Shown here: one piece after another, positions 1 through 64,000 of the stretch | Numbering within the stretch: position 1 is the stretch's first letter | Layout: every line of letters begins with the position of its first letter | NCBI RefSeq assembly: GCF_019968905.1 | Contig: NZ_CP079946.1 | Coordinates: 4,650,001-4,714,000 of the forward strand | Origin: Corallococcus sp. EGB | GTDB lineage: Bacteria; Myxococcota; Myxococcia; Myxococcales; Myxococcaceae | DNA: 64,000 bases | Direction: 5' to 3' | Program-made: the position numbers and the translations under genes | The notes under the pieces: model-generated | The model's input: only the letters and a program-made list of their open reading frames with translations | Told to the model about the DNA's origin: nothing | Database searches by the model: none

Positions 1-12
1 GAGTCGTGCGCC

Positions 13-342
13 ATGTCGTCGTCGTGGATCCTCCTCATCATCGCTGGCCTGCTGGAAGTCGCCTGGACGCTGGGCCTCAAGTACACCCAGGGCTTCACCC
101 GGCCGCTGCCCAGTGTGCTCACGGCTTCGGCCATCATCGCGAGCATGGGCCTGCTGTCCCTCGCGGTGAAGCAGCTGCCCATCGGTACGGCCTATGCGGT
201 CTGGGTGGGCATCGGCGCGGCCGGCGCGGCGATCGCGGGCATGGTGCTCTTCCATGAGCCCGCCACGCCCGCGCGCCTGTTCTTCCTGACGTTGATGATC
301 GTCGCAATCATTGGTCTGAAGTTCACCAGCGGCACGCACTGA
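13..342 (+). CDS. sugE: SMR-family small exporter, SugE/Gdx type
   Basis: A 109-residue protein with four hydrophobic helices, the usual size for the small multidrug resistance family. The membrane-embedded glutamate lies in LLEVAW of the first helix, and the second half carries [16 protein letters not shown], the signature of the SugE/Gdx branch rather than the EmrE branch. Family members of this branch export guanidinium and some quaternary ammonium compounds by proton antiport as dimers in the inner membrane. It starts only 12 bases inside the window, so upstream partners are not visible. Family assignment is firm; the substrate is inferred. Confidence 0.88.
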
Positions 343-440
343 ACTGTGGGGGAGTGAATCCTCCCCGCGGATGGGTTTCCGGATTGCGCATCCCGCGAGC
401 ACAGGATGCGCGCCGGTTCCCATCACGCGAGGTGACGGCG

Positions 441-1190
441 ATGAGCGACGCGAAGTTCGAGCTGTACTACTGGCCCGGCATCCCCGGCCGCGGCGAGTTC
501 GTGCGACTGGTGCTGGAGGAGGCGGGCGTGGACTGGGTGGACGTGGGCCTCCAGCCCGAATCCCAGGGCGGCGGAGCCAAGGCCGTATCCGCCATGATCG
601 GCAAGGGCCCCGTGCCCGCGTACGCCCCGCCCGTGCTCAAGGTGGGCGACGTCGTCTTCTCCCAGGCCGCGAACATCTGTTCGTACCTGGGGGAGCGCTT
701 CGGCCTGGTCCCCGCGGACGAGGCATCGCGCCTCCACGCCCGTCAATTCCAGCTCACCGTCGCGGACGCGGTCGCGGAAGCGCATGACACGCATCACCCG
801 CTCGCCGTGATGAAGTACTACGACGAGCAGAAGGACGCCGCGAAGCACCGCGCCGAGGACTTCCACACCCAGCGCATCCCGAAGTTCCTGGGCTACTTCG
901 AGCGCGTCTTGAAGGCGAACACGCAGGGCGGTGGCAAGTACCTCCTGGGGCGCGACTTCTCCTATCCGGAGCTGGCGCTGTACCAGTTGGTGGAAGGCCT
1001 GCTGTATGCCTTTCCCAATGCCATGCGCCGCATCGCCCCTGAGGTCCCTGGCGTGATGGCCCTGCGCCAGCGCATCGCGGAGCGCCCCCGCATCGCCGCG
1101 TACAAGAAGTCCCCCCGCGCGCAGCCCTTCAACAAGCAGGGCATCTTCCGCCACTACCCGGAGCTCGACGACCCGAACGCGACGAAGTGA
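441..1190 (+). CDS. Glutathione S-transferase family protein
   Basis: The ATG at 441 gives a 249-residue protein that opens directly with a thioredoxin-like glutathione-binding fold (FELYYWPGIPGRGEFVRLVL, residues 5-24), so the longer GTG-started frame from 354 is probably not used. A helical C-terminal GST domain follows, with an insertion-rich middle around residues 60-130. The soluble cytoplasmic enzyme would conjugate glutathione to electrophiles. A glutathione-dependent formaldehyde pathway lies 4 kb away, so the strain evidently uses glutathione. Its 3' end overlaps the converging gene at 1154-1450 by 37 bases. The substrate is unknown. Confidence 0.85.
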   Translation: MSDAKFELYYWPGIPGRGEFVRLVLEEAGVDWVDVGLQPESQGGGAKAVSAMIGKGPVPAYAPPVLKVGDVVFSQAANICSYLGERFGLVPADEASRLHARQFQLTVADAVAEAHDTHHPLAVMKYYDEQKDAAKHRAEDFHTQRIPKFLGYFERVLKANTQGGGKYLLGRDFSYPELALYQLVEGLLYAFPNAMRRIAPEVPGVMALRQRIAERPRIAAYKKSPRAQPFNKQGIFRHYPELDDPNATK

Positions 1191-1450
1191 CCCTGGGGCG
1201 CCGCGACGAGCTCCCGGGCGAAGAACAGGTCTTCGCCCACGCCGTCCACGCGCACCTGGATGAGCGGGTCGCCCGGGTACTGCCGGGGCGGATCGTCGAA
1301 CACCAGCGCCACGACGACGCCCACGCGGCCCAGGAAGCGCTCCGACACGGCGTCGTCCGGCTCGGTGCGGACGATCATCACCGCCGTGCCCATGCGCACC
1401 GGTGCGCCGTCCACGTCTTCCGTCAAGATGAGCGAGGGGTCGTGCATCAT
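1154..1450 (-). CDS. Small conserved protein coupled to the sigma/anti-sigma operon
   Basis: A 98-residue soluble protein beginning MMHDPS. The ATG at 1450 overlaps the stop of the upstream membrane gene as ATGA (1447-1450), which supports this start over the longer frame and implies translational coupling. The sequence is rich in beta-strand-like segments (VRMGTAVMIVRTEP, VGVVVALVFDD) with no signal peptide and no catalytic motif I can name. As third gene of an ECF sigma factor / membrane anti-sigma operon it may be a regulon output or an accessory regulator; that is inference from position only. Confidence 0.6.
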   Translation of the reverse strand: MMHDPSLILTEDVDGAPVRMGTAVMIVRTEPDDAVSERFLGRVGVVVALVFDDPPRQYPGDPLIQVRVDGVGEDLFFARELVAAPQGHFVAFGSSSSG

Positions 1451-2100
1451 GGTGCGTAGGTCCGGGGTTGGATGCGTTTGGACAGCGCCCAGGTCGTGAG
1501 CACCACGAGTGCCCACGCCCCCAGGTGATACGTGGCCACGTGTCCGGGGCCCTGCTCACACGCCAGCTCGCCCACGAACGCCCCCACCGTCCCCACCGAC
1601 AACCCCGCCACCGCCGCGCGCAGCGGGTCGAACGCCGCCGACCGCAGCCCCACCAGCGCCACCACCAGGGGCACCAGCGCCAATGCCAGATGGCTCACCG
1701 TGCACACCCACTCTGGAAGCGAGGAGGGCTCCCTCGGGGCTGCCCGCATCAGCACCAGCAGCATGGCGGCCACCATCGCCATGCCCACGCCCACCTGACG
1801 CAGCCCGCGCCGTCGAGGCGCAATCGCCCCCCAGGCGCACACCGCGCTCGTGGACAGGAGCATCGCCAGCAGGGGCGCGCGGCCCATCAGCATCGCGCCC
1901 GTGGTGCGCCCCAGCGCCAGCAGGACGCCCATCACCGCGAGCGCCAGGCCCGCCGACGCCGCGAACAGCCCCAGCGCCTGCGAACGCCAGCGCCGCACCG
2001 GCTGCTTCAGCGCCAGCTCCGCGCGCGATGCTGCCAGCGCGCGCTCCATCGCCTTCGGATCCAGTCGGGGCGGCCCCCACGGGTTGGACGGAGGGCTCAT
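1447..2100 (-). CDS. NrsF-like (DUF1109) membrane anti-sigma candidate
   Basis: The ATG at 2100 overlaps the stop of the sigma factor gene as ATGA, giving 217 residues. After a soluble N-terminal segment of about 45 residues come six hydrophobic helices. The C-terminal portion has a conserved Cys (GELACEQGPGHVATYHLGAW), resembling the DUF1109/NrsF family, whose members hold cognate ECF sigma factors at the membrane and release them on metal or redox stress. The call rests on topology, length and the coupled sigma gene; similarity to named NrsF proteins is recognised by eye only. Confidence 0.6.
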   Translation of the reverse strand: MSPPSNPWGPPRLDPKAMERALAASRAELALKQPVRRWRSQALGLFAASAGLALAVMGVLLALGRTTGAMLMGRAPLLAMLLSTSAVCAWGAIAPRRRGLRQVGVGMAMVAAMLLVLMRAAPREPSSLPEWVCTVSHLALALVPLVVALVGLRSAAFDPLRAAVAGLSVGTVGAFVGELACEQGPGHVATYHLGAWALVVLTTWALSKRIQPRTYAP

Positions 2101-2639
2101 GCCATCTCCTCCAGGCCGCCCAGGAGCTCGCGCAGCTTCTCGTAACCCCGGTGCGCCCGCAGCCGGGCCGCGCCCGCGCGGATGCCGCGCATCTCGGCGA
2201 TCTCCTCGAAGGACCACCCCTCCAGCTTGCTCAGCACCACCGCCTCGCGCTGCTCCACGGGCAATTGCTGGAGCGCGTCCTCGATGCGCCGGCGCATGGC
2301 CGGGTCACCATCCGGCGCGGGCGCGGACGTGGGGCCGTCCGGCGGCGCGTGCGCGTGCGCGTCCACGTGCTGCTGATGCCGCAGCGCGTCCCGGGCCGCG
2401 TTCGCCGCGATGGTGAGCAGCCAGGGGGTGAAGCGCGTGCCCCGCTCGTAGCGGCCCCGGGCTCGGATGACGGACAGGAAGGTCGTCTGCAGCAGGTCCT
2501 CCGCCAGCGGCCCGTCCCTCACCATGCGGGCAAGGAAGCCGTGCACACGTCCGGCATGCCGGGCGAACAGCGCCTCGAACGCCAGCGGCTCTCCCTGACA
2601 GAACTGGTCCATGAGTGCTTCGTCCGTGAAGCCATCCAT
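2097..2639 (-). CDS. ECF-type RNA polymerase sigma factor
   Basis: The ATG at 2639 (MDGFTDEALMDQF) gives 180 residues, the normal ECF length; the longer frame upstream has no sigma-like sequence. Region 2 lies at about residues 12-80 (HAGRVHGFLARMVRD, then AEDLLQTTFLSVI), and region 4 at about 115-170 contains LPVEQREAVVLSKLEGWSFE followed by a helix-turn-helix. A His- and Pro-rich linker separates them. The protein directs RNA polymerase to stress promoters and should be controlled by the membrane protein translated from the overlapping downstream gene. The operon reads leftward, divergent from the DUF2378 gene. Confidence 0.88.
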   Translation of the reverse strand: MDGFTDEALMDQFCQGEPLAFEALFARHAGRVHGFLARMVRDGPLAEDLLQTTFLSVIRARGRYERGTRFTPWLLTIAANAARDALRHQQHVDAHAHAPPDGPTSAPAPDGDPAMRRRIEDALQQLPVEQREAVVLSKLEGWSFEEIAEMRGIRAGAARLRAHRGYEKLRELLGGLEEMA

Positions 2640-2827
2640 CGTCTGGTTCACGGACGGCCCTGCCCGGAAATCGTTTCCAGGGGCGGGCGATTGCCTCCCC
2701 GAGCGCTCCAAGGCCTTGAAACCACGAGTCCTGAACGTGATGTCGCCAGGAGGCTCGCATCCCGGACCCGAAAGGATAGTGTCGCGCGTCTTCCCGGTTT
2801 CAACGCGTTTCCCCAATAAGAGCGTCC

Positions 2828-3364
2828 ATGTCCCCGGCCGAGGTCGTCATCCAGTCGACGCTGTTCGAATCGCTCCTGCGCTGCGTGCGGTTGGACAACG
2901 CCTTGCGCGAGCGCATGGCCGCGGCGGGGTACGACCCGGACCGGCCCCGGGCCTCCTATCCGGCGTCGGTCTTCCTGCGCTGCCAGAACCTGGTGCTCCA
3001 GGCCGCCTACGCCGGCCGGCCCCGGGAGGAGGCCCTGCGGCAGATGGGGCGGGACCTGGTGCGCGGCTATTTCGAGACGCTGGTGGGCAAGGTGGTGAAC
3101 GTGGCCCTGAAGGTCGCGGGCCCGGACCGCGCGATGAAGCGGGTGGCGCTGAGCTTCCGCTCGGTGATGGAGCCGGTGGAGATCACCTCCACGGAGCTTT
3201 CGCCCCGGGACTGGCGGGTGACGTTCCAGGGCTATCCCTTCCCGGCGGAGGCCGCGGCGGGGTGTTGCGAAGAGGCGCTGCGCCAGTCCGGAGCCGCCAG
3301 CCCCAGCGCGGTGCTGGAGTCCGACGACGGTCACGGGCGCTTCGAGCTGAGGATGCGTTGGTAG
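2828..3364 (+). CDS. DUF2378 (TIGR02265) family protein
   Basis: A 178-residue soluble protein with the features of the DUF2378 family, which is expanded in myxobacteria: an N-terminal LFESLL segment, a central block YPASVFLRCQNLVLQAAYAGRP, and GYFETLVGKVVN, then a conserved mid-domain and a terminal strand. No enzymatic motif is visible and I know of no defined function for the family. It is transcribed divergently from the sigma operon with 188 bases between them. The family is one of the clues to a myxobacterial host. Confidence 0.75.
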   Translation: MSPAEVVIQSTLFESLLRCVRLDNALRERMAAAGYDPDRPRASYPASVFLRCQNLVLQAAYAGRPREEALRQMGRDLVRGYFETLVGKVVNVALKVAGPDRAMKRVALSFRSVMEPVEITSTELSPRDWRVTFQGYPFPAEAAAGCCEEALRQSGAASPSAVLESDDGHGRFELRMRW

Positions 3365-3439
3365 GACGTCCCTGTGCACGCGGTAACGGTGAGCATCATC
3401 CTTCCACCGCGACATGACTGAATGCGCTATGAGGGCCCC

Positions 3440-3928
3440 ATGAAAATCGGCAAGGACAGCGTTGTCGCCATTGACTACAAACTGCACCTCGGTGACGGGA
3501 AGATCGTGGACGAGAGCGAGGCAGGCGATCCGCTCGTCTACCTGCACGGCTACGAGGAGATCGTCCCCGGCCTGGAGAAGGCCCTGGAGGGCAAGTCCGC
3601 GGGCGAGTCCCTGAAGACCGTCGTCTCCGCGGCGGACGGCTACGGCGACTACGACCCCGAGGGCGTCGAGGAGGTCCCCCGTTCCGAGTTCCCCGACGAC
3701 CTGGAGATCAAGGCCGGCGGCATCCTGAGCGCCACGGATCCGGAGGGCGACGAGGTCGACTTCCTGGTGAAGGAGGTCCGCAAGGACACGGTGCTGGTGG
3801 ACTTCAACCACCCGTTCGCCGGCAAGGAGCTGCACTTCGACGTCACCATCAAGGAAGTGCGCGCCGCCACGCCCGAGGAACTCGAGCACGGCCACGTGCA
3901 CGGCCCCGGCGACGACCACGATCACTGA
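3440..3928 (+). CDS. slyD: FKBP-type peptidyl-prolyl isomerase, SlyD-like
   Basis: Starting at the ATG at 3440 (MKIGKDSVVAIDYKL) the protein has 162 residues with the SlyD layout: FKBP half 1 (LHLGDGKIVDES, then PLVYLHGYEEIVPGLEKALEG), an insert-in-flap chaperone domain (about 68-130, including PRSEFPDDLEIKAG), FKBP half 2 (VDFNHPFAGKELHFDVTIKEV), and a His/Asp-rich tail (HGHVHGPGDDHDH) that can bind nickel or other metals. It acts as a cytoplasmic proline isomerase and folding chaperone, in some bacteria feeding nickel to hydrogenase. Its stop overlaps the converging helicase gene by 7 bases. Confidence 0.93.
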   Translation: MKIGKDSVVAIDYKLHLGDGKIVDESEAGDPLVYLHGYEEIVPGLEKALEGKSAGESLKTVVSAADGYGDYDPEGVEEVPRSEFPDDLEIKAGGILSATDPEGDEVDFLVKEVRKDTVLVDFNHPFAGKELHFDVTIKEVRAATPEELEHGHVHGPGDDHDH

Positions 3929-5199
3929 CCGCTGGCGGGCCCCTTCGGGCGGCCCTTGCCATGCGTCCGGGCATGCCGCCCGGGCGCGGCCCCCTGAGGC
4001 CGGGAGGACCGGCCATGGTCGGCCTGGGGCGGCCCCGGGTCGCGCTGCTTCGCCAGGAATGTCTCCAGCTCCCGCTTGAAGATGGGGTCCGTGCGCGGCA
4101 CCTCCGTGCGCGGGAGCTCCTGGCGGATGATGCGCTCGATGTCCTGGAGCGTGCGCCGCTCCATCTCCAACGCGAACAGCGACGCCCGTCCGCTGGCCGC
4201 CGCGCGAGCCGTGCGGCCGATGCGGTGCACGTAGTCCTCCGGCCCGTGCGGCACGTCCAGGCTGATGACGTGGCCAATGTCATCCACGTCCAGCCCGCGC
4301 GCCGCGAGGTCGGTGGCCACGAGGCAGCGGTACTGCCCCCGGCGGAAGCCCTCCAATGCCTGACGCCGCTGCGCCTGCGTGCGGCCCGCGTGCAGGGCGG
4401 CGGCCTTGTGGCCCGCGGCGGAGAGCAATTCCTTCATCTTGTCCGCGCGCTGCTGGGTGCGCACGAACACGAGCGCGCTGGCCTGGTCCTGGGAGAGCAG
4501 CGTGAGGAGCAGGGGCCACTTCTCCTCGGGCTTCACGATGTAGAGGTGCTGCTCCGCGCGGGGCGCGGGCGTGCCGCTGGGGGTGACCTCCACGCGCACG
4601 GGCTTGTGCAGGGCGCGCTGTCCGAAGCGCGTCACGTCCGCGCCCAGGGTGGCGGAGAACAGCAGCGTCTGGCGCTCGCGGGGCAGCGCGTGGAGCACCT
4701 GGTTGATTTGAGGCAGGAAGCCCATGTCGAGCATCCGGTCCGCCTCATCCAGCACCAGGGTCTGGATGCGCGACAGGTTGACGGCCTTCACGCCCAGCAG
4801 GTCCACGAGCCGGCCCGGCGTGGCGATGATGAGGGTGGGGCGCTGCTTCAGTGCCTCCACCTGCGCGTTCATGTCCTCGCCGCCGACGATGAGCGTGGGC
4901 ATGACGCCCAGGGGCTCGCCGAAGAAGCGGGCCTGCTCCGCCACCTGCTGCGCCAGCTCCCGCGTGGGGGCGAGGACGAGGCCCCGTGTGCCGCGCTCGC
5001 CCGCGAAGCGTTCGACCATGGGGAGCAGGTAGGCAGCCGTCTTGCCGGTGCCGGTGGCCGCGCAGCCGATGACGTCGCGGCCCGCGAGCGCGGGCGGAAT
5101 GGCCTGCGCCTGGATGGGCGTGGGGGCACCGAAGCGGGCGCGCTTCACGGCGCCCAGCGTTTCGGGGGACAGGCCCAGGGACTTGAAGGAGGCGCTCAT
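3922..5199 (-). CDS. rhlE: DEAD-box ATP-dependent RNA helicase, RhlE-like
   Basis: A 425-residue protein with the complete DEAD-box motif series: Q motif GAPTPIQAQAIP, Walker A AATGTGKT, PTRELAQQ, TPGRLVDL, DEADRMLDMGF, SAT, VFVRT, then ATDLAARGLDV and HRIGRTARA. RhlE-type enzymes unwind short RNA duplexes in ribosome assembly and RNA decay. The C-terminal 45 residues are Pro/Arg/Gly-rich and disordered, a common RNA-binding extension. It stands alone, convergent with slyD. Confidence 0.93.
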   Translation of the reverse strand: MSASFKSLGLSPETLGAVKRARFGAPTPIQAQAIPPALAGRDVIGCAATGTGKTAAYLLPMVERFAGERGTRGLVLAPTRELAQQVAEQARFFGEPLGVMPTLIVGGEDMNAQVEALKQRPTLIIATPGRLVDLLGVKAVNLSRIQTLVLDEADRMLDMGFLPQINQVLHALPRERQTLLFSATLGADVTRFGQRALHKPVRVEVTPSGTPAPRAEQHLYIVKPEEKWPLLLTLLSQDQASALVFVRTQQRADKMKELLSAAGHKAAALHAGRTQAQRRQALEGFRRGQYRCLVATDLAARGLDVDDIGHVISLDVPHGPEDYVHRIGRTARAAASGRASLFALEMERRTLQDIERIIRQELPRTEVPRTDPIFKRELETFLAKQRDPGPPQADHGRSSRPQGAAPGRHARTHGKGRPKGPASGQ

Positions 5200-5270
5200 G
5201 CCCCACGCCTCCCACGTTTCGGGCCGGGGAGGGAAGGGGATTGAGGGGGCATGAGCGCCCGGGCCGCCGG

Positions 5271-6125
5271 TCAGCCCGCGTTCAGCGCCGCGCCATGGTG
5301 GCGCAGGTGGTCTTCCATGAACGTGGAGATGAAGTAGTAGCCGTGGTCGTAGCCCTCCTGCATCCGCAGGGTGAGGGGCTGGCCCGCCGCCTCGCAGGCT
5401 TCCTTGAGGAAGTGCGGGTGCAGCTGATCCGGCAGGAACTTGTCCTTCGTCCCCTGGTCCACGAGCAGCGCCGGCACGCGCCGGCCGGCCTTCAAGAGCT
5501 CCGTGGCGTCGTACTCACGCCACGTCTGCTCCTCCGGCCCCAGGTAGCCGCCAAAGGCCTTCTTGCCCCAGGGGCTGCGGATGGGAGCCCCGATGGGCGC
5601 GAACGCGGACACGGACCTGTACCGGCCCGGGTTGCGCAGCGCGATGACCAGCGCGCCGTGCCCGCCCATGGAGTGCCCGAAGATGCCCTCGCGGTCCATG
5701 CGCGAGGGAAAGTGCGCCCCGATGATGCCGGGCAGCTCCTTCGTGATGTACGTGCCCATGCGGTAGCGCGCCCTCCACGGCTCCTGGGTGGCGTCCAGGT
5801 AGAAGCCCGCGCCGGTGCCGAAGTCCCAGTCCGCGTCCTCGCCCGGGATGCCCGCGCCACGGGGGCTGGTGTCCGGGGCCACGAGCATCAGCCCCAGTTC
5901 GGCCGCCACGCGCTGCGCGCCGCCCTTGGTAGGGAAGGTCTCCTCCGTGCAGGTGAGGCCCGCCAGGTAGTACAGGACGGGCACCTTGCCGTGCTTCGCC
6001 TGGGGCGGGGTGAAGACGCTGAAGCGCATCTCACCGCCGCAGGCCTCGGACGGGTGCTTCCAGAAGGACTGGGTCCCCCCGAAGCACGCGTGCTCGCTGA
6101 CGAGCGTGGGAGCCCCGGCGCTCAT
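5271..6125 (-). CDS. frmB: S-formylglutathione hydrolase
   Basis: The ATG at 6125 overlaps the stop of the upstream dehydrogenase as ATGA, giving 284 residues, the standard length. It has the esterase-D family alpha/beta-hydrolase fold: oxyanion segment [11 protein letters not shown], nucleophile serine in [13 protein letters not shown], acid in [11 protein letters not shown], and catalytic histidine in GYDHGYYF. It hydrolyses S-formylglutathione to formate and glutathione, the second step of glutathione-dependent formaldehyde detoxification, in the cytoplasm. Coupling to frmA makes the pathway assignment firm. Confidence 0.95.
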
Positions 6126-7234
6126 GCGTACTTCACCACGCTGCGGATGGACTTCCCCTCGTGCATCAGGTCGAAGCCGTGGTTGATCTCCTCCAGCTTC
6201 AGCGTGTGGGTGATGAGCGGGTCGACCTGGATCTTCCCGTCCATGTACCAGTCCACGATCTTCGGCACGTCCGTGCGGCCGCGGGCGCCGCCGAACGCGC
6301 TGCCCTTCCACACGCGGCCCGTGACGAGCTGGAACGGCCGGGTGCTGATCTCCTGACCCGCGCCGGCCACGCCGATGATGATGCTCTCGCCCCAGCCGCG
6401 GTGGCAGCACTCCAGGGCCTGGCGCATCGTCTTCACGTTGCCGATGCACTCAAAGGAGTAGTCCGCGCCGCCGCCGGTGAGGTTCACCAGGTAGGGCACG
6501 AGGTCGCCTTCCACCTCCTTCGGGTTCACGAAGTGCGTCATCCCGAACTTCTCCGCGATCTCCTTGCGCGCGGGGTTCAGGTCCACGCCGACGATCATGT
6601 CCGCGCCGACCATGCGCGCGGCCTGCACGACGTTGAGGCCGATGCCGCCCAGGCCGAAGACGACGACCTTCGCGCCGGCCTCCACCTTCGCGGTGTAGAC
6701 GACGGCGCCCACGCCCGTGGTGACGCCGCAGCCGATGTAGCAGACCTTGTCGAAGGGGGCGTCCTCGCGGATCTTCGCCACGGCGATCTCCGGCAGCACC
6801 GTGTAGTTCGCGAACGTGGAGCAGCCCATGTAGTGGTGGATCATCTGCTTGCCCAGGCGGAAGCGGCTGGTGCCATCCGGCATCAGGCCCTTGCCCTGCG
6901 TGGCGCGGATGGCCGTGCACAGGTTCGTCTTCTGGGACAGGCACGACTTACAGCCGCGGCACTCCGGCGTGTAGAGCGGGATGACGTGGTCGCCCTTCTT
7001 CACGCTGGTGACCCCAGGGCCCACGTCCACGACGATGCCCGCGCCCTCGTGGCCGAAGATGGCGGGGAACAGCCCCTCCGGGTCCGCGCCGGAGCGGGTG
7101 AACTCGTCGGTGTGGCACAGGCCGGTGGCCTTCAGCTCGATGAGCACCTCGCCCGCCTTGGGGCCTTCCAGGTGCACGGTTTCGATGCTCAGGGGCTTGC
7201 CGGCCTCGAAGGCGACGGCGGCGCGGACGTCCAT
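6122..7234 (-). CDS. frmA: S-(hydroxymethyl)glutathione dehydrogenase, class III ADH
   Basis: The ATG at 7234 gives 370 residues ([20 protein letters not shown]), matching the class III alcohol dehydrogenases. Catalytic zinc ligands are in GLCHTDE and GHEGAG; the structural zinc is bound by the cysteine cluster CRGCKSC through NLC; the NAD fold has [18 protein letters not shown]. The enzyme oxidises the spontaneous formaldehyde-glutathione adduct to S-formylglutathione using NAD. It is the first gene of a two-gene operon with frmB. No frmR-type repressor gene is adjacent. Confidence 0.95.
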
Positions 7235-7335
7235 GGTGGGGCTCCTGTCAGTGGGGAACGAAGACTCCCCACTGTAGAGGCCACGCACCGCGTCGTCCGT
7301 GAAAAGAACCGGCGCGACCCATCAGGGGCCGTCTA

Positions 7336-8103
7336 CTAGACGGAGATGAGGCCCTTTCGGATGCCCTCGGTGACGGCCTCCACGCGGTTCGTCACCTCGA
7401 GCTTCCGGTAGATGTGCTCCAGGTGCGTGCGGATGGTCGCCTTCGACAGCGACAGCAGCCGGGCCGCCTCGCTGTTGGACACGCCCTTGGCGATGAGCTG
7501 GAGGATCTCCCGCTCGCGGTCCGACAGCGGCTTGAGCAGCGGCTCCTGCGAGGACGCCTCCTCCCCCGAGGGCGCGGGGGGCGGCGGGGCCACGGGCTCC
7601 GCGGCGGACGGGGCCACGGCCAGCGGCTCCGTAGGCACGGGCGCGGTGTCCGGCTCCACGCGGAAGTGGCGCAAGAGGCGCCGCGCGAGGTTCGGCTGGA
7701 TGACCGTGCCGCCCGCGCGCACCTCCTTGATGGCCTCCACGATCTTGTCCACCGTGGCGCCCTTGAGCAGGTAGCCGGACGCGCCCGCCTTCACCGCCTC
7801 CAGGACTTTGTCCTCCTCGTCGAAGATGGTGAAGATCAGGATCTCCACCTTCGGGAAGCGCGCCTTCACCTCGCGCGTGACGTCGATGCCGCTCATGCGC
7901 GGCAGCCCCAGGTCCAGGAGCAGCACGTCCGGCTGCTCGCGCTCGACCTCCGCCAGCGCGGCCTCGCCCGACAGCGCGGTGCCCACGATGTCGATGTCCG
8001 GGTGGCCTTCGAAGAGGCGCAGCTGGTTCTTCAGGATCTTGGTCTGATCCTCCACGACGAACACGCGGATGGGGAGGGGGGCGGCGCTGGAAGTCGGGTC
8101 CAC
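7336..8103 (-). CDS. NarL/FixJ (LuxR-type) response regulator
   Basis: A 255-residue protein started by GTG at 8103, with GGAG about 9 bases upstream. The receiver domain occupies residues 11-125: acidic pair in VVEDQ, phosphoacceptor Asp in LLLDLGLPRMSG, Thr in IFTIFDE and Lys in GYLLKGAT. A Pro/Ala/Glu-rich linker of about 45 residues is unusually long and leads to a LuxR-type helix-turn-helix at about 190-250 (LSDREREILQLIAKGVSNSE). It lies 24 bases downstream of a HisKA_3 kinase and is almost certainly its partner. The signal and targets are unknown. Confidence 0.9.
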   Translation of the reverse strand: MDPTSSAAPLPIRVFVVEDQTKILKNQLRLFEGHPDIDIVGTALSGEAALAEVEREQPDVLLLDLGLPRMSGIDVTREVKARFPKVEILIFTIFDEEDKVLEAVKAGASGYLLKGATVDKIVEAIKEVRAGGTVIQPNLARRLLRHFRVEPDTAPVPTEPLAVAPSAAEPVAPPPPAPSGEEASSQEPLLKPLSDREREILQLIAKGVSNSEAARLLSLSKATIRTHLEHIYRKLEVTNRVEAVTEGIRKGLISV

Positions 8104-8127
8104 GGGGCGGATCTCCGGTGCGTGTTG

Positions 8128-9411
8128 TCAGGCGGAAAGGCAGGGAAGGGAGAAGGCCACCTGGGCCCCGGCGCCGGGCGCCGAGTCCACCACGATGGAA
8201 CCCCCGAGCTTCATCGCCCGCTCACGCATGTTGAGCAGGCCGTAATGCCCGCGCGGCGTGCGGGCCGGATCAAAGCCCTTGCCGTTGTCGCGGACCACCA
8301 GGTGCACGCCCTCCGCGCTGAAGTCCAGGCGCACCTGGACCTCCTGCGCCTCGGCGTGCTTCGCGGCGTTGGACAGGCACTCCTGGAGGATGCGGAAGAG
8401 CGCCAGCTGCGCGTCCGGGGGCAGCTTGCGCGCCAGGCCGGTGCGCTCGAAGCGGATGGTCTGTCCGGTGCGGTCGCGGAACGTCTTGATGTAGTCCTCC
8501 AGGCCCTGCGCCAGCTCGAAGTCGTCGCGCATCATCCGCAGGTTGCGGCGCAGCTCCTCGATGGACTCCTCCGCGGTGGCCTTCATCTCGCGGATCTCCG
8601 TGCGCAGCCCGTCCTCGCTCGCGAGGTTCAAGATGTACTCCGCCTGGATGATCATCGAGGACAGGGACGCGCCCAGGCCGTCGTGGATCTCGCGGGCCAG
8701 CCGGTTGCGCTCCTCCACCACCGCCAGCTCCTTCAGGTCGCCCTGCAGGGCCACCACCTCGCGGTGGGCCGTGGCCTCGCGCTCGTTCAGGTACACGAGC
8801 ACGTAGACGATGATGAAGTTGAGCCCCAGGTACCAGAGCAGCGTGAGCAGCTCCACGGCCGTCACGGCGCGGTTGAGGAGCAGGTCCAGGCGCGTGGTGA
8901 TGGGCAGCGCCAGGAGCGGCGGCAGGATGGCCAGCGGCTTGGGGAAGAGGATGGCGAAGAGGGTGGTGAACAGCAGCTGCGTCGCCAGCAGCGGGCTCTG
9001 AAGGCCGCCGCCCACCTGCGGCCGGGCGATGAGCACCACGGTGATCAGCAGGTCGAAGCACAGCGACAGATACGTCACCCACCGGCCCGCCTTGGGGTGG
9101 TCGATGACGAGCAGGTTCGCGACGCTGTAGATGAGCATCGCGAAGTAGCCCAGGAAGGAGATGGGCCCGTTGAAGCCGAAGTAGCCGCTCCACGCTGGCA
9201 CGGCGAGGATGAGCAGGCCCAGCGTGAGGAACATCATCCGCGCGTAGAACAGCGCGCGGGCCCGGGCCACGAAGCGGTCCTGCTCCCAGGAGGCCGCGGC
9301 CTGCTCCGCGGACACGTTGTCCGTGAGGTTGCGGCGCTCCAGCACGGCGCGGACGCGGGCCTTCAGGTCATGGGCCGGGTGGTCGTCGCCGGGGCGGAGG
9401 TCGCTGTCCAT
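8128..9411 (-). CDS. Membrane sensor histidine kinase, NarX/DesK type
   Basis: A 427-residue protein. Residues about 45-215 hold around six membrane helices with almost no periplasmic loops, so it likely senses something in the membrane. The HisKA_3 dimerisation domain has the phosphoacceptor in NRLAREIHDGLGASLSSMI, and the HATPase_c domain shows an N-box (ECLSNAAKHAEA) and G-box (RDNGKGFDP). A kinase of this class normally pairs with a NarL-type regulator, and one follows 24 bases downstream. The start is ATG at 9411. Confidence 0.9.
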   Translation of the reverse strand: MDSDLRPGDDHPAHDLKARVRAVLERRNLTDNVSAEQAAASWEQDRFVARARALFYARMMFLTLGLLILAVPAWSGYFGFNGPISFLGYFAMLIYSVANLLVIDHPKAGRWVTYLSLCFDLLITVVLIARPQVGGGLQSPLLATQLLFTTLFAILFPKPLAILPPLLALPITTRLDLLLNRAVTAVELLTLLWYLGLNFIIVYVLVYLNEREATAHREVVALQGDLKELAVVEERNRLAREIHDGLGASLSSMIIQAEYILNLASEDGLRTEIREMKATAEESIEELRRNLRMMRDDFELAQGLEDYIKTFRDRTGQTIRFERTGLARKLPPDAQLALFRILQECLSNAAKHAEAQEVQVRLDFSAEGVHLVVRDNGKGFDPARTPRGHYGLLNMRERAMKLGGSIVVDSAPGAGAQVAFSLPCLSA

Positions 9412-9502
9412 TCGAGCGGCAGCTTACGAGACCTCACCCCAGGTGCGGAATTCCCGGCAGGCCGCCAGGCCGGCATCCTGGCGGGTGCGGAAGGAGACGG
9501 CC

Positions 9503-9922
9503 CTACCTGGGCGCGCCCTCGTCCACGCACGCCTTCTTGGCCTCGGGCTGGCGGGCGAGGATGTAGTCCAGGCGGTCGGTGCTCTGCCCCGTGCGCTCGT
9601 CGAACAGGGGCGTGCCGCCCGCGTACATGGTGCCCTTCGCGTTTCCGAACCGGTCCAGGCTGCGGGACTTGAGCCAGCCGTCCACGCAGGCCTCCAGGGC
9701 CAGGCGGTCGGTGGCGCCGGAGTCGTAGCCCACGGCGCTCGCGTCCTTGGTGCCGGCCTCGGCGGTGGCCTCCGGGGGAGCGGCCTCGCGGTTCGACTTC
9801 AGCTCCTCCTGGACGGTGCCCGTCTGCGTGGCCGCGTCGGGGCTCTCCCCGGTGTTCTTGTGGCAGCCGACAGCCAGGGACAGCAGGGTGGAAAACACGA
9901 GCGCGCCGGTCAGGTTTTTCAT
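9503..9922 (-). CDS. Predicted lipoprotein, unknown function
   Basis: The ATG at 9922 gives 139 residues opening with a type II signal peptide (MKNLTGALVFSTLLSLAVGC, lipobox LAVGC, Cys20). The mature part begins with a low-complexity, probably flexible stretch rich in Thr, Glu and Ala to about residue 65, then a compact domain with two cysteines (LEACVDGWLKSRSLDRFGNA and KKACVDEGAPR) that could form a disulfide. No named family is recognised. It is divergent from the E1-like gene at 10066 across 143 bases. Confidence 0.7.
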   Translation of the reverse strand: MKNLTGALVFSTLLSLAVGCHKNTGESPDAATQTGTVQEELKSNREAAPPEATAEAGTKDASAVGYDSGATDRLALEACVDGWLKSRSLDRFGNAKGTMYAGGTPLFDERTGQSTDRLDYILARQPEAKKACVDEGAPR

Positions 9923-10065
9923 ATGTCCTGGCAGGTGAGGGCCGCTTGTGACGGCGGCGGTGGCGACAGCGGTTGGGAAGGCCTCGGGAGCGTCCCGACG
10001 TCCGACGGACCAGACGTGGAGTCGCCGCACCATATTCGTTTCGTTCCTCGCGGAGCACCAGTCCC

Positions 10066-10842
10066 ATGCACGGTTCGCCGGATACCGACCACCACGCGCG
10101 CATTCCCCAGGCCAGCCGCATCGAGCGCGCGCGGGTGCTGGTGGTGGGGGCGGGCGGCCTGGGCTGTCCGGCGTCGCTCGCGCTGGCGCAGGGCGGTGTG
10201 GGCCACCTGACGCTGGTGGATCCGGATCGGGTGGACGTGACGAACCTGCCCCGGCAGCTCTGGCACCGCACGCGGGACGTGGGCCGCTTCAAGGCGGAGT
10301 CCGCCGCCGGGGGACTCCTGCGCGCCTTCCCCGGCTTGAGCGTGGAGGCCCTGCCGGCGCGGCTGGACGCGGACAACGCCGAGGCGCTCTTCCGCGAGCA
10401 CGACCTGGTGGTGGACGCCACGGACGGCGTGGCAACCAAGTTCTTCCTGTCCGACGTGGCGGTGCTCACGGGCGTGCCGCTGGTGTACGGCGGCGTGCTG
10501 CGCATGCAGGGGCAGGCCCTGCGCATCGACCCCGGCGGTCCGTGCCTGCGCTGCCTCTACGAGGACGTGCCGCCCCCGGACGCGGTGCCCACCTGCGCGC
10601 AGGCCGGCGTCCTGGGCGCGATGGCGGGGCTCATCGGCGCGGTGCAGGCGCTGCTCGCGCTGGAGCTGCTGGCGGGCGCGGCGAGGGGCCCCCGCGGAGT
10701 GGCCACGCTGCACGTGCTCGACGGCGAGACGCTGGAGGGGCGCACCGTGAAGGTGACGCGCGCGCCCGGCTGTCCGGGGTGCGCCATCCAGACGCTGCCC
10801 CCGTTCCCTTCGTCCCAGGAGGACACCGCATGCCCGACGTGA
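10066..10842 (+). CDS. E1-like ATP-dependent activating enzyme (MoeB/ThiF/HesA family)
   Basis: The ATG at 10066 gives 258 residues with an intact adenylation site: glycine loop VVGAGGLGCP, VDPDRVDVTNLPRQLWH carrying the arginine finger, GRFKAESA, and DATD. Two CxxC pairs (PCLRCLYED and GCPGCA) form the structural zinc site, and TCAQAGVLGAMAG matches the MoeB segment. Such enzymes adenylate the C-terminal glycine of a MoaD/ThiS-like carrier so sulfur can be loaded as a thiocarboxylate. A carrier ending in GG is encoded 230 bases downstream, so partnership is likely. First gene of a five-gene run; the next gene overlaps by 13 bases. Confidence 0.88.
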   Translation: MHGSPDTDHHARIPQASRIERARVLVVGAGGLGCPASLALAQGGVGHLTLVDPDRVDVTNLPRQLWHRTRDVGRFKAESAAGGLLRAFPGLSVEALPARLDADNAEALFREHDLVVDATDGVATKFFLSDVAVLTGVPLVYGGVLRMQGQALRIDPGGPCLRCLYEDVPPPDAVPTCAQAGVLGAMAGLIGAVQALLALELLAGAARGPRGVATLHVLDGETLEGRTVKVTRAPGCPGCAIQTLPPFPSSQEDTACPT

Positions 10843-11069
10843 CGGCGACGTTGGACATCACCCGCGAGGTGTGTCCGATGACCTACGTGCGCACCAAGCT
10901 GAAGCTGGAGTCGCTGCCCCCGGACGCGCTGCTGGAGGTGCTGCTCAAGGGTGACGAGCCCCTGAAGAACGTGCCCCGCAGCGCGAAGGACGAGGGCCAC
11001 GACGTGGTGTCCCTGGATCCGCGAGGGGACGGCACGCACCGGTTGATCATCCGCAAGCGGGGGAGATGA
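10830..11069 (+). CDS. TusA-family sulfurtransferase-like protein
   Basis: A 79-residue protein with the TusA/SirA fold signature: an N-terminal strand and EVCPMTYVRTKLKLESL, in which the Cys-Pro pair is the sulfur-carrying site of the family, then a second strand-helix-strand. TusA-type proteins hand persulfide sulfur between a desulfurase and acceptor proteins. The gene overlaps the end of the E1-like gene by 13 bases and is followed 3 bases later by the MoaD-like gene, so it probably feeds sulfur into the carrier encoded here. No desulfurase gene lies in the window. Confidence 0.85.
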   Translation: MPDVTATLDITREVCPMTYVRTKLKLESLPPDALLEVLLKGDEPLKNVPRSAKDEGHDVVSLDPRGDGTHRLIIRKRGR

Positions 11070-11072
11070 GCG

Positions 11073-11345
11073 ATGGCCACGATCCGCATTCCGACGCCGA
11101 TGAGGACGCTCACGCGCAACCAGCCCGAGGTCCAGGCCACCGGCGCCACCGTGGGCGAGGTGCTGCGCGACCTGGAGGCGCGCTACCCCGGCATGGGCGC
11201 GCGCCTCTTCGACGACAAGGGCGCCGTGCGCCGCTACGTGAACGTCTTCCTCAATGACGAGGACATCCGCGCGCTCAGGTCCCTGGACACGCCGGTGAAG
11301 GACGCGGACCGGCTCACCCTCATCCCCGCCATGGCGGGGGGCTGA
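11073..11345 (+). CDS. MoaD/ThiS-like sulfur-carrier protein
   Basis: A 90-residue ubiquitin-fold protein: strand MATIRIPTPMRTLT, helix VGEVLRDLEARYPGMGARLF, RRYVNVFLNDEDIR, and a terminal LTLIPAMAGG. The exposed Gly-Gly C-terminus is the hallmark of carriers that are adenylated and converted to a thiocarboxylate. ARYPGMGARLFDDKG with the central YVNVFLN is characteristic of the MoaD/CysO group. It lies 3 bases after the TusA-like gene. No molybdopterin genes (moaE, moaA) are adjacent, so a role in amino-acid sulfur delivery is as plausible as cofactor synthesis. Confidence 0.88.
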   Translation: MATIRIPTPMRTLTRNQPEVQATGATVGEVLRDLEARYPGMGARLFDDKGAVRRYVNVFLNDEDIRALRSLDTPVKDADRLTLIPAMAGG

Positions 11346-11359
11346 AAGGGCAGGGCGTC

Positions 11360-11992
11360 ATGGCGCTGCGCGAGGATCAGATTCTCCGCTACTCCCGGCA
11401 GATCCTCCTGCGGGACGTGGGCGGGCGCGGGCAGGAGGCGCTGCTGGCTGGCGGCGCGCGCGTGGACGGGCTGGGCGCGTCCGGCCTCACGGCCACCGCG
11501 TACCTGGCCGGCGGCGGCACCCCGGTGTCGGGTGTGGGCTCGCTGACGATGGGGCCCTGGTCGCCGGGGTTCCTCGCGTCCGCGAGCGACGTGGGACAGC
11601 CGGTGGCGGAGGTGCTGGCGCGCGTGCTGCCGGAGGTGAACCGGGACGCGGTGGGCACGCCCGGCGGCGGACTGCTCGCGGAGCTGCCCGCGGCCTGGAG
11701 CGGCGAGGCCCCCTGGGTGGCGCTCGGCGGCGACGGCATGCGCGGCGCGGTCGTCTTCCGCGGCCCGGACGGGTGCGTGTGGTGCTTCGGTGAGACGGTG
11801 CGCCACCTGGGCACGCCGCCGGATGGAGCCCTGGGCGTGGCCCTCGGCGCCCTGGGCGCGCTGGTGTTCCAGCGGCTGCGGCTGGGCCTGGGCACGTCGC
11901 TGGGCGGACGGTGGCTGAGCGCCCCGGGCGCGATGACGGACCTGGAGCTCCGCCGGTGCTCGCGCTGCGCGGCCGCGGAAGCGAAGCCCTGA
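11360..11992 (+). CDS. Degenerate E1-like (ThiF/MoeB-related) protein, probable pseudo-enzyme
   Basis: A 210-residue protein starting LREDQILRYSRQILLRDVGG, the classic N-terminus of MoeB/ThiF enzymes. The glycine loop is eroded (ARVDGLGASGLTATAYLAGG), the NLxRQ arginine finger and the ATP-contacting DxxD are missing, and the middle is Gly/Ala-rich and shortened. Two CxxC pairs survive (GCVWCFGE and RRCSRCAA), so the structural zinc site is probably kept. I infer a non-catalytic scaffold or partner for the intact E1 at 10066. The frame is open throughout and in operon context, so a simple pseudogene is less likely. Confidence 0.7.
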   Translation: MALREDQILRYSRQILLRDVGGRGQEALLAGGARVDGLGASGLTATAYLAGGGTPVSGVGSLTMGPWSPGFLASASDVGQPVAEVLARVLPEVNRDAVGTPGGGLLAELPAAWSGEAPWVALGGDGMRGAVVFRGPDGCVWCFGETVRHLGTPPDGALGVALGALGALVFQRLRLGLGTSLGGRWLSAPGAMTDLELRRCSRCAAAEAKP

Positions 11993-12444
11993 GCCAGGAC
12001 GCCCCACCGGAAGTCCTCGCGGAAATGCTCCGCCACCTGGAGGCCGCGTGGCCCCTGGAAGGCTGCGGCGTGATCCTCCGGAGCGGGGACGGGGAGGGCG
12101 ATTGCTGGCGCGTCGTCCCGCTGCCCAACACCTCCCCTACGCCGCGCGTCGCCTACGCCTTCGCGCCAGAGGCGTGGCTCCAGGTCTGCCTGGACGCGGA
12201 CGCGCGAAAGGAGGCGGTCGTGTGCGTCTTCCATTCACACGTGGACGCCCCCGCCGTCTTCTCCGCGGAGGATCGCCACCAGGCCGCGCCCTCGGGAATC
12301 CCACTGCTGCCGCGCGTGTCCTACGTCGTGGTCGCCATACGCGGAGGCCGTGCCGCCTCTGCCTCGCGGTCGCTCTGGAGCGCGGGGGGTTTTCAATCCG
12401 TTCCGCTTGCATTGGCGGATTTCAGGTTTGAAAAACCCGTGTAA
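11956..12444 (+). CDS. JAMM/MPN zinc metalloprotease (M67 family)
   Basis: The complete JAMM motif is present: Glu in WPLEGCGVIL, and HSHVDAPAVFSAED, which satisfies HxH-x7-S-x2-D for zinc binding and catalysis. GTG at 11956, preceded by GGAG at 11944, gives 162 residues and overlaps the preceding gene by 37 bases; ATG at 12025 is an alternative but would remove the first helix. Bacterial JAMM proteases next to carrier genes cut isopeptide or amino-acid adducts from ubiquitin-like carriers, as Mec releases cysteine from CysO in Mycobacterium. The same role is inferred here from linkage. Confidence 0.82.
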   Translation: MLALRGRGSEALSQDAPPEVLAEMLRHLEAAWPLEGCGVILRSGDGEGDCWRVVPLPNTSPTPRVAYAFAPEAWLQVCLDADARKEAVVCVFHSHVDAPAVFSAEDRHQAAPSGIPLLPRVSYVVVAIRGGRAASASRSLWSAGGFQSVPLALADFRFEKPV

Positions 12445-12470
12445 GGGCGGGAACTTGCCCGGCGAGCGAC

Positions 12471-12490
12471 CCCACCTGCGGAAAGGTGGG
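12471..12490. terminator. Stem-loop after the sulfur-carrier operon
   Basis: CCCACCT and AGGTGGG form a perfect 7-bp stem with a 6-base loop, 26 bases after the JAMM stop. No T-run follows, so it may be a weak or factor-assisted terminator. It sits just upstream of the promoter at 12497. Confidence 0.35.
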
Positions 12491-12496
12491 TCCGAA

Positions 12497-12526
12497 TTGT
12501 CAAGTCACTGGGTTTTCGTCTATAAA
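12497..12526 (+). promoter_or_regulatory. Sigma70-type promoter for the APS-kinase-like gene
   Basis: TTGTCA at 12497-12502 (5 of 6 to TTGACA) and TATAAA at 12521-12526 (5 of 6 to TATAAT) are separated by 18 bases. This is among the best housekeeping-promoter matches in the window and lies 75 bases before the ATG at 12602. It suggests the gene has its own transcription start, separate from the sulfur-carrier operon. Confidence 0.6.
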
Positions 12527-12601
12527 GCGGCGGTCTATTGGATCTGCCGCGTCCCACGCCGCGTGCAAGAAGCGCTCCGGACGCAGGGAGTTTGAACCCT
12601 T

Positions 12602-13372
12602 ATGGCCACCAACACTGGATTCACCCTCTGGCTGACCGGCATGTCCGGGACCGGGAAGACCACGACGGCCGCCTACATCGCGGCCCGGCTGCGCCAGGTC
12701 GGACGCAACGTGGAGGTCCTCGATGAGGGCGAACTCCAGAACGACCTGTGGGCCGGCCTCGGCGACACCAAGGACGAGCGCAACACGGTGGTGCGCCGGC
12801 TGGGCTTCGTGGCCAGCCTCCTGGCGCGCAACGGTGTCGCGGTGCTCGTGCCCGCGGTGAGCCCCTACAAGTCCAGCCGTGAAGAGGTGCGCCGTTCGGT
12901 GGGCAAGTACGTGGAGGTCTACGTGGACTGCCCCACGGAGAAGCTCATCGAGCGCGACACCACCGGCAAGTACAAGAAGGCGCTCAACGGGGAGATCCCC
13001 AACTTCATCGGCATCACGGAGCCGTACGAGCCGCCCACCTCGCCCGAGGTGACCATCTACTCCGACTCGGAGTCGGTGGAGGACGGCGGGACGAAGATCT
13101 TCCAGGCCCTGTTGGATCTGGGCCTGATGTCCACGGACGAGCTGAAGGTCATCACCGGCAAGAAGATGAAGGCCAACCCGCTCCCGGCGAAGAAGGCCCG
13201 CCGCGACGAAGAGGACCCGCCGGCGCGCGTCGCTGCCGCGAAGGCCACCAAGCCTCCCAAGGCGGACAAGGGTTCCAAGGGCGCCAAGGCGCGTCCGGCC
13301 ACCCGCGCCGCCCGCGTGGGCAAGCCGGCCCCGGCCGCCAAGAAGAAGGCCGCCAAGGGCAAGGCCCGCTAA
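12602..13372 (+). CDS. cysC: Adenylylsulfate-kinase-like protein with lysine-rich tail
   Basis: Residues 1-180 match the APS kinase fold: Walker A GMSGTGKTT (residues 14-22) and VAVLVPAVSPYKSSREEVRR, which aligns with the ISPY segment of CysC. The usual DGDNVR substrate loop is replaced by LDEGELQND, so phosphorylation of adenylylsulfate is not assured. Residues about 185-256 form a Lys/Ala/Pro-rich basic tail (ending APAAKKKAAKGKAR) resembling histone H1, absent from ordinary APS kinases. The window has no cysD or cysN partner. It may be a sulfate-activating kinase or a repurposed P-loop protein with nucleic-acid affinity. Start by ATG with GGGAG upstream. Confidence 0.7.
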   Translation: MATNTGFTLWLTGMSGTGKTTTAAYIAARLRQVGRNVEVLDEGELQNDLWAGLGDTKDERNTVVRRLGFVASLLARNGVAVLVPAVSPYKSSREEVRRSVGKYVEVYVDCPTEKLIERDTTGKYKKALNGEIPNFIGITEPYEPPTSPEVTIYSDSESVEDGGTKIFQALLDLGLMSTDELKVITGKKMKANPLPAKKARRDEEDPPARVAAAKATKPPKADKGSKGAKARPATRAARVGKPAPAAKKKAAKGKAR

Positions 13373-13399
13373 GGTCCCACCGTCGTCCTGACTGACGAA

Positions 13400-13452
13400 G
13401 GGCTCCAGGTTGCGCGCGCGATGCGCGTGCAATCCGGGGCCCTTCCGTTTTA
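13400..13452 (+). terminator. Strong intrinsic terminator between cysC-like gene and larE
   Basis: A nearly continuous stem of about 17 pairs runs from GGGC at 13400 to GCCC at 13442 with one mismatch and a few G-T pairs, then TTCCGTTTT. This is a textbook Rho-independent terminator. Its T-run directly abuts the larE ribosome site (AGGAG, 13452-13456), so larE would need its own promoter or read-through. Confidence 0.72.
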
Positions 13453-13462
13453 GGAGTCCCCC

Positions 13463-14365
13463 ATGCTGAGCCCCGAGCGGATTGAAGCCCTCTGTGAAGC
13501 GTCCCGCCCCAAGCTGGAGGCGATGCGCGATGCCCTGCGCGTGCACGGCAGCGCGCTGGTGGCGTTCTCCGGCGGAGTGGACTCCACCTTCGTCCTCCAG
13601 GTCGCGGTGGAGGTGCTGGGCGAGCGCGCCCTGGCGCTGACCGCGCTGTCCGCCTCCGTGGCCCCGGAAGAGGAGCGGGAGGCCCGTGAGCTGGCCGCCC
13701 GCCTGGGCGCCCGGCACGTCGTCGTCTCCAGCAACGAGCTGGCGAACCCCAACTACGCCGCCAATCCCACCAACCGCTGCTACTTCTGCAAGACGGAGCT
13801 GTACGACCTCTGCGAGGCGAAGCGCGCGGAGCTGGGCCTGTCCGTGGTGCTGGACGGCTTCAACGCGGACGACTTCAAGGATCACCGCCCCGGCCACAAG
13901 GCCGCGAAGGAGCACCAGGTGGTGTCCCCCCTGGCGCAAGCCGGGCTCACCAAGGATGAGATCCGGGCGTGGAGCCGCAAGCTGGGGCTGCCCACCTGGG
14001 ACAAGCCGCAGATGGCCTGCCTGGCGTCGCGCATCCCCTACGGCACGTCCGTGACGCGCGACCGGCTCCTGCAGATCGCCGCCGCGGAGTCGGAGCTGCG
14101 CGCGCTGGACTTCAAGCAGTTCCGCGTCCGCTACCACCAGGACGTGGCGCGCATCGAGCTGGCCAGCGAGGAGTACCCCCGCTTCTTCGAGGCCGGCATC
14201 CGCGAGCGGATCAACGGCGCCTTCAAGTCGCTGGGCTTCAAGTTCGTGGCCCTGGATCTGGAGCCCTTCCGCTCCGGCCGCCTCAACGAGGCCGCCGGCA
14301 TCGCCCCCGCCGCCGGGGCAGGGCAGGGGCGCGCCGAGGGCTTCAAGCTCCCGGTGGTGGGGTGA
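13463..14365 (+). CDS. larE: ATP-dependent sacrificial sulfur transferase LarE
   Basis: A 300-residue PP-loop protein: pyrophosphatase loop AFSGGVDSTF (residues 34-43), NPTNRCYFCKTELYDLC, GFNADD, and QMACLASRIPYGTSVT, whose Cys corresponds to the sacrificial sulfur donor of lactobacillar LarE. That enzyme adenylates the nicotinate-derived precursor and donates its own cysteine sulfur to build the nickel-pincer cofactor. No larB or larC is in the window, so the acceptor is unproved. AGGAG lies 6 bases before the ATG. The next gene starts within its stop codon (GTGA). Confidence 0.88.
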   Translation: MLSPERIEALCEASRPKLEAMRDALRVHGSALVAFSGGVDSTFVLQVAVEVLGERALALTALSASVAPEEEREARELAARLGARHVVVSSNELANPNYAANPTNRCYFCKTELYDLCEAKRAELGLSVVLDGFNADDFKDHRPGHKAAKEHQVVSPLAQAGLTKDEIRAWSRKLGLPTWDKPQMACLASRIPYGTSVTRDRLLQIAAAESELRALDFKQFRVRYHQDVARIELASEEYPRFFEAGIRERINGAFKSLGFKFVALDLEPFRSGRLNEAAGIAPAAGAGQGRAEGFKLPVVG

Positions 14366-14901
14366 AGAACCTCTCCGCTGGCGTCCTGATCGCGGGGGGC
14401 CTGGCCCTGGCCACCCCCGCTGGCGCCGTGGAGTACGTGGAGGACGGGCCCTACGCGCGCCAGCGCTCGCTGATCCTCACGGTGGGACCCGGGGCCACGT
14501 ACACCGAACGGATCAGCGGAGACGCCGCCGTGTCCGGGCTCTCCGGGCACCTGGATCTGGGGGCGGCGATCACCGTCGGCTATGAGGGGGACGAGGTGTT
14601 CCTCCTCGCGCGCGGCAGCACCGGCCGCCCCGGGGAGGAGCTGGCGCTGATCACCGGCTACCGCAGCGTCTTCGGATCCGAGTCGTGGCGGACCTTCTTC
14701 GATTTGGGCGTTTCCGTGCGTCCGATTTCTGGGCCGTGGCTGGGGCCTCGCATAGGGTTCGGCGCCAGACACACCCTCTCGGATCATTTCGCGCTGTACG
14801 GCGGGCTCGGATTCACCTTCGGGTTCGGCTCCGGACTGCGCGCGGACACCGAGCTCTTCACCGGGTTGCAGTGGATCATCCCGGTGGGTTCGGCCTCGTA
14901 G
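14362..14901 (+). CDS. Predicted outer-membrane beta-barrel-like protein
   Basis: GTG at 14362 overlaps the larE stop as GTGA, giving 179 residues. An N-terminal signal peptide (KNLSAGVLIAGGLALATPAGA) is followed by alternating amphipathic strands rich in Gly, Thr and aromatic residues, ending FTGLQWIIPVGS, typical of small outer-membrane barrels. No family name is recognised. Coupling to a cytoplasmic sulfur transferase is odd and may reflect shared transcription only. Confidence 0.65.
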   Translation: MKNLSAGVLIAGGLALATPAGAVEYVEDGPYARQRSLILTVGPGATYTERISGDAAVSGLSGHLDLGAAITVGYEGDEVFLLARGSTGRPGEELALITGYRSVFGSESWRTFFDLGVSVRPISGPWLGPRIGFGARHTLSDHFALYGGLGFTFGFGSGLRADTELFTGLQWIIPVGSAS

Positions 14902-14970
14902 GTTGTTTTCTTGAGATTGTCCGACATTGTGAGATGGTGTGGGTATCTGTCGGAGGCCACGCACTTGGAC

Positions 14971-15129
14971 ATGAATCCCCGCCTCACCTCGGTCGTTTTT
15001 CGTCTCAACCGCGAGAAGCTGGATGCCCTGAAGGAGCTGTCGCGCTCCACGCGCATCCGCCAGAGCGAGTACCTCCGGGAGGCCATCTCGGATCTGCTGG
15101 CGAAGTACGAAGCGCGCTTCGTGGACTGA
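14971..15129 (+). CDS. Small ribbon-helix-helix (CopG-like) protein
   Basis: The ATG at 14971 yields 52 residues: a strand (LTSVVFRLN), helix 1 (EKLDALKELSRSTR) and helix 2 (RQSEYLREAISDLLAKYEA), the complete RHH fold that dimerises and binds operator DNA through the strand. An upstream in-frame ATG at 14911 would add 20 unrelated residues. No toxin gene is adjacent, so it is more likely a stand-alone regulator than an antitoxin. It is convergent with truA. Confidence 0.7.
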   Translation: MNPRLTSVVFRLNREKLDALKELSRSTRIRQSEYLREAISDLLAKYEARFVD

Positions 15130-15138
15130 AGCGTGACG

Positions 15139-15999
15139 TCAGCCCGGCGGCGCTCCCGAGAAGGGTGGCGCGTCGGGCAGACCGGGCGGGTGGAGGCGCT
15201 CGCCGGGCCCGAAGGGGTCCACCGCGGAAGGATAGCGGACCTCCCACAGCACCAGCCCATGCGCCGGGGCCTTGAACCCGGCCAGGGCCGCTCCCGAATC
15301 CAGCGCCGCGTGCCACTGCTCCTCGGACAGGAGCCCCGCGGCCACCTTCAGCGCGCTGCCCACCAGGTACCGCACCTGGTAGCGCGCGAAGCCGTCTCCC
15401 GTAAGCCGCGCCTCGAAGAGCCCTCCGCCCAGCTCCCGCAGGGTGGCGGATTTCAGCGTGCGCGGCTTCTGGGGACTGGAGCGCTCGTGGAACGCGGTGA
15501 AGTCCCGCGTGCCCACGGCGCGGGCAAGCAGCGCCTGCAACTTCTCTGGAGTCACCCGGTGCCCCGCCTGGAGCGCCTCTTCCGCCGCCACGTCCAGCGC
15601 GTACGGCCGCCATGCTTCCGCAGGCGGTGTGCCCAGCGTCAGGTGGTAGCGGTACTCCTTGCCGCTCGCGCTCCACTGCGCGTGGAAGGCCCCCGGTGGC
15701 CGCTTCGCGATGCACAGCCCCACGTCCGGAGGCAGGTGCGGTTGAAGCCGCGCGGGCAGGGACTCCAGCGGCACGTCCTCAGGGAGGCGCAGGCTGATGA
15801 CCTGCATCCGCGCGTGTACGCCCCGGTCGGTGCGCCCGGAGGGCATCACCGTCGCCGGCGCTCCCACCTGCCCGAGCGCGTTTTCGAGCGCGTCCTGGAC
15901 CGTGGGACCTTCCACCTGGCGTTGGAAGCCGCGGAAGTTTCCACCGCGATACCAAGTCCACAGTACGGCGGGAATTCGTCGAGAAGAGGGCCTGGCCAC
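15139..15999 (-). CDS. truA: tRNA pseudouridine synthase A
   Basis: The catalytic aspartate lies in PSGRTDRGVHA, preceded by NFRGFQRQVEGPTVQDALENAL; DGFARYQVRYLVGSAL belongs to the C-terminal half. The enzyme makes pseudouridine at positions 38-40 of the tRNA anticodon arm. GTG at 15999 gives 286 residues beginning MARPSSRRIP, close to the family norm; the longer frame to 16125 would run through the divergent GYF gene. The C-terminal 25 residues are Pro/Gly-rich and dispensable-looking. Only 43 bases separate the two divergent starts. Confidence 0.92.
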   Translation of the reverse strand: MARPSSRRIPAVLWTWYRGGNFRGFQRQVEGPTVQDALENALGQVGAPATVMPSGRTDRGVHARMQVISLRLPEDVPLESLPARLQPHLPPDVGLCIAKRPPGAFHAQWSASGKEYRYHLTLGTPPAEAWRPYALDVAAEEALQAGHRVTPEKLQALLARAVGTRDFTAFHERSSPQKPRTLKSATLRELGGGLFEARLTGDGFARYQVRYLVGSALKVAAGLLSEEQWHAALDSGAALAGFKAPAHGLVLWEVRYPSAVDPFGPGERLHPPGLPDAPPFSGAPPG

Positions 16000-16042
16000 G
16001 GCGTTGCGAGACAGCGGGGAGAAACACGATACTCCCGCGCGA

Positions 16043-16951
16043 ATGCTGGCCGGACAAGAACTCGCGGTGGACAGTGATGGGCAGTGGCTTTTCCGAATGG
16101 GCGACCTGGTGCTGGGGCCCATCACCGCGTCACAGGTGGTGGAGAAGCTCTATACGGGGGAGCTGACCCCGGACAGCCAGGTGGCGCCGGCGGGTGAGCG
16201 GGAGTTCCGCAACCTCCGGGACACCGCCGCCTTCCAGGTGCACATCGCGCGCTTCGAAGCGCAGGGTCGCGTCGCCCAGACGATGCTCGTCGAGCAGGCG
16301 CGCAACCAGAAGCGCGTGAAGGTGCTGGCGGGCGTCGCCGCGGGCGTGGCGCTCCTGTTGGGCGTCACCGGCTGGTACCTGGCGCGCAACGCCGCCGTGT
16401 ACGGCCTCTTCGGAGAAGGCGAGGAGGGCGACGGCATCACCATGGACCCGCCCACCATCCGCCTGGCCCAGGGGCGCGCGGACGACGAGGACCTCTTCGC
16501 CTACCCGACCAACGACCCGCGCCGCCCGGATCGCCCCCAGGGGCAGGGCAGTGCCAGCGGGAAGACAGTCGGAGGGGCGGTGGCCAGCGCCGCGGTGGGC
16601 AACCGGCCGCCGCGCACGGGCAACGTCTCCACGGACCCGGACGGCCTGGAGATGGCCCAGCAGTTCGACCAGGGCGCCATCAACCGCGTCGTCGCGGGCA
16701 ACCAGTCCAAGCTCTTCCGCTGCTTCAAGGAGGAGGCCGAGCGCACGCCCGGCCTGGCCGCGAAGATCCCCATGGAGTTCGTCATCGGGAACGACGGCCG
16801 CGTGGCGAAGCTCTGGGTGGACAACCCCCAGTTCAAGCAGGGGCCGCTCTACGAGTGCTTGTTCGCGGAGCTGAAGAAGTGGCCCTTCAAGGCCTACGAG
16901 GGCGAGCGCGCCACCGTGGGGCTTTCGTTCAATATCGGCAAGCGGGGGTAG
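16043..16951 (+). CDS. GYF-domain / AgmX-PglI C-terminal-domain envelope protein
   Basis: A 302-residue protein. Residues 10-65 form a GYF-2-like domain (WLFRMGDLVLGPITASQVVE), a single membrane helix follows at about 95-115 (VLAGVAAGVALLLGVTGWYL), then a disordered Gly/Arg/Pro linker and a C-terminal domain (residues 205-300, AINRVVAGNQSKLFRCFKEE to VGLSFNIGK) of the AgmX/PglI type related to the TonB C-terminus. In myxobacteria such proteins are linked to gliding and envelope functions. Topology implies N-terminus in cytoplasm and C-terminal domain in periplasm. Specific role not known. Confidence 0.8.
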   Translation: MLAGQELAVDSDGQWLFRMGDLVLGPITASQVVEKLYTGELTPDSQVAPAGEREFRNLRDTAAFQVHIARFEAQGRVAQTMLVEQARNQKRVKVLAGVAAGVALLLGVTGWYLARNAAVYGLFGEGEEGDGITMDPPTIRLAQGRADDEDLFAYPTNDPRRPDRPQGQGSASGKTVGGAVASAAVGNRPPRTGNVSTDPDGLEMAQQFDQGAINRVVAGNQSKLFRCFKEEAERTPGLAAKIPMEFVIGNDGRVAKLWVDNPQFKQGPLYECLFAELKKWPFKAYEGERATVGLSFNIGKRG

Positions 16952-16996
16952 GGCGACTTTCTTGCCCACCCTCCGGACGTGCCCGATACAACAGGC

Positions 16997-17632
16997 ATGT
17001 CCGCCTCTGTCGCCGAAGTCGAAATCGCCAAGAAGGCCATGAGCGTCCCCCCGGGGACGTTCCGCCACACCGTCCTGCTCGCCGCCAAGCGCTTCAAGTC
17101 CACCTGGGCGGAGCTGGGCAAGCTGCTCGTCCAGGTCCGGGACGAGGCCAAGTACGAAGAGTGGGGCCACGCCACCTTCGAGGCCTATTGCCTCAAGGAG
17201 CTGCACATCAAGAAGCAGACCGCGCTGAAGCTCACGCGCTCGTTCAGCTTCCTGGCCAAGCACGAGGACCCGGAGGAGCTGCAGCAGCAGGAGTTCCCGG
17301 AGAAGGCGCCCGCCTTCGAGGTGGTGGAAGTCCTGGCTGACGCGGAGGAGCGGGGTCAGCTCTCCCCCACCGAGTACAAGTCCCTGCGCGACAGCATCTG
17401 GAGCCCGGAGAAGTCCCCCACGGAGCTGAAGAAGGAGTTCGCCGAGCGCTTCCCCCGTCCCCCGCCGGAGCCGCCCCCGGAGAGCCTCCAGGTGCGGAAA
17501 CTGGCGCAGATGGCGCGAAAGCTCGCTTCCGAGCTGGCGGGAAGCCGCCGAGTCCCCAACGCTGTCGCCGAGCGGGCGGCCGCCCTGGCGGACGACGTCG
17601 AAGAGATCGCGTCGAGCGTGACGGACGCCTGA
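16997..17632 (+). CDS. Conserved protein of unknown function, helical
   Basis: The ATG at 16997 gives 211 residues; the TTG upstream at 16979 is less likely. The sequence is mainly helical and charged (SVPPGTFRHTVLLAAKRFKS, TFEAYCLKELHIKKQTALKL) with a Pro-rich hinge near residue 155 and a coiled-coil-like end. The central part resembles DNA-binding helical proteins of the plasmid-partition or replication-initiator sort, but not well enough to name. It sits between the GYF gene and clpX with its own spacing. Function unknown. Confidence 0.6.
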   Translation: MSASVAEVEIAKKAMSVPPGTFRHTVLLAAKRFKSTWAELGKLLVQVRDEAKYEEWGHATFEAYCLKELHIKKQTALKLTRSFSFLAKHEDPEELQQQEFPEKAPAFEVVEVLADAEERGQLSPTEYKSLRDSIWSPEKSPTELKKEFAERFPRPPPEPPPESLQVRKLAQMARKLASELAGSRRVPNAVAERAAALADDVEEIASSVTDA

Positions 17633-17856
17633 GTCGCTGTTATCCAAGACCGACCCGTTGACCTGGGCTGAACGCTCCTGGGGCAGGGCGCTTCCACCGG
17701 GCTTCCTGCCCGGAGGGGAGGGCCCTATAGTGGGTTCAGGGCCTGTAGCATGTGGGCCTGGAGCCGTCGTAAAGACGTGGGCGGCTTCGCGGGTGTTGGA
17801 GTGTGGTGGTCGGCGGAGAAGGTCCCGAGCCGGGACCGGCGAACTCGGAGGCGGCA

Positions 17857-19134
17857 GTGAAGAAGGAGCACCACGTCAACCTGTCCTGCTCGTTCTGCGG
17901 CAAGTCGCAGCGCGAGGTTCGGAAGCTCATCGCCGGACCCACGGTCTACATCTGCGACGAGTGCATCAAGCTGTGTAACGACATCATCGCGGACGAGAAC
18001 GAACGCGAGGAGGGCAAGCCGCAGGTCAGCCTGCCCACGCCGCTGGAGATCAAGGCGTTCCTCGACGACTACGTCATCGGTCAGGACCAGGCGAAGAAGG
18101 TCCTCTCGGTCGCGGTCTACAACCACTACAAGCGCATCTACCAGAAGAAGCCGGCCGCCCGGCCGCGCCCCGGCGTGAAGAGCCCCGGCGGCGAGGACGT
18201 GGAGCTGCAGAAGAGCAACATCCTGCTCATCGGCCCCACGGGCTCCGGCAAGACGCTGCTCGCGCAGTCCCTGGCGCGCTTCCTCAACGTCCCCTTCACC
18301 ATCGCGGACGCCACCAGCCTCACCGAGGCCGGCTACGTGGGCGAGGACGTGGAGAACATCATCCAGAACCTCCTCCACAACGCCGACTACGACGTGGAGA
18401 AGGCCGCGCGCGGCATCGTCTACATCGACGAGATCGACAAGATTGCCCGCAAGGGCGACATGCCCAGCGCCACCCGCGACGTGGGCGGCGAGGGCGTGCA
18501 GCAGGCCCTGCTGAAGATCATCGAAGGCACCCGCGCCAACGTCACCCCGCGCGGCGGCAAGAAGTACAACCAGCAGGAGTACGTCCAGGTCGATACGACG
18601 AACATCCTCTTCATCTGCGGCGGCGCCTTCCACGGCATCGACGGCGTGATCAAGCGCCGCGTGGGTGAGAAGGGCCTGGGCTTCGGCGCGAAGATCACCC
18701 ACAAGGAAGAGCGCAGCGTGGGTGAGCTGCTGGCCATGACCGAGCCGGAAGACCTGATGAAGTTCGGGATGATTCCGGAGTTCATCGGCCGTCTGCCGAT
18801 GATCGCGACGCTCAACGACCTGAAGGAGGATGACCTCGTCACCATCCTCACGATCCCGAAGAACGCCCTGGTGAAGCAGTACCAGAAGATGTTCGAGATC
18901 GAGAAGGTGAAGCTCACCTTCACCAAGGAAGCGCTGCGCGCCATCGCCCGCGAGGCGATGCGCCGTCACTCCGGAGCGCGCGGCCTGCGCGCCATCATGG
19001 AGGACGCCATGCTGGAGATCATGTACGACGTGCCGTTCCGCGAGGGCGTCAAGGAGTGCAAGATCACCGAACAGGTGATCACCAAGCACGAGCCCCCGCA
19101 GATCGTCATGGAGAAGGAGAAGAAGACCGCCTGA
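17857..19134 (+). CDS. clpX: ATP-dependent Clp protease ATP-binding subunit ClpX
   Basis: GTG at 17857, with GGAGG 6-7 bases upstream, gives 425 residues beginning [17 protein letters not shown], the usual ClpX start; the longer GTG frame adds only 18 low-complexity residues. Seen: zinc-binding domain (CSFC and CDEC), Walker A GPTGSGKT, pore loop GYVGED, Walker [11 protein letters not shown], sensor arginine FIGRLP, and the ClpP-docking loop KGLGFGA with LGF instead of the common IGF. It unfolds substrates for ClpP. No clpP gene lies beside it here. Confidence 0.96.
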
Positions 19135-19164
19135 GGTTTCCCGCAGGCGGTCGGTGGTTCCATC

Positions 19165-19199
19165 CGGCGCCCCTCGCCTCACCGCAGGCAGGGGCGCCG
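19165..19199. terminator. Bidirectional terminator between clpX and the Hsp70 gene
   Basis: CGGCGCCCCT (19165-19174) pairs perfectly with AGGGGCGCCG (19190-19199), with further CCT/AGG pairing inside the loop. It lies in the 91-base gap between two convergent genes, followed on the plus strand by a T-rich stretch (GTGTTTCTGG). It can serve both genes. Confidence 0.6.
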
Positions 19200-19225
19200 T
19201 GGTGTTTCTGGCGCCAGGTGCCGCG

Positions 19226-20746
19226 TCAGCTCTGCGTGACGCGCACCGTGGTCTTCATCTCGCGGCCGGTGGCGGGGTCCTTCGCGCGCATGGTGAGGAT
19301 GCCCTCCACGCTCACGTCGAAGATGATCTCCACGTTCACCGTGCCGGCCTTGGCGGGCATGATCCCGGAGAAGGTGAACTCACCCAGCAGGTCGTTGCGC
19401 GCCACCGTGTCGTGGTCGCCCTGGTAGATGCGCATCGCCAGCTCGGTCTGGTTGTCGATGCTCGTCGTGGCCAGCAGCTGCTTGGCGTTGGGGATGGACG
19501 CATTGCGCGGGAAGACGACGTGGAAGCCGCCGTCGCCGCGCTCCAGGCCAATGGCCATGGGGATCACGTCCAACAGCTGGATGCGCAGGTTGGTGTTGTC
19601 CTCGAGCGAGTGCGCATAGAGCGCCGCGCCAATGGCCACCGCCTCGTCCGGGTGCACGCCCTTGCTGGGCGGCTTCCCGAAGAACTTGGTGAGCCGGTCC
19701 TGCACGACGGGCATGCGCGTCTGGCCGCCCACGAGCATCACCTCGTCGATGTCCTTGGTGGACAGGCCGGAGTCCACCAGCACGCGCGCCACCATCTGGA
19801 GGGTGCGGTCCACCAACTGGTTCGTCAGCTGCTCCAGCATCTTGCGGGTGAACTTCATCTCGATGTTCAGCGGCTGGCCCTGCGCCGTCATCGTGATGAA
19901 GGGGATGTTGAAGGGGACCTCCTCGCGCGCGGACAGATCGATCTTGGTCCGCTCCGCCAGGTCCTTGATGCGCTGCATGGCCACCGGGTCCGTGGCCAGG
20001 TCGATGCCCGTCTTGGCCGCGAAGTCCTTGAGGACGTGGTGGATGATGGCGTTGTCGAAGTCGATGCCGCCCAGGAACACGTCGCCGCCGGTGGCCTTCA
20101 CCTCGAAGACGCGGTCGCGGATCTCGATGATGGAGACGTCGAAGGTGCCGCCGCCCAGGTCGTAGATGACGACCTTCTCCTTGAGCGTCTTGCCCACGCC
20201 GTAGGCGAGCGCCGCCGCGGTGGGCTCGTTGATGATGCGCACGACCTCCAGGTCGATGAGCTTGCCGGCGTCCTTCACCGACTGGCGCTGCCGGTCGTTG
20301 AAGTACGCGGGCACCGTCACCACCGCGCGCTTGATGGGCGTCTTCAGGTAGTTGGAGGCGACGTCGCGGATCTTCCCGAGGATCTTGGCGCTGATCTCCT
20401 GGAGGGTGAACTCCTTCTTGCCCACGTCCAGGGTGACGTCGTTCTTGGCCCCGGCGCGCATGTTGTACGCCACGGACTTCTTCATCACGCCGACGACGTC
20501 ACTGCTGTAGTTGACCCCGACGAGGCGCTTGGCGCCGTAGACGGTGTTGCGCGGGTTGAGCTGCCACTGGCGCTTCGCCTCGAAGCCGATGAGCTCGTTG
20601 CCCTTGTCGTCGATGGCGAAGATGGAGGGGATGGTGTACTCGCCGCCCTTGTAGGGGATGAGCTTGACGTTCCCGCTGTCCTCGACGATCGCCGCGCACG
20701 AGTTCGTCGTGCCGAGGTCGATGCCGATGATGGGCTCCTTGTGCAT
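19226..20746 (-). CDS. Short Hsp70 (DnaK-like) protein without the helical lid
   Basis: The ATG at 20746 gives 506 residues (MHKEPIIGIDLGTTNSCAAI), not the about 620-640 of DnaK. The nucleotide-binding domain is complete: GIDLGTTNS, VVTVPAYFND, NEPTAAALAYG, DLGGGTFDVS, VGGQTRMP. The substrate-binding beta-sandwich ends near VSVEGILTMRAKDPATG, and the helical lid and acidic EEVD-like tail are missing. It would bind ATP and peptides with fast exchange. No grpE or dnaJ is adjacent. It is divergent from a PrkA-type kinase across 340 bases. Likely a specialised paralogue rather than the housekeeping DnaK. Confidence 0.9.
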   Translation of the reverse strand: MHKEPIIGIDLGTTNSCAAIVEDSGNVKLIPYKGGEYTIPSIFAIDDKGNELIGFEAKRQWQLNPRNTVYGAKRLVGVNYSSDVVGVMKKSVAYNMRAGAKNDVTLDVGKKEFTLQEISAKILGKIRDVASNYLKTPIKRAVVTVPAYFNDRQRQSVKDAGKLIDLEVVRIINEPTAAALAYGVGKTLKEKVVIYDLGGGTFDVSIIEIRDRVFEVKATGGDVFLGGIDFDNAIIHHVLKDFAAKTGIDLATDPVAMQRIKDLAERTKIDLSAREEVPFNIPFITMTAQGQPLNIEMKFTRKMLEQLTNQLVDRTLQMVARVLVDSGLSTKDIDEVMLVGGQTRMPVVQDRLTKFFGKPPSKGVHPDEAVAIGAALYAHSLEDNTNLRIQLLDVIPMAIGLERGDGGFHVVFPRNASIPNAKQLLATTSIDNQTELAMRIYQGDHDTVARNDLLGEFTFSGIMPAKAGTVNVEIIFDVSVEGILTMRAKDPATGREMKTTVRVTQS

Positions 20747-21086
20747 CGCGTGTGGGCTCCGGTTGAGGCGTTGCGGCGTGATGGGGTGTGGCCGTCCGGG
20801 ACCGTATCTCACCCGTCCCGGGTGCGCGAATCGCGAACCATCCGTCATCCGACGGACGCCCTCAAACTTCCAGCGCGCCTGGACCTTCCTTTTCCAGCCG
20901 CCCGCCTGGCCGGGTGGGACACGCCCGGCGGCCAAGCGCGCGGCCCCGAACACACCGTCCGCCGGGGCAGGGCCGGTCGCTTTACATCCCAAGGGCCGGG
21001 AACGAAGGTCATCCCCCGGGGTTCATGCGACGGCCACGCGCCGTGGCTACATCCGAGAGACCACCCATCCACAGAGGGGAGCCGCC
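20747..21086. promoter_or_regulatory. Divergent intergenic region, Hsp70 and prkA
   Basis: This 340-base region must hold promoters for both divergent genes. It contains two inverted repeats close to the Hsp70 start: CCGGGAC (20796-20802) with GTCCCGG (20815-20821), spaced 12, and TCCGTC/GACGGA (20841-20856), spaced 4. I see no convincing -35/-10 pair, no CIRCE element and no sigma54 box. The half nearest prkA is plain GC-rich sequence ending in the ribosome site GAGGGGAG before the GTG. Confidence 0.4.
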
Positions 21087-23336
21087 GTGGAAGCGAAGGG
21101 CTATCTGCAGGAGGTGGGCGCACAGGTCAGCGCCGACTTCGTCAAGAACCGGTCCATCCTGTCCTTCGAGGAGTACCTGTCGCTCTTCTTCGCGGACCCG
21201 AAGGGGCAGTCGCGCAACGCGGCCCAATACCTGCGGGACGTGATGGACCACTACGGCACGGAGCTGGTGCCGCACCCCACGGGGGCCATCCGGCGCTTCA
21301 AGGTCTTCGACGTCCCGTCCGCCGACCGCGACGGCCGCGTCGCCGGGCAGGAGGAGGTGCAGAACGCCCTCTACCGCATCCTGGGCAACTTCGTGCGCGC
21401 CGGGCGCATCAACAAGCTGATCCTGCTGCACGGCCCCAACGGCAGCGCGAAGTCCAGCCTGGTCAACGCGCTGAAGCAGGGCATGGAGGACTACTCGCGC
21501 CAGCCGCAGGGGGCCCTCTACCGCATCGCGTGGGTGTTCCCCTCGGAGAAGCTGATCAAGGGCTCCATCGGCTTCGGCGAGCGCGCGGGCGCGAAGTCCG
21601 CGGAAGGGGAGCTCACCACGTACGCCCACCTGGACGCGGAGGCCCTGGACCTGCGCCTGCCCTGTGAGCTGCGCGACCATCCGCTCTTCGCGGTGCCGCC
21701 CGCGGAGCGCAAGGGCCTCCTGGAGGGGGCGCTCAAGAAGAAGGGGCTGGGCGACGGGGCGACGGGGGACTTCCTCCTGTCCGACTACGTGCGCGAGGGC
21801 GAGCTGTGCGCCAAGTGCCGGCGCATCTACACCGCGCTGCTCAACGCCTACGGGGGCGACTACCTCAAGGTGCTGCGGCACGTGCAGGTGGAGCGCTTCT
21901 ACGTGTCGCGCCGCTACCAGGTGGGCACGGTGACGGTGGAGCCGCAGATGAGCGTGGACGCCATCGCGCAGCAGATTTCTGCGGACCGCACCCAGCTCAA
22001 CATGCCGGCCGCGCTGCACAGCACGGTGCTCTTCGAGCCGCACGGCCCGTTGGTGCACGCCAACCGCGGCCTCATCGAATATGCGGACCTGCTCAAGCGC
22101 CCGCTGGAGGCCTTCAAGTACCTGCTGGGCTTCAGTGAGACGGGGGAGGTGCCCCTGGAGCCCTTCGTGCTCCAGTTGGACGAGGTGCTCATCGCGTCCT
22201 CCAACGAGAAGCACCTGAACGCGTTCAAGGAGCTGCCGGACTTCGCGTCGTTCAAGGGCCGCATCGAGCTGGTGCGCGTGCCGTACCTGCGCCGCTACAA
22301 GGTCGAGCAGGAGATCTACGACGCGCAGATCACCGCGACGTCCGTGGGCAAGCACGTGGCGCCGCACGCCACGGAGGTGGCCGCGATGTGGGCGGTGCTC
22401 ACGCGCCTGAAGAAGCCCCTCCCGGACCGCTACCCGGCCAGCGTGAAGCCGCTGGTGGACCAGGTGGCCCCGGTGGAGAAGCTGCACCTGTACCAGGAGG
22501 CGGGGGTGCCCGCGCGGCTGTCCTCGGCGAACACCAAGGAGCTGCTCAAGCTGCGCGAGGAGATGTACGAGGAGTCCGACGCGTACCCCAACTACGAGGG
22601 GCGCTCCGGCGCGAGCGCGCGGGAGATTAAGACGGCCCTCTTCAACGCCGCGCAGAACCCCGACTACAAGTGCCTCCACGCGCTGGCGGTGCTGGAGGAG
22701 CTGCACTCGCTCTGCAAGGACAAGAGCGTCTACGAGTTCCTCCTCCAGGAGGTGATGGACGGCTACCACGACCATGAAACCTTCGTGCGCGTGGTGGAGG
22801 GCGAGTACCTGGACCGCGTGGACTCCGAGGTGCGCGACTCCATGGGCCTGGTGTCCGAAGGCCAGTACCGCGAGCTGGTGGAGCGCTACATCCAGAGCGT
22901 CAGCCACTGGGTGCGCGGGGAGAAGATGCGCAACCGCGTGACGGGGGAGATGGAGAAGCCGGACGAGGCGCGCATGGCGGAGGTGGAGGCCATCGTGATG
23001 CCGCAGGGCGAGGCCCCGGCGGACTTCCGCCGCGGCCTCATCGCGAGCATCGGCGCGCACCGGCTGGACAACCCGGACGGCGCCATGAACTACCCGCGCA
23101 TCTTCCCGGACATGTTCAAGCGCCTGCGCGACCACTACTTCGAGGAGCGCAAGCGCGTGCTGCGCAAGAACAAGGAGAACGTCCTCAAGTACCTCTCCGA
23201 GGACCGCAACCAGCTCACCTCGCGAGAGCAGGCCCAGGTGCAGGACACGCTCAAGACGATGGCGGAGCGCTACGGCTACTGCGAGTTCTGCGCGAAGGAC
23301 GCCATCCTGTTCCTGATGCGACAGCGTTACAGCTGA
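21087..23336 (+). CDS. prkA: PrkA-family serine protein kinase
   Basis: GTG at 21087, 6 bases after GAGGGGAG, gives 749 residues, longer than E. coli YeaG (about 640). Seen: N-terminal PrkA AAA domain with P-loop GPNGSAKSS (residues 116-124), FPSEKLIKGSIGFGERAG, a Cys pair CAKCRRIY near 241, HGPLVHANRGLIEYADLLKR, ATSVGKHVAPHATEVAAMWA, and the C-terminal half ending GYCEFCAKDAILFLMRQR. PrkA proteins act in stationary-phase, sporulation or starvation responses and show kinase or protease-like activity. The spoVR and yeaH partners usually nearby are not seen in this window. Confidence 0.88.
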   Translation: MEAKGYLQEVGAQVSADFVKNRSILSFEEYLSLFFADPKGQSRNAAQYLRDVMDHYGTELVPHPTGAIRRFKVFDVPSADRDGRVAGQEEVQNALYRILGNFVRAGRINKLILLHGPNGSAKSSLVNALKQGMEDYSRQPQGALYRIAWVFPSEKLIKGSIGFGERAGAKSAEGELTTYAHLDAEALDLRLPCELRDHPLFAVPPAERKGLLEGALKKKGLGDGATGDFLLSDYVREGELCAKCRRIYTALLNAYGGDYLKVLRHVQVERFYVSRRYQVGTVTVEPQMSVDAIAQQISADRTQLNMPAALHSTVLFEPHGPLVHANRGLIEYADLLKRPLEAFKYLLGFSETGEVPLEPFVLQLDEVLIASSNEKHLNAFKELPDFASFKGRIELVRVPYLRRYKVEQEIYDAQITATSVGKHVAPHATEVAAMWAVLTRLKKPLPDRYPASVKPLVDQVAPVEKLHLYQEAGVPARLSSANTKELLKLREEMYEESDAYPNYEGRSGASAREIKTALFNAAQNPDYKCLHALAVLEELHSLCKDKSVYEFLLQEVMDGYHDHETFVRVVEGEYLDRVDSEVRDSMGLVSEGQYRELVERYIQSVSHWVRGEKMRNRVTGEMEKPDEARMAEVEAIVMPQGEAPADFRRGLIASIGAHRLDNPDGAMNYPRIFPDMFKRLRDHYFEERKRVLRKNKENVLKYLSEDRNQLTSREQAQVQDTLKTMAERYGYCEFCAKDAILFLMRQRYS

Positions 23337-23352
23337 GCCCGGGTGTGGGGGA

Positions 23353-23393
23353 GGGCAGGCATCCGGGGAGACGGTGCCTGCCCGCCTGCTTTT
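23353..23393 (+). terminator. Intrinsic terminator after prkA
   Basis: GGGCAGGCA (23353-23361) pairs with TGCCTGCCC (23375-23383), extended by two inner pairs, and is followed by GCCTGCTTTTC. It starts 16 bases after the prkA stop, so prkA is probably transcribed alone. Confidence 0.68.
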
Positions 23394-23487
23394 CAATCCG
23401 GGCCGGGGCTCGGGATGATGGGACCTCGCACCGCGTTTCGCCTGTGCCGTCGTCTTTTCGTCCCTCCTCCTCGCGCCTGGAGCGTTG

Positions 23488-24378
23488 ATGAACCGGTTGC
23501 TGTTGGGCACCCCCCTCCTGTGGGCCCTCGTGTCGTGCGCCAGTGGCCCGTCGCAGTCCTCCGCGGACACCCCGGTCGCGGCGCACACGCAAGCCCCCGT
23601 GCAGGTGGCGCGGGCGCTGTCCCGCCCCGAGCCCACGCCTCCGCCCACTCGCAAGGCGATGGTGCGGCGCATCCTCCCGCTCAACGTGCGGCTGGTGACG
23701 ACGGAGGACGGCAAGGTGCGCCGCTCGGCGTCGGGGGTCGTCATCGGCACGGAGGCCGGTGAGTCCGGGCCCGTCAGCTATGTGCTCACCAACGCGCACG
23801 CGGTGGAGCAGGGCGACCTGAAGGCGCCCGTGCTCAAGGTGGTGCTGGACCGCCGCGCGGAGTCGCACGAGTACCTGGCGGAGGTGGTGGCCGAAGGCCA
23901 GGTGCCGGACCTGGACCTGGCGCTCCTGCGCGTGTCGGGCGTGGCGTGGCCCGTGGCGGACCTGGCCGCCGATGACGAGCTGGAGCCGGGCGAGGACGTG
24001 GTGGTGGCGGCGTCCCCCTACGGCCGCGCGCTGTCCATCTCCGGCGGCATGGTGTCCCAGGTGGAGTGGGATCAGCAGACGAAGCACCCGCGCATGCTGA
24101 AGACGGACGCGCCCATCGGGTACGGCGCCTCTGGCGGCGGAATCTTCAGCCTGGAGACGGGGCGGCTGTTGGCCATCGTGGAGGGCTACCGCACCGCGAA
24201 GGTGGACTTCGAGGTCGCGTCCCAGAACTTCAGCTTCGACGTGCCCATGCCCGGTGAGACCTTCGCCGCACCCAGCGCGAAGGTGCGCGGCTTCCTCCAG
24301 GCCAAGGGCTTCGGGCGGCTGCTGGAGCGCTCCGCGGACGCGGACGAGGCGGGGCCCCAGAAGACCGCGAGTCGCTGA
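23488..24378 (+). CDS. Trypsin-like serine protease, predicted lipoprotein
   Basis: The ATG at 23488 gives 296 residues (a TTG precedes it). A type II signal peptide (MNRLLLGTPLLWALVSC) leads to a Pro-rich linker and an S1/HtrA-like protease domain with catalytic His in LTNAHAVEQG, Asp in VPDLDLALLRV and Ser in GYGASGGGIFSLETG. No PDZ domain follows. It would act in the periplasm or at the outer membrane as an envelope protease. It is transcribed alone between two hairpins. Confidence 0.82.
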   Translation: MNRLLLGTPLLWALVSCASGPSQSSADTPVAAHTQAPVQVARALSRPEPTPPPTRKAMVRRILPLNVRLVTTEDGKVRRSASGVVIGTEAGESGPVSYVLTNAHAVEQGDLKAPVLKVVLDRRAESHEYLAEVVAEGQVPDLDLALLRVSGVAWPVADLAADDELEPGEDVVVAASPYGRALSISGGMVSQVEWDQQTKHPRMLKTDAPIGYGASGGGIFSLETGRLLAIVEGYRTAKVDFEVASQNFSFDVPMPGETFAAPSAKVRGFLQAKGFGRLLERSADADEAGPQKTASR

Positions 24379-24385
24379 TCCAACA

Positions 24386-24413
24386 GCCCCGGACCGAGAA
24401 GTTGGTCCGGGGC
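24386..24413. terminator. Stem-loop after the protease gene
   Basis: GCCCCGGACC (24386-24395) pairs perfectly with GGTCCGGGGC (24404-24413) around an 8-base loop, 7 bases after the stop codon. There is no T-run, so it may be a weak terminator or an RNA 3'-end stabiliser. Confidence 0.45.
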
Positions 24414-24461
24414 GGATCCGGCGTTAGAGCTGCGGGCACATCGTCTGGAGGGTTGAGCCGC

Positions 24462-24920
24462 ATGGCCGCTCGGGGCAATTGGGATCAGTACTTCATGGAC
24501 ATCGCCCAGCAGGTGGCCACCCGCGCCACCTGTGACCGCAAGCACGTGGGCGCGGTGCTGGTGCGGGACAAGACCATCCTGTCCACCGGCTACAACGGCG
24601 CCATCCGCGGCCTGCCCCACTGCGATGAGGTGGGCCACATGATGGAGAACGGCCACTGCGTGGCCACCGTCCACGCGGAGGCCAACGCCATCATCCAGGC
24701 CGCGAAGAACGGCGTCTCCATCGACGGGGCGACCATCTACACGACCGCCAGTCCGTGCTGGCCGTGCTTCAAGTTGATCGCGAACAGCGGCTGCACCCGC
24801 ATCGTCTTCGGTGAGTTCTACCGGGACCCGCGCATCTTCGAGTACGCGGCCCGGCTGGGCCTCCAGCTCGTGGGCATCGGCGCCGCCGCGCAGCCCCCGG
24901 CCCCCGCCACGGGCACCTGA
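24462..24920 (+). CDS. Deoxycytidylate (dCMP) deaminase family protein
   Basis: The ATG at 24462 (MAARGNWDQYFMDIAQQVA) gives 152 residues, typical of ComEB/dCMP deaminases. Zinc ligands and the catalytic Glu are in VHAEANAII and SPCWPCFKL, and STGYNGAIRGLPHC matches the nucleotide-binding loop. It deaminates dCMP to dUMP for thymidylate synthesis in the cytoplasm. GGAGGGTTGAG precedes the start. It stands alone. Confidence 0.9.
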   Translation: MAARGNWDQYFMDIAQQVATRATCDRKHVGAVLVRDKTILSTGYNGAIRGLPHCDEVGHMMENGHCVATVHAEANAIIQAAKNGVSIDGATIYTTASPCWPCFKLIANSGCTRIVFGEFYRDPRIFEYAARLGLQLVGIGAAAQPPAPATGT

Positions 24921-25072
24921 GGGCGAACGCGCTGTCCAGGGGTGGACAATCCCTGGACGCGCTGATCGCCCGGAAGCGGGTTCCCGTTCGTTGAGTGACA
25001 CTTGGGAGCGGTCCTAAGTGGCCGTTCCGACACGGGAATTTTAGAACTCCGGCAAGAATTACCGACCCAGGG

Positions 25073-25100
25073 TTGACGATCCCGGGGGTGCTCCCTAAAT
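25073..25100 (+). promoter_or_regulatory. Candidate promoter for the sensor/regulator pair
   Basis: TTGACG at 25073-25078 (5 of 6) and CTAAAT at 25095-25100 are 16 bases apart, 59 bases before the GTG at 25159. The -35 is good and the -10 only partial. It is the best candidate in a 238-base gene-free gap. Confidence 0.4.
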
Positions 25101-25158
25101 CCTGGCTCCGGTAGGGCGGCGGCGGGGGTGGGGAGACGGAAATTCCTAGGAGTTCCAG

Positions 25159-25839
25159 GTGGTTAGCTCATCAGCCATGGCAAGCAGTGTGCCTTCTGTC
25201 CAGGATGTGTCGGACCCTGTGGTGGGCGCGGCCCGCTACGACGCGGTTCCGCCCTTGATGGACAGCTTGCTGCACGACGTGCGCAACCCGCTCAACGCGC
25301 TCGCCATCCATCTCGAGGTGCTCACCGAGAAGCTCAAGGGTGAGTCCGGCCAGGTCCCGGCCACGCAGGAGAAGAACCTCAAGGCGATGCGCGAGCAGAT
25401 CGCCCGCGTGGACAGCCTGCTGAAGCTCTTCTCCGACTTCATCGTGTTCCGAGGGGCGGGGCCCTCCGGGGACGCGCCGCTGTCGGATGCCACCGGCAAG
25501 GCCCTGGACGTGCTCGGTCATGAGAGCCGCCGGCGCCGCCTGCAGGTCCAGCGCGTCATCGAGCCGGATGTGCAGGCCCGCATGGACGACACCACCGAGC
25601 TGGGGTTCTTCCTGGTGCAGGTGCTGATGCGCGCCTTCCAGCGCGCGGAGTCCGGCGCCACCGTGGTCGTCGCGGTCCGCGCCGAGGGCTCCGCGGCGGT
25701 GCTGGAGGTGGTGGACGGCTCCTCGGCGCCCGAGCGGGCGAGGGACACCGTCGCCGCGCTGACGCTCCGTGCGGCCCAGTTGGGCATCGAGTTCGTCGTC
25801 CAGGCGGGGACGTGCCGCCTCGTGTTTCCGCGCGCCTGA
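25159..25839 (+). CDS. Histidine-kinase-like protein with degenerate ATPase domain
   Basis: GTG at 25159 follows AGGAG by 6 bases; ATG at 25177 is the alternative. The 226-residue soluble protein has a HisKA-type phosphoacceptor helix (DSLLHDVRNPLNALAIHLE, His39) and a second dimerisation helix. The following domain has the size of HATPase_c, but the N-box is missing (GFFLVQVLMRAFQRAE has no Asn) and the G1 box is reduced to EVVDGSS. It may be a phosphotransfer or dimerisation partner rather than an active kinase. An NtrC-type regulator follows 73 bases downstream and is the likely partner. Confidence 0.7.
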   Translation: MVSSSAMASSVPSVQDVSDPVVGAARYDAVPPLMDSLLHDVRNPLNALAIHLEVLTEKLKGESGQVPATQEKNLKAMREQIARVDSLLKLFSDFIVFRGAGPSGDAPLSDATGKALDVLGHESRRRRLQVQRVIEPDVQARMDDTTELGFFLVQVLMRAFQRAESGATVVVAVRAEGSAAVLEVVDGSSAPERARDTVAALTLRAAQLGIEFVVQAGTCRLVFPRA

Positions 25840-25912
25840 GCTTTCCCCCTTCAGGGCGCGGACGGTCTTCCATCCGGTTTCATCACGCTTCATCGCAGTG
25901 GAGGTTTTCACC

Positions 25913-27352
<1,440 letters not shown>

Positions 27353-27689
27353 TCCGCCGCGGCTCCCCGGGGCGGGTGGACCGGCGGAGGCCGCCGCTGA
27401 CCTGACGGGTAGGCAGGAAGGCCCGGATTCCGGGCCCTTGGCAGGGCTCCTGGAGGGCGCGCACGGGGGCTCCCCAAGCCGGTTTAAACGGGCGGGGGAG
27501 GTCTCGAAAACCCCTGTCAATTCTTGACTTTTCCCCCCTGGACGGGGGATCCTCCGGGCCTCTCCCACCCGTTGGTGAGGGCCCGGCCGGGACGTGTCAC
27601 TTCGGGCCACGTCCGCCCCCCACGGGGCGGTTGTCCGACGTGAGTCATCTGGGGTGCCGCCGGGGGGGCACAAGGAAGGCCACAACGCA
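27353..27689. other. Intergenic region between the NtrC-type regulator and the ArsA gene
   Basis: The 337 bases hold a short hairpin GGCCCGG-ATT-CCGGGCC (27420-27436), a plausible terminator for the regulator, and a TTGACT at 27524-27529 that could be a -35 for the ATPase gene, though no -10 is visible at the right distance. The rest is GC-rich and shows no gene-like coding sequence on either strand. Confidence 0.4.
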
Positions 27690-29669
27690 ATGAGCGACGC
27701 GCGAGTTCTTCACTTCTTCGGCGGCAAGGGCGGGGTCGGCAAGACCACGCTTGCGGCAGCGTACGCGGTGAGGCTCTCCGAAGAAGTGCCCAAGCACCGG
27801 GTGCTGGTCGTCTCGTTGGATCCGGTGCAGTCCCTGTCGGACCTGGTGAAGAAGAAGCTGCCGGCGAAGCCCACCAAGCTGCAGGCGGGCAAGGGCGAGG
27901 GCGGCCTCTTCGGCGCGGAGTTGAACCCGCCCGCGCTGCTCAAGCCGTTCCTGGCGGAGTACCTGCCGGCGCTGGCGAAGGCGGCGGTGAAGGGCACGCA
28001 CCTGTCGGAAGAGGAGCTGGGCAAGCTCTACCAGCAGGCGGTGCCGGGGCTGGAGGAGCTGGTGGCGCTCTTCCACGTGGTGGACCTGCTGGACTCGGGT
28101 GACTTCGACCGCGTCGTCGTGGACACGGCGCCCACCAGCCACACGCTGCGCCTGTTCGATCTGCCGGCGCAGCTGCGCAAGTTCCTGGGCTTCGTGAAGG
28201 CGGGCCAGGACCGCGCCGCCCCGGCCCCCAGCGGCAAGGGCAAGAAGGCGGCGGCCGCCGCGGCGGCGGAGTCCTCGGGCGGCTTCCTGGAGCAGGTGGG
28301 CCAGAAGGCGGAGAAGCTGCTGGCGCTGCTGAAGGATCCGGCGCGCACGGCCTTCCACCTGGTGGCGCTGGCGGAGCCGGTGCCCGAAGCGCAGACGCGC
28401 ATGTACTTCACCCAGCTGCGCGAGCGCGGGCTGCCGGTGACGGAGGTGGTGGTCAACCAGGTGGAGGACCACCAGGGTTGCCCCGCGTGCCAGGGCCGCC
28501 GGGGCCTGCAGGCGCCGCACGTGCGCAAGTACCAGGCGCTGGACAAGAACGTGCCCGTGAACCTGCTGGGCCGCCGCGAGGTGGCGCCCCGGGGGCTGGA
28601 CGGGCTGAAGGAGTTCGCCAAGGAGTGGGCGGCGGGCAAGGAGACCAAGGCGCTGGAGTTCAGCGCGGCCGAAGGGCCTCCGGCGCTGGTGCGCGCCCCG
28701 TCCATGCCGCCCATCGCGGCGCCGCCGCTGCCTCCCACGCGGCTCATCTTCTTCGTGGGGCAGGGCGGGGTGGGCAAGTCCTCCTGCGCGGCCGCCGCGG
28801 CGGTGACGCTGACGGAGAAGGAGGGACCGGTGCTCCTCATCTCCACGGACCCCGCGCACTCGCTGTCGGACGTGCTGCAGAGCCGCCTGACGGACACCGA
28901 GACGCAGGTGAAGGGCACCAAGGGCCTGTACGCGCGCGAGCTGGACATGGCGGGGTGGTTCAACGCCCTGCGCAAGCGCCTGAAGGAGAAGGCGGAGAAG
29001 GCCTTCGAGGGCGCGCCCAAGGCGGGCAACGACGTGCCGGCGGACCTGCTCTACCTGCGCAACCTGCTGGAGTGCGCGCCCCCGGGCATCGACGAGCTGG
29101 CGGCCATGTCCGTGCTGACGGACGCGCTGGTGCAGGAGCGGTTCAAGCGCATCGTGGTGGACTCGTCGCCGCAGGTGATGAACGTCCGCGTGGTGGAGCT
29201 GGCGGATACGGCGAAGGCGTGGCTGGGCGCGCTGCACGGCATCCTCAACAAGCACCGGGCCAAGGGCCTGGGCGAGCTGGCGGATGAGCTGGCGGCGATG
29301 CTCAAGCACGTGAAGCGCTTCGAGGACGCGCTGGCGTCCCCCAGCGAGTCGCGCTTCGTGGTCGTCACGCGCGGCGAGGACCTGGCTGCGTCCCGCACCG
29401 AGCGGCTGGTGGAGTACCTCAAGGAGCGCAAGCTCCAGGTGGAGCGGGTGCTCGTCAACCGCGTGGGCCCCAAGTCCACCTGCGAGAAGTGCGAGAACCG
29501 CCGCAAGCTGGAGCTGAACGCGGCCAAGGCCATGGAGAAGAAGATTGGCCTGCCCGTGACGATGGCGCCCGCGCTGGGCCGTCACCCCGCGGGGCTGCGC
29601 GAGCTGAAGGCGTTCCGCACCGCCTGGTACGCCCTGTCCGCGCCGCCGGCGAAGATCAAGGCGGCCTGA
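27690..29669 (+). CDS. Tandem ArsA/GET3-family ATPase
   Basis: The ATG at 27690 (MSDARVLHFFGGKGGVGKTT) gives 659 residues made of two homologous ATPase halves. Deviant Walker A loops are GGKGGVGKTT (residues 11-20) and GQGGVGKSS (about 357-365); each half has a signature Asp (VVVDTAPTSH; IVVDSSPQVM) and a CxxC (GCPACQGRR and TCEKCENRR), as in GET3-like proteins. An Ala/Lys-rich linker sits near residue 190. ArsA pumps work with ArsB, but no arsR, arsB or arsC is nearby, and the CxxC pairs point instead to a GET3-like or unknown chaperone ATPase. Function unresolved. Confidence 0.82.
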   Translation: MSDARVLHFFGGKGGVGKTTLAAAYAVRLSEEVPKHRVLVVSLDPVQSLSDLVKKKLPAKPTKLQAGKGEGGLFGAELNPPALLKPFLAEYLPALAKAAVKGTHLSEEELGKLYQQAVPGLEELVALFHVVDLLDSGDFDRVVVDTAPTSHTLRLFDLPAQLRKFLGFVKAGQDRAAPAPSGKGKKAAAAAAAESSGGFLEQVGQKAEKLLALLKDPARTAFHLVALAEPVPEAQTRMYFTQLRERGLPVTEVVVNQVEDHQGCPACQGRRGLQAPHVRKYQALDKNVPVNLLGRREVAPRGLDGLKEFAKEWAAGKETKALEFSAAEGPPALVRAPSMPPIAAPPLPPTRLIFFVGQGGVGKSSCAAAAAVTLTEKEGPVLLISTDPAHSLSDVLQSRLTDTETQVKGTKGLYARELDMAGWFNALRKRLKEKAEKAFEGAPKAGNDVPADLLYLRNLLECAPPGIDELAAMSVLTDALVQERFKRIVVDSSPQVMNVRVVELADTAKAWLGALHGILNKHRAKGLGELADELAAMLKHVKRFEDALASPSESRFVVVTRGEDLAASRTERLVEYLKERKLQVERVLVNRVGPKSTCEKCENRRKLELNAAKAMEKKIGLPVTMAPALGRHPAGLRELKAFRTAWYALSAPPAKIKAA

Positions 29670-29690
29670 CGCCGTGATTGCCGTGCGCCC

Positions 29691-30158
29691 CTAGTGGGGC
29701 CCCGGAATGAGCTGGGACAGGGGCAGCCGGTGGGGATACGCCCGCCGCGCCTGCTCCAGCAGGTCCAGGGCGCTCGCCTTGAGTGAGCGCCCCGTCGGGG
29801 CTTCCGGCACCGCGAGGTGCTGATGGAGCACCCATCCTGGCCCCAGGAGCATCAGCGCCACCGCCGGCACGATGCACAGGGTCACCGCCACGCTGGCGCC
29901 GCCCACCGTGCCCAGCACGCGCAGCACCGGGGACGCCTGGATGCGCGGGCGCTGCAGGGCCGCGAGGATGCGCGCGAAGAGGGCGCCGCCCATGAGCCCC
30001 AGCACCGTGGCGAGCAGCCAGCTCAGGCCGCCCACCGGAGTGCCCAGCACCGGCTCCAGCAGCCGCGGCGCGGCGGCTCCCAGCATGAAGGCGAGGACGA
30101 CGGGGGCAGCCGCGATCATGGCGACGAGCCCCCAGTGTCTTGCGTTGAGTCGGTGCAC
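29691..30158 (-). CDS. Predicted membrane protein, unknown function
   Basis: GTG at 30158, directly preceded by a GGGGGAAG ribosome site, gives 155 residues. There are about three membrane helices (GLVAMIAAAPVVLAFMLGAA; GGLSWLLATVLGLMGGALFA; TVGGASVAVTLCIVPAVALM) and a short soluble C-terminal segment. No family is recognised. It converges on the ATPase gene with 21 bases between stops. Confidence 0.6.
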   Translation of the reverse strand: MHRLNARHWGLVAMIAAAPVVLAFMLGAAAPRLLEPVLGTPVGGLSWLLATVLGLMGGALFARILAALQRPRIQASPVLRVLGTVGGASVAVTLCIVPAVALMLLGPGWVLHQHLAVPEAPTGRSLKASALDLLEQARRAYPHRLPLSQLIPGPH

Positions 30159-30265
30159 TGCTTCCCCCCGTTCCGCTCCCCCGGGGAAGCTGCGCACCGG
30201 CGAGGACGCGTGCCAGGGCGGCGCCCCCTCGGGGTGTGCAGGCGTGAACGGGTCGTCACTTCACG

Positions 30266-30958
30266 TCAGGCGTCACACTCCGACGGACTGTCGGTGAAGG
30301 TGCCCAGGGGCTCCGGGAAGGTGAGGGCGCCGCCCGCGCCGAGGGTCCCGGTGACGGGCGCGCTCCCCGGGAGCTTCACCTCCACCGTGCGGCCCCGGAC
30401 GGTGTACGTGCCCGGGGTCCGCGACTCGTGAGCCGAGCCGGAGGCGTCCACGTCCTTCTTCCAGAGCTCCACGCGGCCTGCGTCCTGGAACTTCAGGGTC
30501 CGGGTGGTGCCGTAGACGCCCACGCCGGGGCCGTACCAGGACACCGCCCTGAGGAGGGCCGGCACGTCGGCCTCCTTCTCCGGGGTGCGGCCCAGCAGCT
30601 TCTGCCATCCCAGCGTGTCCCGGATGACGTCCAGGTCCCGGTCGTCCTTCGCCCGCTGGAGGCGGCGCGGGTCCAGGCGCACGGCGGTGGCCAGCTTCTC
30701 CACGATGACGTCGCGGTGGGCGCCGTACTCGCAGACCTTGCCCTGCTTGCGCAGGACGCCCAGGGTGGCGGCGGCGTTGTAGTGGGCCAGGGCATAGTCC
30801 GGGGTGGCCCGTGCAGCCTCCTGGAACTTCTCCAGGGCCTGGCCGTAGCGGCCGGACTGGTAGAGGCGGAACCCCTGCGTGTTGAGGGCCCGGCCGGAAG
30901 GGGGCCCGGCGGGAGCGGCGGACAGCGTCACGGCCAGCAGGGACAGGGCAAGGACCAT
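30266..30958 (-). CDS. Secreted TPR-containing protein
   Basis: A 230-residue protein with a cleavable signal peptide (MVLALSLLAVTLSAAPA) and a tetratricopeptide unit at about 25-60 (ALNTQGFRLYQSGRYGQALE), plus a second partial one. The C-terminal half is beta-rich (VYGTTRTLKFQDAGRVELWK, then YTVRGRTVEVKLPG) and resembles small periplasmic lipocalin-like sheets. It is divergent from accA across 92 bases. Role unknown. Confidence 0.7.
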   Translation of the reverse strand: MVLALSLLAVTLSAAPAGPPSGRALNTQGFRLYQSGRYGQALEKFQEAARATPDYALAHYNAAATLGVLRKQGKVCEYGAHRDVIVEKLATAVRLDPRRLQRAKDDRDLDVIRDTLGWQKLLGRTPEKEADVPALLRAVSWYGPGVGVYGTTRTLKFQDAGRVELWKKDVDASGSAHESRTPGTYTVRGRTVEVKLPGSAPVTGTLGAGGALTFPEPLGTFTDSPSECDA

Positions 30959-31050
30959 GTTTCACCAGACGGGCGGCCCCCCTGGACATTCCAGGGGTGC
31001 GTAACCGCTTGCGCGTTGATTGGCCTGAACCCTGGTGCTAGTTCGGCGCC

Positions 31051-32019
31051 ATGGCAACCGGCATTGGCTACGCGCTCGACTTCGAGCGCCCGCTCATCGA
31101 GCTGGAAAAGAAGATCGAGGAGCTCAAGGCCCTCTCCACCAGCGGATCCGTGGACTTCTCCTCGGAGATCTCGAAGCTGGAGAAGAAGGCGAAGAAGCTC
31201 CAGTCGGAGATCTTCAGCGACCTGTCCCGCTGGCAGGTGGTGCAGCTGTCGCGGCACAGCGCGCGCCCGTACTTCCTGGACTACGTCCAGCACCTCTTCA
31301 CGGACTTCTTCGAGATGTGCGGCGACCGGCACTTCGGCGAGGACCCGTCCATCGTCGGAGGCTTCGCGCGCTTCGATGGCAAGACGGTGATGGTCATCGG
31401 GCACCAGAAGGGGCGCAACACCAAGGAGAACATGGCGCGCAACTTCGGCATGCCGCGCCCGGAGGGCTACCGCAAGGCGCGCCGGCTGATGGAGCTGGCC
31501 GAGCGGATGGAGAAGCCCATCCTCACCTTCGTGGACACGCCGGGCGCGTACCCGGGCATCGGCGCGGAGGAGCGTGGCCAGGCGGAGGCCATCGCCATGA
31601 ACCTGGAGGTCATGAGCCGCCTGCGCGTGCCCATCATCTCCACCGTGGTGGGCGAGGGCGGCTCCGGTGGCGCGCTGGCCATCGGCGTGGGCAACCGCGT
31701 GCTGATGTTCCAGAACAGCGTCTACTCCGTCATCTCCCCGGAGGGCTGCGCCTCCATCCTCTTCCGCGACGCGACCAAGGCGGACAAGGCCGCGGACGCG
31801 ATGCGCCCCACGGCGCAGGACCTGCTGGAGATGAAGATCATCGACGAGGTGATTCCGGAGCCTCCGGGCGGCGCGCACCGCGACCCGGCCAAGGCGGCGG
31901 AAGCGCTGGGCAAGGCCCTGCGCAAGCACCTGGGGCAGCTGGCGGAGCTGAAGCCGGACGCGCTGGTGCGCGACCGCTACGACAAGTTCCGCGCACTCGG
32001 CATGTTCTCCGGCAAGTAG
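31051..32019 (+). CDS. accA: Acetyl-CoA carboxylase carboxyltransferase subunit alpha
   Basis: A 322-residue protein with the AccA order: N-terminal coiled coil (FERPLIELEKKIEELKAL), FFEMCGDRHFGEDPSIVGG, IGHQKGRNTKEN, FGMPRPEGYRKA, the crotonase-fold oxyanion segments DTPGAYPGIGAEERGQAEA and VVGEGGSGGALAIGVGN, and the terminal helices. With AccD it transfers carboxyl from biotin to acetyl-CoA, the first step in fatty acid synthesis. It is followed 12 bases later by hisC, probably as one operon with cmk. Confidence 0.97.
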   Translation: MATGIGYALDFERPLIELEKKIEELKALSTSGSVDFSSEISKLEKKAKKLQSEIFSDLSRWQVVQLSRHSARPYFLDYVQHLFTDFFEMCGDRHFGEDPSIVGGFARFDGKTVMVIGHQKGRNTKENMARNFGMPRPEGYRKARRLMELAERMEKPILTFVDTPGAYPGIGAEERGQAEAIAMNLEVMSRLRVPIISTVVGEGGSGGALAIGVGNRVLMFQNSVYSVISPEGCASILFRDATKADKAADAMRPTAQDLLEMKIIDEVIPEPPGGAHRDPAKAAEALGKALRKHLGQLAELKPDALVRDRYDKFRALGMFSGK

Positions 32020-32031
32020 GGGCTCCTTCCC

Positions 32032-33123
32032 ATGCGACCGCTCGTTCCTTCCTACGTCGAGACGCTCAAGGCCTACGTTCCGGGCAAGCCCATCGAGGAG
32101 ACCGAGCGGGAGTACGGCCTCAAGGGCGTCATCAAGCTGGCCTCCAACGAGAACCCGCTGGGCCCGTCGCCCCGCGCGGTGGAGGCCATGCGCAACGCGG
32201 CGGCCCAGGTGAACCTCTACCCGGACGCCACGAGCTTCCACCTGGTGCGCCGGCTTGCCGCGCACCTGGGCGTGAAGCCCGAGGAGGTCGTGCTCGGCAG
32301 CGGCTCCAACGAGCTGATCGAGCTGCTCATCCGCACGTTCACGACGCCGGAGGAGGAGCTCCTCCTGTGCAAGGGCTCGTTCCCGGCGTACCGCATCTCC
32401 GCGCAGGCGCACGGGCGGGCGTTCGTGGAGGTGCCCATGCGCGAGGGATTCCGCTACGACCTGGAGGCCATGGCCCGCGCCGTCACGCCGCGCACGCGCA
32501 TGGTGTTCCTGGCCAACCCGGACAACCCCACGGGCACCACGTTCGGGCGCAAGGACCTGGAGGCGTTCCTCCAGGCGGTGCCCAAGGACGTGCTCGTCGT
32601 CCACGACGAGGCCTACGCGGAGTTCGTGGACTGGCCCGGCTACGCGAGCGCCGTGGAGCTGTTCCACGCGTACCCGAACCTCGTGGGGCTGCGCACCTTC
32701 AGCAAGATCCACGGGCTGGCCGGCATCCGGCTGGGCTCGGCGGTGATGGACGCGAAGCTCGCGGGCTACGTGCACCGCACGCGCATGCCGTTCAACCTGA
32801 CGACGGTGGCGCAGGCGGCGGGCATGGCCGCGCTGGAGGACACGGCGCACGTGGAGCGCACGCGGGAGAACAACCGCGTGGGCCTGCGCTACTTCGGTGA
32901 GGAGCTGCCGAAGCTGGGGCTCACCCTGACGGACAGCCACGCGAACTTCGTCTTCGTGGACTGCCACCGTCCGTCCGCGGAGGTGTACGAGCAGCTCCTG
33001 CGCCGGGGCGTCATCGTGCGGCCCATGGCGGGCAACGGCCACCCGACGTGCCTGCGCATCTCCGTGGGCACGCCCCAGGAGAACGCGCGCTGCGTGGCCG
33101 CGCTCAAGGAGGTCCTCTCGTGA
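32032..33123 (+). CDS. hisC: Histidinol-phosphate aminotransferase
   Basis: A 363-residue fold-type I aminotransferase: KLASNENPLGPSP near the start, PDNPTGT, VHDEAYAEF with the PLP-pyridine Asp, and the PLP lysine in RTFSKIHGLAGIRLG. The C-terminus has RPMAGNGHPTCLRISVGTP. It converts imidazole-acetol phosphate to histidinol phosphate. It lies away from the other his genes, between accA and cmk, with 12 bases to accA and a GTGA overlap to cmk. Paralogues can also serve aromatic amino acids; HisC is the best call. Confidence 0.92.
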   Translation: MRPLVPSYVETLKAYVPGKPIEETEREYGLKGVIKLASNENPLGPSPRAVEAMRNAAAQVNLYPDATSFHLVRRLAAHLGVKPEEVVLGSGSNELIELLIRTFTTPEEELLLCKGSFPAYRISAQAHGRAFVEVPMREGFRYDLEAMARAVTPRTRMVFLANPDNPTGTTFGRKDLEAFLQAVPKDVLVVHDEAYAEFVDWPGYASAVELFHAYPNLVGLRTFSKIHGLAGIRLGSAVMDAKLAGYVHRTRMPFNLTTVAQAAGMAALEDTAHVERTRENNRVGLRYFGEELPKLGLTLTDSHANFVFVDCHRPSAEVYEQLLRRGVIVRPMAGNGHPTCLRISVGTPQENARCVAALKEVLS

Positions 33124-33815
33124 GCGCTCGGCCGTTCATCGTCGCCATCGACGGGCCGGCCGGGGCGGGCAAGTCCTCCGTGTCCAAGCTGCTCGCGCGG
33201 CGGCTGGGCTTCGCGCTGGTGGACACGGGCGCCATCTACCGCTGCGTGGCGCTGATGGCCTCGCGCGAGGGCATCGCCTTCGACGACGACGCGAAGCTGG
33301 GCGAGCTGCTCGGGCGCGTGCGCATCCACTTCCAGGTGGTGGGCGAGGAGAACCACGTCTTCCTGGGCGGCGAGGACGTGTCGGGGGAAATCCGCACGCC
33401 GCCCATCTCCATGGGCGCGTCGCAGGTGTCCGGGCGGCCGGTGGTGCGCGCGGGGCTCTTGGCGCTCCAGCGGCGGCTGGCGCTGGAGGCTCCGACGGGC
33501 GCCATCCTGGAGGGCCGGGACATCGGCACGGTGGTGTTCCCGGACGCGGACGTGAAGTTCTTCCTCCAGGCGGACCCGGAGGTCCGGGCGCGCCGCCGCT
33601 TCGAAGAGCTCTTCCAGAAAGGCGTGGACAGCAGCCTGGAGGGCGTCCTCCAGGACCAGACGCGCCGCGACGCCGCGGACTCCGGCCGCGAGGTCGCGCC
33701 CCTGAAGCCCGCCGAGGACGCGGTGCACGTGGACTCCAGCAGCATGCCGCTGTCGGAGGTCGTGCAGTCGCTGGAGCACGAAATCGAGCGCCGGCGGGCT
33801 TCGCGCGGCGCCTGA
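33120..33815 (+). CDS. cmk: Cytidylate kinase
   Basis: GTG at 33120 overlaps the hisC stop as GTGA and gives 231 residues. The P-loop AIDGPAGAGKSSVSK, ARRLGFALVDTGAIYRCVAL, ILEGRDIGTVVFPDADVKFF and the terminal VHVDSSSMP are diagnostic of Cmk. It phosphorylates CMP and dCMP in nucleotide salvage. Last gene of the accA-hisC-cmk run, convergent with the transglycosylase gene 15 bases on. Confidence 0.95.
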   Translation: MSARPFIVAIDGPAGAGKSSVSKLLARRLGFALVDTGAIYRCVALMASREGIAFDDDAKLGELLGRVRIHFQVVGEENHVFLGGEDVSGEIRTPPISMGASQVSGRPVVRAGLLALQRRLALEAPTGAILEGRDIGTVVFPDADVKFFLQADPEVRARRRFEELFQKGVDSSLEGVLQDQTRRDAADSGREVAPLKPAEDAVHVDSSSMPLSEVVQSLEHEIERRRASRGA

Positions 33816-33830
33816 GCCGTCACCCGGGCA

Positions 33831-35966
33831 TCAGAAGCCGACGCCGTCCGTGGTGGGGGCGGGGACGCTCATGGCCAGCCGGGCCTCGGTGCCGTTCTTC
33901 TCGTAGAAGCGGTGGTAGAGGTACAGGTCCGCCAGCACCTGCTTCACGTAGCCGCGCGTCTCCCGGTACGGGATGGACTCCACGAACAGGTCCAGGGGCA
34001 TGCTGCCGCGCTCCTGCGCCCACCGCACCGCCGCCTTGGGCCCCGCGTTGTAGGCCGCCGCCGCGAGCGCCGGGTGCGCGAAGCGCTTCATCAGCTGCGA
34101 CAGGTACCACGCGCCGTAGCGGATGTTGCGCTCCGGGGCGAAGAGGTCCGCCGGGGCGGGCGCGGGCTCCGCCATCTTCAGGGCGATCGCCGTCGCCGTG
34201 GGCGGGATGATCTGCATGAGGCCGCGTGCGTCCGCCGCGCTCATGACCTCCGGCCTGAAGGCGCTCTCACGACGCATGATGGCCCACACGAGGAACGGAT
34301 CCAGCGCCTGCCGCGTGGCCTCGGTCTCCACCGCCTGGGCGAACGCGCGCGGGTAGAACGCGGCCAGCGCGTCCGGGGCCTTGGACCCGAAGGCGCGGCC
34401 CCAGAGGTAGCGCGCCGCCACCACGTGCGCGTGGCCGAACTCCCCCAACTGCAGGAGCGCGTGCGCGAACGGCAGCGCCTGGTCCGCGGAGCGCAGGTCC
34501 GACACGCGCGACTGCACCTCGTCCGCAGCGTCGCGGAAGAGGCCCGCGCGCGTCAGCGCCACCGCCAGCTCCAGCTCCGGCGGGCGGGGGAGGGTGAGCT
34601 GCTTCGGAGGCTGTGGGAAGGCCTCCGGCGGCGTGCGCCCCGATTCGCGCAGGCGCTCCGTGGCGAGCAGCGCGTAGAACGACGCGGGCGCCGCGGTGAT
34701 GACCGCTTCGTAGGCGGGCCCCACGGACGCCGCCTTGCCGCCGGACAGCTCCTCCGTGCGCGCCATCCAGTAGCGGGCCTGCGGCGCCAGGGACGTCTTC
34801 GGGTAGGCCGTCACCAGGTCGTCCAGCGCCTGGCGCGCCTTCGCGTACTGCTCCAGCCGGATGTGCGCGAGGGCTCGGAACCACATCGCCTCATCGCGGC
34901 GGCGTGAGCCCTTGTAGCGCTTCTCGTAGTCGGCGAAGGACTTCGCCGCGTCCTCGAAGCGGCTGCCCTGCAAATCCAACCACGCGGCGAAGAACGCGCC
35001 TTCCTCACCCGCCGCCTGGGACGGATAGGCCTTGTCCAGCGCCGCCATCAGCTTGCGCGCCTTCTCGTTGTCGTCCGAGCGCAGCGCCCGGCGCGCCACC
35101 ACCAGCGCGGCCTCCGCGGCGATGGCCGGCGGCCCCTTGCGCGCCACCGCGAGCGCCTTCTCCGCGTCCTCGCGCTTGCCGAGCGCGAAGAGCACCTGCG
35201 CGCGCAGCAGCGCCACCTGCGCCTGGGCGGGAGCGCCCTTCACCAGCCCCCGCTTCTCCGCCGTGGCCAGCTCCTCCTCGGCGCGCTTCGCCGCGTCGCT
35301 GGAGAGGAATCCCCTGGCGCGCTGGAGGTGCTCGGGGAGGGTGAGCGTCACCGGGGGCTTCAGCGCGGCCAGCTGCTCCAACGCCGCGTCCGCGTACGGG
35401 TGGGTGGGGAAGCGCAGCGCCACCGACTTCAGGTCCGCGCGAAGGCCCGCCGCGTTGCCGGTGGCCGCGCGCGTCTGGGCGCGCTGGAAGAGCAGCTCCG
35501 GGGTGGGCTGCGCCGCCGCCGCGGACTCCAGCACCGGGGCCGCGTCCTTGGGGCGGTGGGCGTCCAACAGGGACTCCCCCAGGCGGGCGCGGGCACGTAC
35601 GGCGAGGGCCGGGGAGGCCTTCTCCAGGGCCCGCTCGAAGTCCTTCGCCGCGCCGTCGGGGTCGCCCGAGTAGAAGCGCGCCTGTCCCAGGTAGAAGGCA
35701 TGGAAGGACTCCAGGGGCGCGGGGGCCGCGTGCCGGGTGAGCAGGTCCCGGGCCAGGGCCGCGTCCCCGTCCGAAAGGACGAGCGTGCCAGCGAGCAGGC
35801 CCAGCCTCCCCGCATCCGGGCACTTCGCCTGCTCGCAGGTCGCGAGCTCCGCCTGGGCGAGCGCCGCCGCGTCGGACCGGTGCAGCCGGACGGCCTCGAG
35901 TGTCGTGGGGGATTGCCCCAGCGCCACCCCCGCCACCCAACCCGCCACCCAGCCGGTCCAACTCAT
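33831..35966 (-). CDS. Soluble lytic murein transglycosylase, Slt70-like
   Basis: A 711-residue exported protein (short signal segment MSWTGWVAGWVAGVALG). Residues 20-500 are helical repeats of the TPR/superhelix kind (ALEKASPALAVRARARLGES, FADYEKRYKGSRRRDEAMWF). The C-terminal SLT domain has catalytic Glu in WAIMRRESAFRPEV, SAADARGLMQIIPPTA, and LAAAAYNAGPKAA. It cleaves peptidoglycan to anhydro-muropeptides during wall turnover. It is larger than E. coli Slt70 (about 645). Divergent from the small Cys-rich gene. Confidence 0.92.
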   Translation of the reverse strand: MSWTGWVAGWVAGVALGQSPTTLEAVRLHRSDAAALAQAELATCEQAKCPDAGRLGLLAGTLVLSDGDAALARDLLTRHAAPAPLESFHAFYLGQARFYSGDPDGAAKDFERALEKASPALAVRARARLGESLLDAHRPKDAAPVLESAAAAQPTPELLFQRAQTRAATGNAAGLRADLKSVALRFPTHPYADAALEQLAALKPPVTLTLPEHLQRARGFLSSDAAKRAEEELATAEKRGLVKGAPAQAQVALLRAQVLFALGKREDAEKALAVARKGPPAIAAEAALVVARRALRSDDNEKARKLMAALDKAYPSQAAGEEGAFFAAWLDLQGSRFEDAAKSFADYEKRYKGSRRRDEAMWFRALAHIRLEQYAKARQALDDLVTAYPKTSLAPQARYWMARTEELSGGKAASVGPAYEAVITAAPASFYALLATERLRESGRTPPEAFPQPPKQLTLPRPPELELAVALTRAGLFRDAADEVQSRVSDLRSADQALPFAHALLQLGEFGHAHVVAARYLWGRAFGSKAPDALAAFYPRAFAQAVETEATRQALDPFLVWAIMRRESAFRPEVMSAADARGLMQIIPPTATAIALKMAEPAPAPADLFAPERNIRYGAWYLSQLMKRFAHPALAAAAYNAGPKAAVRWAQERGSMPLDLFVESIPYRETRGYVKQVLADLYLYHRFYEKNGTEARLAMSVPAPTTDGVGF

Positions 35967-36053
35967 GAGATTCTTCCTTTCAATTCGCGGCCTTGCGGCT
36001 CCGGAACGAGAGATTTGCAGTCGACATTCCCCACCAGGTGGGCGGGGGTCGGT

Positions 36054-36082
36054 TTGACAGTCGGCCCGACAAGTCCTAGATC
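36054..36082 (+). promoter_or_regulatory. Sigma70-type promoter for the small Cys-rich protein gene
   Basis: TTGACA at 36054-36059 is a perfect -35 and TAGATC at 36077-36082 a partial -10, spaced 17. It lies in the 294-base gap between divergent genes and points at the ATG at 36261. Transcription would begin near 36089 and leave an untranslated leader of about 170 bases. Confidence 0.55.
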
Positions 36083-36260
36083 CCGCCGCCGCGGGCTGGT
36101 CCCGCGGGGTTGTCGACCCGTTGCGCTCTCCGGAGGGAATCCTTACGTTGCGCCGCTGTTGAGCGCTACTCCGGACCGATGTGTGTCAGTCAGACCTGTC
36201 GTCGGTAGCACTGCTCGTTCACAGACCTCGGGGGGGGAAACAGCTCATAGGGGAGGCTCC

Positions 36261-36494
36261 ATGAAGCCGTGTCCATCCGATCTGCCGCAGACCATCAATC
36301 CCGAAGCCGGCCCGAAGCGGGCAGGCGTCGAGTCGCATCGCAACCTGAACTGCAACCACTACGACAACTGCCTCGATGAGGCCGTGCGTCGCGGCTGGCA
36401 GTCGTTCACGTGCATGAAGTGCCCGATGTACGCCAACCTGGCTCCTCCGCAGATGGGGCTGGAGGCGTACGCCACGCAGCGCCGTCCTGTCTAA
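36261..36494 (+). CDS. Small Cys-rich protein of unknown function
   Basis: The ATG at 36261, 4 bases after GGGGAGGC, gives 77 residues. Four cysteines in the second half, in NLNCNHYDNCLDEAV and SFTCMKCPMY, form a CxxxxxC ... CxxC arrangement fit for zinc binding. There is no signal peptide or membrane helix. I recognise no named domain. It has its own promoter and long leader and no coupled neighbour, so it may be a stand-alone zinc-ribbon-like regulator; that is inference. Confidence 0.75.
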   Translation: MKPCPSDLPQTINPEAGPKRAGVESHRNLNCNHYDNCLDEAVRRGWQSFTCMKCPMYANLAPPQMGLEAYATQRRPV

Positions 36495-36613
36495 CCGGGA
36501 CGTCTGACATCCGGCCCGTTTCCACCTGGGCCCGCTCCCGGAGTTCCCCCGGTCACGCCCGAAGTCCGGTCGTGGCCGGCGTCCGCGTGGACGTGCCACC
36601 CGGAGCCGCTGCT

Positions 36614-38215
36614 TCAGGGCACCGCGGCGTAGATGACGGCCACCCAGTACTGGCCCTGGCCAAAGCGCTTGGAGTTGCCCCGCACCAGCCCCACGCCCAC
36701 CCGGGTGTTGGCGGCGGTGGCCAGGCTGCGTGACTCGGGCACGGCGCTCGGGTCTCCCACGACGAAGAAGTCCACCGACGCGGTGCCCGCGTCCGGCAGC
36801 GCGGAGAACACCCGCTCGTGCAGGGGGGACGCATCGTCGCCTCCGGCGCCCGGCTCGTCCTGCGCCAGCGCGCGGCGGGCATGGTCGCGTGCCAGCCGCT
36901 CCAGCGCCTCGCTGCGCACCAAGGGCGGCAGCTTGAGGGTGGCGCGGTGCCGGGACAGGGCCTCGTAGACGTCAGACACCGGGTCCGCGGGGAGCGCCGC
37001 GCCAGGCGACGCCGCCGTGAAGACCTCCGTGACGACGGCCTCTTCCCGGCCGTCCACCTTCTGGAACACCACTCCCACGCCCATGAAGCGGAAGGCGGGG
37101 TCCATCAGGTTCTTGCGGTGGCCGGGGCTGTGCTCGATGCCGAAGTGCGCCGCGAGCGGGCCCGCCGCCAGCCCCAGGTTCTCTCCGGCGCGCACGTAGC
37201 GCGTGCCCTCCGGCAGGCGGCGGGTGAGGGTGGAGCCGTCTGGCGCGATGTGCGCGAAGAAGCCCTCCGTCGCCATCCGAGCGCTGTAGCGCAGCGCCAC
37301 GTCCTCCAGCGTCGGATCCGGTGAAAGCTCCGGCAGCTGGTGCGCGCGGCGCAGGGTGTTGATGCGCTCGTAGAGGGCGGTGCGCGCCTCGGCCAGCGTG
37401 GTGGGCTCGCGCTGGGCTTCCTGTGCACCGCGCGCGGCGCGGGTACCCACCTGCACGAGGAACAGCGACGTCACCTCTGGCCCGGCATCGGCCTGGCCCA
37501 CCACCTCCACGGTGTAGCCGCCGGGCGTCGCGAAGGTCACCCCCGCGCAGAAGCCGTTGGTGCCCGAGGGCGCGCGGCTCAGGGCCACGCTCTCCACCTC
37601 TCCGTCCGGCCGGGTGACGAAGACCTGCGGGCTGCGCAGCGGCGGCACGAGCCGGCCGCACACGCGCTTCTCCGTCCCGGCCTTGGCGATGGCGCGGGGG
37701 AAGGGGAGCACCTCCGCCTTGCGGTCCACGGTGAGCAGCACCAGCGCGGCGCGCTCGCCCAGGAAGGCCACGCCCACGCCGAAGTGGCTCACGCGCTCGC
37801 CGTTGAAGTCCTGGCGGGCGAGGAAGGTCTCGATGGCGTGCGAGTGCACCCAGGCGCGGATGACCAGCACCTTGGGGGATGGATCCGCGGCGCCCGAGTC
37901 GCTGACCGCCTCCGTCAACGTCAGCAGGTCCGGGGCGCCGGTGGTGAACTGGGTCAGGGCCTCGCGCGCGAGCCTCCGGGCCGCGACCTCCAGCGCCTTG
38001 TCGTTCGTGGGCGCGCGGCGGCCCACGCGTTCGAACTCGCGCAGCACGTGCAGCCGGGCCCGGGCCTCCTGCGACTGGGGCGTCTCCTCCGGGGTGGAGG
38101 GCGGCAGGTCCGGGCTCGCGGAGTTGGGGACGGCGAGGGAGGCCACCGCGGCGGAGGGGGGCTCGGCGGATGCGGCCATGCTCGCGAGCAGCAGGCCCAG
38201 GAGCATGCCCCTCAT
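36614..38215 (-). CDS. Secreted CAP-domain protein
   Basis: The ATG at 38215 overlaps the stop of the DUF721 gene as ATGA and gives 533 residues with a signal peptide (MRGMLLGLLLASMAASA). Residues 1-270 are an unassigned exported domain. A CAP (SCP/PR-1) domain follows at about 280-400, with INTLRRAHQLPELS, ARMATEGFFAHIAPDG, RAGENLGLAAG and HSPGHRKNLMDPAF. A second, divergent CAP-like segment spans about 420-533 (VYEALSRHRATLKLPPLVRS). CAP proteins occur in envelopes and as secreted factors; no activity can be read here. Confidence 0.8.
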   Translation of the reverse strand: MRGMLLGLLLASMAASAEPPSAAVASLAVPNSASPDLPPSTPEETPQSQEARARLHVLREFERVGRRAPTNDKALEVAARRLAREALTQFTTGAPDLLTLTEAVSDSGAADPSPKVLVIRAWVHSHAIETFLARQDFNGERVSHFGVGVAFLGERAALVLLTVDRKAEVLPFPRAIAKAGTEKRVCGRLVPPLRSPQVFVTRPDGEVESVALSRAPSGTNGFCAGVTFATPGGYTVEVVGQADAGPEVTSLFLVQVGTRAARGAQEAQREPTTLAEARTALYERINTLRRAHQLPELSPDPTLEDVALRYSARMATEGFFAHIAPDGSTLTRRLPEGTRYVRAGENLGLAAGPLAAHFGIEHSPGHRKNLMDPAFRFMGVGVVFQKVDGREEAVVTEVFTAASPGAALPADPVSDVYEALSRHRATLKLPPLVRSEALERLARDHARRALAQDEPGAGGDDASPLHERVFSALPDAGTASVDFFVVGDPSAVPESRSLATAANTRVGVGLVRGNSKRFGQGQYWVAVIYAAVP

Positions 38216-38511
38216 CGCGACTCCAGTTGGAAGAGGAGCGTCGTCACCTTGCCGGGGCCCAGCTTCTCGTTGAGCCGCTCCCGCAGCGAGTCGGCCTGAC
38301 GGGAGAGGACCTGGGCCCACTCGGCGCTCTCCACGGAGATGATCAGCGTGGCGCCTTCCAGTTGGTGCGGGTGGCTGTGGCGCGCGATGTTCTCTCCCAC
38401 CGCGGCGGTCCAGAGGGGCATGAGCGACGACGCGCGGCCGGACTCTCCCGCCAGGCGCGCCAGCACCCGCGGCATCAGGCTCTCCAAGGTCTTCGGTTCA
38501 CTGCGCGCCAT
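38212..38511 (-). CDS. DUF721 protein, DciA-like candidate helicase operator
   Basis: The ATG at 38511 (MARSEPKTLESLMPRVLARL) gives 99 residues, with its C-terminal stop overlapping the next gene as ATGA. The N-terminal helix and the core LWTAAVGENIARHSHPHQLE, TLIISVESAEWAQVLSRQAD match DUF721. Members include DciA, the ancestral loader of the replicative helicase DnaB in bacteria lacking DnaC. The protein is short, and no replication gene is adjacent, so DciA function is probable by family but unproved. Confidence 0.72.
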   Translation of the reverse strand: MARSEPKTLESLMPRVLARLAGESGRASSLMPLWTAAVGENIARHSHPHQLEGATLIISVESAEWAQVLSRQADSLRERLNEKLGPGKVTTLLFQLESR

Positions 38512-38696
38512 CGTCGGGCGATTCTGGAACTCCTGGCGCCGGAAGCCAACCGACACTTTCCTGCCCGCCCGGCCGATTTACCCGGAGGCTCCCGGTTCCG
38601 GGCATCCGGCGAATGCGGGGCTGGTGTCATCCCCGGTCGCGTCACGGCCCTTCCCCTTGTAAGGTCGGGGCAAGGCCGGTCCCCCTCGGAGTTCCC

Positions 38697-41288
38697 ATGC
38701 GTTCCATCCCCCATCCGGTCCGGATTCCCGGCGTCGTGCTCGCATGCCTGCTGGCGTGCGCCGTGGGCTGCGGGATGTCCGAGTTGGATGTGCCGTTCAT
38801 CCACGGCGGAAGGACGGACGACGCCTGCACGGTGGATCAGGACTGCAAGGATCCATCGCTCTTCTTCTGCAACACCGCCCTCTCGCGCTGTGAGCCCGCG
38901 TGCCGGACGGACCTCGACTGCTCGGCGGAGCGCCGCGGGGAGCTGAACGCCATCTCCGCGTGCGAGTCCCAGCCGCTGGGCTGCCGCTGTGACGCCAGCC
39001 GCTGCGTCCCCGCGCTCTGCAGGTATGACACGGAGTGCTCCGGCGGCAGGGTGTGCCGCAGCGGGTCCTGCGTGACGCCCGCACCGAGCGATACGGCCAG
39101 GTCCTGCCGCGTGGTGCCCGAGCGTGTCGTCGCGCCCGTGGGCACCCCCCTGCGCTTCGAGGGCTGGGTGACCGCCACCGACGGCGCCCCCTTCGTCCTG
39201 CCAGGAGGGTTCAGCTGGTCCGCCGTGTCGCCGCGCGTGAAGGGAGGCGGCGTCGGTCCCAGCGCCACCTTCACGCTGGAGTCGGCGGGCGCGGAGGCGG
39301 AGCTGGTGGAGGCCCGGGCCGGCCTCGTCGCATGCCGCGCGACCATCACCGTGCTGCCCCCGCACACGGCCCAGGGACAGCTCCGCGTGGTGGTGACGGA
39401 CGCGCTCACGGGCTACCCCGTCGAGGGGGCCTCCGTGGTGATGGCGGACGCGCTGGGCGGCACGACGGCGCGCGAGGCGACGGACGCGCAGGGCGTGGCG
39501 GTGCTCGCGGCCCGGAGCGACTCGACGGTGTCCGTCTTCCACCCGGACTTCGGCTACCTCACCGTGGCGAACTACGACCTGAGCGGCTCTCGCGACCTGC
39601 GCCTGCCGCTGCGCCGCAACCCGGCGGACCGCGTGGGAGGGATTCGCGTCGGCTTCACGCGCTCGGCGCCCGTGGGGACGGGCGGCGCGCTGTCGCTGGG
39701 ATTGGCGGGGCTCTCCGTGCCGGGGCTCCTGTCGGAGGCCGCGCCCTCCCAGGTGCAGGGGCCTGACCGGACCGTGGACCTCACCCTGGGGGGCGCCACG
39801 CGCCAGTTCCAGCTGCCCATCAATGTCTGGGTGAACGGGCTGGGCGCCACCGCGCCGGTAGCCGTGGATGTGCCGGGCATCGCCGGGGTGTGTGACCCGG
39901 CGCTCAAGGACGTGGCGGATCCGGACGCGGCCATGCGCGCGGGCGGCTGTGGCACTCGCACGGCCTGGGCCCTCACCGCGCAGGTGCCGTCTGGCGAGCT
40001 TCCGGCGGGGATGATGGATCCGGGCACGGATCCGCTGCTGCTCCTGGCGCGCGCGCTGCCTCCGTCGGGACGGTTCTTCTCCTCCATCGAGCGCGACGTG
40101 CAGTTCGTCCTCCGCTCGCCGGAACCGGGGGAGCCGGAGTCCCCGGCGCCGCCCACGTCGTTGGACTTCCGGCAGGTGCCCCTGGCCTTCCCCTTCGTCG
40201 TGCGCGTCCCGCCACTGCCGCGCTTCCGCGACGGCTACCTGGGACGAGCGCTGGTGGTGGGTTCGGTGACCGCGCCCGGACGGGGCATGGTCCCGCTGGG
40301 CCTGGGCGCCGCCGTCAACATCAACCCGGCGGATCCGAACACGGACACGCAGCCGGGAATGACGGCGCCGGGCCTCGTGCGCGTGCGCATGGCGCCGGCC
40401 CATCACGGCCTGGAGGGACGTCCCTACCGGCTGACCGTCGTCGCGTCGTCGGGGGCGTTCGGCGGCGAGGAGCCGGTGGGCCGGGCCACCAGCGCGGTGA
40501 TGTCCCCCCTGGATGCGCCCCTCTTCGATCCGGAGGGCGTGAGTCCGCGGACGCTGGGCGACGTGTTCCTCGCCATCCCGGAGGGGGCCCACTACAACCC
40601 GGACGCGTCGCTGTGGCACGGACTGCTGCCGCGCGAGTGGCGCATGGATGCCTCCGTGCCGGGCGCGACGCTCGTGCGCGCGACCTTCACCAACGCGGCG
40701 GGCCGGCGCTGGACGGTGTGGGTGGATGGCCGCCGCACCGTCACCGGCGTGCGCCTGCCCATGCCGCCCTCCGGCATGGAGGACCGCACGTTCCAGGGCG
40801 ACACGGAGGGCTCTCGCGCGTCGCTGTCGGTGGAGGCGCTGGCCGTGGCCACGCCCGAGGGCAAGGCGCTCAGCCTCTCCGCACTGGCGGAGTCCGGAGG
40901 CCTGGCGCCCGAGCCGCTCATGGAGACGGTGCACGCCGTGTCCACGCTGAACTACGGCCGGCCCCAGCTGACCTGGTTGCAGCCGGGTGAGGGCGCGCCG
41001 CTGGCCCGGGGCGCCACCGTGCGCGTGCGGGTGGATGGCTTCCAGGTGGGCACGGACGCCTCCCATGGGGACGAGGGCGGGGTGCTGCTCACCGTGCGCG
41101 ACGGCGGCCCGGGCTGCGACGGCGCGCTCGTGCGCGGCGACGTGGCCACCCGGTCGGGCGAGGTGGCGCTCCCGCTGCCCGCCGCCTGCTCCGGGCCGGA
41201 GGTGACGCTGGTGGCGTCGCTGGTGGACGGGGCCGGGTTGCCGCTGAGGCCCGCGGTCAGCGTCGCTCGCACGGTGCGCGTGCCCTGA
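38697..41288 (+). CDS. Large Cys-rich lipoprotein, unknown function
   Basis: The ATG at 38697 gives 863 residues with a lipobox signal (VVLACLLACAVGC). Residues about 40-125 hold a cluster of Cys-rich repeats (CTVDQDCKDPSLFFC; CRTDLDCSAE; CRYDTECSGGRVC), a small disulfide-knot module common in myxobacterial surface lipoproteins. An Ig-like or carboxypeptidase-regulatory-like domain follows (GQLRVVVTDALTGYPVEGAS, near 225-300), then a long beta-rich region. Probably exported and outer-membrane anchored. Function unknown. Confidence 0.75.
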   Translation: MRSIPHPVRIPGVVLACLLACAVGCGMSELDVPFIHGGRTDDACTVDQDCKDPSLFFCNTALSRCEPACRTDLDCSAERRGELNAISACESQPLGCRCDASRCVPALCRYDTECSGGRVCRSGSCVTPAPSDTARSCRVVPERVVAPVGTPLRFEGWVTATDGAPFVLPGGFSWSAVSPRVKGGGVGPSATFTLESAGAEAELVEARAGLVACRATITVLPPHTAQGQLRVVVTDALTGYPVEGASVVMADALGGTTAREATDAQGVAVLAARSDSTVSVFHPDFGYLTVANYDLSGSRDLRLPLRRNPADRVGGIRVGFTRSAPVGTGGALSLGLAGLSVPGLLSEAAPSQVQGPDRTVDLTLGGATRQFQLPINVWVNGLGATAPVAVDVPGIAGVCDPALKDVADPDAAMRAGGCGTRTAWALTAQVPSGELPAGMMDPGTDPLLLLARALPPSGRFFSSIERDVQFVLRSPEPGEPESPAPPTSLDFRQVPLAFPFVVRVPPLPRFRDGYLGRALVVGSVTAPGRGMVPLGLGAAVNINPADPNTDTQPGMTAPGLVRVRMAPAHHGLEGRPYRLTVVASSGAFGGEEPVGRATSAVMSPLDAPLFDPEGVSPRTLGDVFLAIPEGAHYNPDASLWHGLLPREWRMDASVPGATLVRATFTNAAGRRWTVWVDGRRTVTGVRLPMPPSGMEDRTFQGDTEGSRASLSVEALAVATPEGKALSLSALAESGGLAPEPLMETVHAVSTLNYGRPQLTWLQPGEGAPLARGATVRVRVDGFQVGTDASHGDEGGVLLTVRDGGPGCDGALVRGDVATRSGEVALPLPAACSGPEVTLVASLVDGAGLPLRPAVSVARTVRVP

Positions 41289-41342
41289 CGTGCCGGGGTG
41301 TCAGTCCTTCTGCGACCTCGTGGGGTGCCGCGTCTGGCCGTG

Positions 41343-41360
41343 AATTCGCTTTCACGAATT
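41343..41360. promoter_or_regulatory. Inverted repeat upstream of the FHA-GGDEF gene
   Basis: AATTCG (41343-41348) and CGAATT (41355-41360) form a 6-base inverted repeat with 6 bases between, an AT-rich island 26 bases before the ATG. It could be an operator or part of a promoter; no clear -35/-10 pair is visible. Confidence 0.35.
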
Positions 41361-41385
41361 GCGCGGTGATACGTTTGGAGCCGTC

Positions 41386-42264
41386 ATGGGCCAGAAGGAG
41401 ACGGTCGTCACCGTCATCTCGAAGATCTCCGAGCGCCCCGTCAACCTGGACGCGGCGCTGGTGGTCATCTACGGCCTGGACCTGGGGCGCAAGTACGACC
41501 TGTCGCGTGAGGAGACGCTGATCGGCCGGTCGTCCAAGGCGGACATCCAGATTGATCAGGAGGCGGTGAGCCGCAACCACGCGCGCATCACCAACACCAC
41601 CAAGGGCGTGCGCATCGAGGACCTGGGGTCCACCAACGGCACGTTCGTCAACGACGACGTCGCGTCCACGGTGCGGTCGCTGCAGAACGGCGACCTGGTG
41701 AAGATTGGCCGCACCATCTTCAAGTTCATCGCGGGCGGCAACATCGAGGCGGCGTACCACGACGAGATCTACCGGCTGACCACGATGGACGGCCTCACGC
41801 AGATCTACAACCGCCGCTACTTCGACGAGCAGGTGGACCGGGAGATCTCCCGCAGCCGCCGCTACGAGCGCGTGCTGTCGCTGGTGATGTTCGACCTGGA
41901 TCACTTCAAGGAAGTGAACGACACCTACGGGCACCTGGCGGGGGACTCGGTGCTCAAGCAGCTGGCGTCCACCGTGCGCACGCGCATCCGCCGCGAGGAC
42001 GTCTTCGCCCGCTATGGCGGTGAGGAGTTCGCGCTGCTCTTGCCGGAGATCAACCTGGCTGGCGCGCGTCAGCTCGCGGAGAAGGTGCGCAAGCTGGTGG
42101 AGCGGCAGCGCTTCGAGTTCGACAAGCAGGTCATCCCCGTCACGCTGTCCGTGGGCGTGGCCACGCTGGAGCCGCACCACCGCGAGCCCGCGGAGCTGGT
42201 GCGCGCCGCGGACGAGCGCCTCTTCGAGGCGAAGAGCCAGGGGCGCAACCGCGTCTGCGGCTGA
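41386..42264 (+). CDS. FHA-GGDEF diguanylate cyclase
   Basis: The ATG at 41386 gives 292 residues. An N-terminal FHA domain (about 35-110) has [20 protein letters not shown] and [12 protein letters not shown], the phosphothreonine-binding signature. A GGDEF domain follows (about 135-292): [29 protein letters not shown], and active site [11 protein letters not shown]. An allosteric I-site RRED sits five residues upstream, so product inhibition by c-di-GMP is expected. It couples a phospho-threonine signal to c-di-GMP synthesis. It converges on the PlsC gene. Confidence 0.93.
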
Positions 42265-42293
42265 CGTCCCCGGCGGTTCCGCTCGAAGGCCGC

Positions 42294-44378
42294 TCAGCCC
42301 GTGAACACGGAGCGGCGCTCGCGCAGCAGGGCCTGGAGCATGCTCTGGATGGACTCGCGGGTGCGCTCGGTGAGCCGCTGCACCTCGCCCAGGTCGTCCG
42401 CGGCCTCCTGCGGCAGGCCGTCCATGGTCAGCGGCTCGCCGAAGCGGATGGTCCACTTGGCGGGCAGCGGGCCGGGCGCGGTGAGCGGCAGCGACGGGAA
42501 CCCGAGGAAGCCCCCGGGGATGCGGCCCAGCAGCGGGGACGTCTCCTCCGCGCCCACGATGGCCACCGGGACGATGGGAGCGCCGGTGCGCAGGGCCAGC
42601 TTCACGAAGCCGCCGCGGCCGAAGCGCTTGAGGCGGTAGCGCTCCGCGAACGGCTTGCTCGCGCCCTGGTAGCCCTCCGGGAAGACGACGAGCGGGCGGC
42701 GCTCATCCAGCAGCCGCAGCGCGTTCTCCGGCGAGGCGCGCACGGCGCCCAGGCGGTTGAAGAGCGTGCCGAGCATGGGCGCGTGGAAGACCTGATCCTC
42801 CACCAGCCAGCGGGCCTCCAGCAGATCCGGGCGCTCTCGCAGCAGCGCCTGGGCCATCACGAGGCCGTCGTAGGGCAGGGCGCCGGAGTGGTTGGCCACG
42901 AGGATGGCGGCGCCGCGCGGCACCTGATCCACGCCCTCCACGGAGACGCGCCAGTACTGCTCGTAGAGGAAGTCGAGGACGGGCTGGAGGTTCTCCACCA
43001 GCTCCGCGTCCTTGCCGTAGTCGTCCAGCCGGCTGCCGCCGCCGGTGCCCAGGCTGGTGCGCACGGCCTCCACCAGTCCGTGCATGGCGCTCACCGCGCG
43101 GCCCAGGCCCTCGCTCGCGAGCGCCTGACCGGCGATCTCCTTCGCCAGGGAGAGCACGCCCGCGGCGCGGCCCGCGAAGCCGGGGGCCGGCGCGGATTCC
43201 TCCGGACCCTCGACGGTGGGCTCCTCCCGCTCCGGTGCCTCCTCGCGGGGGGCCTCGCCGGGTTCGTTCACGAGCGAAAGCGGCCGGCGGCTGGGTGGCA
43301 GCTCGTCGTGGGACTCGTCGGGCAGCTCCACCTCCGGCTCCACATCCGTGGCGGCGGCTCCCTCGATGAGGGAGACGGAGATGTGCACGCCGTCCTCTTC
43401 GACGCGCTCGACGCCGGTGCGCAGGTCGTCGTCCTCGTCGGACGCCCCTGGCGTGGGCAGGCCCTCCGGGTCACGGCGCCAGGCATCGGCGGTCCAGACG
43501 TCTCCGGGCTCCTCGGGGGGAGGCGGCACGTCCTTCGGATCCCGGCGCCAGGCGTCCGCGGTCCAGACCTCGTCCTCGTCGGCGTCGCGATCCTCCGCGG
43601 AGGAGTGGGTTCGCTCCTCGGGGTTCGGGGAGTGGCGGTCCAGCACCTCGTCCACGGCGACGCCCGCGGTGGCCTCGGCCACCTGGGTCGCGACGGCGGT
43701 GGCGACCTCCCGCTCGGGGCCATCGGCGTTGCCGTCGTCCAGCACCTGCTTCACGGCGGACTCAGCCAGCTCCGCGACCATCTCCGTCGCGAGCACGCGC
43801 TCGATTTCGCGGTCCGGGGTCTGGCGCCCCTCGAACAGCTCATCCACGGCCGTCTTCGCGGCGGCCTCCGCTGCGTCCGAGGCGAGCGCCTCCGTCAGGG
43901 CGCGATCCACCTTGCGCTCCTGAGGGAGCGCGCCTTGCGCCTCGTCCGCGAGCACCTGGGGCCGGGACGGACCGGGCCCGGCGGCGGGGCCCGGCGTGGA
44001 GGGCTCTCGCAGCGGAGCGGTCTCTTCACTGGGAGCGTGCGGCGCCTGGGCGCGGGTGTCCTGCTCGTGCGTCGCGCCCCCGCGCCCGTTCGCGCGGGCC
44101 TCGAACTTGTGGACCTTGGCGGCGGGCGTCCTCGGCATCGCAGGCGCGGCCTGCTTCGTCTCCGCGGCCTTGCCACCCTTCGGGGCCTTCGCCTGCGCGC
44201 CGGACTTCGACGCGCCGCCCTTCGCGGCCTTCGCCTTGCTCGCGGACTTCGCGCCCTTGCCGGACTTCGGCGACGCGGACTTCTTCGCGGCTTTCTCGGC
44301 CGCGTCGTCCTTCACCTCGCCCGTGCGAGGCGCGGCACCCCGCTGGAAGGGATCATTCCCGAGGACACCCTTGGTCAT
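42294..44378 (-). CDS. Lysophospholipid acyltransferase (PlsC-like) with long repeat-bearing N-terminus
   Basis: A 694-residue protein. Residues 480-690 are the acyltransferase domain: ILVANHSGALPYDGLVMAQA, a variant with H-x6-D in place of the usual H-x4-D, then VFPEGYQGASKPFAERYRL. The first 470 residues are not found in ordinary PlsC: a Lys/Ala-rich basic segment (20-80), three 33-residue repeats (157-255), an acidic stretch with two copies of VWTADAWRRDP, and helices. The ATG overlaps the stop of the upstream SDR gene as ATGA. The N-terminus probably scaffolds or localises the enzyme. Confidence 0.82.
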   Translation of the reverse strand: MTKGVLGNDPFQRGAAPRTGEVKDDAAEKAAKKSASPKSGKGAKSASKAKAAKGGASKSGAQAKAPKGGKAAETKQAAPAMPRTPAAKVHKFEARANGRGGATHEQDTRAQAPHAPSEETAPLREPSTPGPAAGPGPSRPQVLADEAQGALPQERKVDRALTEALASDAAEAAAKTAVDELFEGRQTPDREIERVLATEMVAELAESAVKQVLDDGNADGPEREVATAVATQVAEATAGVAVDEVLDRHSPNPEERTHSSAEDRDADEDEVWTADAWRRDPKDVPPPPEEPGDVWTADAWRRDPEGLPTPGASDEDDDLRTGVERVEEDGVHISVSLIEGAAATDVEPEVELPDESHDELPPSRRPLSLVNEPGEAPREEAPEREEPTVEGPEESAPAPGFAGRAAGVLSLAKEIAGQALASEGLGRAVSAMHGLVEAVRTSLGTGGGSRLDDYGKDAELVENLQPVLDFLYEQYWRVSVEGVDQVPRGAAILVANHSGALPYDGLVMAQALLRERPDLLEARWLVEDQVFHAPMLGTLFNRLGAVRASPENALRLLDERRPLVVFPEGYQGASKPFAERYRLKRFGRGGFVKLALRTGAPIVPVAIVGAEETSPLLGRIPGGFLGFPSLPLTAPGPLPAKWTIRFGEPLTMDGLPQEAADDLGEVQRLTERTRESIQSMLQALLRERRSVFTG
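43467..43568 (-). repeat. Duplicated VWTADAWRRDP motif in the PlsC-like protein
   Basis: Residues 271-281 and 294-304 are identical (VWTADAWRRDP), separated by a Pro/Glu-rich spacer, and the DNA of the two copies is also nearly identical, suggesting a recent duplication. The motif is Trp-rich, unlike the surrounding disordered sequence, and may be a short binding element. Confidence 0.7.
43614..43910 (-). repeat. Three tandem 33-residue repeats inside the PlsC-like protein
   Basis: Residues 157-189, 190-222 and 223-255 are equal-length, alignable units, beginning VDRALTEALASD, REIERVLATEMV and REVATAVATQVA, and each ending in an acidic or Pro-rich turn. All three are helical in character. 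Exact equal length across diverged sequence indicates repeat expansion under structural constraint. Confidence 0.7.
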
Positions 44379-45346
44379 GACTGGCTCCTTCTGAGCGCCG
44401 AGGCGGCGTCCCTGACGTGGTGGAGGGGCACGAACCCCAGCGCGGACTCGGCGCGCTCCCCGTCCGCGACCCAGGAGTAATGCATGTAGTCGAGCAGGGC
44501 CACCGGCAACGTGCTCGCCCCTACCGCCCCGAGCGCGCGAAGTGCAGCACGAAACAACGGCCCCGGCAGGGGGAGGGGTCGTGCGCCCGCCTGGCGGATG
44601 AGCCCCGACAGTGGCAGCACCCCGCGCCCGACGATGTTGAAGTCCCCGGCGGCCTCCGCCCGCAGGGCCAGGTGCAGCGCCCGGCCCGCGTCCTCTTCAT
44701 GCACCGCCTGCCAGAGCGGGTCGAATCCCAGGAGCGTGGGCACGACCGCGTGCGACAGCAACCGCGTCGCCGGATTGTCCAGGCTGGGGCCGAGCAGGGG
44801 CGCGAACCGCAGCACCAGCGTGCGCGTGTCCGGGTGCCGCTCGCGGAACGCGCGCACCTGGCCCTCCACCTCCACCTTGTCGTTGACGAACCGGCTGTTG
44901 GGACAGCCGAACAGCGGCGAGCCCTCACGCAGGAGCGCCGGGTTGTTGCCCCGCGCGCCGTACGTCACGGTCAGCGACGGCACCACCAGCCTCGGCAGAC
45001 GGGCGCGGCCCACCGCCGTCAGCACGTTCATGGTGCCAATCACTTCCAGCTCGTGCGCCAGCGGGCCGTTGAGGATGGGCCCGAAGAGGAACGCCAGGTG
45101 GAAGAGGGCGTCCACGGGGCGCTCGGTGAGCGCGTCCGTCAGTTCCCCTTCCGCGTCGTAGCGGGTGAGGTCCACGCGGTGGAACTCCCCCTTGCTCATC
45201 CCCTGGGGCTCCTTCGTGTCCAGCACGAGGATGCTCTCCACGCCGGGATCGGCTTCCAGCCTCGGCAGCAGCAGCTTGCCGTAGTCGCCATTGGCGCCTG
45301 TCACCGCGATGCGCATCGGGCCCTTGCCTGCTTGGATCACTTCCAT
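44375..45346 (-). CDS. NAD-dependent epimerase/dehydratase (extended SDR) protein
   Basis: A 323-residue protein with the Rossmann motif AVTGANGDYGKLL (residues 13-25), VDALFHLAFLFGP and a V-shaped substrate domain. The classical YxxxK is not evident (segment VVPSLTVTYGARGNNPALLR), so catalysis is uncertain. Start ATG at 45346; ATG at 45316 (MRIAVTGANGDYG) is the more usual family start. Its stop overlaps the PlsC-like start, so both are co-translated; a sugar- or lipid-modifying role with that enzyme is inference. Confidence 0.78.
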   Translation of the reverse strand: MEVIQAGKGPMRIAVTGANGDYGKLLLPRLEADPGVESILVLDTKEPQGMSKGEFHRVDLTRYDAEGELTDALTERPVDALFHLAFLFGPILNGPLAHELEVIGTMNVLTAVGRARLPRLVVPSLTVTYGARGNNPALLREGSPLFGCPNSRFVNDKVEVEGQVRAFRERHPDTRTLVLRFAPLLGPSLDNPATRLLSHAVVPTLLGFDPLWQAVHEEDAGRALHLALRAEAAGDFNIVGRGVLPLSGLIRQAGARPLPLPGPLFRAALRALGAVGASTLPVALLDYMHYSWVADGERAESALGFVPLHHVRDAASALRRSQS

Positions 45347-45448
45347 TCGCAGGGGCGGGTGTTAGCCCAGCCGTCCAGGAATGTCAGCCGAGCGCGCCCT
45401 TGATGTTCTGGACAACGTCATCCAGGTGGCGGAGGGTGGCTGATCGCC

Positions 45449-47347
45449 ATGTCCCGAATCGCGCGCCTGAGCGACGTGCTCATCAACAAGATCGCCGCCG
45501 GCGAGGTGGTGGAGCGCCCCGCCTCCGTGGTGAAGGAGCTGTGCGAGAACTCGCTCGACGCGGGCGCGCGCACCGTGCGCGTGGAGCTGGAGGGCGGCGG
45601 GGTGGGCCGCATCACCATCTCCGACGACGGCCACGGCATGAGCCGCGAGGACGCCACGCTCAGCCTGGAGCGCCACGCCACCAGCAAGCTGCGCGAGCTG
45701 GACGACCTCTTCCACATCGACTCCATGGGGTTCCGGGGGGAGGCCATCCCCGCCATCGCCTCGGTGTCCCGCTTCACGTTGCACACCGCGGAGCCGGACG
45801 CGCACGAGGGCACCCGGGTCACGGTGGAGGGCGGCGGACCGCCGACGGTGGAGGACGCGCCGCCCCGCGTGGGCACGGTCATCACCGTGGAGGACCTCTT
45901 CTTCAACGTGCCCGCGCGCCGCAAGTTCATGCGCCAGGGCGCCACCGAGCTCAAGCACTGCGAGGAGGCCGTGGTGCGCCTGGCGCTCGCGCACCCGGAG
46001 GTCGGCTTCTTCGCCTCGCACGAGGGCAACGAGCTCTTCAGCAGCCCCGCCAGCGAGCATGATCCGCGCGAGCGCATCGCCGCGGCCCTGGGCCCCGCGT
46101 CCTTTCCGCACCTGTTCCCGGTGGAGGAGCGCCGGCTGGGCGTCGTCGTGACGGGCTACCTCGCGTCGCCGGAGTACACGCTGCCCAACGCGCGCGGCCT
46201 CTACACCTTCGTCAACCGCCGCTACATCCGCGACCGGGGCTTGATCAGCACCGTGCAGCGCGCGTTCCAGGACTACCTGCCCGCGGGCCGTCAGCCGGTG
46301 GTGGTGCTGCACATCGACGTGGAGCCCCGCGCGGTGGACGTCAACGTGCACCCCCAGAAGATGGAGGTGCGCTTCGCGGACGCCCGCGGCGTGCAGGACG
46401 CGGTCAGCGCGGCGCTGTCCCGCGTGCTGCGCGCGGCCCCGTGGCTGGGCTCGGCCGAGGAGCAGGCCGCGAACCCCCAGCCCCGCGACGCAGCCCACTA
46501 CGCGCACGCCGTGGAGCGCTTCCTCACCCGCGCGCAGGAGGCCACCTGGGGCGCGCCGCTGCCCACCGCGATGGACGCCCCAGGCGGCCCTGGCGCCGGC
46601 TCGGGAGCCTCCATGCCCGCGCGCCCGCTGACGCCGTCCTACTTCACGCCGGGCGGCGGAGCCCAGGGCAGCGCGTTTCCCGGTCCGTTCCAGGGGCCGC
46701 AGGTGCCGGGACGCACGCCCGCGTTCGGCGAGGCCCAGCCCCAGCTCAACGAGGCGCCGCCTCCGGGCTATTTCGCGGCGCTGCGCCCCATGGGCCTCTT
46801 GGGCAGCCGCTTCCACGTATGTGAAGGCCCCGGTGGCACGCTGGTGGTGTTGGATCCGCACGCCGCGCTGGAGCGCGCGCGCCTCACCGCCTACATGCGC
46901 CGCCTGGACGAGGACACGAAGGCGCCGCCGCCGTCGCTCTTCGGAACGACGGTGGACCTGTCGCTGGCGGCGGTGAAGGCGCTGGTGGACGGCCGCGAGG
47001 CCCTGCTCAAGCTGGGCGTGGACGTGGAGCCCTTTGGCGGCACCGCGCTGGCCCTCAAGTCGGTGCCGCCGGGCCTGGAGGGCGTGGACCCCCGCGCGCT
47101 CCTGGAGGCCCTGTCACGCGCGCTGCCTCCCCGCAGCGCGCCGCTGGACGTGACGAGCCTCGCGGAGGCCGTGCGCGTGATGGCCTGTCACGCGGCCCGC
47201 CGCGCGTCCTCGGCGCCGCTCACCGACGCGCAGCTGCGCGCGCTGCTGGGCGAGCTGGACCGCGCGGACTTCACCCCCGCGTGCACGCACGGCACGGTGG
47301 TGGTGCTGGAGATGCCGCTCCTGGAGCTGGAGCGGCGCGCCCGCTGA
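45449..47347 (+). CDS. mutL: DNA mismatch repair protein MutL
   Basis: A 632-residue protein. The GHKL ATPase domain is intact: NKIAAGEVVERPASVVKEL, ISDDGHGM, RHATSKL, GFRGEAIPAI. A Pro/Gly-rich linker spans about 330-430. In the C-terminal dimerisation domain the endonuclease motif DQHA-x2-E-x4-E appears only as DPHAALERARLTA, with Pro for Gln and no second Glu, and the companion motifs are eroded (ACHAARRAS; CTHGTVVVL). It should still coordinate MutS-directed repair but probably does not nick DNA itself. Convergent with the YciI gene with 4 bases between. Confidence 0.95.
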   Translation: MSRIARLSDVLINKIAAGEVVERPASVVKELCENSLDAGARTVRVELEGGGVGRITISDDGHGMSREDATLSLERHATSKLRELDDLFHIDSMGFRGEAIPAIASVSRFTLHTAEPDAHEGTRVTVEGGGPPTVEDAPPRVGTVITVEDLFFNVPARRKFMRQGATELKHCEEAVVRLALAHPEVGFFASHEGNELFSSPASEHDPRERIAAALGPASFPHLFPVEERRLGVVVTGYLASPEYTLPNARGLYTFVNRRYIRDRGLISTVQRAFQDYLPAGRQPVVVLHIDVEPRAVDVNVHPQKMEVRFADARGVQDAVSAALSRVLRAAPWLGSAEEQAANPQPRDAAHYAHAVERFLTRAQEATWGAPLPTAMDAPGGPGAGSGASMPARPLTPSYFTPGGGAQGSAFPGPFQGPQVPGRTPAFGEAQPQLNEAPPPGYFAALRPMGLLGSRFHVCEGPGGTLVVLDPHAALERARLTAYMRRLDEDTKAPPPSLFGTTVDLSLAAVKALVDGREALLKLGVDVEPFGGTALALKSVPPGLEGVDPRALLEALSRALPPRSAPLDVTSLAEAVRVMACHAARRASSAPLTDAQLRALLGELDRADFTPACTHGTVVVLEMPLLELERRAR

Positions 47348-47351
47348 CGGC

Positions 47352-47783
47352 TCAGGCCTTGGCCTTGGCCTGCGCTTCCGACTGCGCGCGCAGCGCCTCC
47401 TCCTTCGCGCGGTGCTCGCCCGTGGGGTCGCTGGGCGCGAAGTCCTCCACGGAGAACACCTGGCGCACCTCCACCTGGCCGTCCTTGAAGGGGAGGCGGC
47501 GGGCCCAGGCGATGGCCTCCTCGCGCGACTTCACCTCGATGATCCAGAAGCCGGCGACCAGCTCCTTCGTCTCCGTGAAGGGCCCATCCGTCACCGTGGC
47601 GCCCTTGGCGGAGAACGTCACGCGCGCCCCCTTGGCGCTGGGGTGCAGCCCCTCGCCCGCGAGCAGGATGCCGGCCTTCACCAGCTCCTCGTTGTACCTG
47701 CCCATCTCCCCCAGCTCCTCCGAAGAGGGGAGGCGACCGGCCTCACTGTCCTGCGAGGCCTTGACGATCATCATGAAGCGCAT
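47352..47783 (-). CDS. YciI/DGPF-domain protein
   Basis: The ATG at 47783 (MRFMMIVKASQDSEAG), preceded by GGAG, gives 143 residues. The core VTDGPFTETKELVAGFWIIE is the DGPF signature of the YCII-related family, often found with ECF sigma factors of the ECF41/42 type. No such sigma gene is adjacent here. The C-terminal 20 residues are Ala/Lys/Gln-rich. Biochemical role undefined. Confidence 0.85.
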   Translation of the reverse strand: MRFMMIVKASQDSEAGRLPSSEELGEMGRYNEELVKAGILLAGEGLHPSAKGARVTFSAKGATVTDGPFTETKELVAGFWIIEVKSREEAIAWARRLPFKDGQVEVRQVFSVEDFAPSDPTGEHRAKEEALRAQSEAQAKAKA

Positions 47784-47807
47784 GGGTGTATCTCCGGGTG
47801 CGTCGGG

Positions 47808-47840
47808 TTTGGAAATTCGGGGCGGAATGCCGATTCCAAA
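47808..47840. promoter_or_regulatory. Inverted repeat in the yciI / outer-membrane gene gap
   Basis: TTTGGAA (47808-47814) and TTCCAAA (47834-47840) form 7-base arms 19 bases apart in the 208-base divergent gap. A TTGACG at 47895-47900 with TACGGT at 47917-47922 (16 apart) is a weak promoter candidate for the rightward gene. Confidence 0.35.
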
Positions 47841-47991
47841 AGGGCGACGAATGGTAGTGCGCGAAATCGACACGGAGACGAACGCTCCGGAAAATTGACG
47901 CGGGAGGGTCCCCGGCTACGGTGTGCGACACGCCTGTAGCACCGGGCCGTCCATGCCCGGGCCAGCAGAAAGCCCCGGGTTCCGCGCCTTG

Positions 47992-48729
47992 ATGCTCCGT
48001 CGTCTGCCGCTCGTCCTCGCCCTCGTCGCCGCGCCCACCCTCGCCCTTGCCCAGGAGTACGGCGACACCGGCGGAGACCAGGCCCCCACCAACCTGGACG
48101 GCGTGGGCCGCATCACCTTCCAGGCAGGCTACCGGCTCACCTCCAACGCCACGCTGTATGACGCCTGGTATGGCGCCAAGGGCCCGGGCAGTGGCCTGGA
48201 GCGCTCGGTCGAGTCGTCGGGCGCGCCCGTGGGCGCGGCCACGTTCGCGTACGCGATGTCGGACCTGGTGGAGGTGGGCATCGATCTGTTCGGCACCGCG
48301 CAGAACCTGCGCCTGACCGAGCCCCTGGGCGACGGCAGCACCGTGTCCCGCAAGGTCAGCACCGTGGCGTACGGCCTGCTCATCGGCCTGCGCTTCCAGG
48401 GCGTGCTCGACGTGGGTCCCCACGGGCTGGTGCCCTTCGCGGGCGTGCTCACGGGGCCCGCGGTCGTCTCCTCGACGCGCGAGGGCTCGTCCATCCAGGA
48501 GAAGGTCTCCCAGGCCTGGGTGGGCTCGCTCGGCACCACGCTCCGCCTGTCCGCGCACTGGGGCATCACCGCCGAGTACCGCTTCATGTTCATGCGCGGC
48601 CCCGTGGAGTCTCCGGACGCGGCGAAGTGGGGCGGGCCCTTCAGCTTCAGCAGCGGCGGCAACTGGTTCGCGCTCGGTGTCACCTACGCGTTCCCGCCGG
48701 ATCCGTCGCGGCCGTTGTCCTCGTTCTAG
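47992..48729 (+). CDS. Predicted outer-membrane barrel protein
   Basis: The ATG at 47992 gives 245 residues with a clear signal peptide (LPLVLALVAAPTLALAQEYG, cut after Ala-Leu-Ala). The mature part is alternating strands with aromatic girdles (ITFQAGYRLTSNATLYDAWY; VEVGIDLFGTAQNLRL; GITAEYRFMFMRG) and ends in NWFALGVTYAFPPDPS. This suggests an eight- to ten-strand OmpA/OmpW-like barrel. No family name is assigned. Divergent from the YciI gene. Confidence 0.7.
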   Translation: MLRRLPLVLALVAAPTLALAQEYGDTGGDQAPTNLDGVGRITFQAGYRLTSNATLYDAWYGAKGPGSGLERSVESSGAPVGAATFAYAMSDLVEVGIDLFGTAQNLRLTEPLGDGSTVSRKVSTVAYGLLIGLRFQGVLDVGPHGLVPFAGVLTGPAVVSSTREGSSIQEKVSQAWVGSLGTTLRLSAHWGITAEYRFMFMRGPVESPDAAKWGGPFSFSSGGNWFALGVTYAFPPDPSRPLSSF

Positions 48730-48860
48730 GCTCGCGGAAAGTTCCAACGCGAAAGCAGGCGACCGCGCGCGAGGCAGGCACGCCGGGGAATGGTGGGCAC
48801 CAAGAGCCCTGTTGGGGAGCGGAAAAAGAACCCGCCCCTCATCCCGGAGAGTCCCCTAGC

Positions 48861-49892
48861 ATGCGTGAGTCGGCCGAAGTCATTTCCGGTCCCAGGAAGA
48901 TGTCCATGCCCCCCTCTGAACAGCCGAAGACCGACGTCGAGAAGGAGCTCTCCGAGCTCCGCCGCGAGGTCATCGAGTCACGCAACCTCGTCATCAAGAC
49001 GGACAACCTGCTGAAGAACCTCCACGCGGAGGTGAAGGCGGTGGGCAAGCGCCACGAGGACTTCCAGAAGCGGCAGTGGCTCTCCTCGGCCGTGGCCTAC
49101 GCGCTCTTCGCGGTGCTGACGGTCGGTGGCGCGGTGCTGGTGAACAGCGCGCGCAGCTCCAGCAACACCAATGAGCGCGAGCGGCTGGAGAAGCAGGTGG
49201 CGGACCTCTCCTCGCAGCTGGAGAAGCAGCGCGCGGACAGCACCGCGCACCTGACGGCCCAGCGCGCCGCGAACGAGGTCTACAAGATGATGACCACGCT
49301 GCCGGGTGACGAGCGCCTCAAGGGCATCGACGCGCTGGTGAAGCTGGACACGTCGAAGCTGTCCTCGCTGGAGCGCCAGGCGCTCAACGACCGCGCCGCC
49401 ATCCTGCGCCGCGAGACGGGCGACGCTGCCCTGGAGCGCGGGAAGATCGCCTTCCGCAAGAACGAGATGCCCGCCGTGGTGGAGAACCTGTCGCGCTTCC
49501 TGGCCATGAACCCGCAGGAGTCGGACGCGCTGGACGCGTCCTTCTTCCTGGGCACCGCCTACAACCAGCTGCGTCAGCACGAAAAGGCCGTGCCGCTGCT
49601 GGCCCGCTTCGTGGAAGGCGACAAGAAGTCCAAGACGCGTGACTACGCCATGCTGCTGCTCGCCCAGTCGTACCAGGAGACGGGCGCGTTCGATAAGGCG
49701 GCGGACACGGTGCGCGACGCGCTGGCCACGTACCCGGCCACCCAGTACCTGTCGCAGTTCCGCGGCCGTCTGAACTCCGCCAAGCGCGCCGCCGCTGGTG
49801 GCACCGAGGCCGCCGCGGTGCCCGCCGCCGCTCCGGCCGCCGCGCCCCAGGCCGCTCCGGCCGTGCAGGCGGCCCCCGTCGCGGGCCAGTAG
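48861..49892 (+). CDS. Membrane-anchored coiled-coil / TPR protein
   Basis: The ATG at 48861, after CGGAGAG, gives 343 residues; ATG at 48900 (MSMPPSEQ) is an alternative. A predicted coiled coil (VEKELSELRREVIESRNLVI) precedes a single membrane helix at about 75-95 (AVAYALFAVLTVGGAVLVN), then a second coiled coil and TPR repeats (SFFLGTAYNQLRQHEKAVPL). An Ala/Pro-rich tail ends the protein. Periplasmic TPR topology suggests a scaffold in the envelope. Function unknown. Confidence 0.7.
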   Translation: MRESAEVISGPRKMSMPPSEQPKTDVEKELSELRREVIESRNLVIKTDNLLKNLHAEVKAVGKRHEDFQKRQWLSSAVAYALFAVLTVGGAVLVNSARSSSNTNERERLEKQVADLSSQLEKQRADSTAHLTAQRAANEVYKMMTTLPGDERLKGIDALVKLDTSKLSSLERQALNDRAAILRRETGDAALERGKIAFRKNEMPAVVENLSRFLAMNPQESDALDASFFLGTAYNQLRQHEKAVPLLARFVEGDKKSKTRDYAMLLLAQSYQETGAFDKAADTVRDALATYPATQYLSQFRGRLNSAKRAAAGGTEAAAVPAAAPAAAPQAAPAVQAAPVAGQ

Positions 49893-49965
49893 GCCCCAGG
49901 CGGTCCGCCCCTCCGGAGGCGGGATTTGCGCTTCCGGACGGAGTTCAAGGGAAGGATTGCCACCC

Positions 49966-49994
49966 GGGGTCCAGGGTCGTAAGACCTGGACCCC
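49966..49994 (+). terminator. Perfect stem-loop flush against a GTG start codon
   Basis: GGGGTCCAGG (49966-49975) pairs with CCTGGACCCC (49985-49994), 10 perfect pairs around a 9-base loop, and the next base is the GTG start at 49995. It could be the terminator of the TPR gene or a structure that blocks the start region of the next gene. No T-run follows. Confidence 0.5.
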
Positions 49995-50504
49995 GTGTCC
50001 GTTTCCGACTCGCCGAAAGACCCTCGCTTCCGCCGCTATCGTGGCGCCGCGTACGCGGTCCACATCACGCTGGCCTCGCTGGTGTCGGTGTGGCTCATCT
50101 GGAACGTGGGGCGCTCCGTCGCGGCGATGACACCCGGGCGGCCCCCGGAGGTGATGCCGCCGCTCACCGTGCGTGAGTGCCTGGACGCCGCGGACGCGCA
50201 CTGGAAGGACCTGGAGTCCGAGCGCGAGAAGCTGGTGCACGTGCTGCCCGCGCGCAAGGTCGACCAGGAATGGATGCGCTTCCGCACGGACTGGCTGACG
50301 CGCGTGCGCAAGTCCGAATCCGAGTGCGCCCTGGAGTCGCGCGACCCCGCGCGCGTGGAGCTGCGCTCCGTCTACCGCCACCTCACGCGGGTGCAGGACC
50401 TCTACACCATCCACGCGGTGCAGTACGCGGGCGAGGTGGGCGGCGCGGTGGACGCGCTGCACGCCGCCTTCGACACCGCGCGCCGCAAGGACAGCGGCCG
50501 CTAG
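49995..50504 (+). CDS. Single-pass membrane protein, unknown function
   Basis: GTG at 49995 gives 169 residues: short basic N-terminus (SPKDPRFRRYRG), one membrane helix (AAYAVHITLASLVSVWLIWN), then a helical, charged periplasmic domain (ECLDAADAHWKDLESEREKL) with two cysteines. There is no ribosome site; a perfect hairpin occupies that position. The same envelope context as the preceding TPR protein suggests a shared process. Family not recognised. Confidence 0.6.
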   Translation: MSVSDSPKDPRFRRYRGAAYAVHITLASLVSVWLIWNVGRSVAAMTPGRPPEVMPPLTVRECLDAADAHWKDLESEREKLVHVLPARKVDQEWMRFRTDWLTRVRKSESECALESRDPARVELRSVYRHLTRVQDLYTIHAVQYAGEVGGAVDALHAAFDTARRKDSGR

Positions 50505-50516
50505 GACGCGCTTCCT

Positions 50517-52154
50517 TCAGCGCGTGGGCAGCACGGTGGAGTAGCGCCCCGTGCTGTCGGACACCGTCTGCGCGAGCAGCAGCGACGCCGGCCGTCCCGC
50601 CACCGTCACCACGCGGAAGAAGCGCACGGACGCGTTCGCCCCGATTCCGCCCGGCGCCAGCACCGGGTCCGGGGGGAGGGTGATGCGGCCGCTCAGCGAA
50701 CGGCCCCGCGACAGCGTGAACGCGGCCAGCGTCATCACGTCCGACCCGAAGCCGCCGGGCGGCACGGTGACGAAGCGGCTGACGCGCGGCAGGTTCTCCC
50801 CGGGCAGGAAGTCCAGCCGGTACTCGCCCGGGTCCAGGGCCAGGGAGAAGTTGCCCTCGCTGTCGGTGGTGAAGGGCGACTCGAAGCCCAGCGGCGGCTG
50901 GGGCCAGCCGGTGAGGGCGCCCACGGGCTCCGCCACCACGCGCACGCCCGACGCGGGGCCCGTGCCCTCCGGGTTCTTCACGTTGCCCAGCACCGTCATG
51001 CGCGCGGGGCACGTCACGTCCGGCAGCGCCGTGTCCACCGCCGCCACCGCCACCGGCTGGAGCGTCAGGCGCGAGGGCGAGCCCGGCGGCGGGGAGATGA
51101 CCAGCGTGAGCGGGGCCTCCGTGACGCCGGGCAGTGACTGGAGCTGGTAGCGCCCCTGCGCGTCCGTCATCACCGGCGCGCCCTTGAACGTGCCGCCGCC
51201 GGCCACGCGGCCCTGCAGCGATACGCGCGCGCCCGCCATGGGCGTCTGGCCGTCCGTCTCCAGCACGCGGCCCTCCACCTTCACGGCCGCGCCGGGGTCG
51301 CCCAGCTCCAGCACGAGCGGCCGGGTGGCGGACGGCTCCACCACGAAGGTCTTCCAGGGCACCAGGTCCTCGGCGTTCACGGGTGTCGCGCGCAACAGCA
51401 CCGTGGCGCGCTTCGCGTCCTCGTCGGCGAGCACCAGCTGGAAGGCTCCGGTGCCGCGGGTCACGTGGACGCGCTGGGACAGCGGGCGCAGCGACTCATC
51501 CAGCGCCTGCACCTCCATGTCCGCGTCCACCCGCATCGTGCCCTGGAGCACCAGCGTCCCGTTCAGCTTCACCACGTGCGAGGCGGTGGGCAGGTCGAAC
51601 GCCACCGTGCCGCCCGTGGCGGGGGCCACGGAGGCGGTGCGCGACAGCGGCGGCAGCGCGGTGTCCTTCGGCGTGAGCGTCACCGTGTAGTCGCCGCTGC
51701 CCACGGGCAGGGCCCACGCGCCGTCCAGCGGGTCGAGCGTCGCCTCGTAGCGCCGCGCGACGCCCGGGATGAGGCGGCTTTCGCCCGTGGCCAGCAGGTG
51801 GATGGGGGCGCGATAGGGGAGGGGCTCGGTGCCGCCGTCCGGCGCAATGGTGGTGCCTCGCGTCACGGTGCCCCGCAGGCGCACGGGGCTGAACAGCTCC
51901 AGGTTCTGCTCCGGCCGCAGCCGGTCCACCGGGAAGTCCTGCGCGAACAGGCCCGCCTTGGGCAGGGCCTGCACCTCCACCACGATGTCGCCGCCGGGGT
52001 CGCCGCAGCCGTCCACGAAGCACACCTGACCGGCGGCGCACTCCGCGTCGGAGCGGCACACGAGCTGCTCCGGAGGCGGTTCATCCTTCAGGAACGCGCA
52101 CCCGGCCCCGGTCAGCCCGAGCGCCAGCGCCAGGGCCCGGAGCGCGCGCCTCAC
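50517..52154 (-). CDS. Lipoprotein with carboxypeptidase-regulatory-like repeats
   Basis: GTG at 52154 overlaps the stop of the preceding gene as GTGA, giving 545 residues with a lipobox (ALALGLTGAGC). A small Cys-rich module follows (LVCRSDAECAAGQVCFVDGC), similar to the knot in the lipoprotein at 38697, then several carboxypeptidase-regulatory/PEGA-like beta-sandwich repeats (GRVLETDGQTPMAGARVSLQ; LGNVKNPEGTGPASGVRVV; TTDSEGNFSLALDPGEYRL). Probably outer-membrane attached. Last gene of the six-gene pfk operon. Function unknown. Confidence 0.78.
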   Translation of the reverse strand: MRRALRALALALGLTGAGCAFLKDEPPPEQLVCRSDAECAAGQVCFVDGCGDPGGDIVVEVQALPKAGLFAQDFPVDRLRPEQNLELFSPVRLRGTVTRGTTIAPDGGTEPLPYRAPIHLLATGESRLIPGVARRYEATLDPLDGAWALPVGSGDYTVTLTPKDTALPPLSRTASVAPATGGTVAFDLPTASHVVKLNGTLVLQGTMRVDADMEVQALDESLRPLSQRVHVTRGTGAFQLVLADEDAKRATVLLRATPVNAEDLVPWKTFVVEPSATRPLVLELGDPGAAVKVEGRVLETDGQTPMAGARVSLQGRVAGGGTFKGAPVMTDAQGRYQLQSLPGVTEAPLTLVISPPPGSPSRLTLQPVAVAAVDTALPDVTCPARMTVLGNVKNPEGTGPASGVRVVAEPVGALTGWPQPPLGFESPFTTDSEGNFSLALDPGEYRLDFLPGENLPRVSRFVTVPPGGFGSDVMTLAAFTLSRGRSLSGRITLPPDPVLAPGGIGANASVRFFRVVTVAGRPASLLLAQTVSDSTGRYSTVLPTR

Positions 52155-52735
52155 TGGCAGTCCCCCGCCACCGTGTTCACCACCCACGCATACGAGGTGA
52201 CGAAGCCGGGGTCCTTCACCACGCCGCCATCCGGGAGGAGCACCTCGTCCGGCGGCGCCGGCTGGCGGTTGATGAGGTGCCGGTCCGTGACGAGCGCCTC
52301 CACCAGGTGGATGCCCGGCGGGGCCAGCGGGCTGTTGGCCGTGCGCAGGTCCACGTGCAGCGTGCCGCGGCTGTCGCGCCGGGGCTGGCCGGTGGCGGCG
52401 AGCGCGACCTGCAGGTCCGGCCCCTTGGGCGCGGCCGGGTTGTAGTCCACGTACCACTCCACGATGATCTGGTCGTCCACGTCCAGGTCCTCCACCACCA
52501 CGCCGAAGTCCTGGGTGCAGCTGCCCACGCCGAAGGTGCGCAGGATGCGCTCGGAGGGCTCCACCTGCTCCTCCACGATGCGCGGCGGCCGGTTCCTGAA
52601 CCGGGGCACGCCCTCCAGCAGCGCCTCGTCCTGGGGGATGAGGCAGCCCGAGCCCGTCGCGATCGCCGCCAGCACCAGCGCCGCCATGAGCGGCTGGAGG
52701 ATGCCCCGGGACTGTCGCATCGCGTGACGGTGCAT
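52151..52735 (-). CDS. Predicted lipoprotein, second last in the pfk operon
   Basis: A 194-residue lipoprotein: signal peptide ending LAAIATGSGC, then a beta-rich domain with a Cys in FGVGSCTQDFGVVVEDLDVD and a terminal Cys. ATG at 52735; ATG at 52720 is an alternative. The C-terminus overlaps the next gene as GTGA. No family recognised. The two adjacent lipoproteins may act together. Confidence 0.68.
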   Translation of the reverse strand: MHRHAMRQSRGILQPLMAALVLAAIATGSGCLIPQDEALLEGVPRFRNRPPRIVEEQVEPSERILRTFGVGSCTQDFGVVVEDLDVDDQIIVEWYVDYNPAAPKGPDLQVALAATGQPRRDSRGTLHVDLRTANSPLAPPGIHLVEALVTDRHLINRQPAPPDEVLLPDGGVVKDPGFVTSYAWVVNTVAGDCQ

Positions 52736-52752
52736 GGCGTGGACGGGGAACG

Positions 52753-54651
<1,899 letters not shown>

Positions 54652-54674
54652 GGGCGGACTTTGCGTTTCGGGGG

Positions 54675-55670
54675 CTAGAACGTGAGGGAGAAGCCGGCGC
54701 CCAGCCCACCGCGGGTGGAGTACAGCCGCACGCGCGGCGGCGCGGCCTGGGAGACGGAGGGACTGGGTTTCGGTTCGGGGCGGGACTCGACGGTGGTGCT
54801 GGTCACCACCTGGTCCTCATGGTGGTAGACGGCGTCCACCACGCCCAGGGTGTAGACGGTGTAGAAGCCGGTGGCGGACGCGAGCTTGAGCAGCTGCCAC
54901 GTGTCCGCCTGCCGGGCGCGGTCCGTGGGGATGTAGCGCACCGGAATGGAGGCGCGTCCGTCCTCGTCCAGCACGTTGTCCAGGTTGACGAGCCGCTCCT
55001 CGAAGAGCGAGTCGTACGCGAAGAACGCGATGATGCTGGTGAGGGCCAGCACGCCCTCGGTGGCGGCGAAGGCGATGCCCATGCCGTTGCGGCCCTGTTG
55101 GAACTGGCCGGCGCCGAAGGGGACGAAGTTGACCAGGAAGTTGCGCTTCTCCACGGTGCGCACGGTGACCTGGCGGGCCAGCTCCTCCGCGCGGCGGCGC
55201 TGCGTCTCCAGGGCGACGCGCTCCTGTTCCCGGCGCTCCTGTTCGGCCTTCTCGCGCTCCAGGCGCAGGCGCTGCTCCTGGCGGAGGAACTCGCGCTCGC
55301 CGGACATCTGGTTCTTCAAGTCCTCGAAGTAGGCGACGGCCGGGGGCGGGACGACGAAGGGGTCCAGGCTGAAGTCGGGGTCCAGCCGGAGCACGGCGCG
55401 CAGGTGGCGCTCCGCCTCCTCGGTCTTGTTGAGGTTGAAGGCGGACAGGCCCGCGAGCTTGTGCAGCTCCACCAGGTCGTCTTCCGGCAGGTCGCCCCGG
55501 TCGATGCGCTGGCCGGCGCGCTCCAGCACCTCGGCGTACTTGCCATATTCGAACGACGAGCGCAGGGCGGCGACCTCCGGATCCGCGGCCGTGGGCATCT
55601 GCGCGCGCGCGGACAGTGGGCCGAACAGGGCCACGAGGAGGACGAGGAGAAGCAGCAGGCCGCGGATCAT
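54675..55670 (-). CDS. Exported TPR / coiled-coil protein in the pfk operon
   Basis: The ATG at 55670 overlaps the kinase stop as ATGA, giving 331 residues. It has a signal peptide (MIRGLLLLLVLLVALFGPLSARA), TPR-like repeats (SAFNLNKTEEAERHLRAVLR), a coiled coil (LRQEQRLRLEREKAEQERRE) and two hydrophobic segments near 195-220 and 260. It resembles the DUF5683-type envelope proteins that follow TPR repeats, but the match is by eye. Placed between kinase and activator. Confidence 0.72.
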   Translation of the reverse strand: MIRGLLLLLVLLVALFGPLSARAQMPTAADPEVAALRSSFEYGKYAEVLERAGQRIDRGDLPEDDLVELHKLAGLSAFNLNKTEEAERHLRAVLRLDPDFSLDPFVVPPPAVAYFEDLKNQMSGEREFLRQEQRLRLEREKAEQERREQERVALETQRRRAEELARQVTVRTVEKRNFLVNFVPFGAGQFQQGRNGMGIAFAATEGVLALTSIIAFFAYDSLFEERLVNLDNVLDEDGRASIPVRYIPTDRARQADTWQLLKLASATGFYTVYTLGVVDAVYHHEDQVVTSTTVESRPEPKPSPSVSQAAPPRVRLYSTRGGLGAGFSLTF

Positions 55671-57718
55671 TCGGGCGCCAGGCTCCCGCGCAGGGTGGTG
55701 GGCTTGCCGGGCTCCAGCAGGACGACGCGCTTCTCCGCCTTGTAGCCGGGGGAGGAGATCTCCACCTGCACGCGGTGCTGGAAGCTGGCGGGGCCCCGGG
55801 GGGAGCGGATGTCGAACGGGTGCTGGAGGCTGTCGCTCGCGGTGCGCTCCACGTCTCCCACGCGCACGGTCGCGTCCGGGGGCTGGTAGTCCATGGAGAG
55901 CTGTGACGGCTTGAGCAGGGCGCGCAGGCGGAAGACGTGATCTCCGTCCGGTTTCACGTCGATGGTCTCCGTGGCGTCCTCGCAGTAGCCGCAGGACACG
56001 ATGACGGTGTGCTCACCCGGGGTGAGGTGCAGGTCGTGCTGCGCCAGCTGCTGGGTGCCGGACGGGCCGCCGTCCACGCGGATGGAGCCGTAGGGGCGCA
56101 CGAGGATGGACACGGGGATCCGGCCACCGCGCGGGTGCCTGGGGTCGTCCTGCGGCTCCACGCTGGCGACGAGCGTGGGACGCGAGGGGGCGCGATCCGG
56201 GGAGGGGGGGAGGCGCGGAGAGGTGTCGCCCTGGGACGCGGGGGCGTCGCGGCCGGTGCCGCCCATGCCCTGCGCGCCGGAGGGGCGCGCGCCGTTCGGA
56301 GGGCCCGTGGTGCCACCCGTGGCCTGTGCGCCGCTCGGAGTGCCCGGCGCGCCGTTGACGGGGCCCGTGACTTGCGTGCCGCGAGTGGGGCCCGTGCCGC
56401 CAGGCGAACCCGTCGTGCCTGCGGTGTCCTGTGCGCCACGGGCGTTGCCCACGGCCTGCGAGCCGGTGTCGCCGGCCTGCGCGCCCTTGGACGGAGCGGC
56501 GCCGGCCGCGAGCTGAGAACCCGGTGCCTTCGAACCTTCGGCCTTCGGTGTCTCGGGCGAGCTCGCGTTCATCCGGTGCAGCTGCCAGCCGCCCAGCCCC
56601 AGCGCGAGCGCCACGCCCGCACCGATGCCCACGCGGATGCCGCGCCTGCGCCAGGTGCGCCGCCGCTGCTGACGCTGGAGGCCCTTGAGCAAGCCCAGCG
56701 CCCGCTCGTTCGTCGCGTCCAGCGCGAGCACCTGGTTGAGGCACGCCAGCGCGCGCGGCGTCCGCTTCTCCTCCAGCTGCCGCTCCCCGCGGTCCAGGAG
56801 CGCCGCGACGATGCGCTGGCGCGCGAGCCGCTGGTACGACGGCGGATCCGCGAAGAAGGAGATCAGCTCCTCGCCCACGCGGGGGAAGCCCAGCCCCGCG
56901 AGCGCATCCGCCAGCGCGTCGCGCAGCTTCCCCGCGTTGGGATAGCGCCGCGACGGGTCCCGCTGGAGGCACGTCGCGCAGATGTCCGCCAGCTCGTCCG
57001 ACAGCGCGGGCACGCGGCGGCGCGGGTCCTCATAGGCCCCGTCCAGGATGCGCTTCAGCGTCGCCGTGGTGTTCGACGCGGTGAACGGCAGCCGGCCCGT
57101 CATCAGCGCGTAGAACATGATCCCCAGGCTGAAGACGTCCGCCTCGGGCCCGGCCTCCAGGCCTTCGATGATCTCCGGCGACATGTGCGCGGGCGAGCCC
57201 ACCAGCGCGCCCGTCACCGTCATCCGGTCCTCGATGTCCAGCAGCCGCGCGATGCCGAAGTCCATGAGCTTGAGGACGCCGTCCTCACGCACCATGACGT
57301 TCTCCGGCTTCAGGTCGCGGTGGATGACGCCCGCCTCGTGCGCGTGCGCCAGCGCCGCCGCCAGCTCGTGGATGATCATCGCCGCCAGCTCCGGCGGCTC
57401 CAGCGGGCCTTCATCCAGGTACGTCTTGAGCGTCCGCCCGCGGATGTACTCCGTGACGATGAAGGCGTCGTGCGCCTCCGCCGAGGAGAAGTCGAACACC
57501 TCCAGGATGTTGGGGTGGTGCAGCTTCGCCACCGCGCGGGCCTCGCGAGCCAGGCGCCGCCGCGACTCGTCCTTGCCGGCCAGGTGCGGGTGCAGCACCT
57601 TCACCGCGACCTCGCGGTCCAGGGCCGTGTCCAGGCCCTTGTACACGACGCTCATGCCCCCGGAGCCCAGCTCCTCCAGGATGCGATAACGACCGATATG
57701 GCGGCCGACGAGCGTCAT
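55667..57718 (-). CDS. pkn4: Serine/threonine protein kinase, Pkn4-like
   Basis: A 683-residue receptor-type kinase. The Hanks kinase domain at residues 10-270 has the glycine loop ELGSGGMSVVYKG, VAVKVL, catalytic HRDLKPENVM, DFGIARLL and GSPAHMSPEI. A membrane helix lies near 375-395 (VGIGAGVALALGLGGW), then a low-complexity Gly/Thr/Pro region and a beta-rich C-terminal domain of the PEGA type. In M. xanthus, Pkn4 phosphorylates phosphofructokinase and its gene lies directly downstream of pfk; the same order and a 22-base gap are seen here. Assigning it as Pkn4 is by synteny and conserved target site. Confidence 0.87.
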   Translation of the reverse strand: MTLVGRHIGRYRILEELGSGGMSVVYKGLDTALDREVAVKVLHPHLAGKDESRRRLAREARAVAKLHHPNILEVFDFSSAEAHDAFIVTEYIRGRTLKTYLDEGPLEPPELAAMIIHELAAALAHAHEAGVIHRDLKPENVMVREDGVLKLMDFGIARLLDIEDRMTVTGALVGSPAHMSPEIIEGLEAGPEADVFSLGIMFYALMTGRLPFTASNTTATLKRILDGAYEDPRRRVPALSDELADICATCLQRDPSRRYPNAGKLRDALADALAGLGFPRVGEELISFFADPPSYQRLARQRIVAALLDRGERQLEEKRTPRALACLNQVLALDATNERALGLLKGLQRQQRRRTWRRRGIRVGIGAGVALALGLGGWQLHRMNASSPETPKAEGSKAPGSQLAAGAAPSKGAQAGDTGSQAVGNARGAQDTAGTTGSPGGTGPTRGTQVTGPVNGAPGTPSGAQATGGTTGPPNGARPSGAQGMGGTGRDAPASQGDTSPRLPPSPDRAPSRPTLVASVEPQDDPRHPRGGRIPVSILVRPYGSIRVDGGPSGTQQLAQHDLHLTPGEHTVIVSCGYCEDATETIDVKPDGDHVFRLRALLKPSQLSMDYQPPDATVRVGDVERTASDSLQHPFDIRSPRGPASFQHRVQVEISSPGYKAEKRVVLLEPGKPTTLRGSLAPE

Positions 57719-57740
57719 GGCGTAGGCGCGTGCGCTCCCC

Positions 57741-58838
57741 TCAGTCCCCGAACCCGATGCCCATGCTCCGCGCGAACCGCACCAGGTCTCCCTGGACGTC
57801 CACGCGTCGCTCCTTGCGCGACTCGCTCAGCGGCACCGCGACGACGTCGTTGTTCCGCAGCGCCACCATGTGTCCCCACTGTCCGTCCCGCACCAGGTCC
57901 AGCACCTTGCACCCGTAGCGCGTGGCCAGCACCCGGTCCGCCGCGCTGGGGCTGCCGCCGCGCTGCAGGTGGCCCAGCACCGTGACACGGATCTCCGCGT
58001 CGATGTGCCGCGCCAGCAGGTCCGCGCACACCTTGCCGGAGCCGCCCAGCCGCACCACGCCCCGGCCCGGGATGTCCGCGGCCTCCGCCAGCACGGACAG
58101 CGCGCCGCCCTCGGGATAGGCGCCCTCGGAGATGGCGATGATGGAGAAGCTGCGCCGCCGCGTGGCCCGGCGCTTCAGCGTCTCCAGCACGGACTCCACC
58201 CGGTAGGGAATCTCCGGGATGAGGATGAGGTCCGCGCCGCCCGCGATGCCGCTCTCCAGCGTGAGGAACCCCGCGTGGCGGCCCATGATCTCCACCACCA
58301 TCACGCGGTCATGCGCCTCCGCGGTGGAGTGCAGCCGGTCCAGCGCCTCCGTGACGATGAGCCGCGCGGTGTCGAACCCGAACGTCTGGTCCGTGCCGGA
58401 CAAGTCGTTGTCGATGGTCTTCGGACACCCGACGACCTTCAGCCCCTTGTCCGCCAGCTGGTGCGCGATGGAGAGCGTGCCGTCCCCCCCAATGGCGACC
58501 AGGCCGTCCAGCCGCAACTCCTCGCAGCGGCGCAGGGCCTGGTCCGACAGATCCATCTCCACCCAGCCGGAGCTCTCACGCACCGGGTAGGAGAACGGGT
58601 TCGCCTTGTTGGACGTGCCGAGGATGGTGCCGCCCTTGGGCAGGATGCCGCGCGTGTCCTCCACGCCGAGCGGGCGGACGAGCTCTGGCTCCACCAGGCC
58701 CATGTAGCCGTTCTCGATGCCCACGAACGAGTGGCCGAACTCGTGCACCCCTCGGCGGACGAGGCCCCGGATGAGCGCGTTGAGCCCCGGGCAATCACCA
58801 CCGCCGGTGAGGACACCAAGTCGTAGAGGTCGGGCCAT
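57741..58838 (-). CDS. pfkA: 6-phosphofructokinase
   Basis: A 365-residue PFK: GVLTGGGDCPGLN, AIGGDGTLSIA and VGCPKTIDND. The two residues that distinguish ATP from pyrophosphate enzymes are Gly120 (ATP-type) and Lys140 (as in several actinobacterial ATP enzymes), so ATP use is more likely. Thr226 lies in LKRRATRRRS, a basic site matching the Thr226 that Pkn4 phosphorylates in M. xanthus to activate the enzyme. It commits fructose-6-phosphate to glycolysis and so affects glycogen stores. First gene of a six-gene run ending at 50517. Confidence 0.95.
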   Translation of the reverse strand: MARPLRLGVLTGGGDCPGLNALIRGLVRRGVHEFGHSFVGIENGYMGLVEPELVRPLGVEDTRGILPKGGTILGTSNKANPFSYPVRESSGWVEMDLSDQALRRCEELRLDGLVAIGGDGTLSIAHQLADKGLKVVGCPKTIDNDLSGTDQTFGFDTARLIVTEALDRLHSTAEAHDRVMVVEIMGRHAGFLTLESGIAGGADLILIPEIPYRVESVLETLKRRATRRRSFSIIAISEGAYPEGGALSVLAEAADIPGRGVVRLGGSGKVCADLLARHIDAEIRVTVLGHLQRGGSPSAADRVLATRYGCKVLDLVRDGQWGHMVALRNNDVVAVPLSESRKERRVDVQGDLVRFARSMGIGFGD

Positions 58839-58913
58839 GGGAGCGCGCGGAAAGAAAGTCGGACGCGGGTGTCAGTGGGAACGGGCGGCACTATGACAGC
58901 AACGTCGGTGCGG

Positions 58914-58942
58914 ATTGTAGGTGCCACCCCAGGGGGGTGCAA
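58914..58942 (-). promoter_or_regulatory. Promoter of the pfk operon with overlapping palindrome
   Basis: Read leftward, TTGCAC (58942-58937) and TACAAT (58919-58914, 5 of 6) are 17 bases apart, with a start near 58907 and a 69-base leader before the pfk ATG. The spacer contains a near-palindrome GCACCCC / GGGGTGGC that could be an operator. The -35 is only partial. Confidence 0.5.
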
Positions 58943-58999
58943 CGCACGAATCAGCGGGGGAGGTCGGATCCGCGCACGCTGGAACGCCGGGACGGCCCC

Positions 59000-59479
59000 T
59001 CAGTCGCGCTTGAGGCGGCGCCGGGAGGCCAGGCGGTCCAGGAGCGCCTGGAGCCGGTCCTCCTTCTGCGCGGGGAGGGCCCGGTCGGTGGGGGACTGTA
59101 CGGGCATCTCCCGGGCCATCCGGTACAGCTCCTCCAGCCGCTCCAGCACCAGCTCGTTGCCGGGGCGCTCCTGCAGTGCGCGGCGGTACGCGGCGGCGGC
59201 GCCCACGTAGTCGCCCAGCATGAAGAGGCGCTCGCCCTCCTGCATGGGCGAGGGCGGGGCCAGCGGAAGGCGCTGGGGCTCGCGCACGCGGTTCTTCAGG
59301 TGCTGAAGCTCCTGCGGCTGGAGGCTGTCGCGCAGGTGGGCCACCTTGAGGGCCAGCGCCTCCTCGCGGGGGAAGGCGGCGAGCAGGTGTTCGAAGAGCT
59401 CGAACGCTTCCGCGAGTTCGCCCCGGCGCAAGGCGCGGTCGGCACGTGCTTCCATGTCGGCCCGGACGGCAGGGGTCAT
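59000..59479 (-). CDS. TPR-like soluble protein
   Basis: A 159-residue helical protein with two or three TPR-type units (MEARADRALRRGELAEAFEL; MLGDYVGAAAAYRRALQERP) and a basic Arg/Leu-rich C-terminus. No signal peptide, so cytoplasmic. Upstream of the pfk operon on the same strand but separated by 161 bases with its own promoter between, so probably independent. Function unknown; TPRs usually mediate protein contacts. Confidence 0.65.
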   Translation of the reverse strand: MTPAVRADMEARADRALRRGELAEAFELFEHLLAAFPREEALALKVAHLRDSLQPQELQHLKNRVREPQRLPLAPPSPMQEGERLFMLGDYVGAAAAYRRALQERPGNELVLERLEELYRMAREMPVQSPTDRALPAQKEDRLQALLDRLASRRRLKRD

Positions 59480-59555
59480 CTCGCGCGGGAGAGTAACTGG
59501 ACCCCGCCCGGGATGTCACATTCGGAAAAGCCGGCGCTCGCCGGGCCGCAAGGGC

Positions 59556-60575
59556 TCAGGCGGGCGTGGCGGCGGAGCCCTGCATCACATCGCGCTCCGC
59601 GCTCCGGGCGCTGCGCCGCCAGTGACGGAAGAGCCACGCGGCGACCACTCCGTGAAGCAGCAGGCCGAAGACGCCCTCGCCGTTGAAGACCCAGACCTGA
59701 CCGCCGAAGAGCCCCGGCCGGCCGTTGTAGACGCTGCCGAAGAGGAGCGGGTTGATCAGGTTCCAGCTGATGTGGAAGAGGGCGGGCGGCCAGATGGAGC
59801 GCGACGCCATGTAGAGCTGCGCGAACACCACCGCGGCCGCGGCGATGGACAGGAGGAACGTCACGTTCTGCGCCGTGTGCCCGCGCTGTGTGGAGGAGAA
59901 GACGAGGGGCAGGTGGAAGGCGGCCCACACCGGCATGGTGAGGGCCGCGGCCACCGCCGGCCGGTCCATCCACCAGCGCAAGAGCGTCCCGCGCCAGCCC
60001 ACCTCTTCGCCCAGCTCGCTGGGGACGCCGAAGCCCACGACGGGCCACCACACCAGCGCCGCCAGGCCGTAGCGCAGCCAGCGCCAGCGCTCGGGCAGCT
60101 TCGCGCCCAGCTTCTCCACCCAGCGCCAGCGCACGGCCGCCGCGGCCAGGAACCACGTCACCGTCAGCGTCCAGAACAGGAGGATCATCACCGGCACGGT
60201 GGCGAGGCCCGTCACGCCGAACGGCCCCTTGAGCAGCTCCGGCTGGTACCGGACAAAGGCCGCGTCCCCGGTCACGAACCGCACCGCGTAGGCCAGCGGC
60301 GCGATGACGGCGCCGTACGCCAGCGGCAGCGCGAGCCCCAGGAACCACCACTTCCAGCCGGGGAAAGCGAAGCCCACCGCGGACGGAGGCTCACGCCGGA
60401 AGAACCACGAGCACCCCAGGCCCACGATGCCGGGCACGCACATCATCCAGCGAATCAGCCACGGGGACTTCTCACCACCGGCGATGAACAGGACCGCCAT
60501 CGTCCAGCTCACCGCCAGCGTCACCGCGATGAAGGTGAGGGTTTCTTTCCGGGGATTCCTCATGTTCCCGAGCAT
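59556..60575 (-). CDS. CPBP-family intramembrane metalloprotease
   Basis: A 339-residue integral membrane protein with eight or so helices. The CPBP/Abi signature is present: SELGEEVGWRGTLLRW (EEXXXR), MPVWAAFHLPLVFSS, and the third motif LFHISWNLINP. The family includes CAAX prenyl proteases and bacteriocin self-immunity proteins; Rce1-like glutamate and histidine residues form the active site. ATG at 60575 (or 60563). The substrate is unknown. Confidence 0.87.
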   Translation of the reverse strand: MLGNMRNPRKETLTFIAVTLAVSWTMAVLFIAGGEKSPWLIRWMMCVPGIVGLGCSWFFRREPPSAVGFAFPGWKWWFLGLALPLAYGAVIAPLAYAVRFVTGDAAFVRYQPELLKGPFGVTGLATVPVMILLFWTLTVTWFLAAAAVRWRWVEKLGAKLPERWRWLRYGLAALVWWPVVGFGVPSELGEEVGWRGTLLRWWMDRPAVAAALTMPVWAAFHLPLVFSSTQRGHTAQNVTFLLSIAAAAVVFAQLYMASRSIWPPALFHISWNLINPLLFGSVYNGRPGLFGGQVWVFNGEGVFGLLLHGVVAAWLFRHWRRSARSAERDVMQGSAATPA

Positions 60576-60651
60576 ACCGGTTGGGCTCGTCCCGTCGAGC
60601 CCGACGTGGCAGGGGGGAGGGCGGACGGCCCGCCCCGCGCCCGGGTGCGTC

Positions 60652-62253
60652 TCAGGCCTTGAGGTGGACCTGCTGGGCGCCCTGGAGCCGCTCGGCCTGG
60701 AGGCCGCGCTCGCGGGCGGTGGTGAGCAGCAGGTCGGACTCCTTCATGCGGGGCGTCTCCGGCGTGGCCGCGGGCCCGATGATGTGCTCCATCCAGGGCT
60801 CCAGCCCCATGGCGTAGTTGAAGAGCCGCTTCGCGCCCACCAGCTCCAGCAGGCGCAGGCCCTCCGTGGAGTTGCTGCCGCGGCAGCGGCGGTTCTTCTC
60901 CAGCTTGCGGTCGCGCTTCTTGGGGAAGAAGCCCTCCATCATCCACGTGTGCGGCGCGCCCTCGATCTCCGTGTTCATGAAGACCGTATGCAGCTCGCCC
61001 ACGGTGCTGCGCAGGTCGCGGTAGGTCGTCTCGTCCACGCACATGGAGTCGGCGGCGAAGAACAGGCGCTCGTCGCCGGTGCGGATGATCCACGCCGTCT
61101 TGGCGTGGGCCACGTCGCCGTGCTCGCCCATGAACGGCGCGGCGATGATCTCTCCGTCCGCGATGGGCAGGGACTCGTAGAAGTACGGCTCCAGCACGTT
61201 CTTGAAGCCGAGCGACCTGGCCAACAGCCGCGGCGAGTAGTCACCGGCCAGGGCGCCGCTGGCGCGCGGCACCATCAGCGTGCCGATGCGGTGGCGCAGG
61301 CGCAGCAGCGTCTCGATGTCCAGGTGATCCGGGTGGCTGTGCGTGATCAGCACGTAGTCGATGCGGCGGGGCAGGTCCGCGAAGGACATGCGCTCCAGCG
61401 GGCCCGTCTTCTCCGGCCGCACCGGCACCACCGCGTCGATGAGGATGGACGTGCCCTTCCACTCCACCAGCACGCACGCGTGGCCCACGTAGCGGATGCG
61501 CACGCCCGGCCCGTTCCAGGTCTCGGGAAGCGTCTGCGGCGCCTCGGTGAGCAGGGGCATCAGGTCCGCGTCGGACTGCACCGCGTCGCCCAGCACGTCG
61601 CGGATCCACTCCAGGGGCTTGGGCTCCAGGTCCAGGCTGAACAGCTTGTCCAGGCGCTCGTCGTGGAACGGAACCTTCCAGTCCAGCTGCCCCGGCCCCA
61701 TCAGGCGCGGCGTGGTGAGCAGCGAGTCGCGCTCCGCGTCCGTCTTCAGCCGGCGAAGCCGCATGGACTGCAGGTCCGTCTTGTGGTGGCGCCCGCGATA
61801 CAGCAGGCCCTCGTGCACGCGCATCGACGGGCGGTTCACGTAGTCGTACACCAGCTCCACCACGCCCTTGAGCGGCTCCGGCAGCCGCGCGTACAGCGGC
61901 TCCAGGGACTGGCCCTTGGCCTCCGCCAGCAGCTGCGTCTGGAACTCGTCGAACGCCTCCGCCAGCTTGATGCGATCCTCCTGCGCGGCGGTCATCCGCT
62001 GCATGAGCGCCCGCACCTCGTCCGCGCGCTCCGGCGCGATGCCCACGAAGGAGCTGCCGCTGAGCGCGGGGTCCTTCGCCGCCTTCGCGTGGAAGTCCGG
62101 CGTCTGCAGGTAGGCCTTCAGCAGGGGAAGCAGGTAGGCCTGCAGATGCAGGCTCGCGGGCATGGGGGCCACCGTCATCCACCAGGCCTGGAAGTCCTGG
62201 ACGAGCGGTTCAACGAGGGTGGCGTCCGCGAGGCGATACAGGGGAACGGTCAT
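60652..62253 (-). CDS. Metallo-beta-lactamase-fold hydrolase
   Basis: The ATG at 62253 gives 533 residues; an N-terminal helical region of about 250 residues precedes an MBL-fold domain with ITHSHPDHLDIETLL, MGEHGDVAH and FFAADSMCVD. Such long NAPE-PLD/UlaG-like hydrolases act on lipid or sugar phosphate esters. It is divergent from a fatty acyl-AMP ligase across 299 bases, which hints at a role in a lipid or secondary-metabolite pathway; that is inference from position. Confidence 0.8.
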   Translation of the reverse strand: MTVPLYRLADATLVEPLVQDFQAWWMTVAPMPASLHLQAYLLPLLKAYLQTPDFHAKAAKDPALSGSSFVGIAPERADEVRALMQRMTAAQEDRIKLAEAFDEFQTQLLAEAKGQSLEPLYARLPEPLKGVVELVYDYVNRPSMRVHEGLLYRGRHHKTDLQSMRLRRLKTDAERDSLLTTPRLMGPGQLDWKVPFHDERLDKLFSLDLEPKPLEWIRDVLGDAVQSDADLMPLLTEAPQTLPETWNGPGVRIRYVGHACVLVEWKGTSILIDAVVPVRPEKTGPLERMSFADLPRRIDYVLITHSHPDHLDIETLLRLRHRIGTLMVPRASGALAGDYSPRLLARSLGFKNVLEPYFYESLPIADGEIIAAPFMGEHGDVAHAKTAWIIRTGDERLFFAADSMCVDETTYRDLRSTVGELHTVFMNTEIEGAPHTWMMEGFFPKKRDRKLEKNRRCRGSNSTEGLRLLELVGAKRLFNYAMGLEPWMEHIIGPAATPETPRMKESDLLLTTARERGLQAERLQGAQQVHLKA

Positions 62254-62552
62254 GGTGTGCGATCGAGAAGGCACCCACACCCGGACTCGATTCACTGCGG
62301 TTCCAAAGTGGGAACTCGCGGAGTCAATGAAGGGTGGGGTGAGCGCTGAAGAGCAGGAAGCAGAGCTGCCGAGCGAATTTGTGCGATTCGAGCAAATTGT
62401 TCAAGAGCGGTAGAACCCAATCGTAGTGGTATTCTCGTATCCAGTTCTGCTTTCCCGGACACATTTCAAGGGTGCCTGTGTCACGCAGTCCGTGCGTGTC
62501 ACACGGGAAGTCGGCCCGCTGAAGCCCGTGTCATGTGCTCCGGCCTTCCTTG
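62254..62552. promoter_or_regulatory. Divergent intergenic region upstream of the acyl-AMP ligase
   Basis: This 299-base gap is AT-richer than its surroundings around 62370-62460. It holds AATTTG (near 62376) facing CAAATT (near 62393), and two GTGTCAC copies (near 62479 and 62498) as a direct repeat. No clear -35/-10 pair is visible. It probably controls both the hydrolase and the acyl-AMP ligase locus. Confidence 0.4.
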
Positions 62553-64000
62553 ATGGGTTCCTCCTTGTCTCGTCCCCCTGCGCTGACGCCCTCGCATTCC
62601 ACCCTCATCGAAATCCTGCGGAGCCGGGCCAGAGATCGGTCCGATCAGCCGCTGTACACCTTCCTGGATGATGCGGGGCAGGAAGACGGGACGCTGAGCT
62701 ACGCGGGGTTGGATGCGCGGGCGCGCCGGATCGCGGTGGCGCTGCGCAAGGTGGCGAAGCCCGGCGAGCGCGTGATGCTGCTGTACCCGCCCGGCCTGGA
62801 GTACGTGGCGGGGTTCTTCGGGTGCCTCTACGCGGGGCTCGTCGCGGTGCCGGCGTACCCGCCGGATCCGATGCGGCTGGAGCGCACGCTGCCGCGCCTG
62901 CGCGCGATCATCCAGGACGCGAACGCGACGGTGGTGATCACCACGTCCGGCATCCTGTCCATGACGGAGTTCGTCTTCGAGCAGGCGCCGGACCTGCGCT
63001 CGCTGCACTGGGTGGCGACGGACGAGATTCCGGCGGGCGGGGAGGCGGACTGGACGCCGCCTGCGGTGGACGCGTCGACGCTGGCGTTCCTCCAGTACAC
63101 GTCAGGGTCCACGGGCTCGCCCAAGGGCGTGATGCTGAGCCACGGCAACCTGGCGCACAACCTGGCGCTGATCACCCACGCGTTCCAGTTGGATGCGAGC
63201 AGCTCAGGCGTCATCTGGCTGCCGCCGTACCACGACATGGGGCTCATCGGCGGCATCCTCACGCCGCTGTACGCGACGTTCCACGCGGCGCTGATGTCGC
63301 CGCTGACGATGCTCAAGAACCCGCGCGTGTGGCTGGAGGCCGTCACCCGCTACAAGGCCACGGTCAGCGGTGGACCGAACTTCGCGTTCGATCTGTGCGT
63401 GCGGCGCATCCCGGCGGAGGAGCGGCAGTCGCTGGATTTGAGCTCCTGGCGTGTGGCGTTCACCGGCGCGGAGCCCATCCGTCCGGCGACGCTGGAGCGC
63501 TTCGAGCAGGCCTTCGGGCCGCACGGCTTCAAGCGGGAGTTCTTCTACCCGTGCTACGGCCTGGCGGAGGCGACGCTGCTGGTGTCGGGCGGACGCGTGG
63601 AGGCGCCGCCGGTGCAGTGCGCGCTGGATGCCCCCGCGCTGGAGCAGCGCCGGGCGGTGCTGGTGGACGCGGCGAAGCCGGAGGCACGCGTCCTGGTGGG
63701 CTGCGGCGAGGAGCGGCCGGGGCACCCCGTGGTCATCGTGGATCCCCAGACACGCGAGGCGTGCGCGCCCGGCGGCGTGGGTGAGATCTGGGTGCGTGGT
63801 CCCAGCGTGGCGCTGGGCTACTGGAACAAGCCGGAGGCGTCCGCGGAGGCGTTCCAGGCGCGCGTGAAGGGCACGGACGAAGGTCCGTTCCTGCGCACGG
63901 GCGACCTGGGCTTCATGCGGGACGGTGAGCTGTACGTCACCGGCCGGGCCAAGGACCTGATCATCATCCGGGGCCGCAACCACTACCCGCAGGACATCGA
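62553..64000 (+). CDS. Fatty acyl-AMP ligase (FAAL), cut by the window edge
   Basis: The ATG at 62553 opens a frame with no stop before 64000, so at least 482 residues are seen. Motifs: RVMLLYPPGLEYVAGFFGCL, P-loop YTSGSTGSPKGVMLSHGNLA, WLPPYHDMGLIGG, FYPCYGLAEATL, FLRTGDLGF and AKDLIIIRGRNHYPQDIE. These match fatty acyl-AMP ligases, which activate fatty acids and hand them to acyl carrier domains rather than to CoA. FAALs usually start polyketide, lipopeptide or lipid biosynthesis genes; what follows is outside the window. Confidence 0.93.
   Translation, partial: MGSSLSRPPALTPSHSTLIEILRSRARDRSDQPLYTFLDDAGQEDGTLSYAGLDARARRIAVALRKVAKPGERVMLLYPPGLEYVAGFFGCLYAGLVAVPAYPPDPMRLERTLPRLRAIIQDANATVVITTSGILSMTEFVFEQAPDLRSLHWVATDEIPAGGEADWTPPAVDASTLAFLQYTSGSTGSPKGVMLSHGNLAHNLALITHAFQLDASSSGVIWLPPYHDMGLIGGILTPLYATFHAALMSPLTMLKNPRVWLEAVTRYKATVSGGPNFAFDLCVRRIPAEERQSLDLSSWRVAFTGAEPIRPATLERFEQAFGPHGFKREFFYPCYGLAEATLLVSGGRVEAPPVQCALDAPALEQRRAVLVDAAKPEARVLVGCGEERPGHPVVIVDPQTREACAPGGVGEIWVRGPSVALGYWNKPEASAEAFQARVKGTDEGPFLRTGDLGFMRDGELYVTGRAKDLIIIRGRNHYPQDI

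Follow-up and report, generated by a model that had tools for sequence, protein, structure and literature searches.

A Corallococcus sulfur-carrier gene cluster with a putative split, heterodimeric E1

Why should a bacterial sulfur-carrier cluster encode, next to an intact adenylating E1, a second E1-like protein without an ATP site of its own? The MoeB/ThiF-type E1s of prokaryotes have been described as symmetric homodimers, while those of SUMO and NEDD8 pair an active subunit with an inactive one; arguments on how and why E1s become asymmetric usually draw only on eukaryotes. The locus analysed here, in a window of 64,000 nucleotides (the whole stretch of DNA studied), probably encodes a sulfur-carrier relay with a split, obligately heterodimeric E1, formed by a catalytic subunit, E1a, and a pseudo-E1, pE1.

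The gene array

The five genes of the initial annotation are confirmed as open reading frames in place on the + strand. The putative catalytic E1 subunit, E1a (10066..10842, 258 aa), matches the ThiF family (PF00899, 9.5e-62) and is followed by a TusA-like persulfide carrier (10830..11069; PF01206, 2.1e-18; CPMTYVRTKLKLE), a MoaD/SAMP1-like Ubl sulfur carrier with the C-terminus AMAGG (11073..11345; ThiS family, 5.9e-16), pE1 (11360..11992, 210 aa), whose ATP-site motifs are lost and which may supply an arginine finger, and a JAMM/MPN+ metalloprotease (11911..12444; Prok-JAB PF14464, 6.3e-21; motif HSHVDAPAVFSAED). The JAMM start is uncertain, the candidates being GTG 11911, GTG 11956 and ATG 12025. 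The set is longer than first described, since the conserved array across Myxococcia runs E1a-TusA-Ubl-pE1-JAMM-CysC-like kinase-LarE, adding, also on the + strand, an APS-kinase-like (CysC-like) P-loop kinase with a Lys-rich tail (12602..13372; PF01583, 2.1e-44) and LarE, a PP-loop ATP-dependent sulfur insertase (13463..14365; TIGR00268, 8.9e-95, score 317 against a cut-off of 150). No Rfam elements, riboswitches included, reach the gathering threshold within the window.

The five genes, or recognisable remnants of them, keep the same order family-wide at identities of 50–96%, and the within-genus dN/dS of pE1 (0.142) is like that of the intact E1a (0.134); judged from the sequences, pE1 is thus under purifying selection, and the cluster is not a chance arrangement. 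In L073 and L074, TusA is naturally fused to the C-terminus of E1a; other natural fusions join Ubl to pE1, and pE1 to JAMM. Of the 44 split-E1 loci, about 20 have no recognised Ubl in the cluster, and some are without JAMM or TusA. The parts list, the sulfur-carrier reading and the resemblance to CysO-CysM-Mec that had been proposed for these genes were right.

The two E1-like proteins

E1a carries the MoeB/ThiF ATP-site residues (GAGGLG, D52, N60-L-P-R63-Q, K76 and D120) and the CxxC pairs, but consists of the ThiF domain only, with neither a rhodanese domain nor the N-terminal RYxRQ segment. Its alignment to PF00899 begins at profile position 15; all orthologues start just upstream of the first beta strand, the DNA ahead of them encodes no RYxRQ in frame, and the segment is missing from every myxobacterial cluster E1. 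In MoeB, Arg14 is the second arginine of RYxRQ and reaches into the ATP site of the partner (PMC13139853, PMC7527816).

The ThiF similarity of pE1 is weak (residues 11–96, 20.2 bits, under the cut-off of 28.1), and none of 73 pE1 sequences retains N-x-x-R-Q or D-x-x-D. What it does keep is the N-terminus: R13 in ILRYSR13QILL is the equivalent of MoeB Arg14, it is invariant together with Q25 and G53 in 42/42 non-redundant homologues, and the finger arginine persists even in homologues reduced to 88–150 aa, in which the rest is decaying. Because E1a lacks exactly the N-terminal segment that pE1 keeps, the pair resembles a single enzyme divided in two; the initial annotation, which listed pE1 as another E1-like protein beside the E1, missed this probable purpose.

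The complementarity holds across 160 loci compared from archaea to Chloroflexi: 74 combine a finger-less E1 with pE1, 82 have a full-length E1 without pE1, none has both finger and pE1, and four have neither, among which a single real exception remains (L095, with a finger-less E1 and no pE1); as the loci are related by descent, these counts are not independent events, and the tree needs about 2–3 changes. Outside the myxobacteria, every E1-TusA locus (in Nitrospirota, Methanoperedens, Chloroflexi and others) has a full-length E1 and lacks pE1, while the sole finger-less E1s among 80 outside loci are three from “Myxococcales”, each accompanied by pE1. The main group of myxobacteria does not include the L067/L072 lineages, which stand separately. 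Loss, too, is shared, for E1a, TusA and pE1 have, by comparison of the loci, gone together around a retained Ubl: L084–L087 keep Ubl-JAMM-CysC-LarE, with E1a and TusA gone from one side of Ubl and pE1 from the other, and in L043 and L046 TusA is gone, the N-terminus of pE1 is deleted and E1a is without N-x-x-R-Q and D-x-x-D.

In the proposed enzyme, E1a would bind ATP and adenylate the C-terminal glycine of Ubl, with pE1 packed on it like the second subunit of the MoeB dimer and its N-terminal helix placing Arg13 into the E1a ATP site; pE1 would then provide a dimer half and an arginine finger, neither of which E1a still encodes. No natural E1a-pE1 fusion fit for folding was found, and its place was taken by single chains joined through read-through stops. 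For these AlphaFold2, which has seen E1 dimers, gave a pTM of 0.87 (L082, E1a and pE1, 415 aa) and of 0.82 (L073, E1a and pE1 with TusA between them), values without a negative control. Both halves of both models align with UBA7/UBA1 (Z 29.1, 347 residues, 3.1 Å in one; Z 28.4, 334 residues, 3.3 Å in the other), and the E1a half of each aligns to ThiF/MoeB, so that E1a and pE1 are predicted to pack pseudo-symmetrically as the halves of an E1 dimer. From mutation, the finger arginine of MoeB and that of ThiF are reported as non-essential, and TcdA of E. coli has none (PMC13139853); for this reason, providing half of the dimer may be a more important contribution of pE1 than its arginine.

That dispensability would equally suit a self-sufficient E1a homodimer, beside which pE1 acts as a regulator or as a scaffold docking Ubl, TusA or JAMM, as would the finger-less E1 without pE1 in L095 and the Ubl-pE1 and pE1-JAMM fusions, which put pE1 beside other parts of the relay. 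We nevertheless consider this quite improbable, as it does not predict that every myxobacterial cluster E1 should lose just the segment kept by pE1, nor the joint loss and decay of E1a and pE1, and the models pack pE1 as an E1 dimer half. Two further readings of pE1, as a selenoprotein or as a pseudogene in decay, were suggested by a single in-frame TGA in several search matches and can practically be dismissed, since the TGA proved to be the natural stop codon, with which selenocysteine was rejected, and the dN/dS of 0.14 speaks against a pseudogene.

Relation to known systems

The combination of TusA with a second, degenerate E1 had not been recognised in the initial annotation. Its larger part is known: Table 1, row 4e, of Iyer et al. 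(2006) describes operons always containing SirA and a rhodanese-less E1 (PMC1779556), Myxococcus being unmentioned there. The E1 + TusA/SirA + Ubl + JAB class has thus been known since 2006, and the new element is pE1. Our locus has the rhodanese-less E1, TusA, the Ubl with its GG, JAMM and an adjacent APS-kinase homologue in common with class 4e, as well as a cysteine synthase in relatives. It differs in that the E1 appears divided between a catalytic subunit without the finger and a pseudo-E1, LarE is a constant neighbour, the APS-kinase homologue is without DGDxxR, and the genome has no sulfite reductase. Class 4e operons also carry linked genes for sulfate/sulfite assimilation, to which the APS-kinase homologue may or may not correspond here. 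With CysO-CysM-Mec of Mycobacterium it shares the Ubl carrier and a JAMM with intact motif, but there MoeZ is one full-length E1-rhodanese in place of the split E1 and TusA, and CysM has been lost from this lineage, being neither adjacent nor elsewhere in the genome. Unlike in HcyS-HcyD-HcyF, MetY lies outside the cluster.

The pairing of an active with an inactive adenylation subunit is also that of SAE1-UBA2 and NAE1-UBA3, and of UBA1 in its IAD/AAD core. The inactive subunit of SAE1-UBA2/NAE1-UBA3-type E1s carries a conserved N-terminal arginine, and pE1 appears, from its sequence, likewise to keep the arginine that is absent from the active E1a. Without catalytic-Cys half-domains or a ubiquitin-fold domain, E1a-pE1 would work like SAE/NAE rather than belong to them; it would also serve a sulfur carrier, not a modifier, and its evolutionary origin is separate. 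Fingers of this kind have precedents in MoeB Arg14, ThiF Arg11 and Uba4 Arg18, and in the yeast Tcd1-Tcd2 heterodimer it is Tcd1 that lends Arg59 (PMC13139853, PMC7527816). Tcd1-Tcd2 is the closer likeness in being a heterodimer of E1-like paralogues whose inactive member lends the arginine finger, but it is eukaryotic and acts on tRNA t6A with no Ubl or TusA, and Tcd2, unlike E1a, is not reported to be without the whole N-terminal segment (PMC13139853).

In the open-access literature we found no earlier report of a prokaryotic heterodimeric E1. The proposed split E1 of myxobacteria would be a bacterial parallel to the two-subunit E1s that serve SUMO and NEDD8 in humans, and the bacterial series covers every stage, from full-length homodimer-type E1s in sister loci through split pairs, pseudo-subunits of 88–150 residues and fusions to joint loss; the question of E1 asymmetry thus becomes testable in a simple four-protein system, which could also settle the purpose of the “non-essential” arginine finger. 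For annotators, it is a warning that a degenerate ThiF protein may be an essential subunit of the E1 encoded beside it. As a fuller picture, held only tentatively, the bacterial heterodimeric E1 would have arisen independently of eukaryotes, and possibly repeatedly, given the separate position of L067/L072, to activate a sulfur carrier fed by TusA; in the lineage of the window it would have lost its tie to cysteine synthesis and would today supply a [4Fe-4S] LarE.

The carrier and its sulfur acceptor

TusA is the presumed sulfur donor to E1a: its persulfide, replacing the rhodanese of MoeZ/Uba4, would turn Ubl-AMP into the Ubl-thiocarboxylate. The C-terminal GG of Ubl is kept in 70/70 matches. 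JAMM would release Ubl from fusions or acyl adducts; its zinc motif, HSH-x7-S-x2-D, is intact in the protein of the window and in 73 of the 75 cluster JAMM matches.

The initial annotation left the product open, seeing no CysM, MetY or MoaE adjacent, which holds within this window. Relatives close the question in part, as several have a CysM-type cysteine synthase between pE1 and JAMM; the ancestral acceptor of the Ubl-thiocarboxylate was presumably CysM, yielding cysteine. The genome search proposed at the outset found no protein of this CysM clade (at least 56% identity), the best matches being CysK-like at about E 1e-42, and the idea of an orthologous CysM encoded outside the cluster was rejected. 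With CysM gone, the most likely candidate, though still short of probable, is the neighbouring LarE, which would take the sulfur as TtuA does from TtuB. It is the only LarE of the genome above the TIGR00268 cut-off and has SGGVDS and, as ligands of the [4Fe-4S] type, CxxC (C106, C109) plus C186, the same as in the [4Fe-4S] LarE of Thermotoga. TtuA-TtuB-TtuC of Thermus is the model for a Ubl-thiocarboxylate feeding a [4Fe-4S] PP-loop enzyme, and TtuB-TtuA and [4Fe-4S] LarE provide the precedent (PMC9283937); a Ubl-fed LarE was not found reported in the literature searched.

Possibly, the acceptor here is instead MetY or another synthase, and the relay, on a reading we hold with about the same reserve, serves cysteine or methionine synthesis through a CysK/CBS-type synthase or MetY encoded elsewhere, in the manner of CysO-CysM or HcyS-MetY. 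CysM inside the cluster of relatives, the CysK-type synthases and MetY of the genome (about 7.685 Mb, some 3 Mb from the cluster; 649 bits against TIGR01326), and the O-acetylhomoserine sulfhydrylase of class 4e operons (PMC1779556) argue for it. On the other side stand the absence of the cluster CysM clade and of sulfite reductase from this genome and the lack of a genetic link between the candidate synthases and the cluster. Furthermore, free sulfide is the usual sulfur source of CysK and MetY.

A protein-modifying role, in which E1a/pE1 activate and JAMM removes Ubl as in sampylation, is unlikely. Ubl does score above the NCBIfam SAMP1 equivalog cut-off (61.7 bits against 60), and the desampylase family is the best NCBIfam match of JAMM, though below its cut-off, but there is no E2/E3, and TusA, CysM, LarE and the CysC-like kinase as neighbours point to sulfur chemistry. 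SAMP-type proteins act both as modifiers and as sulfur carriers, so the two roles are not exclusive. Far less probable is that Ubl is the small subunit of molybdopterin synthase for a distant MoaE: its fold is MoaD-like (just under the TIGR01687 cut-off), but a full-length rhodanese-MoeB is encoded elsewhere, and the genome's single MoaE comes as a fusion with a MoaD of its own, on which ground we rejected this role for Ubl and judge unlikely the exclusive use of the cluster in molybdopterin synthesis, which the initial annotation had named as what would overturn its reading.

The CysC-like kinase, found in 36/44 split-E1 loci, has LDEGELQ in place of the canonical LDGDxxR and so departs from the DGDxxR substrate motif; the canonical APS kinase motif, LDGDEVR, is found at the CysDNC locus (5.48 Mb). 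Assimilatory sulfate reduction was rejected as the setting, as the genome has no match to NIR_SIR, a domain that the control search found in 11 of 14 genomes. A strong PF01507 match adjoins CysN and the canonical CysC and, given these neighbours, is read as CysD, not CysH.

Gene array and its conservation

The five open reading frames that the initial annotation had recognised are present in the window, and its assignments (E1, TusA, sulfur carrier, degenerate E1, JAMM) all agree with the profile families found. On the forward strand they run from the ThiF-type E1, here E1a (10066–10842), through TusA (10830–11069), the MoaD/SAMP1-like carrier Ubl, which ends in GG (11073–11345), and the degenerate pseudo-E1, pE1 (11360–11992), to a JAMM protease that ends at 12444 and whose zinc motif is intact. 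Downstream of JAMM, on the same strand, lie an APS-kinase homologue, CysC (12602–13372), and larE (13463–14365), the last gene of the array.

The window's genome is complete (9.43 Mb) and belongs to the Myxococcaceae. When 193 genomes from the phylum were searched, pE1 was present throughout this family at 47–96% identity, and tblastn with all seven proteins gave the order E1a–TusA–Ubl–pE1–JAMM–CysC–LarE in nearly every locus; the array was also found in further families of the order, frequently reduced. Among 44 loci carrying both E1a and pE1 (split-E1 loci) with longer flanks, TusA occurs in 36, the CysC homologue in 36, LarE in 35, JAMM in 33, Ubl in 24 and CysM in 12; contig ends account for some of the absences. 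Within the genus, dN/dS is 0.142 for pE1 versus 0.134 for E1a. The system is real, conserved and under selection. Selenocysteine in pE1 was considered and rejected, the in-frame TGA of several pE1 matches being a stop codon.

The operon class has been known since 2006, when Iyer et al. described an E1 without rhodanese accompanied by SirA (always), Ubl, JAB and sulfur genes including adenylylsulfate kinase (PMC1779556); what seems new is the split of the E1, which does not appear in the portions of that paper or of the reviews covered by our search of the open-access literature.

Complementary anatomy of E1a and pE1

In MoeB/ThiF homodimers, an arginine of the N-terminal helix of one subunit, the “finger,” completes the active site of the other (MoeB Arg14, ThiF Arg11, Uba4 Arg18; PMC13139853, PMC7527816). 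The ATP site of E1a has its Gly-rich loop, D52, N60, R63, K76 and D120, and the finger Arg alone is missing. The E1a N-terminus lies just upstream of the first strand, and its Pfam match starts at profile position 15, that of the genome's rhodanese-MoeB, with RYRRH, starting at position 1; the finger motif RYxRQ was absent in frame upstream of E1a from all orthologues checked. Judged by sequence, pE1 is the mirror image of E1a. Neither N-x-x-R-Q nor D-x-x-D occurs in pE1 (0/73 homologues), and the second Arg of RYxRQ, Gln25 and Gly53 are invariant (42 non-redundant homologues). Its conservation is 0.65 at residues 1–30 and about 0.35 past residue 60, and in some families it is reduced to 88–150 residues, with the N-terminal piece retained.

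In locus L082 only one stop separates E1a from pE1 in a shared frame, which allowed the two to be folded as one read-through chain on a paired alignment (predicted mean pLDDT 84, pTM 0.87). This model matches UBA7/UBA1/UBA6 across both halves (VIA-align, Z 29.1, 347 aligned, rmsd 3.1 Å) and ThiF/MoeB via the E1a half; the chain of L073, with TusA between E1a and pE1 (predicted pTM 0.82), likewise matches UBA7/UBA1 over both halves (Z 28.4, 334 aligned, 3.3 Å). The models show the pairing to be sterically natural, with a predictor itself trained on such structures, and the pairing as such is predicted. Taken together, sequence and models make the E1a–pE1 heterodimer a well-supported prediction. 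Its functional parallels would be SAE1–UBA2 and NAE1–UBA3, and its closest mechanistic precedent yeast Tcd1–Tcd2; canonical E1s have catalytic-Cys and ubiquitin-fold domains, both missing from E1a–pE1, which is therefore not a member.

Several loci carry fusions. In L073 and L074, TusA is joined to the C-terminus of E1a, the place occupied by rhodanese in Uba4/MoeZ; Ubl is fused N-terminal to pE1 in L062–L064, so that a protease must cut after GG; and L090 has pE1 and JAMM in the same frame.

Association and co-loss across loci

With the E1-associated TusA as query, a scan of 84,980 species genomes yielded an outside sample of 80 loci, mainly from Nitrospirota, Methanoperedens, Methanothrix, Chloroflexi and others. 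In these loci the E1 is full length and no pE1 adjoins it, except in three “Myxococcales” loci, which have the only finger-less E1s among the 80 and pE1 in 3/3. Over 160 loci, 74 combine a finger-less E1 with pE1 and 82 a full-length E1 with no pE1; none has a full-length E1 with pE1, and four have a finger-less E1 without it (Fisher p = 2e-41, loci being treated as independent despite shared ancestry). These four are two decayed clusters (L043, L046), one locus at a contig edge (L083) and the sole real exception, L095, where the finger-less E1 lies beside Ubl, CysM and JAMM. The E1-core tree needs about three state changes, at least two of them forced by well-supported branches, with the bootstrap not settled; two pE1-bearing loci, L067 and L072, lie outside the main split group, which suggests independent splits.

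Both decayed clusters have no TusA, a pE1 with its N-terminus deleted and an E1a without N-x-x-R-Q and D-x-x-D; finger and catalysis are, as read from these sequences, lost together. In four genomes (L084–L087) only Ubl–JAMM–CysC–LarE remains of the array: the two genes that elsewhere precede Ubl, E1a and TusA, have been lost, as has pE1, which elsewhere follows it. Ubl is perhaps activated in these genomes by the rhodanese-MoeB. Several loci of family f2 (L059, L060, L061 and L071) consist of E1a–TusA–pE1–CysC–LarE, with no recognised Ubl or JAMM; in G066, one such genome, a second locus (L100) combines Ubl and a full-length E1 with JAMM and two cysteine synthases. Solitary second Ubl copies (L088, L089) lie far from any cluster in G166 and G085.

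Probable ancestral product and proposed sulfur acceptor

A CysM-type synthase occurs within the cluster in L048, L050, L052, L054, L067, L074–L077, L147, L153 and L175, mostly lying between pE1 and JAMM, and its presence inside the clusters of relatives makes cysteine very likely the ancestral product. The window's genome has no member of this cluster-type CysM clade. It has a canonical CysD–CysN–CysC locus elsewhere and no sulfite reductase (PF01077) in its complete 9.4 Mb, so sulfate seems to be activated yet not reduced by the standard route.

For this genome we tentatively propose, by analogy, LarE as acceptor of the Ubl sulfur, because the LarE of the array is the only one in the genome and has CxxC-C ligands as in [4Fe-4S] LarE, because in Thermus the Ubl thiocarboxylate TtuB supplies the LarE-related [4Fe-4S] TtuA, and because Thermotoga LarE, likened to TtuA, requires an external sulfur source (PMC9283937). 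The acceptor may instead be MetY or another synthase; the genome also has MetY, CBS/CGL-type and CysK-type enzymes, and a LarC. Its one MoaE is fused to its own MoaD (L111:1438–2265), with an internal PPVAGG that would need cleavage after GG, a cut possibly made by a JAMM.

The cluster APS-kinase homologue (12602–13372) has lost the substrate motif DGDxxR, which is replaced by LDEGELQ or variants in this genome and in nearly all split-E1 loci, unlike the genome's CysDNC kinase copy, which retains LDGDEVR; its substrate has probably changed. Its C-terminal tail is rich in Lys/Ala.

Follow-up and report, generated by a model that had tools for sequence, protein, structure and literature searches.

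Across much of the phylum Myxococcota, the conserved N-terminal element of a PlsC-fold acyltransferase is a short tip, VLG[N/R]DPF, with a basic stretch behind it, and not the tandem repeats that had drawn the attention of the original prediction. The acyltransferase is encoded in the window analyzed here, a stretch of 64,000 nucleotides from Corallococcus sp. EGB (contig NZ_CP079946.1, positions 4,650,001 to 4,714,000). As a possible explanation, which we rate at a little under an even chance, we propose that the tip acts as a docking peptide and, together with a basic disordered tether, places a PlsC-fold membrane acyltransferase that is co-operonic with an SDR-type epimerase. We computed the architecture and conservation of the protein, the restriction of the tip to this gene among the searched genomes, the predicted disorder, helix bundle and fold, and the gene pair. 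The features in the window are as follows.

42294..44378, minus strand: gene of the 694-residue acyltransferase (a real ORF)
44325..44378, minus strand: N-terminal tip MTKGVLGNDPFQRGAAPR (core residues 1-11), from the homolog pattern, pN and genome searches
44079..44324, minus strand: Lys/Ala/Ser/Gly-rich basic tail, predicted disordered (net charge; pLDDT about 30)
43635..43925, minus strand: three-helix module with helices 152-181, 188-215 and 222-248, the repeats of the original prediction (alignment, AlphaFold2)
43536..43568, minus strand: first VWTADAWRRDP motif, residues 271-281 (sequence)
43467..43499, minus strand: second VWTADAWRRDP motif, residues 294-304 (sequence)
43269..43307, minus strand: second conserved linear motif DELPPSRRPLSLV, residues 358-370 (pattern search of homologs)
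43053..43175, minus strand: two predicted helices, 402-419 and 423-442, directly N-terminal to the catalytic domain (AlphaFold2)
42297..43034, minus strand: PlsC-fold acyltransferase domain (PF01553, 6.5e-16; Foldseek to 5kym, E 1.7e-5; VIA Z 15.1)
42867..42893, minus strand: active-site motif NHSGALPYD (HX6D), conserved in homologs as NH[SAG]GxxxxD
44375..45346, minus strand: NAD-dependent epimerase/dehydratase gene (PF01370, Pfam), co-directional and overlapping the acyltransferase start
41359..42264, plus strand: FHA-GGDEF gene, convergent

The acyltransferase and its gene pair

The ATG of the acyltransferase gene and the stop codon of the epimerase gene upstream overlap in ATGA, AAGGAG is located 6 bases 5' of the ATG, and the acyltransferase gene is present in all 16 genomes of the genus, the present one included. 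The Pfam domain PF01553 at residues 477-607 scored 58.8 bits against a curated cut-off of 23, and was matched at E<=0.01 by 22 of 22 aligned members including the present protein. The DGAT2/DAGAT family (PF03982) was matched at E<=0.01 by 15 of the 22 (best 2.1e-6), and here the present protein scored 20, under the curated cut-off of 22. A search of the whole protein against PDB sequences gave no match at E<=1. The predicted model shares its catalytic fold with PlsC of T. maritima (5kym; Foldseek E 1.7e-5), on which VIA superposed 222 residues with an rmsd of 5.3 and Z 15.1, tied with human GPAT1 (8e4y, Z 14.3) and followed by 1iuq and 1k30 (both Z 13.8). The full-length AlphaFold2 model has low confidence, with a pTM of 0.43 and pLDDT <50 for 346 of 694 residues. 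The VIA alignment to T. maritima PlsC starts at residue 424, in the helix preceding the catalytic domain. In T. maritima PlsC, the helices ahead of the catalytic domain sit on the membrane. Seven plasmid records had a match, and among the five listed none covers 80% of the protein; a Nocardia stretch looked at along with these matches was without annotation.

The motif NH[SAG]GxxxxD was found in 85 of 86 homologs, the remaining one having SHGGALPWD. While PMC10593935 describes HX4D, the motif also found in PlsC, for the glycerolipid acyltransferases, the present protein has HX6D, a long N-terminal extension, and a score of 27.4 bits for the NCBIfam AGP acyltransferase model TIGR00530, far below its cut-off of 102.95. 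With HX6D in place of HX4D, the protein belongs to a distinct subgroup of the PlsC-fold enzymes, in which LPA acyltransferase activity would be putative. The original prediction that this is not a normal PlsC architecture was correct: the protein has some 400 extra N-terminal residues with a tip, a basic tail and a helix module.

The catalytic domain was searched in 39 genomes of the family (33 had it at E<=1e-70) and in 58 genomes of the phylum (28 had it at E<=1e-55, 9 of these 28 belonging to the family), and extended loci were taken from 31 genomes of the family outside the genus and from 19 further phylum genomes. Within the taken stretch, 26 of 31 loci of the family and 16 of 19 further ones of the phylum have an epimerase match upstream, as do 14 of 20 loci outside the phylum, the latter with 33-39% identity. 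The actinobacterial pair in Tsukamurella (WP_068523816.1/WP_068740788.1) and in Streptomyces and Kitasatospora loci has the same epimerase-acyltransferase gene order, which in Tsukamurella is annotated. The actinobacterial acyltransferases are 41-48% identical to the present protein in the catalytic region and have HX6D in common with it, whereas their N-terminus is shorter and has its own conserved tip, AKVIP[IF] or, in Tsukamurella, AKVLQLP. The tip AKVIP[IF] (ARVIP in L058) was found in 14 of 20 loci outside the phylum, all actinobacterial (L043-L048, L050-L055, L058 and L059), and these are the same 14 loci that have the upstream epimerase. Among the actinobacterial homologs other than Tsukamurella, none matched the helix-module profile at E<=1.

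Mycobacterial Rv0502 would be the expected counterpart of the actinobacterial member. Rv0502 is reported in PMC10593935 as a PlsC homolog that is not predicted to be required and whose conservation extends to M. smegmatis and M. leprae. The accessible portions of the literature searched contained no characterized activity of Rv0502.

In the phylum, mutL and the FHA-GGDEF gene are frequent neighbors of the gene pair. Judging from gene order, the M. xanthus ortholog of the acyltransferase would be MXAN_4028; MXAN_4026 is given as mutL in PMC5285347, and MXAN_4029 stands in a strain list of PMC4877007. No mention of MXAN_4025, MXAN_4027 or MXAN_4028 was found in the literature searched, and the acyltransferase was not found in the accessible parts of the literature on PlsC and lipid bodies in Myxococcus, on PlsC motifs, and on disordered myxobacterial acyltransferases.

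The helical segments and Trp motifs

The original prediction described three tandem helical repeats of exactly 33 residues in the N-terminal part. Three mutually similar segments are indeed present, but the exact spacing is not: gapless matching is best at offsets of 35 or 31 from the first to the second segment, 33 or 29 from the second to the third, and 64 from the first to the third, and the predicted helix starts are spaced by 36 and 34 residues. Off-diagonal self-alignment of the 16-genome genus alignment gave a score of 86.8 for the three segments, a value attained in none of 300 column shuffles (maximum 56.6) and in none of 300 shuffles of four-column blocks (maximum 66.0), nulls that do not preserve helical periodicity as such. 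For the single sequence, the best lag score was 57, compared with a shuffle 99th percentile of 46 and a maximum of 57 (n=2000). Thus, at the level of sequence, internal similarity is clear in the 16-genome alignment, and less clear, though suggestive, in the single sequence alone.

Structure prediction, proposed earlier as a check of the repeats, returned the three helices listed above. When residues 146-254 were folded alone, the three helices had a mean pLDDT of 81.4 and a pTM of 0.74, with an alignment in which the orthologs are close relatives. A known fold or family was sought for the module, with nothing convincing in Pfam (for the sequence from the window, none above cut-off), PDB sequences (best profile E 0.33), Foldseek (best E 1.0) or VIA (Z up to 7.1, values common for helix bundles); the predicted module may be a common three-helix arrangement. 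Amphipathic membrane-binding repeats are not favored, since residues 151-250 are acidic (net -13) and their best hydrophobic moments (0.28-0.36) are below that of the pre-catalytic helices (0.46).

The presence of the repeat region in close relatives, at a constant length, had also been expected. This held within the genus, where the three segments and their spacing were constant in 16 of 16 genomes except for a one-residue insertion in L010, and largely failed outside it. At E<=1 the module profile had matches in 24 of 86 homologs, 16 of which are the genus members used to build the profile. Outside the genus there were 8 matches among 70 homologs, four of them strong (L092-L095, two genera, E 8.3e-33 to 9.7e-19) and four weak (L096-L099, two genera, E 0.00084 to 0.18). 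Since the profile is strong only in the genus and two further genera, the repeats are a lineage-specific module. The two identical VWTADAWRRDP motifs that had been pointed out in the protein are found at residues 271-281 and 294-304. With variants counted, 12 of 16 genus genomes have two copies and the other four have one; copies identical to each other over ten letters are seen in five of the 16 (L001, L004, L010, L011 and L012), and a variant of the motif is present in L092 and L093. On this distribution, both the repeats and the Trp motifs are classed as lineage-specific additions. A second linear motif, matched by the pattern DE[LFY]PP..PLSLV, was found in 21 of 86 homologs, all of the genera g1, g15, g16, g18 and g24.

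The N-terminal tip and the basic tail

The deepest-conserved N-terminal feature is the tip VLGNDPF or VLGRDPF, which was absent from the original prediction. For the pattern [LM]GxDPF on the N-terminal side of the domain, the counts are 14 of 16 in the genus, 27 of 31 in other genera of the family, 11 of 19 among the further homologs of the phylum, and 0 of 20 outside the phylum. The total in the phylum is 52 of 66 homologs, and contig ends explain 5 of the 14 misses: both tip-less genus members and three tip-less family members are cut by contig ends. The other tip-less family member, L102, lacks GxDPF in every frame of its stretch, though L103 of the same genus has the tip. The tip of L148 is degenerate (LGSNPF) and was excluded from the counts. 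Because the residues after F11 are affected in L006 by a deletion immediately following it, the firm core of the tip is MTKGVLGNDPF. Within the genus, pN of the tip is 0 with gaps set aside. Its synonymous rate is also low (pS 0.066, compared with 0.17-0.39 elsewhere in the gene), so the mRNA around the start codon may account for part of the conservation, and the low synonymous variation in the tip codons is perhaps a translation-start signal.

The tip was further searched at the DNA level in whole genomes. The stringent pattern LG[..]DPFxR had exactly one match per genome in 10 of 10 genomes, always at the acyltransferase gene, and the reversed control had 2 matches across all 10 genomes. 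A looser pattern in four genomes gave 7 matches (reversed control 5), of which 4 were at the acyltransferase gene and 3 in G087, the latter within a frame of 534 residues or in frames 39 and 56 residues long. The 534-residue frame is taken by us to read like a 3-phosphoglycerate dehydrogenase. A role of the tip as a shared sorting signal was rejected for the genomes searched, in which the stringent pattern is private to the acyltransferase gene.

Such privacy would also be expected if the contact of the tip were internal to the operon, that is, if the tip folded onto its own acyltransferase domain or bound the epimerase to gate the enzyme, with the tail serving as an entropic leash. The conservation of the epimerase-acyltransferase gene pair fits this alternative, as does the coincidence, outside the phylum, of the 14 AKVIP/ARVIP loci with the 14 epimerase-bearing loci. 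However, within the phylum the link fails in both directions: three loci have the tip with no epimerase match in the taken stretch (L153, L157 and L158), and seven have the epimerase and no tip (L149, L154, L155, L156, L159, L161 and L162). The AlphaFold2 model places residues 1-8 at pLDDT <50, which counts weakly against docking onto the enzyme's own domain because the alignment is shallow, and the differences between tip-bearing and tip-lacking members at 15 epimerase columns and 10 catalytic-domain columns are confounded with phylum. We consider this operon-internal docking unlikely.

The product of the FHA-GGDEF gene was considered as the receptor for the tip. Among the further phylum loci, the gene was found nearby in nine of the 11 that have the tip and in none of the 8 that lack it, which favors a link, but the two groups are also different families; it was within the taken stretch in 15 of 31 family loci. 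No relative was matched at E<=1e-60 in the tip-bearing genomes G021, G036 and G084, and the matches in the tip-bearing genomes G023 and G066 are only about 50% identical. With a close relative missing from some tip-bearing genomes, an obligatory receptor role is not supported.

Behind the tip, the Lys/Ala-rich basic start of the original prediction was confirmed: residues 19-100 have 20 K+R and 6 D+E (net +14). In all 52 tip-bearing homologs, the 70 residues C-terminal to the tip are net positive (+1 to +16), a raw count that carries no background rate of basic N-termini in GC-rich genomes. Between the tip and the domain, the tip-bearing homologs have 72 to 594 variable residues. In L111, L112, L114 and L117, which belong to other genera of the family, the position of the tail is filled by H..SP-rich repeats with best self-match lags of 28-29.

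The Lys/Ala-rich composition, and the net positive charge here and in the 52 homologs, speak for a histone-H1-like DNA- or granule-binding tail, in line with the earlier suggestion that the enzyme associates with the nucleoid or a polymer. Yet basicity by itself suits membrane binding equally, and it varies, whereas the more constant part of the N-terminus is the tip, which has a net charge of only +2. There would also be little evident reason for a lipid enzyme to be on DNA. We regard association with the nucleoid or a polymer as quite unlikely.

Within the genus, dN/dS is 0.59-0.98 in the basic tail and linkers, 0.28, 0.52 and 0.34 in the first, second and third helix segments, 0.41 in the Trp region, 0.225 in residues 326-370 (which include the second motif), 0.14 in the pre-catalytic helices (residues 409-448), and 0.11 in the catalytic domain. 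With 0.52 set against linkers of 0.59 and up, the second segment is constrained hardly more than the linkers. By these rates, constraint along the protein alternates, with conserved ends and a freely evolving linker. The high dN/dS of the basic tail and linkers is also what would be seen if the tail, repeats and Trp motifs were low-complexity sequence of little function that expands and contracts in a GC-rich genome; the different repeats at the same place in other genera (lags 28-29) and the single Trp copy in 4 of 16 genus members point the same way. Against this, the tip is invariant, the spacing of the helix module is near-constant in 16 of 16 genus genomes, and the second motif is conserved in 21 of 86 homologs, so that we find an account by low complexity for the N-terminal part improbable.

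A proposed placement of the enzyme at the membrane

Conserved ends joined by a freely drifting linker have the look of a docking peptide on a tether, and the best available reading of the N-terminal part is that it would localize the enzyme. We infer the binding events, the localization and the substrate of the acyltransferase in the model that follows. The acyltransferase and the SDR-type epimerase/dehydratase would be made from one operon, the invariant tip VLG[N/R]DPF would dock on one specific protein partner, and the basic low-complexity stretch behind it would touch an anionic surface, either membrane or DNA. The remaining N-terminal part would be a flexible spacer that drifts in length and content; in Corallococcus and two further genera, the spacer would hold the compact three-helix module, which probably adds a surface for self-association or partner binding. 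As in T. maritima PlsC, the pre-catalytic helices probably lie on the membrane, where the enzyme would act.

A wider form of this proposal, which we offer as speculation and consider rather doubtful, is that in many Myxococcota a single-client docking peptide, VLG[N/R]DPF, recruits one acyltransferase to a receptor via a hypervariable basic tether, that the actinobacterial AKVIP tip is analogous, and that positioning of the gene pair's products is an old, undescribed control layer of lipid synthesis. The protein is a clear example of conserved ends flanking a linker that evolves freely, with the tandem repeats as its replaceable part rather than its functional core. The acyltransferase is conserved, and it is without characterization as far as the literature searched shows. 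Should the tip prove to be a docking peptide, it would provide a short, testable handle on the site of the acyltransferase in the myxobacterial cell and on what recruits it there.
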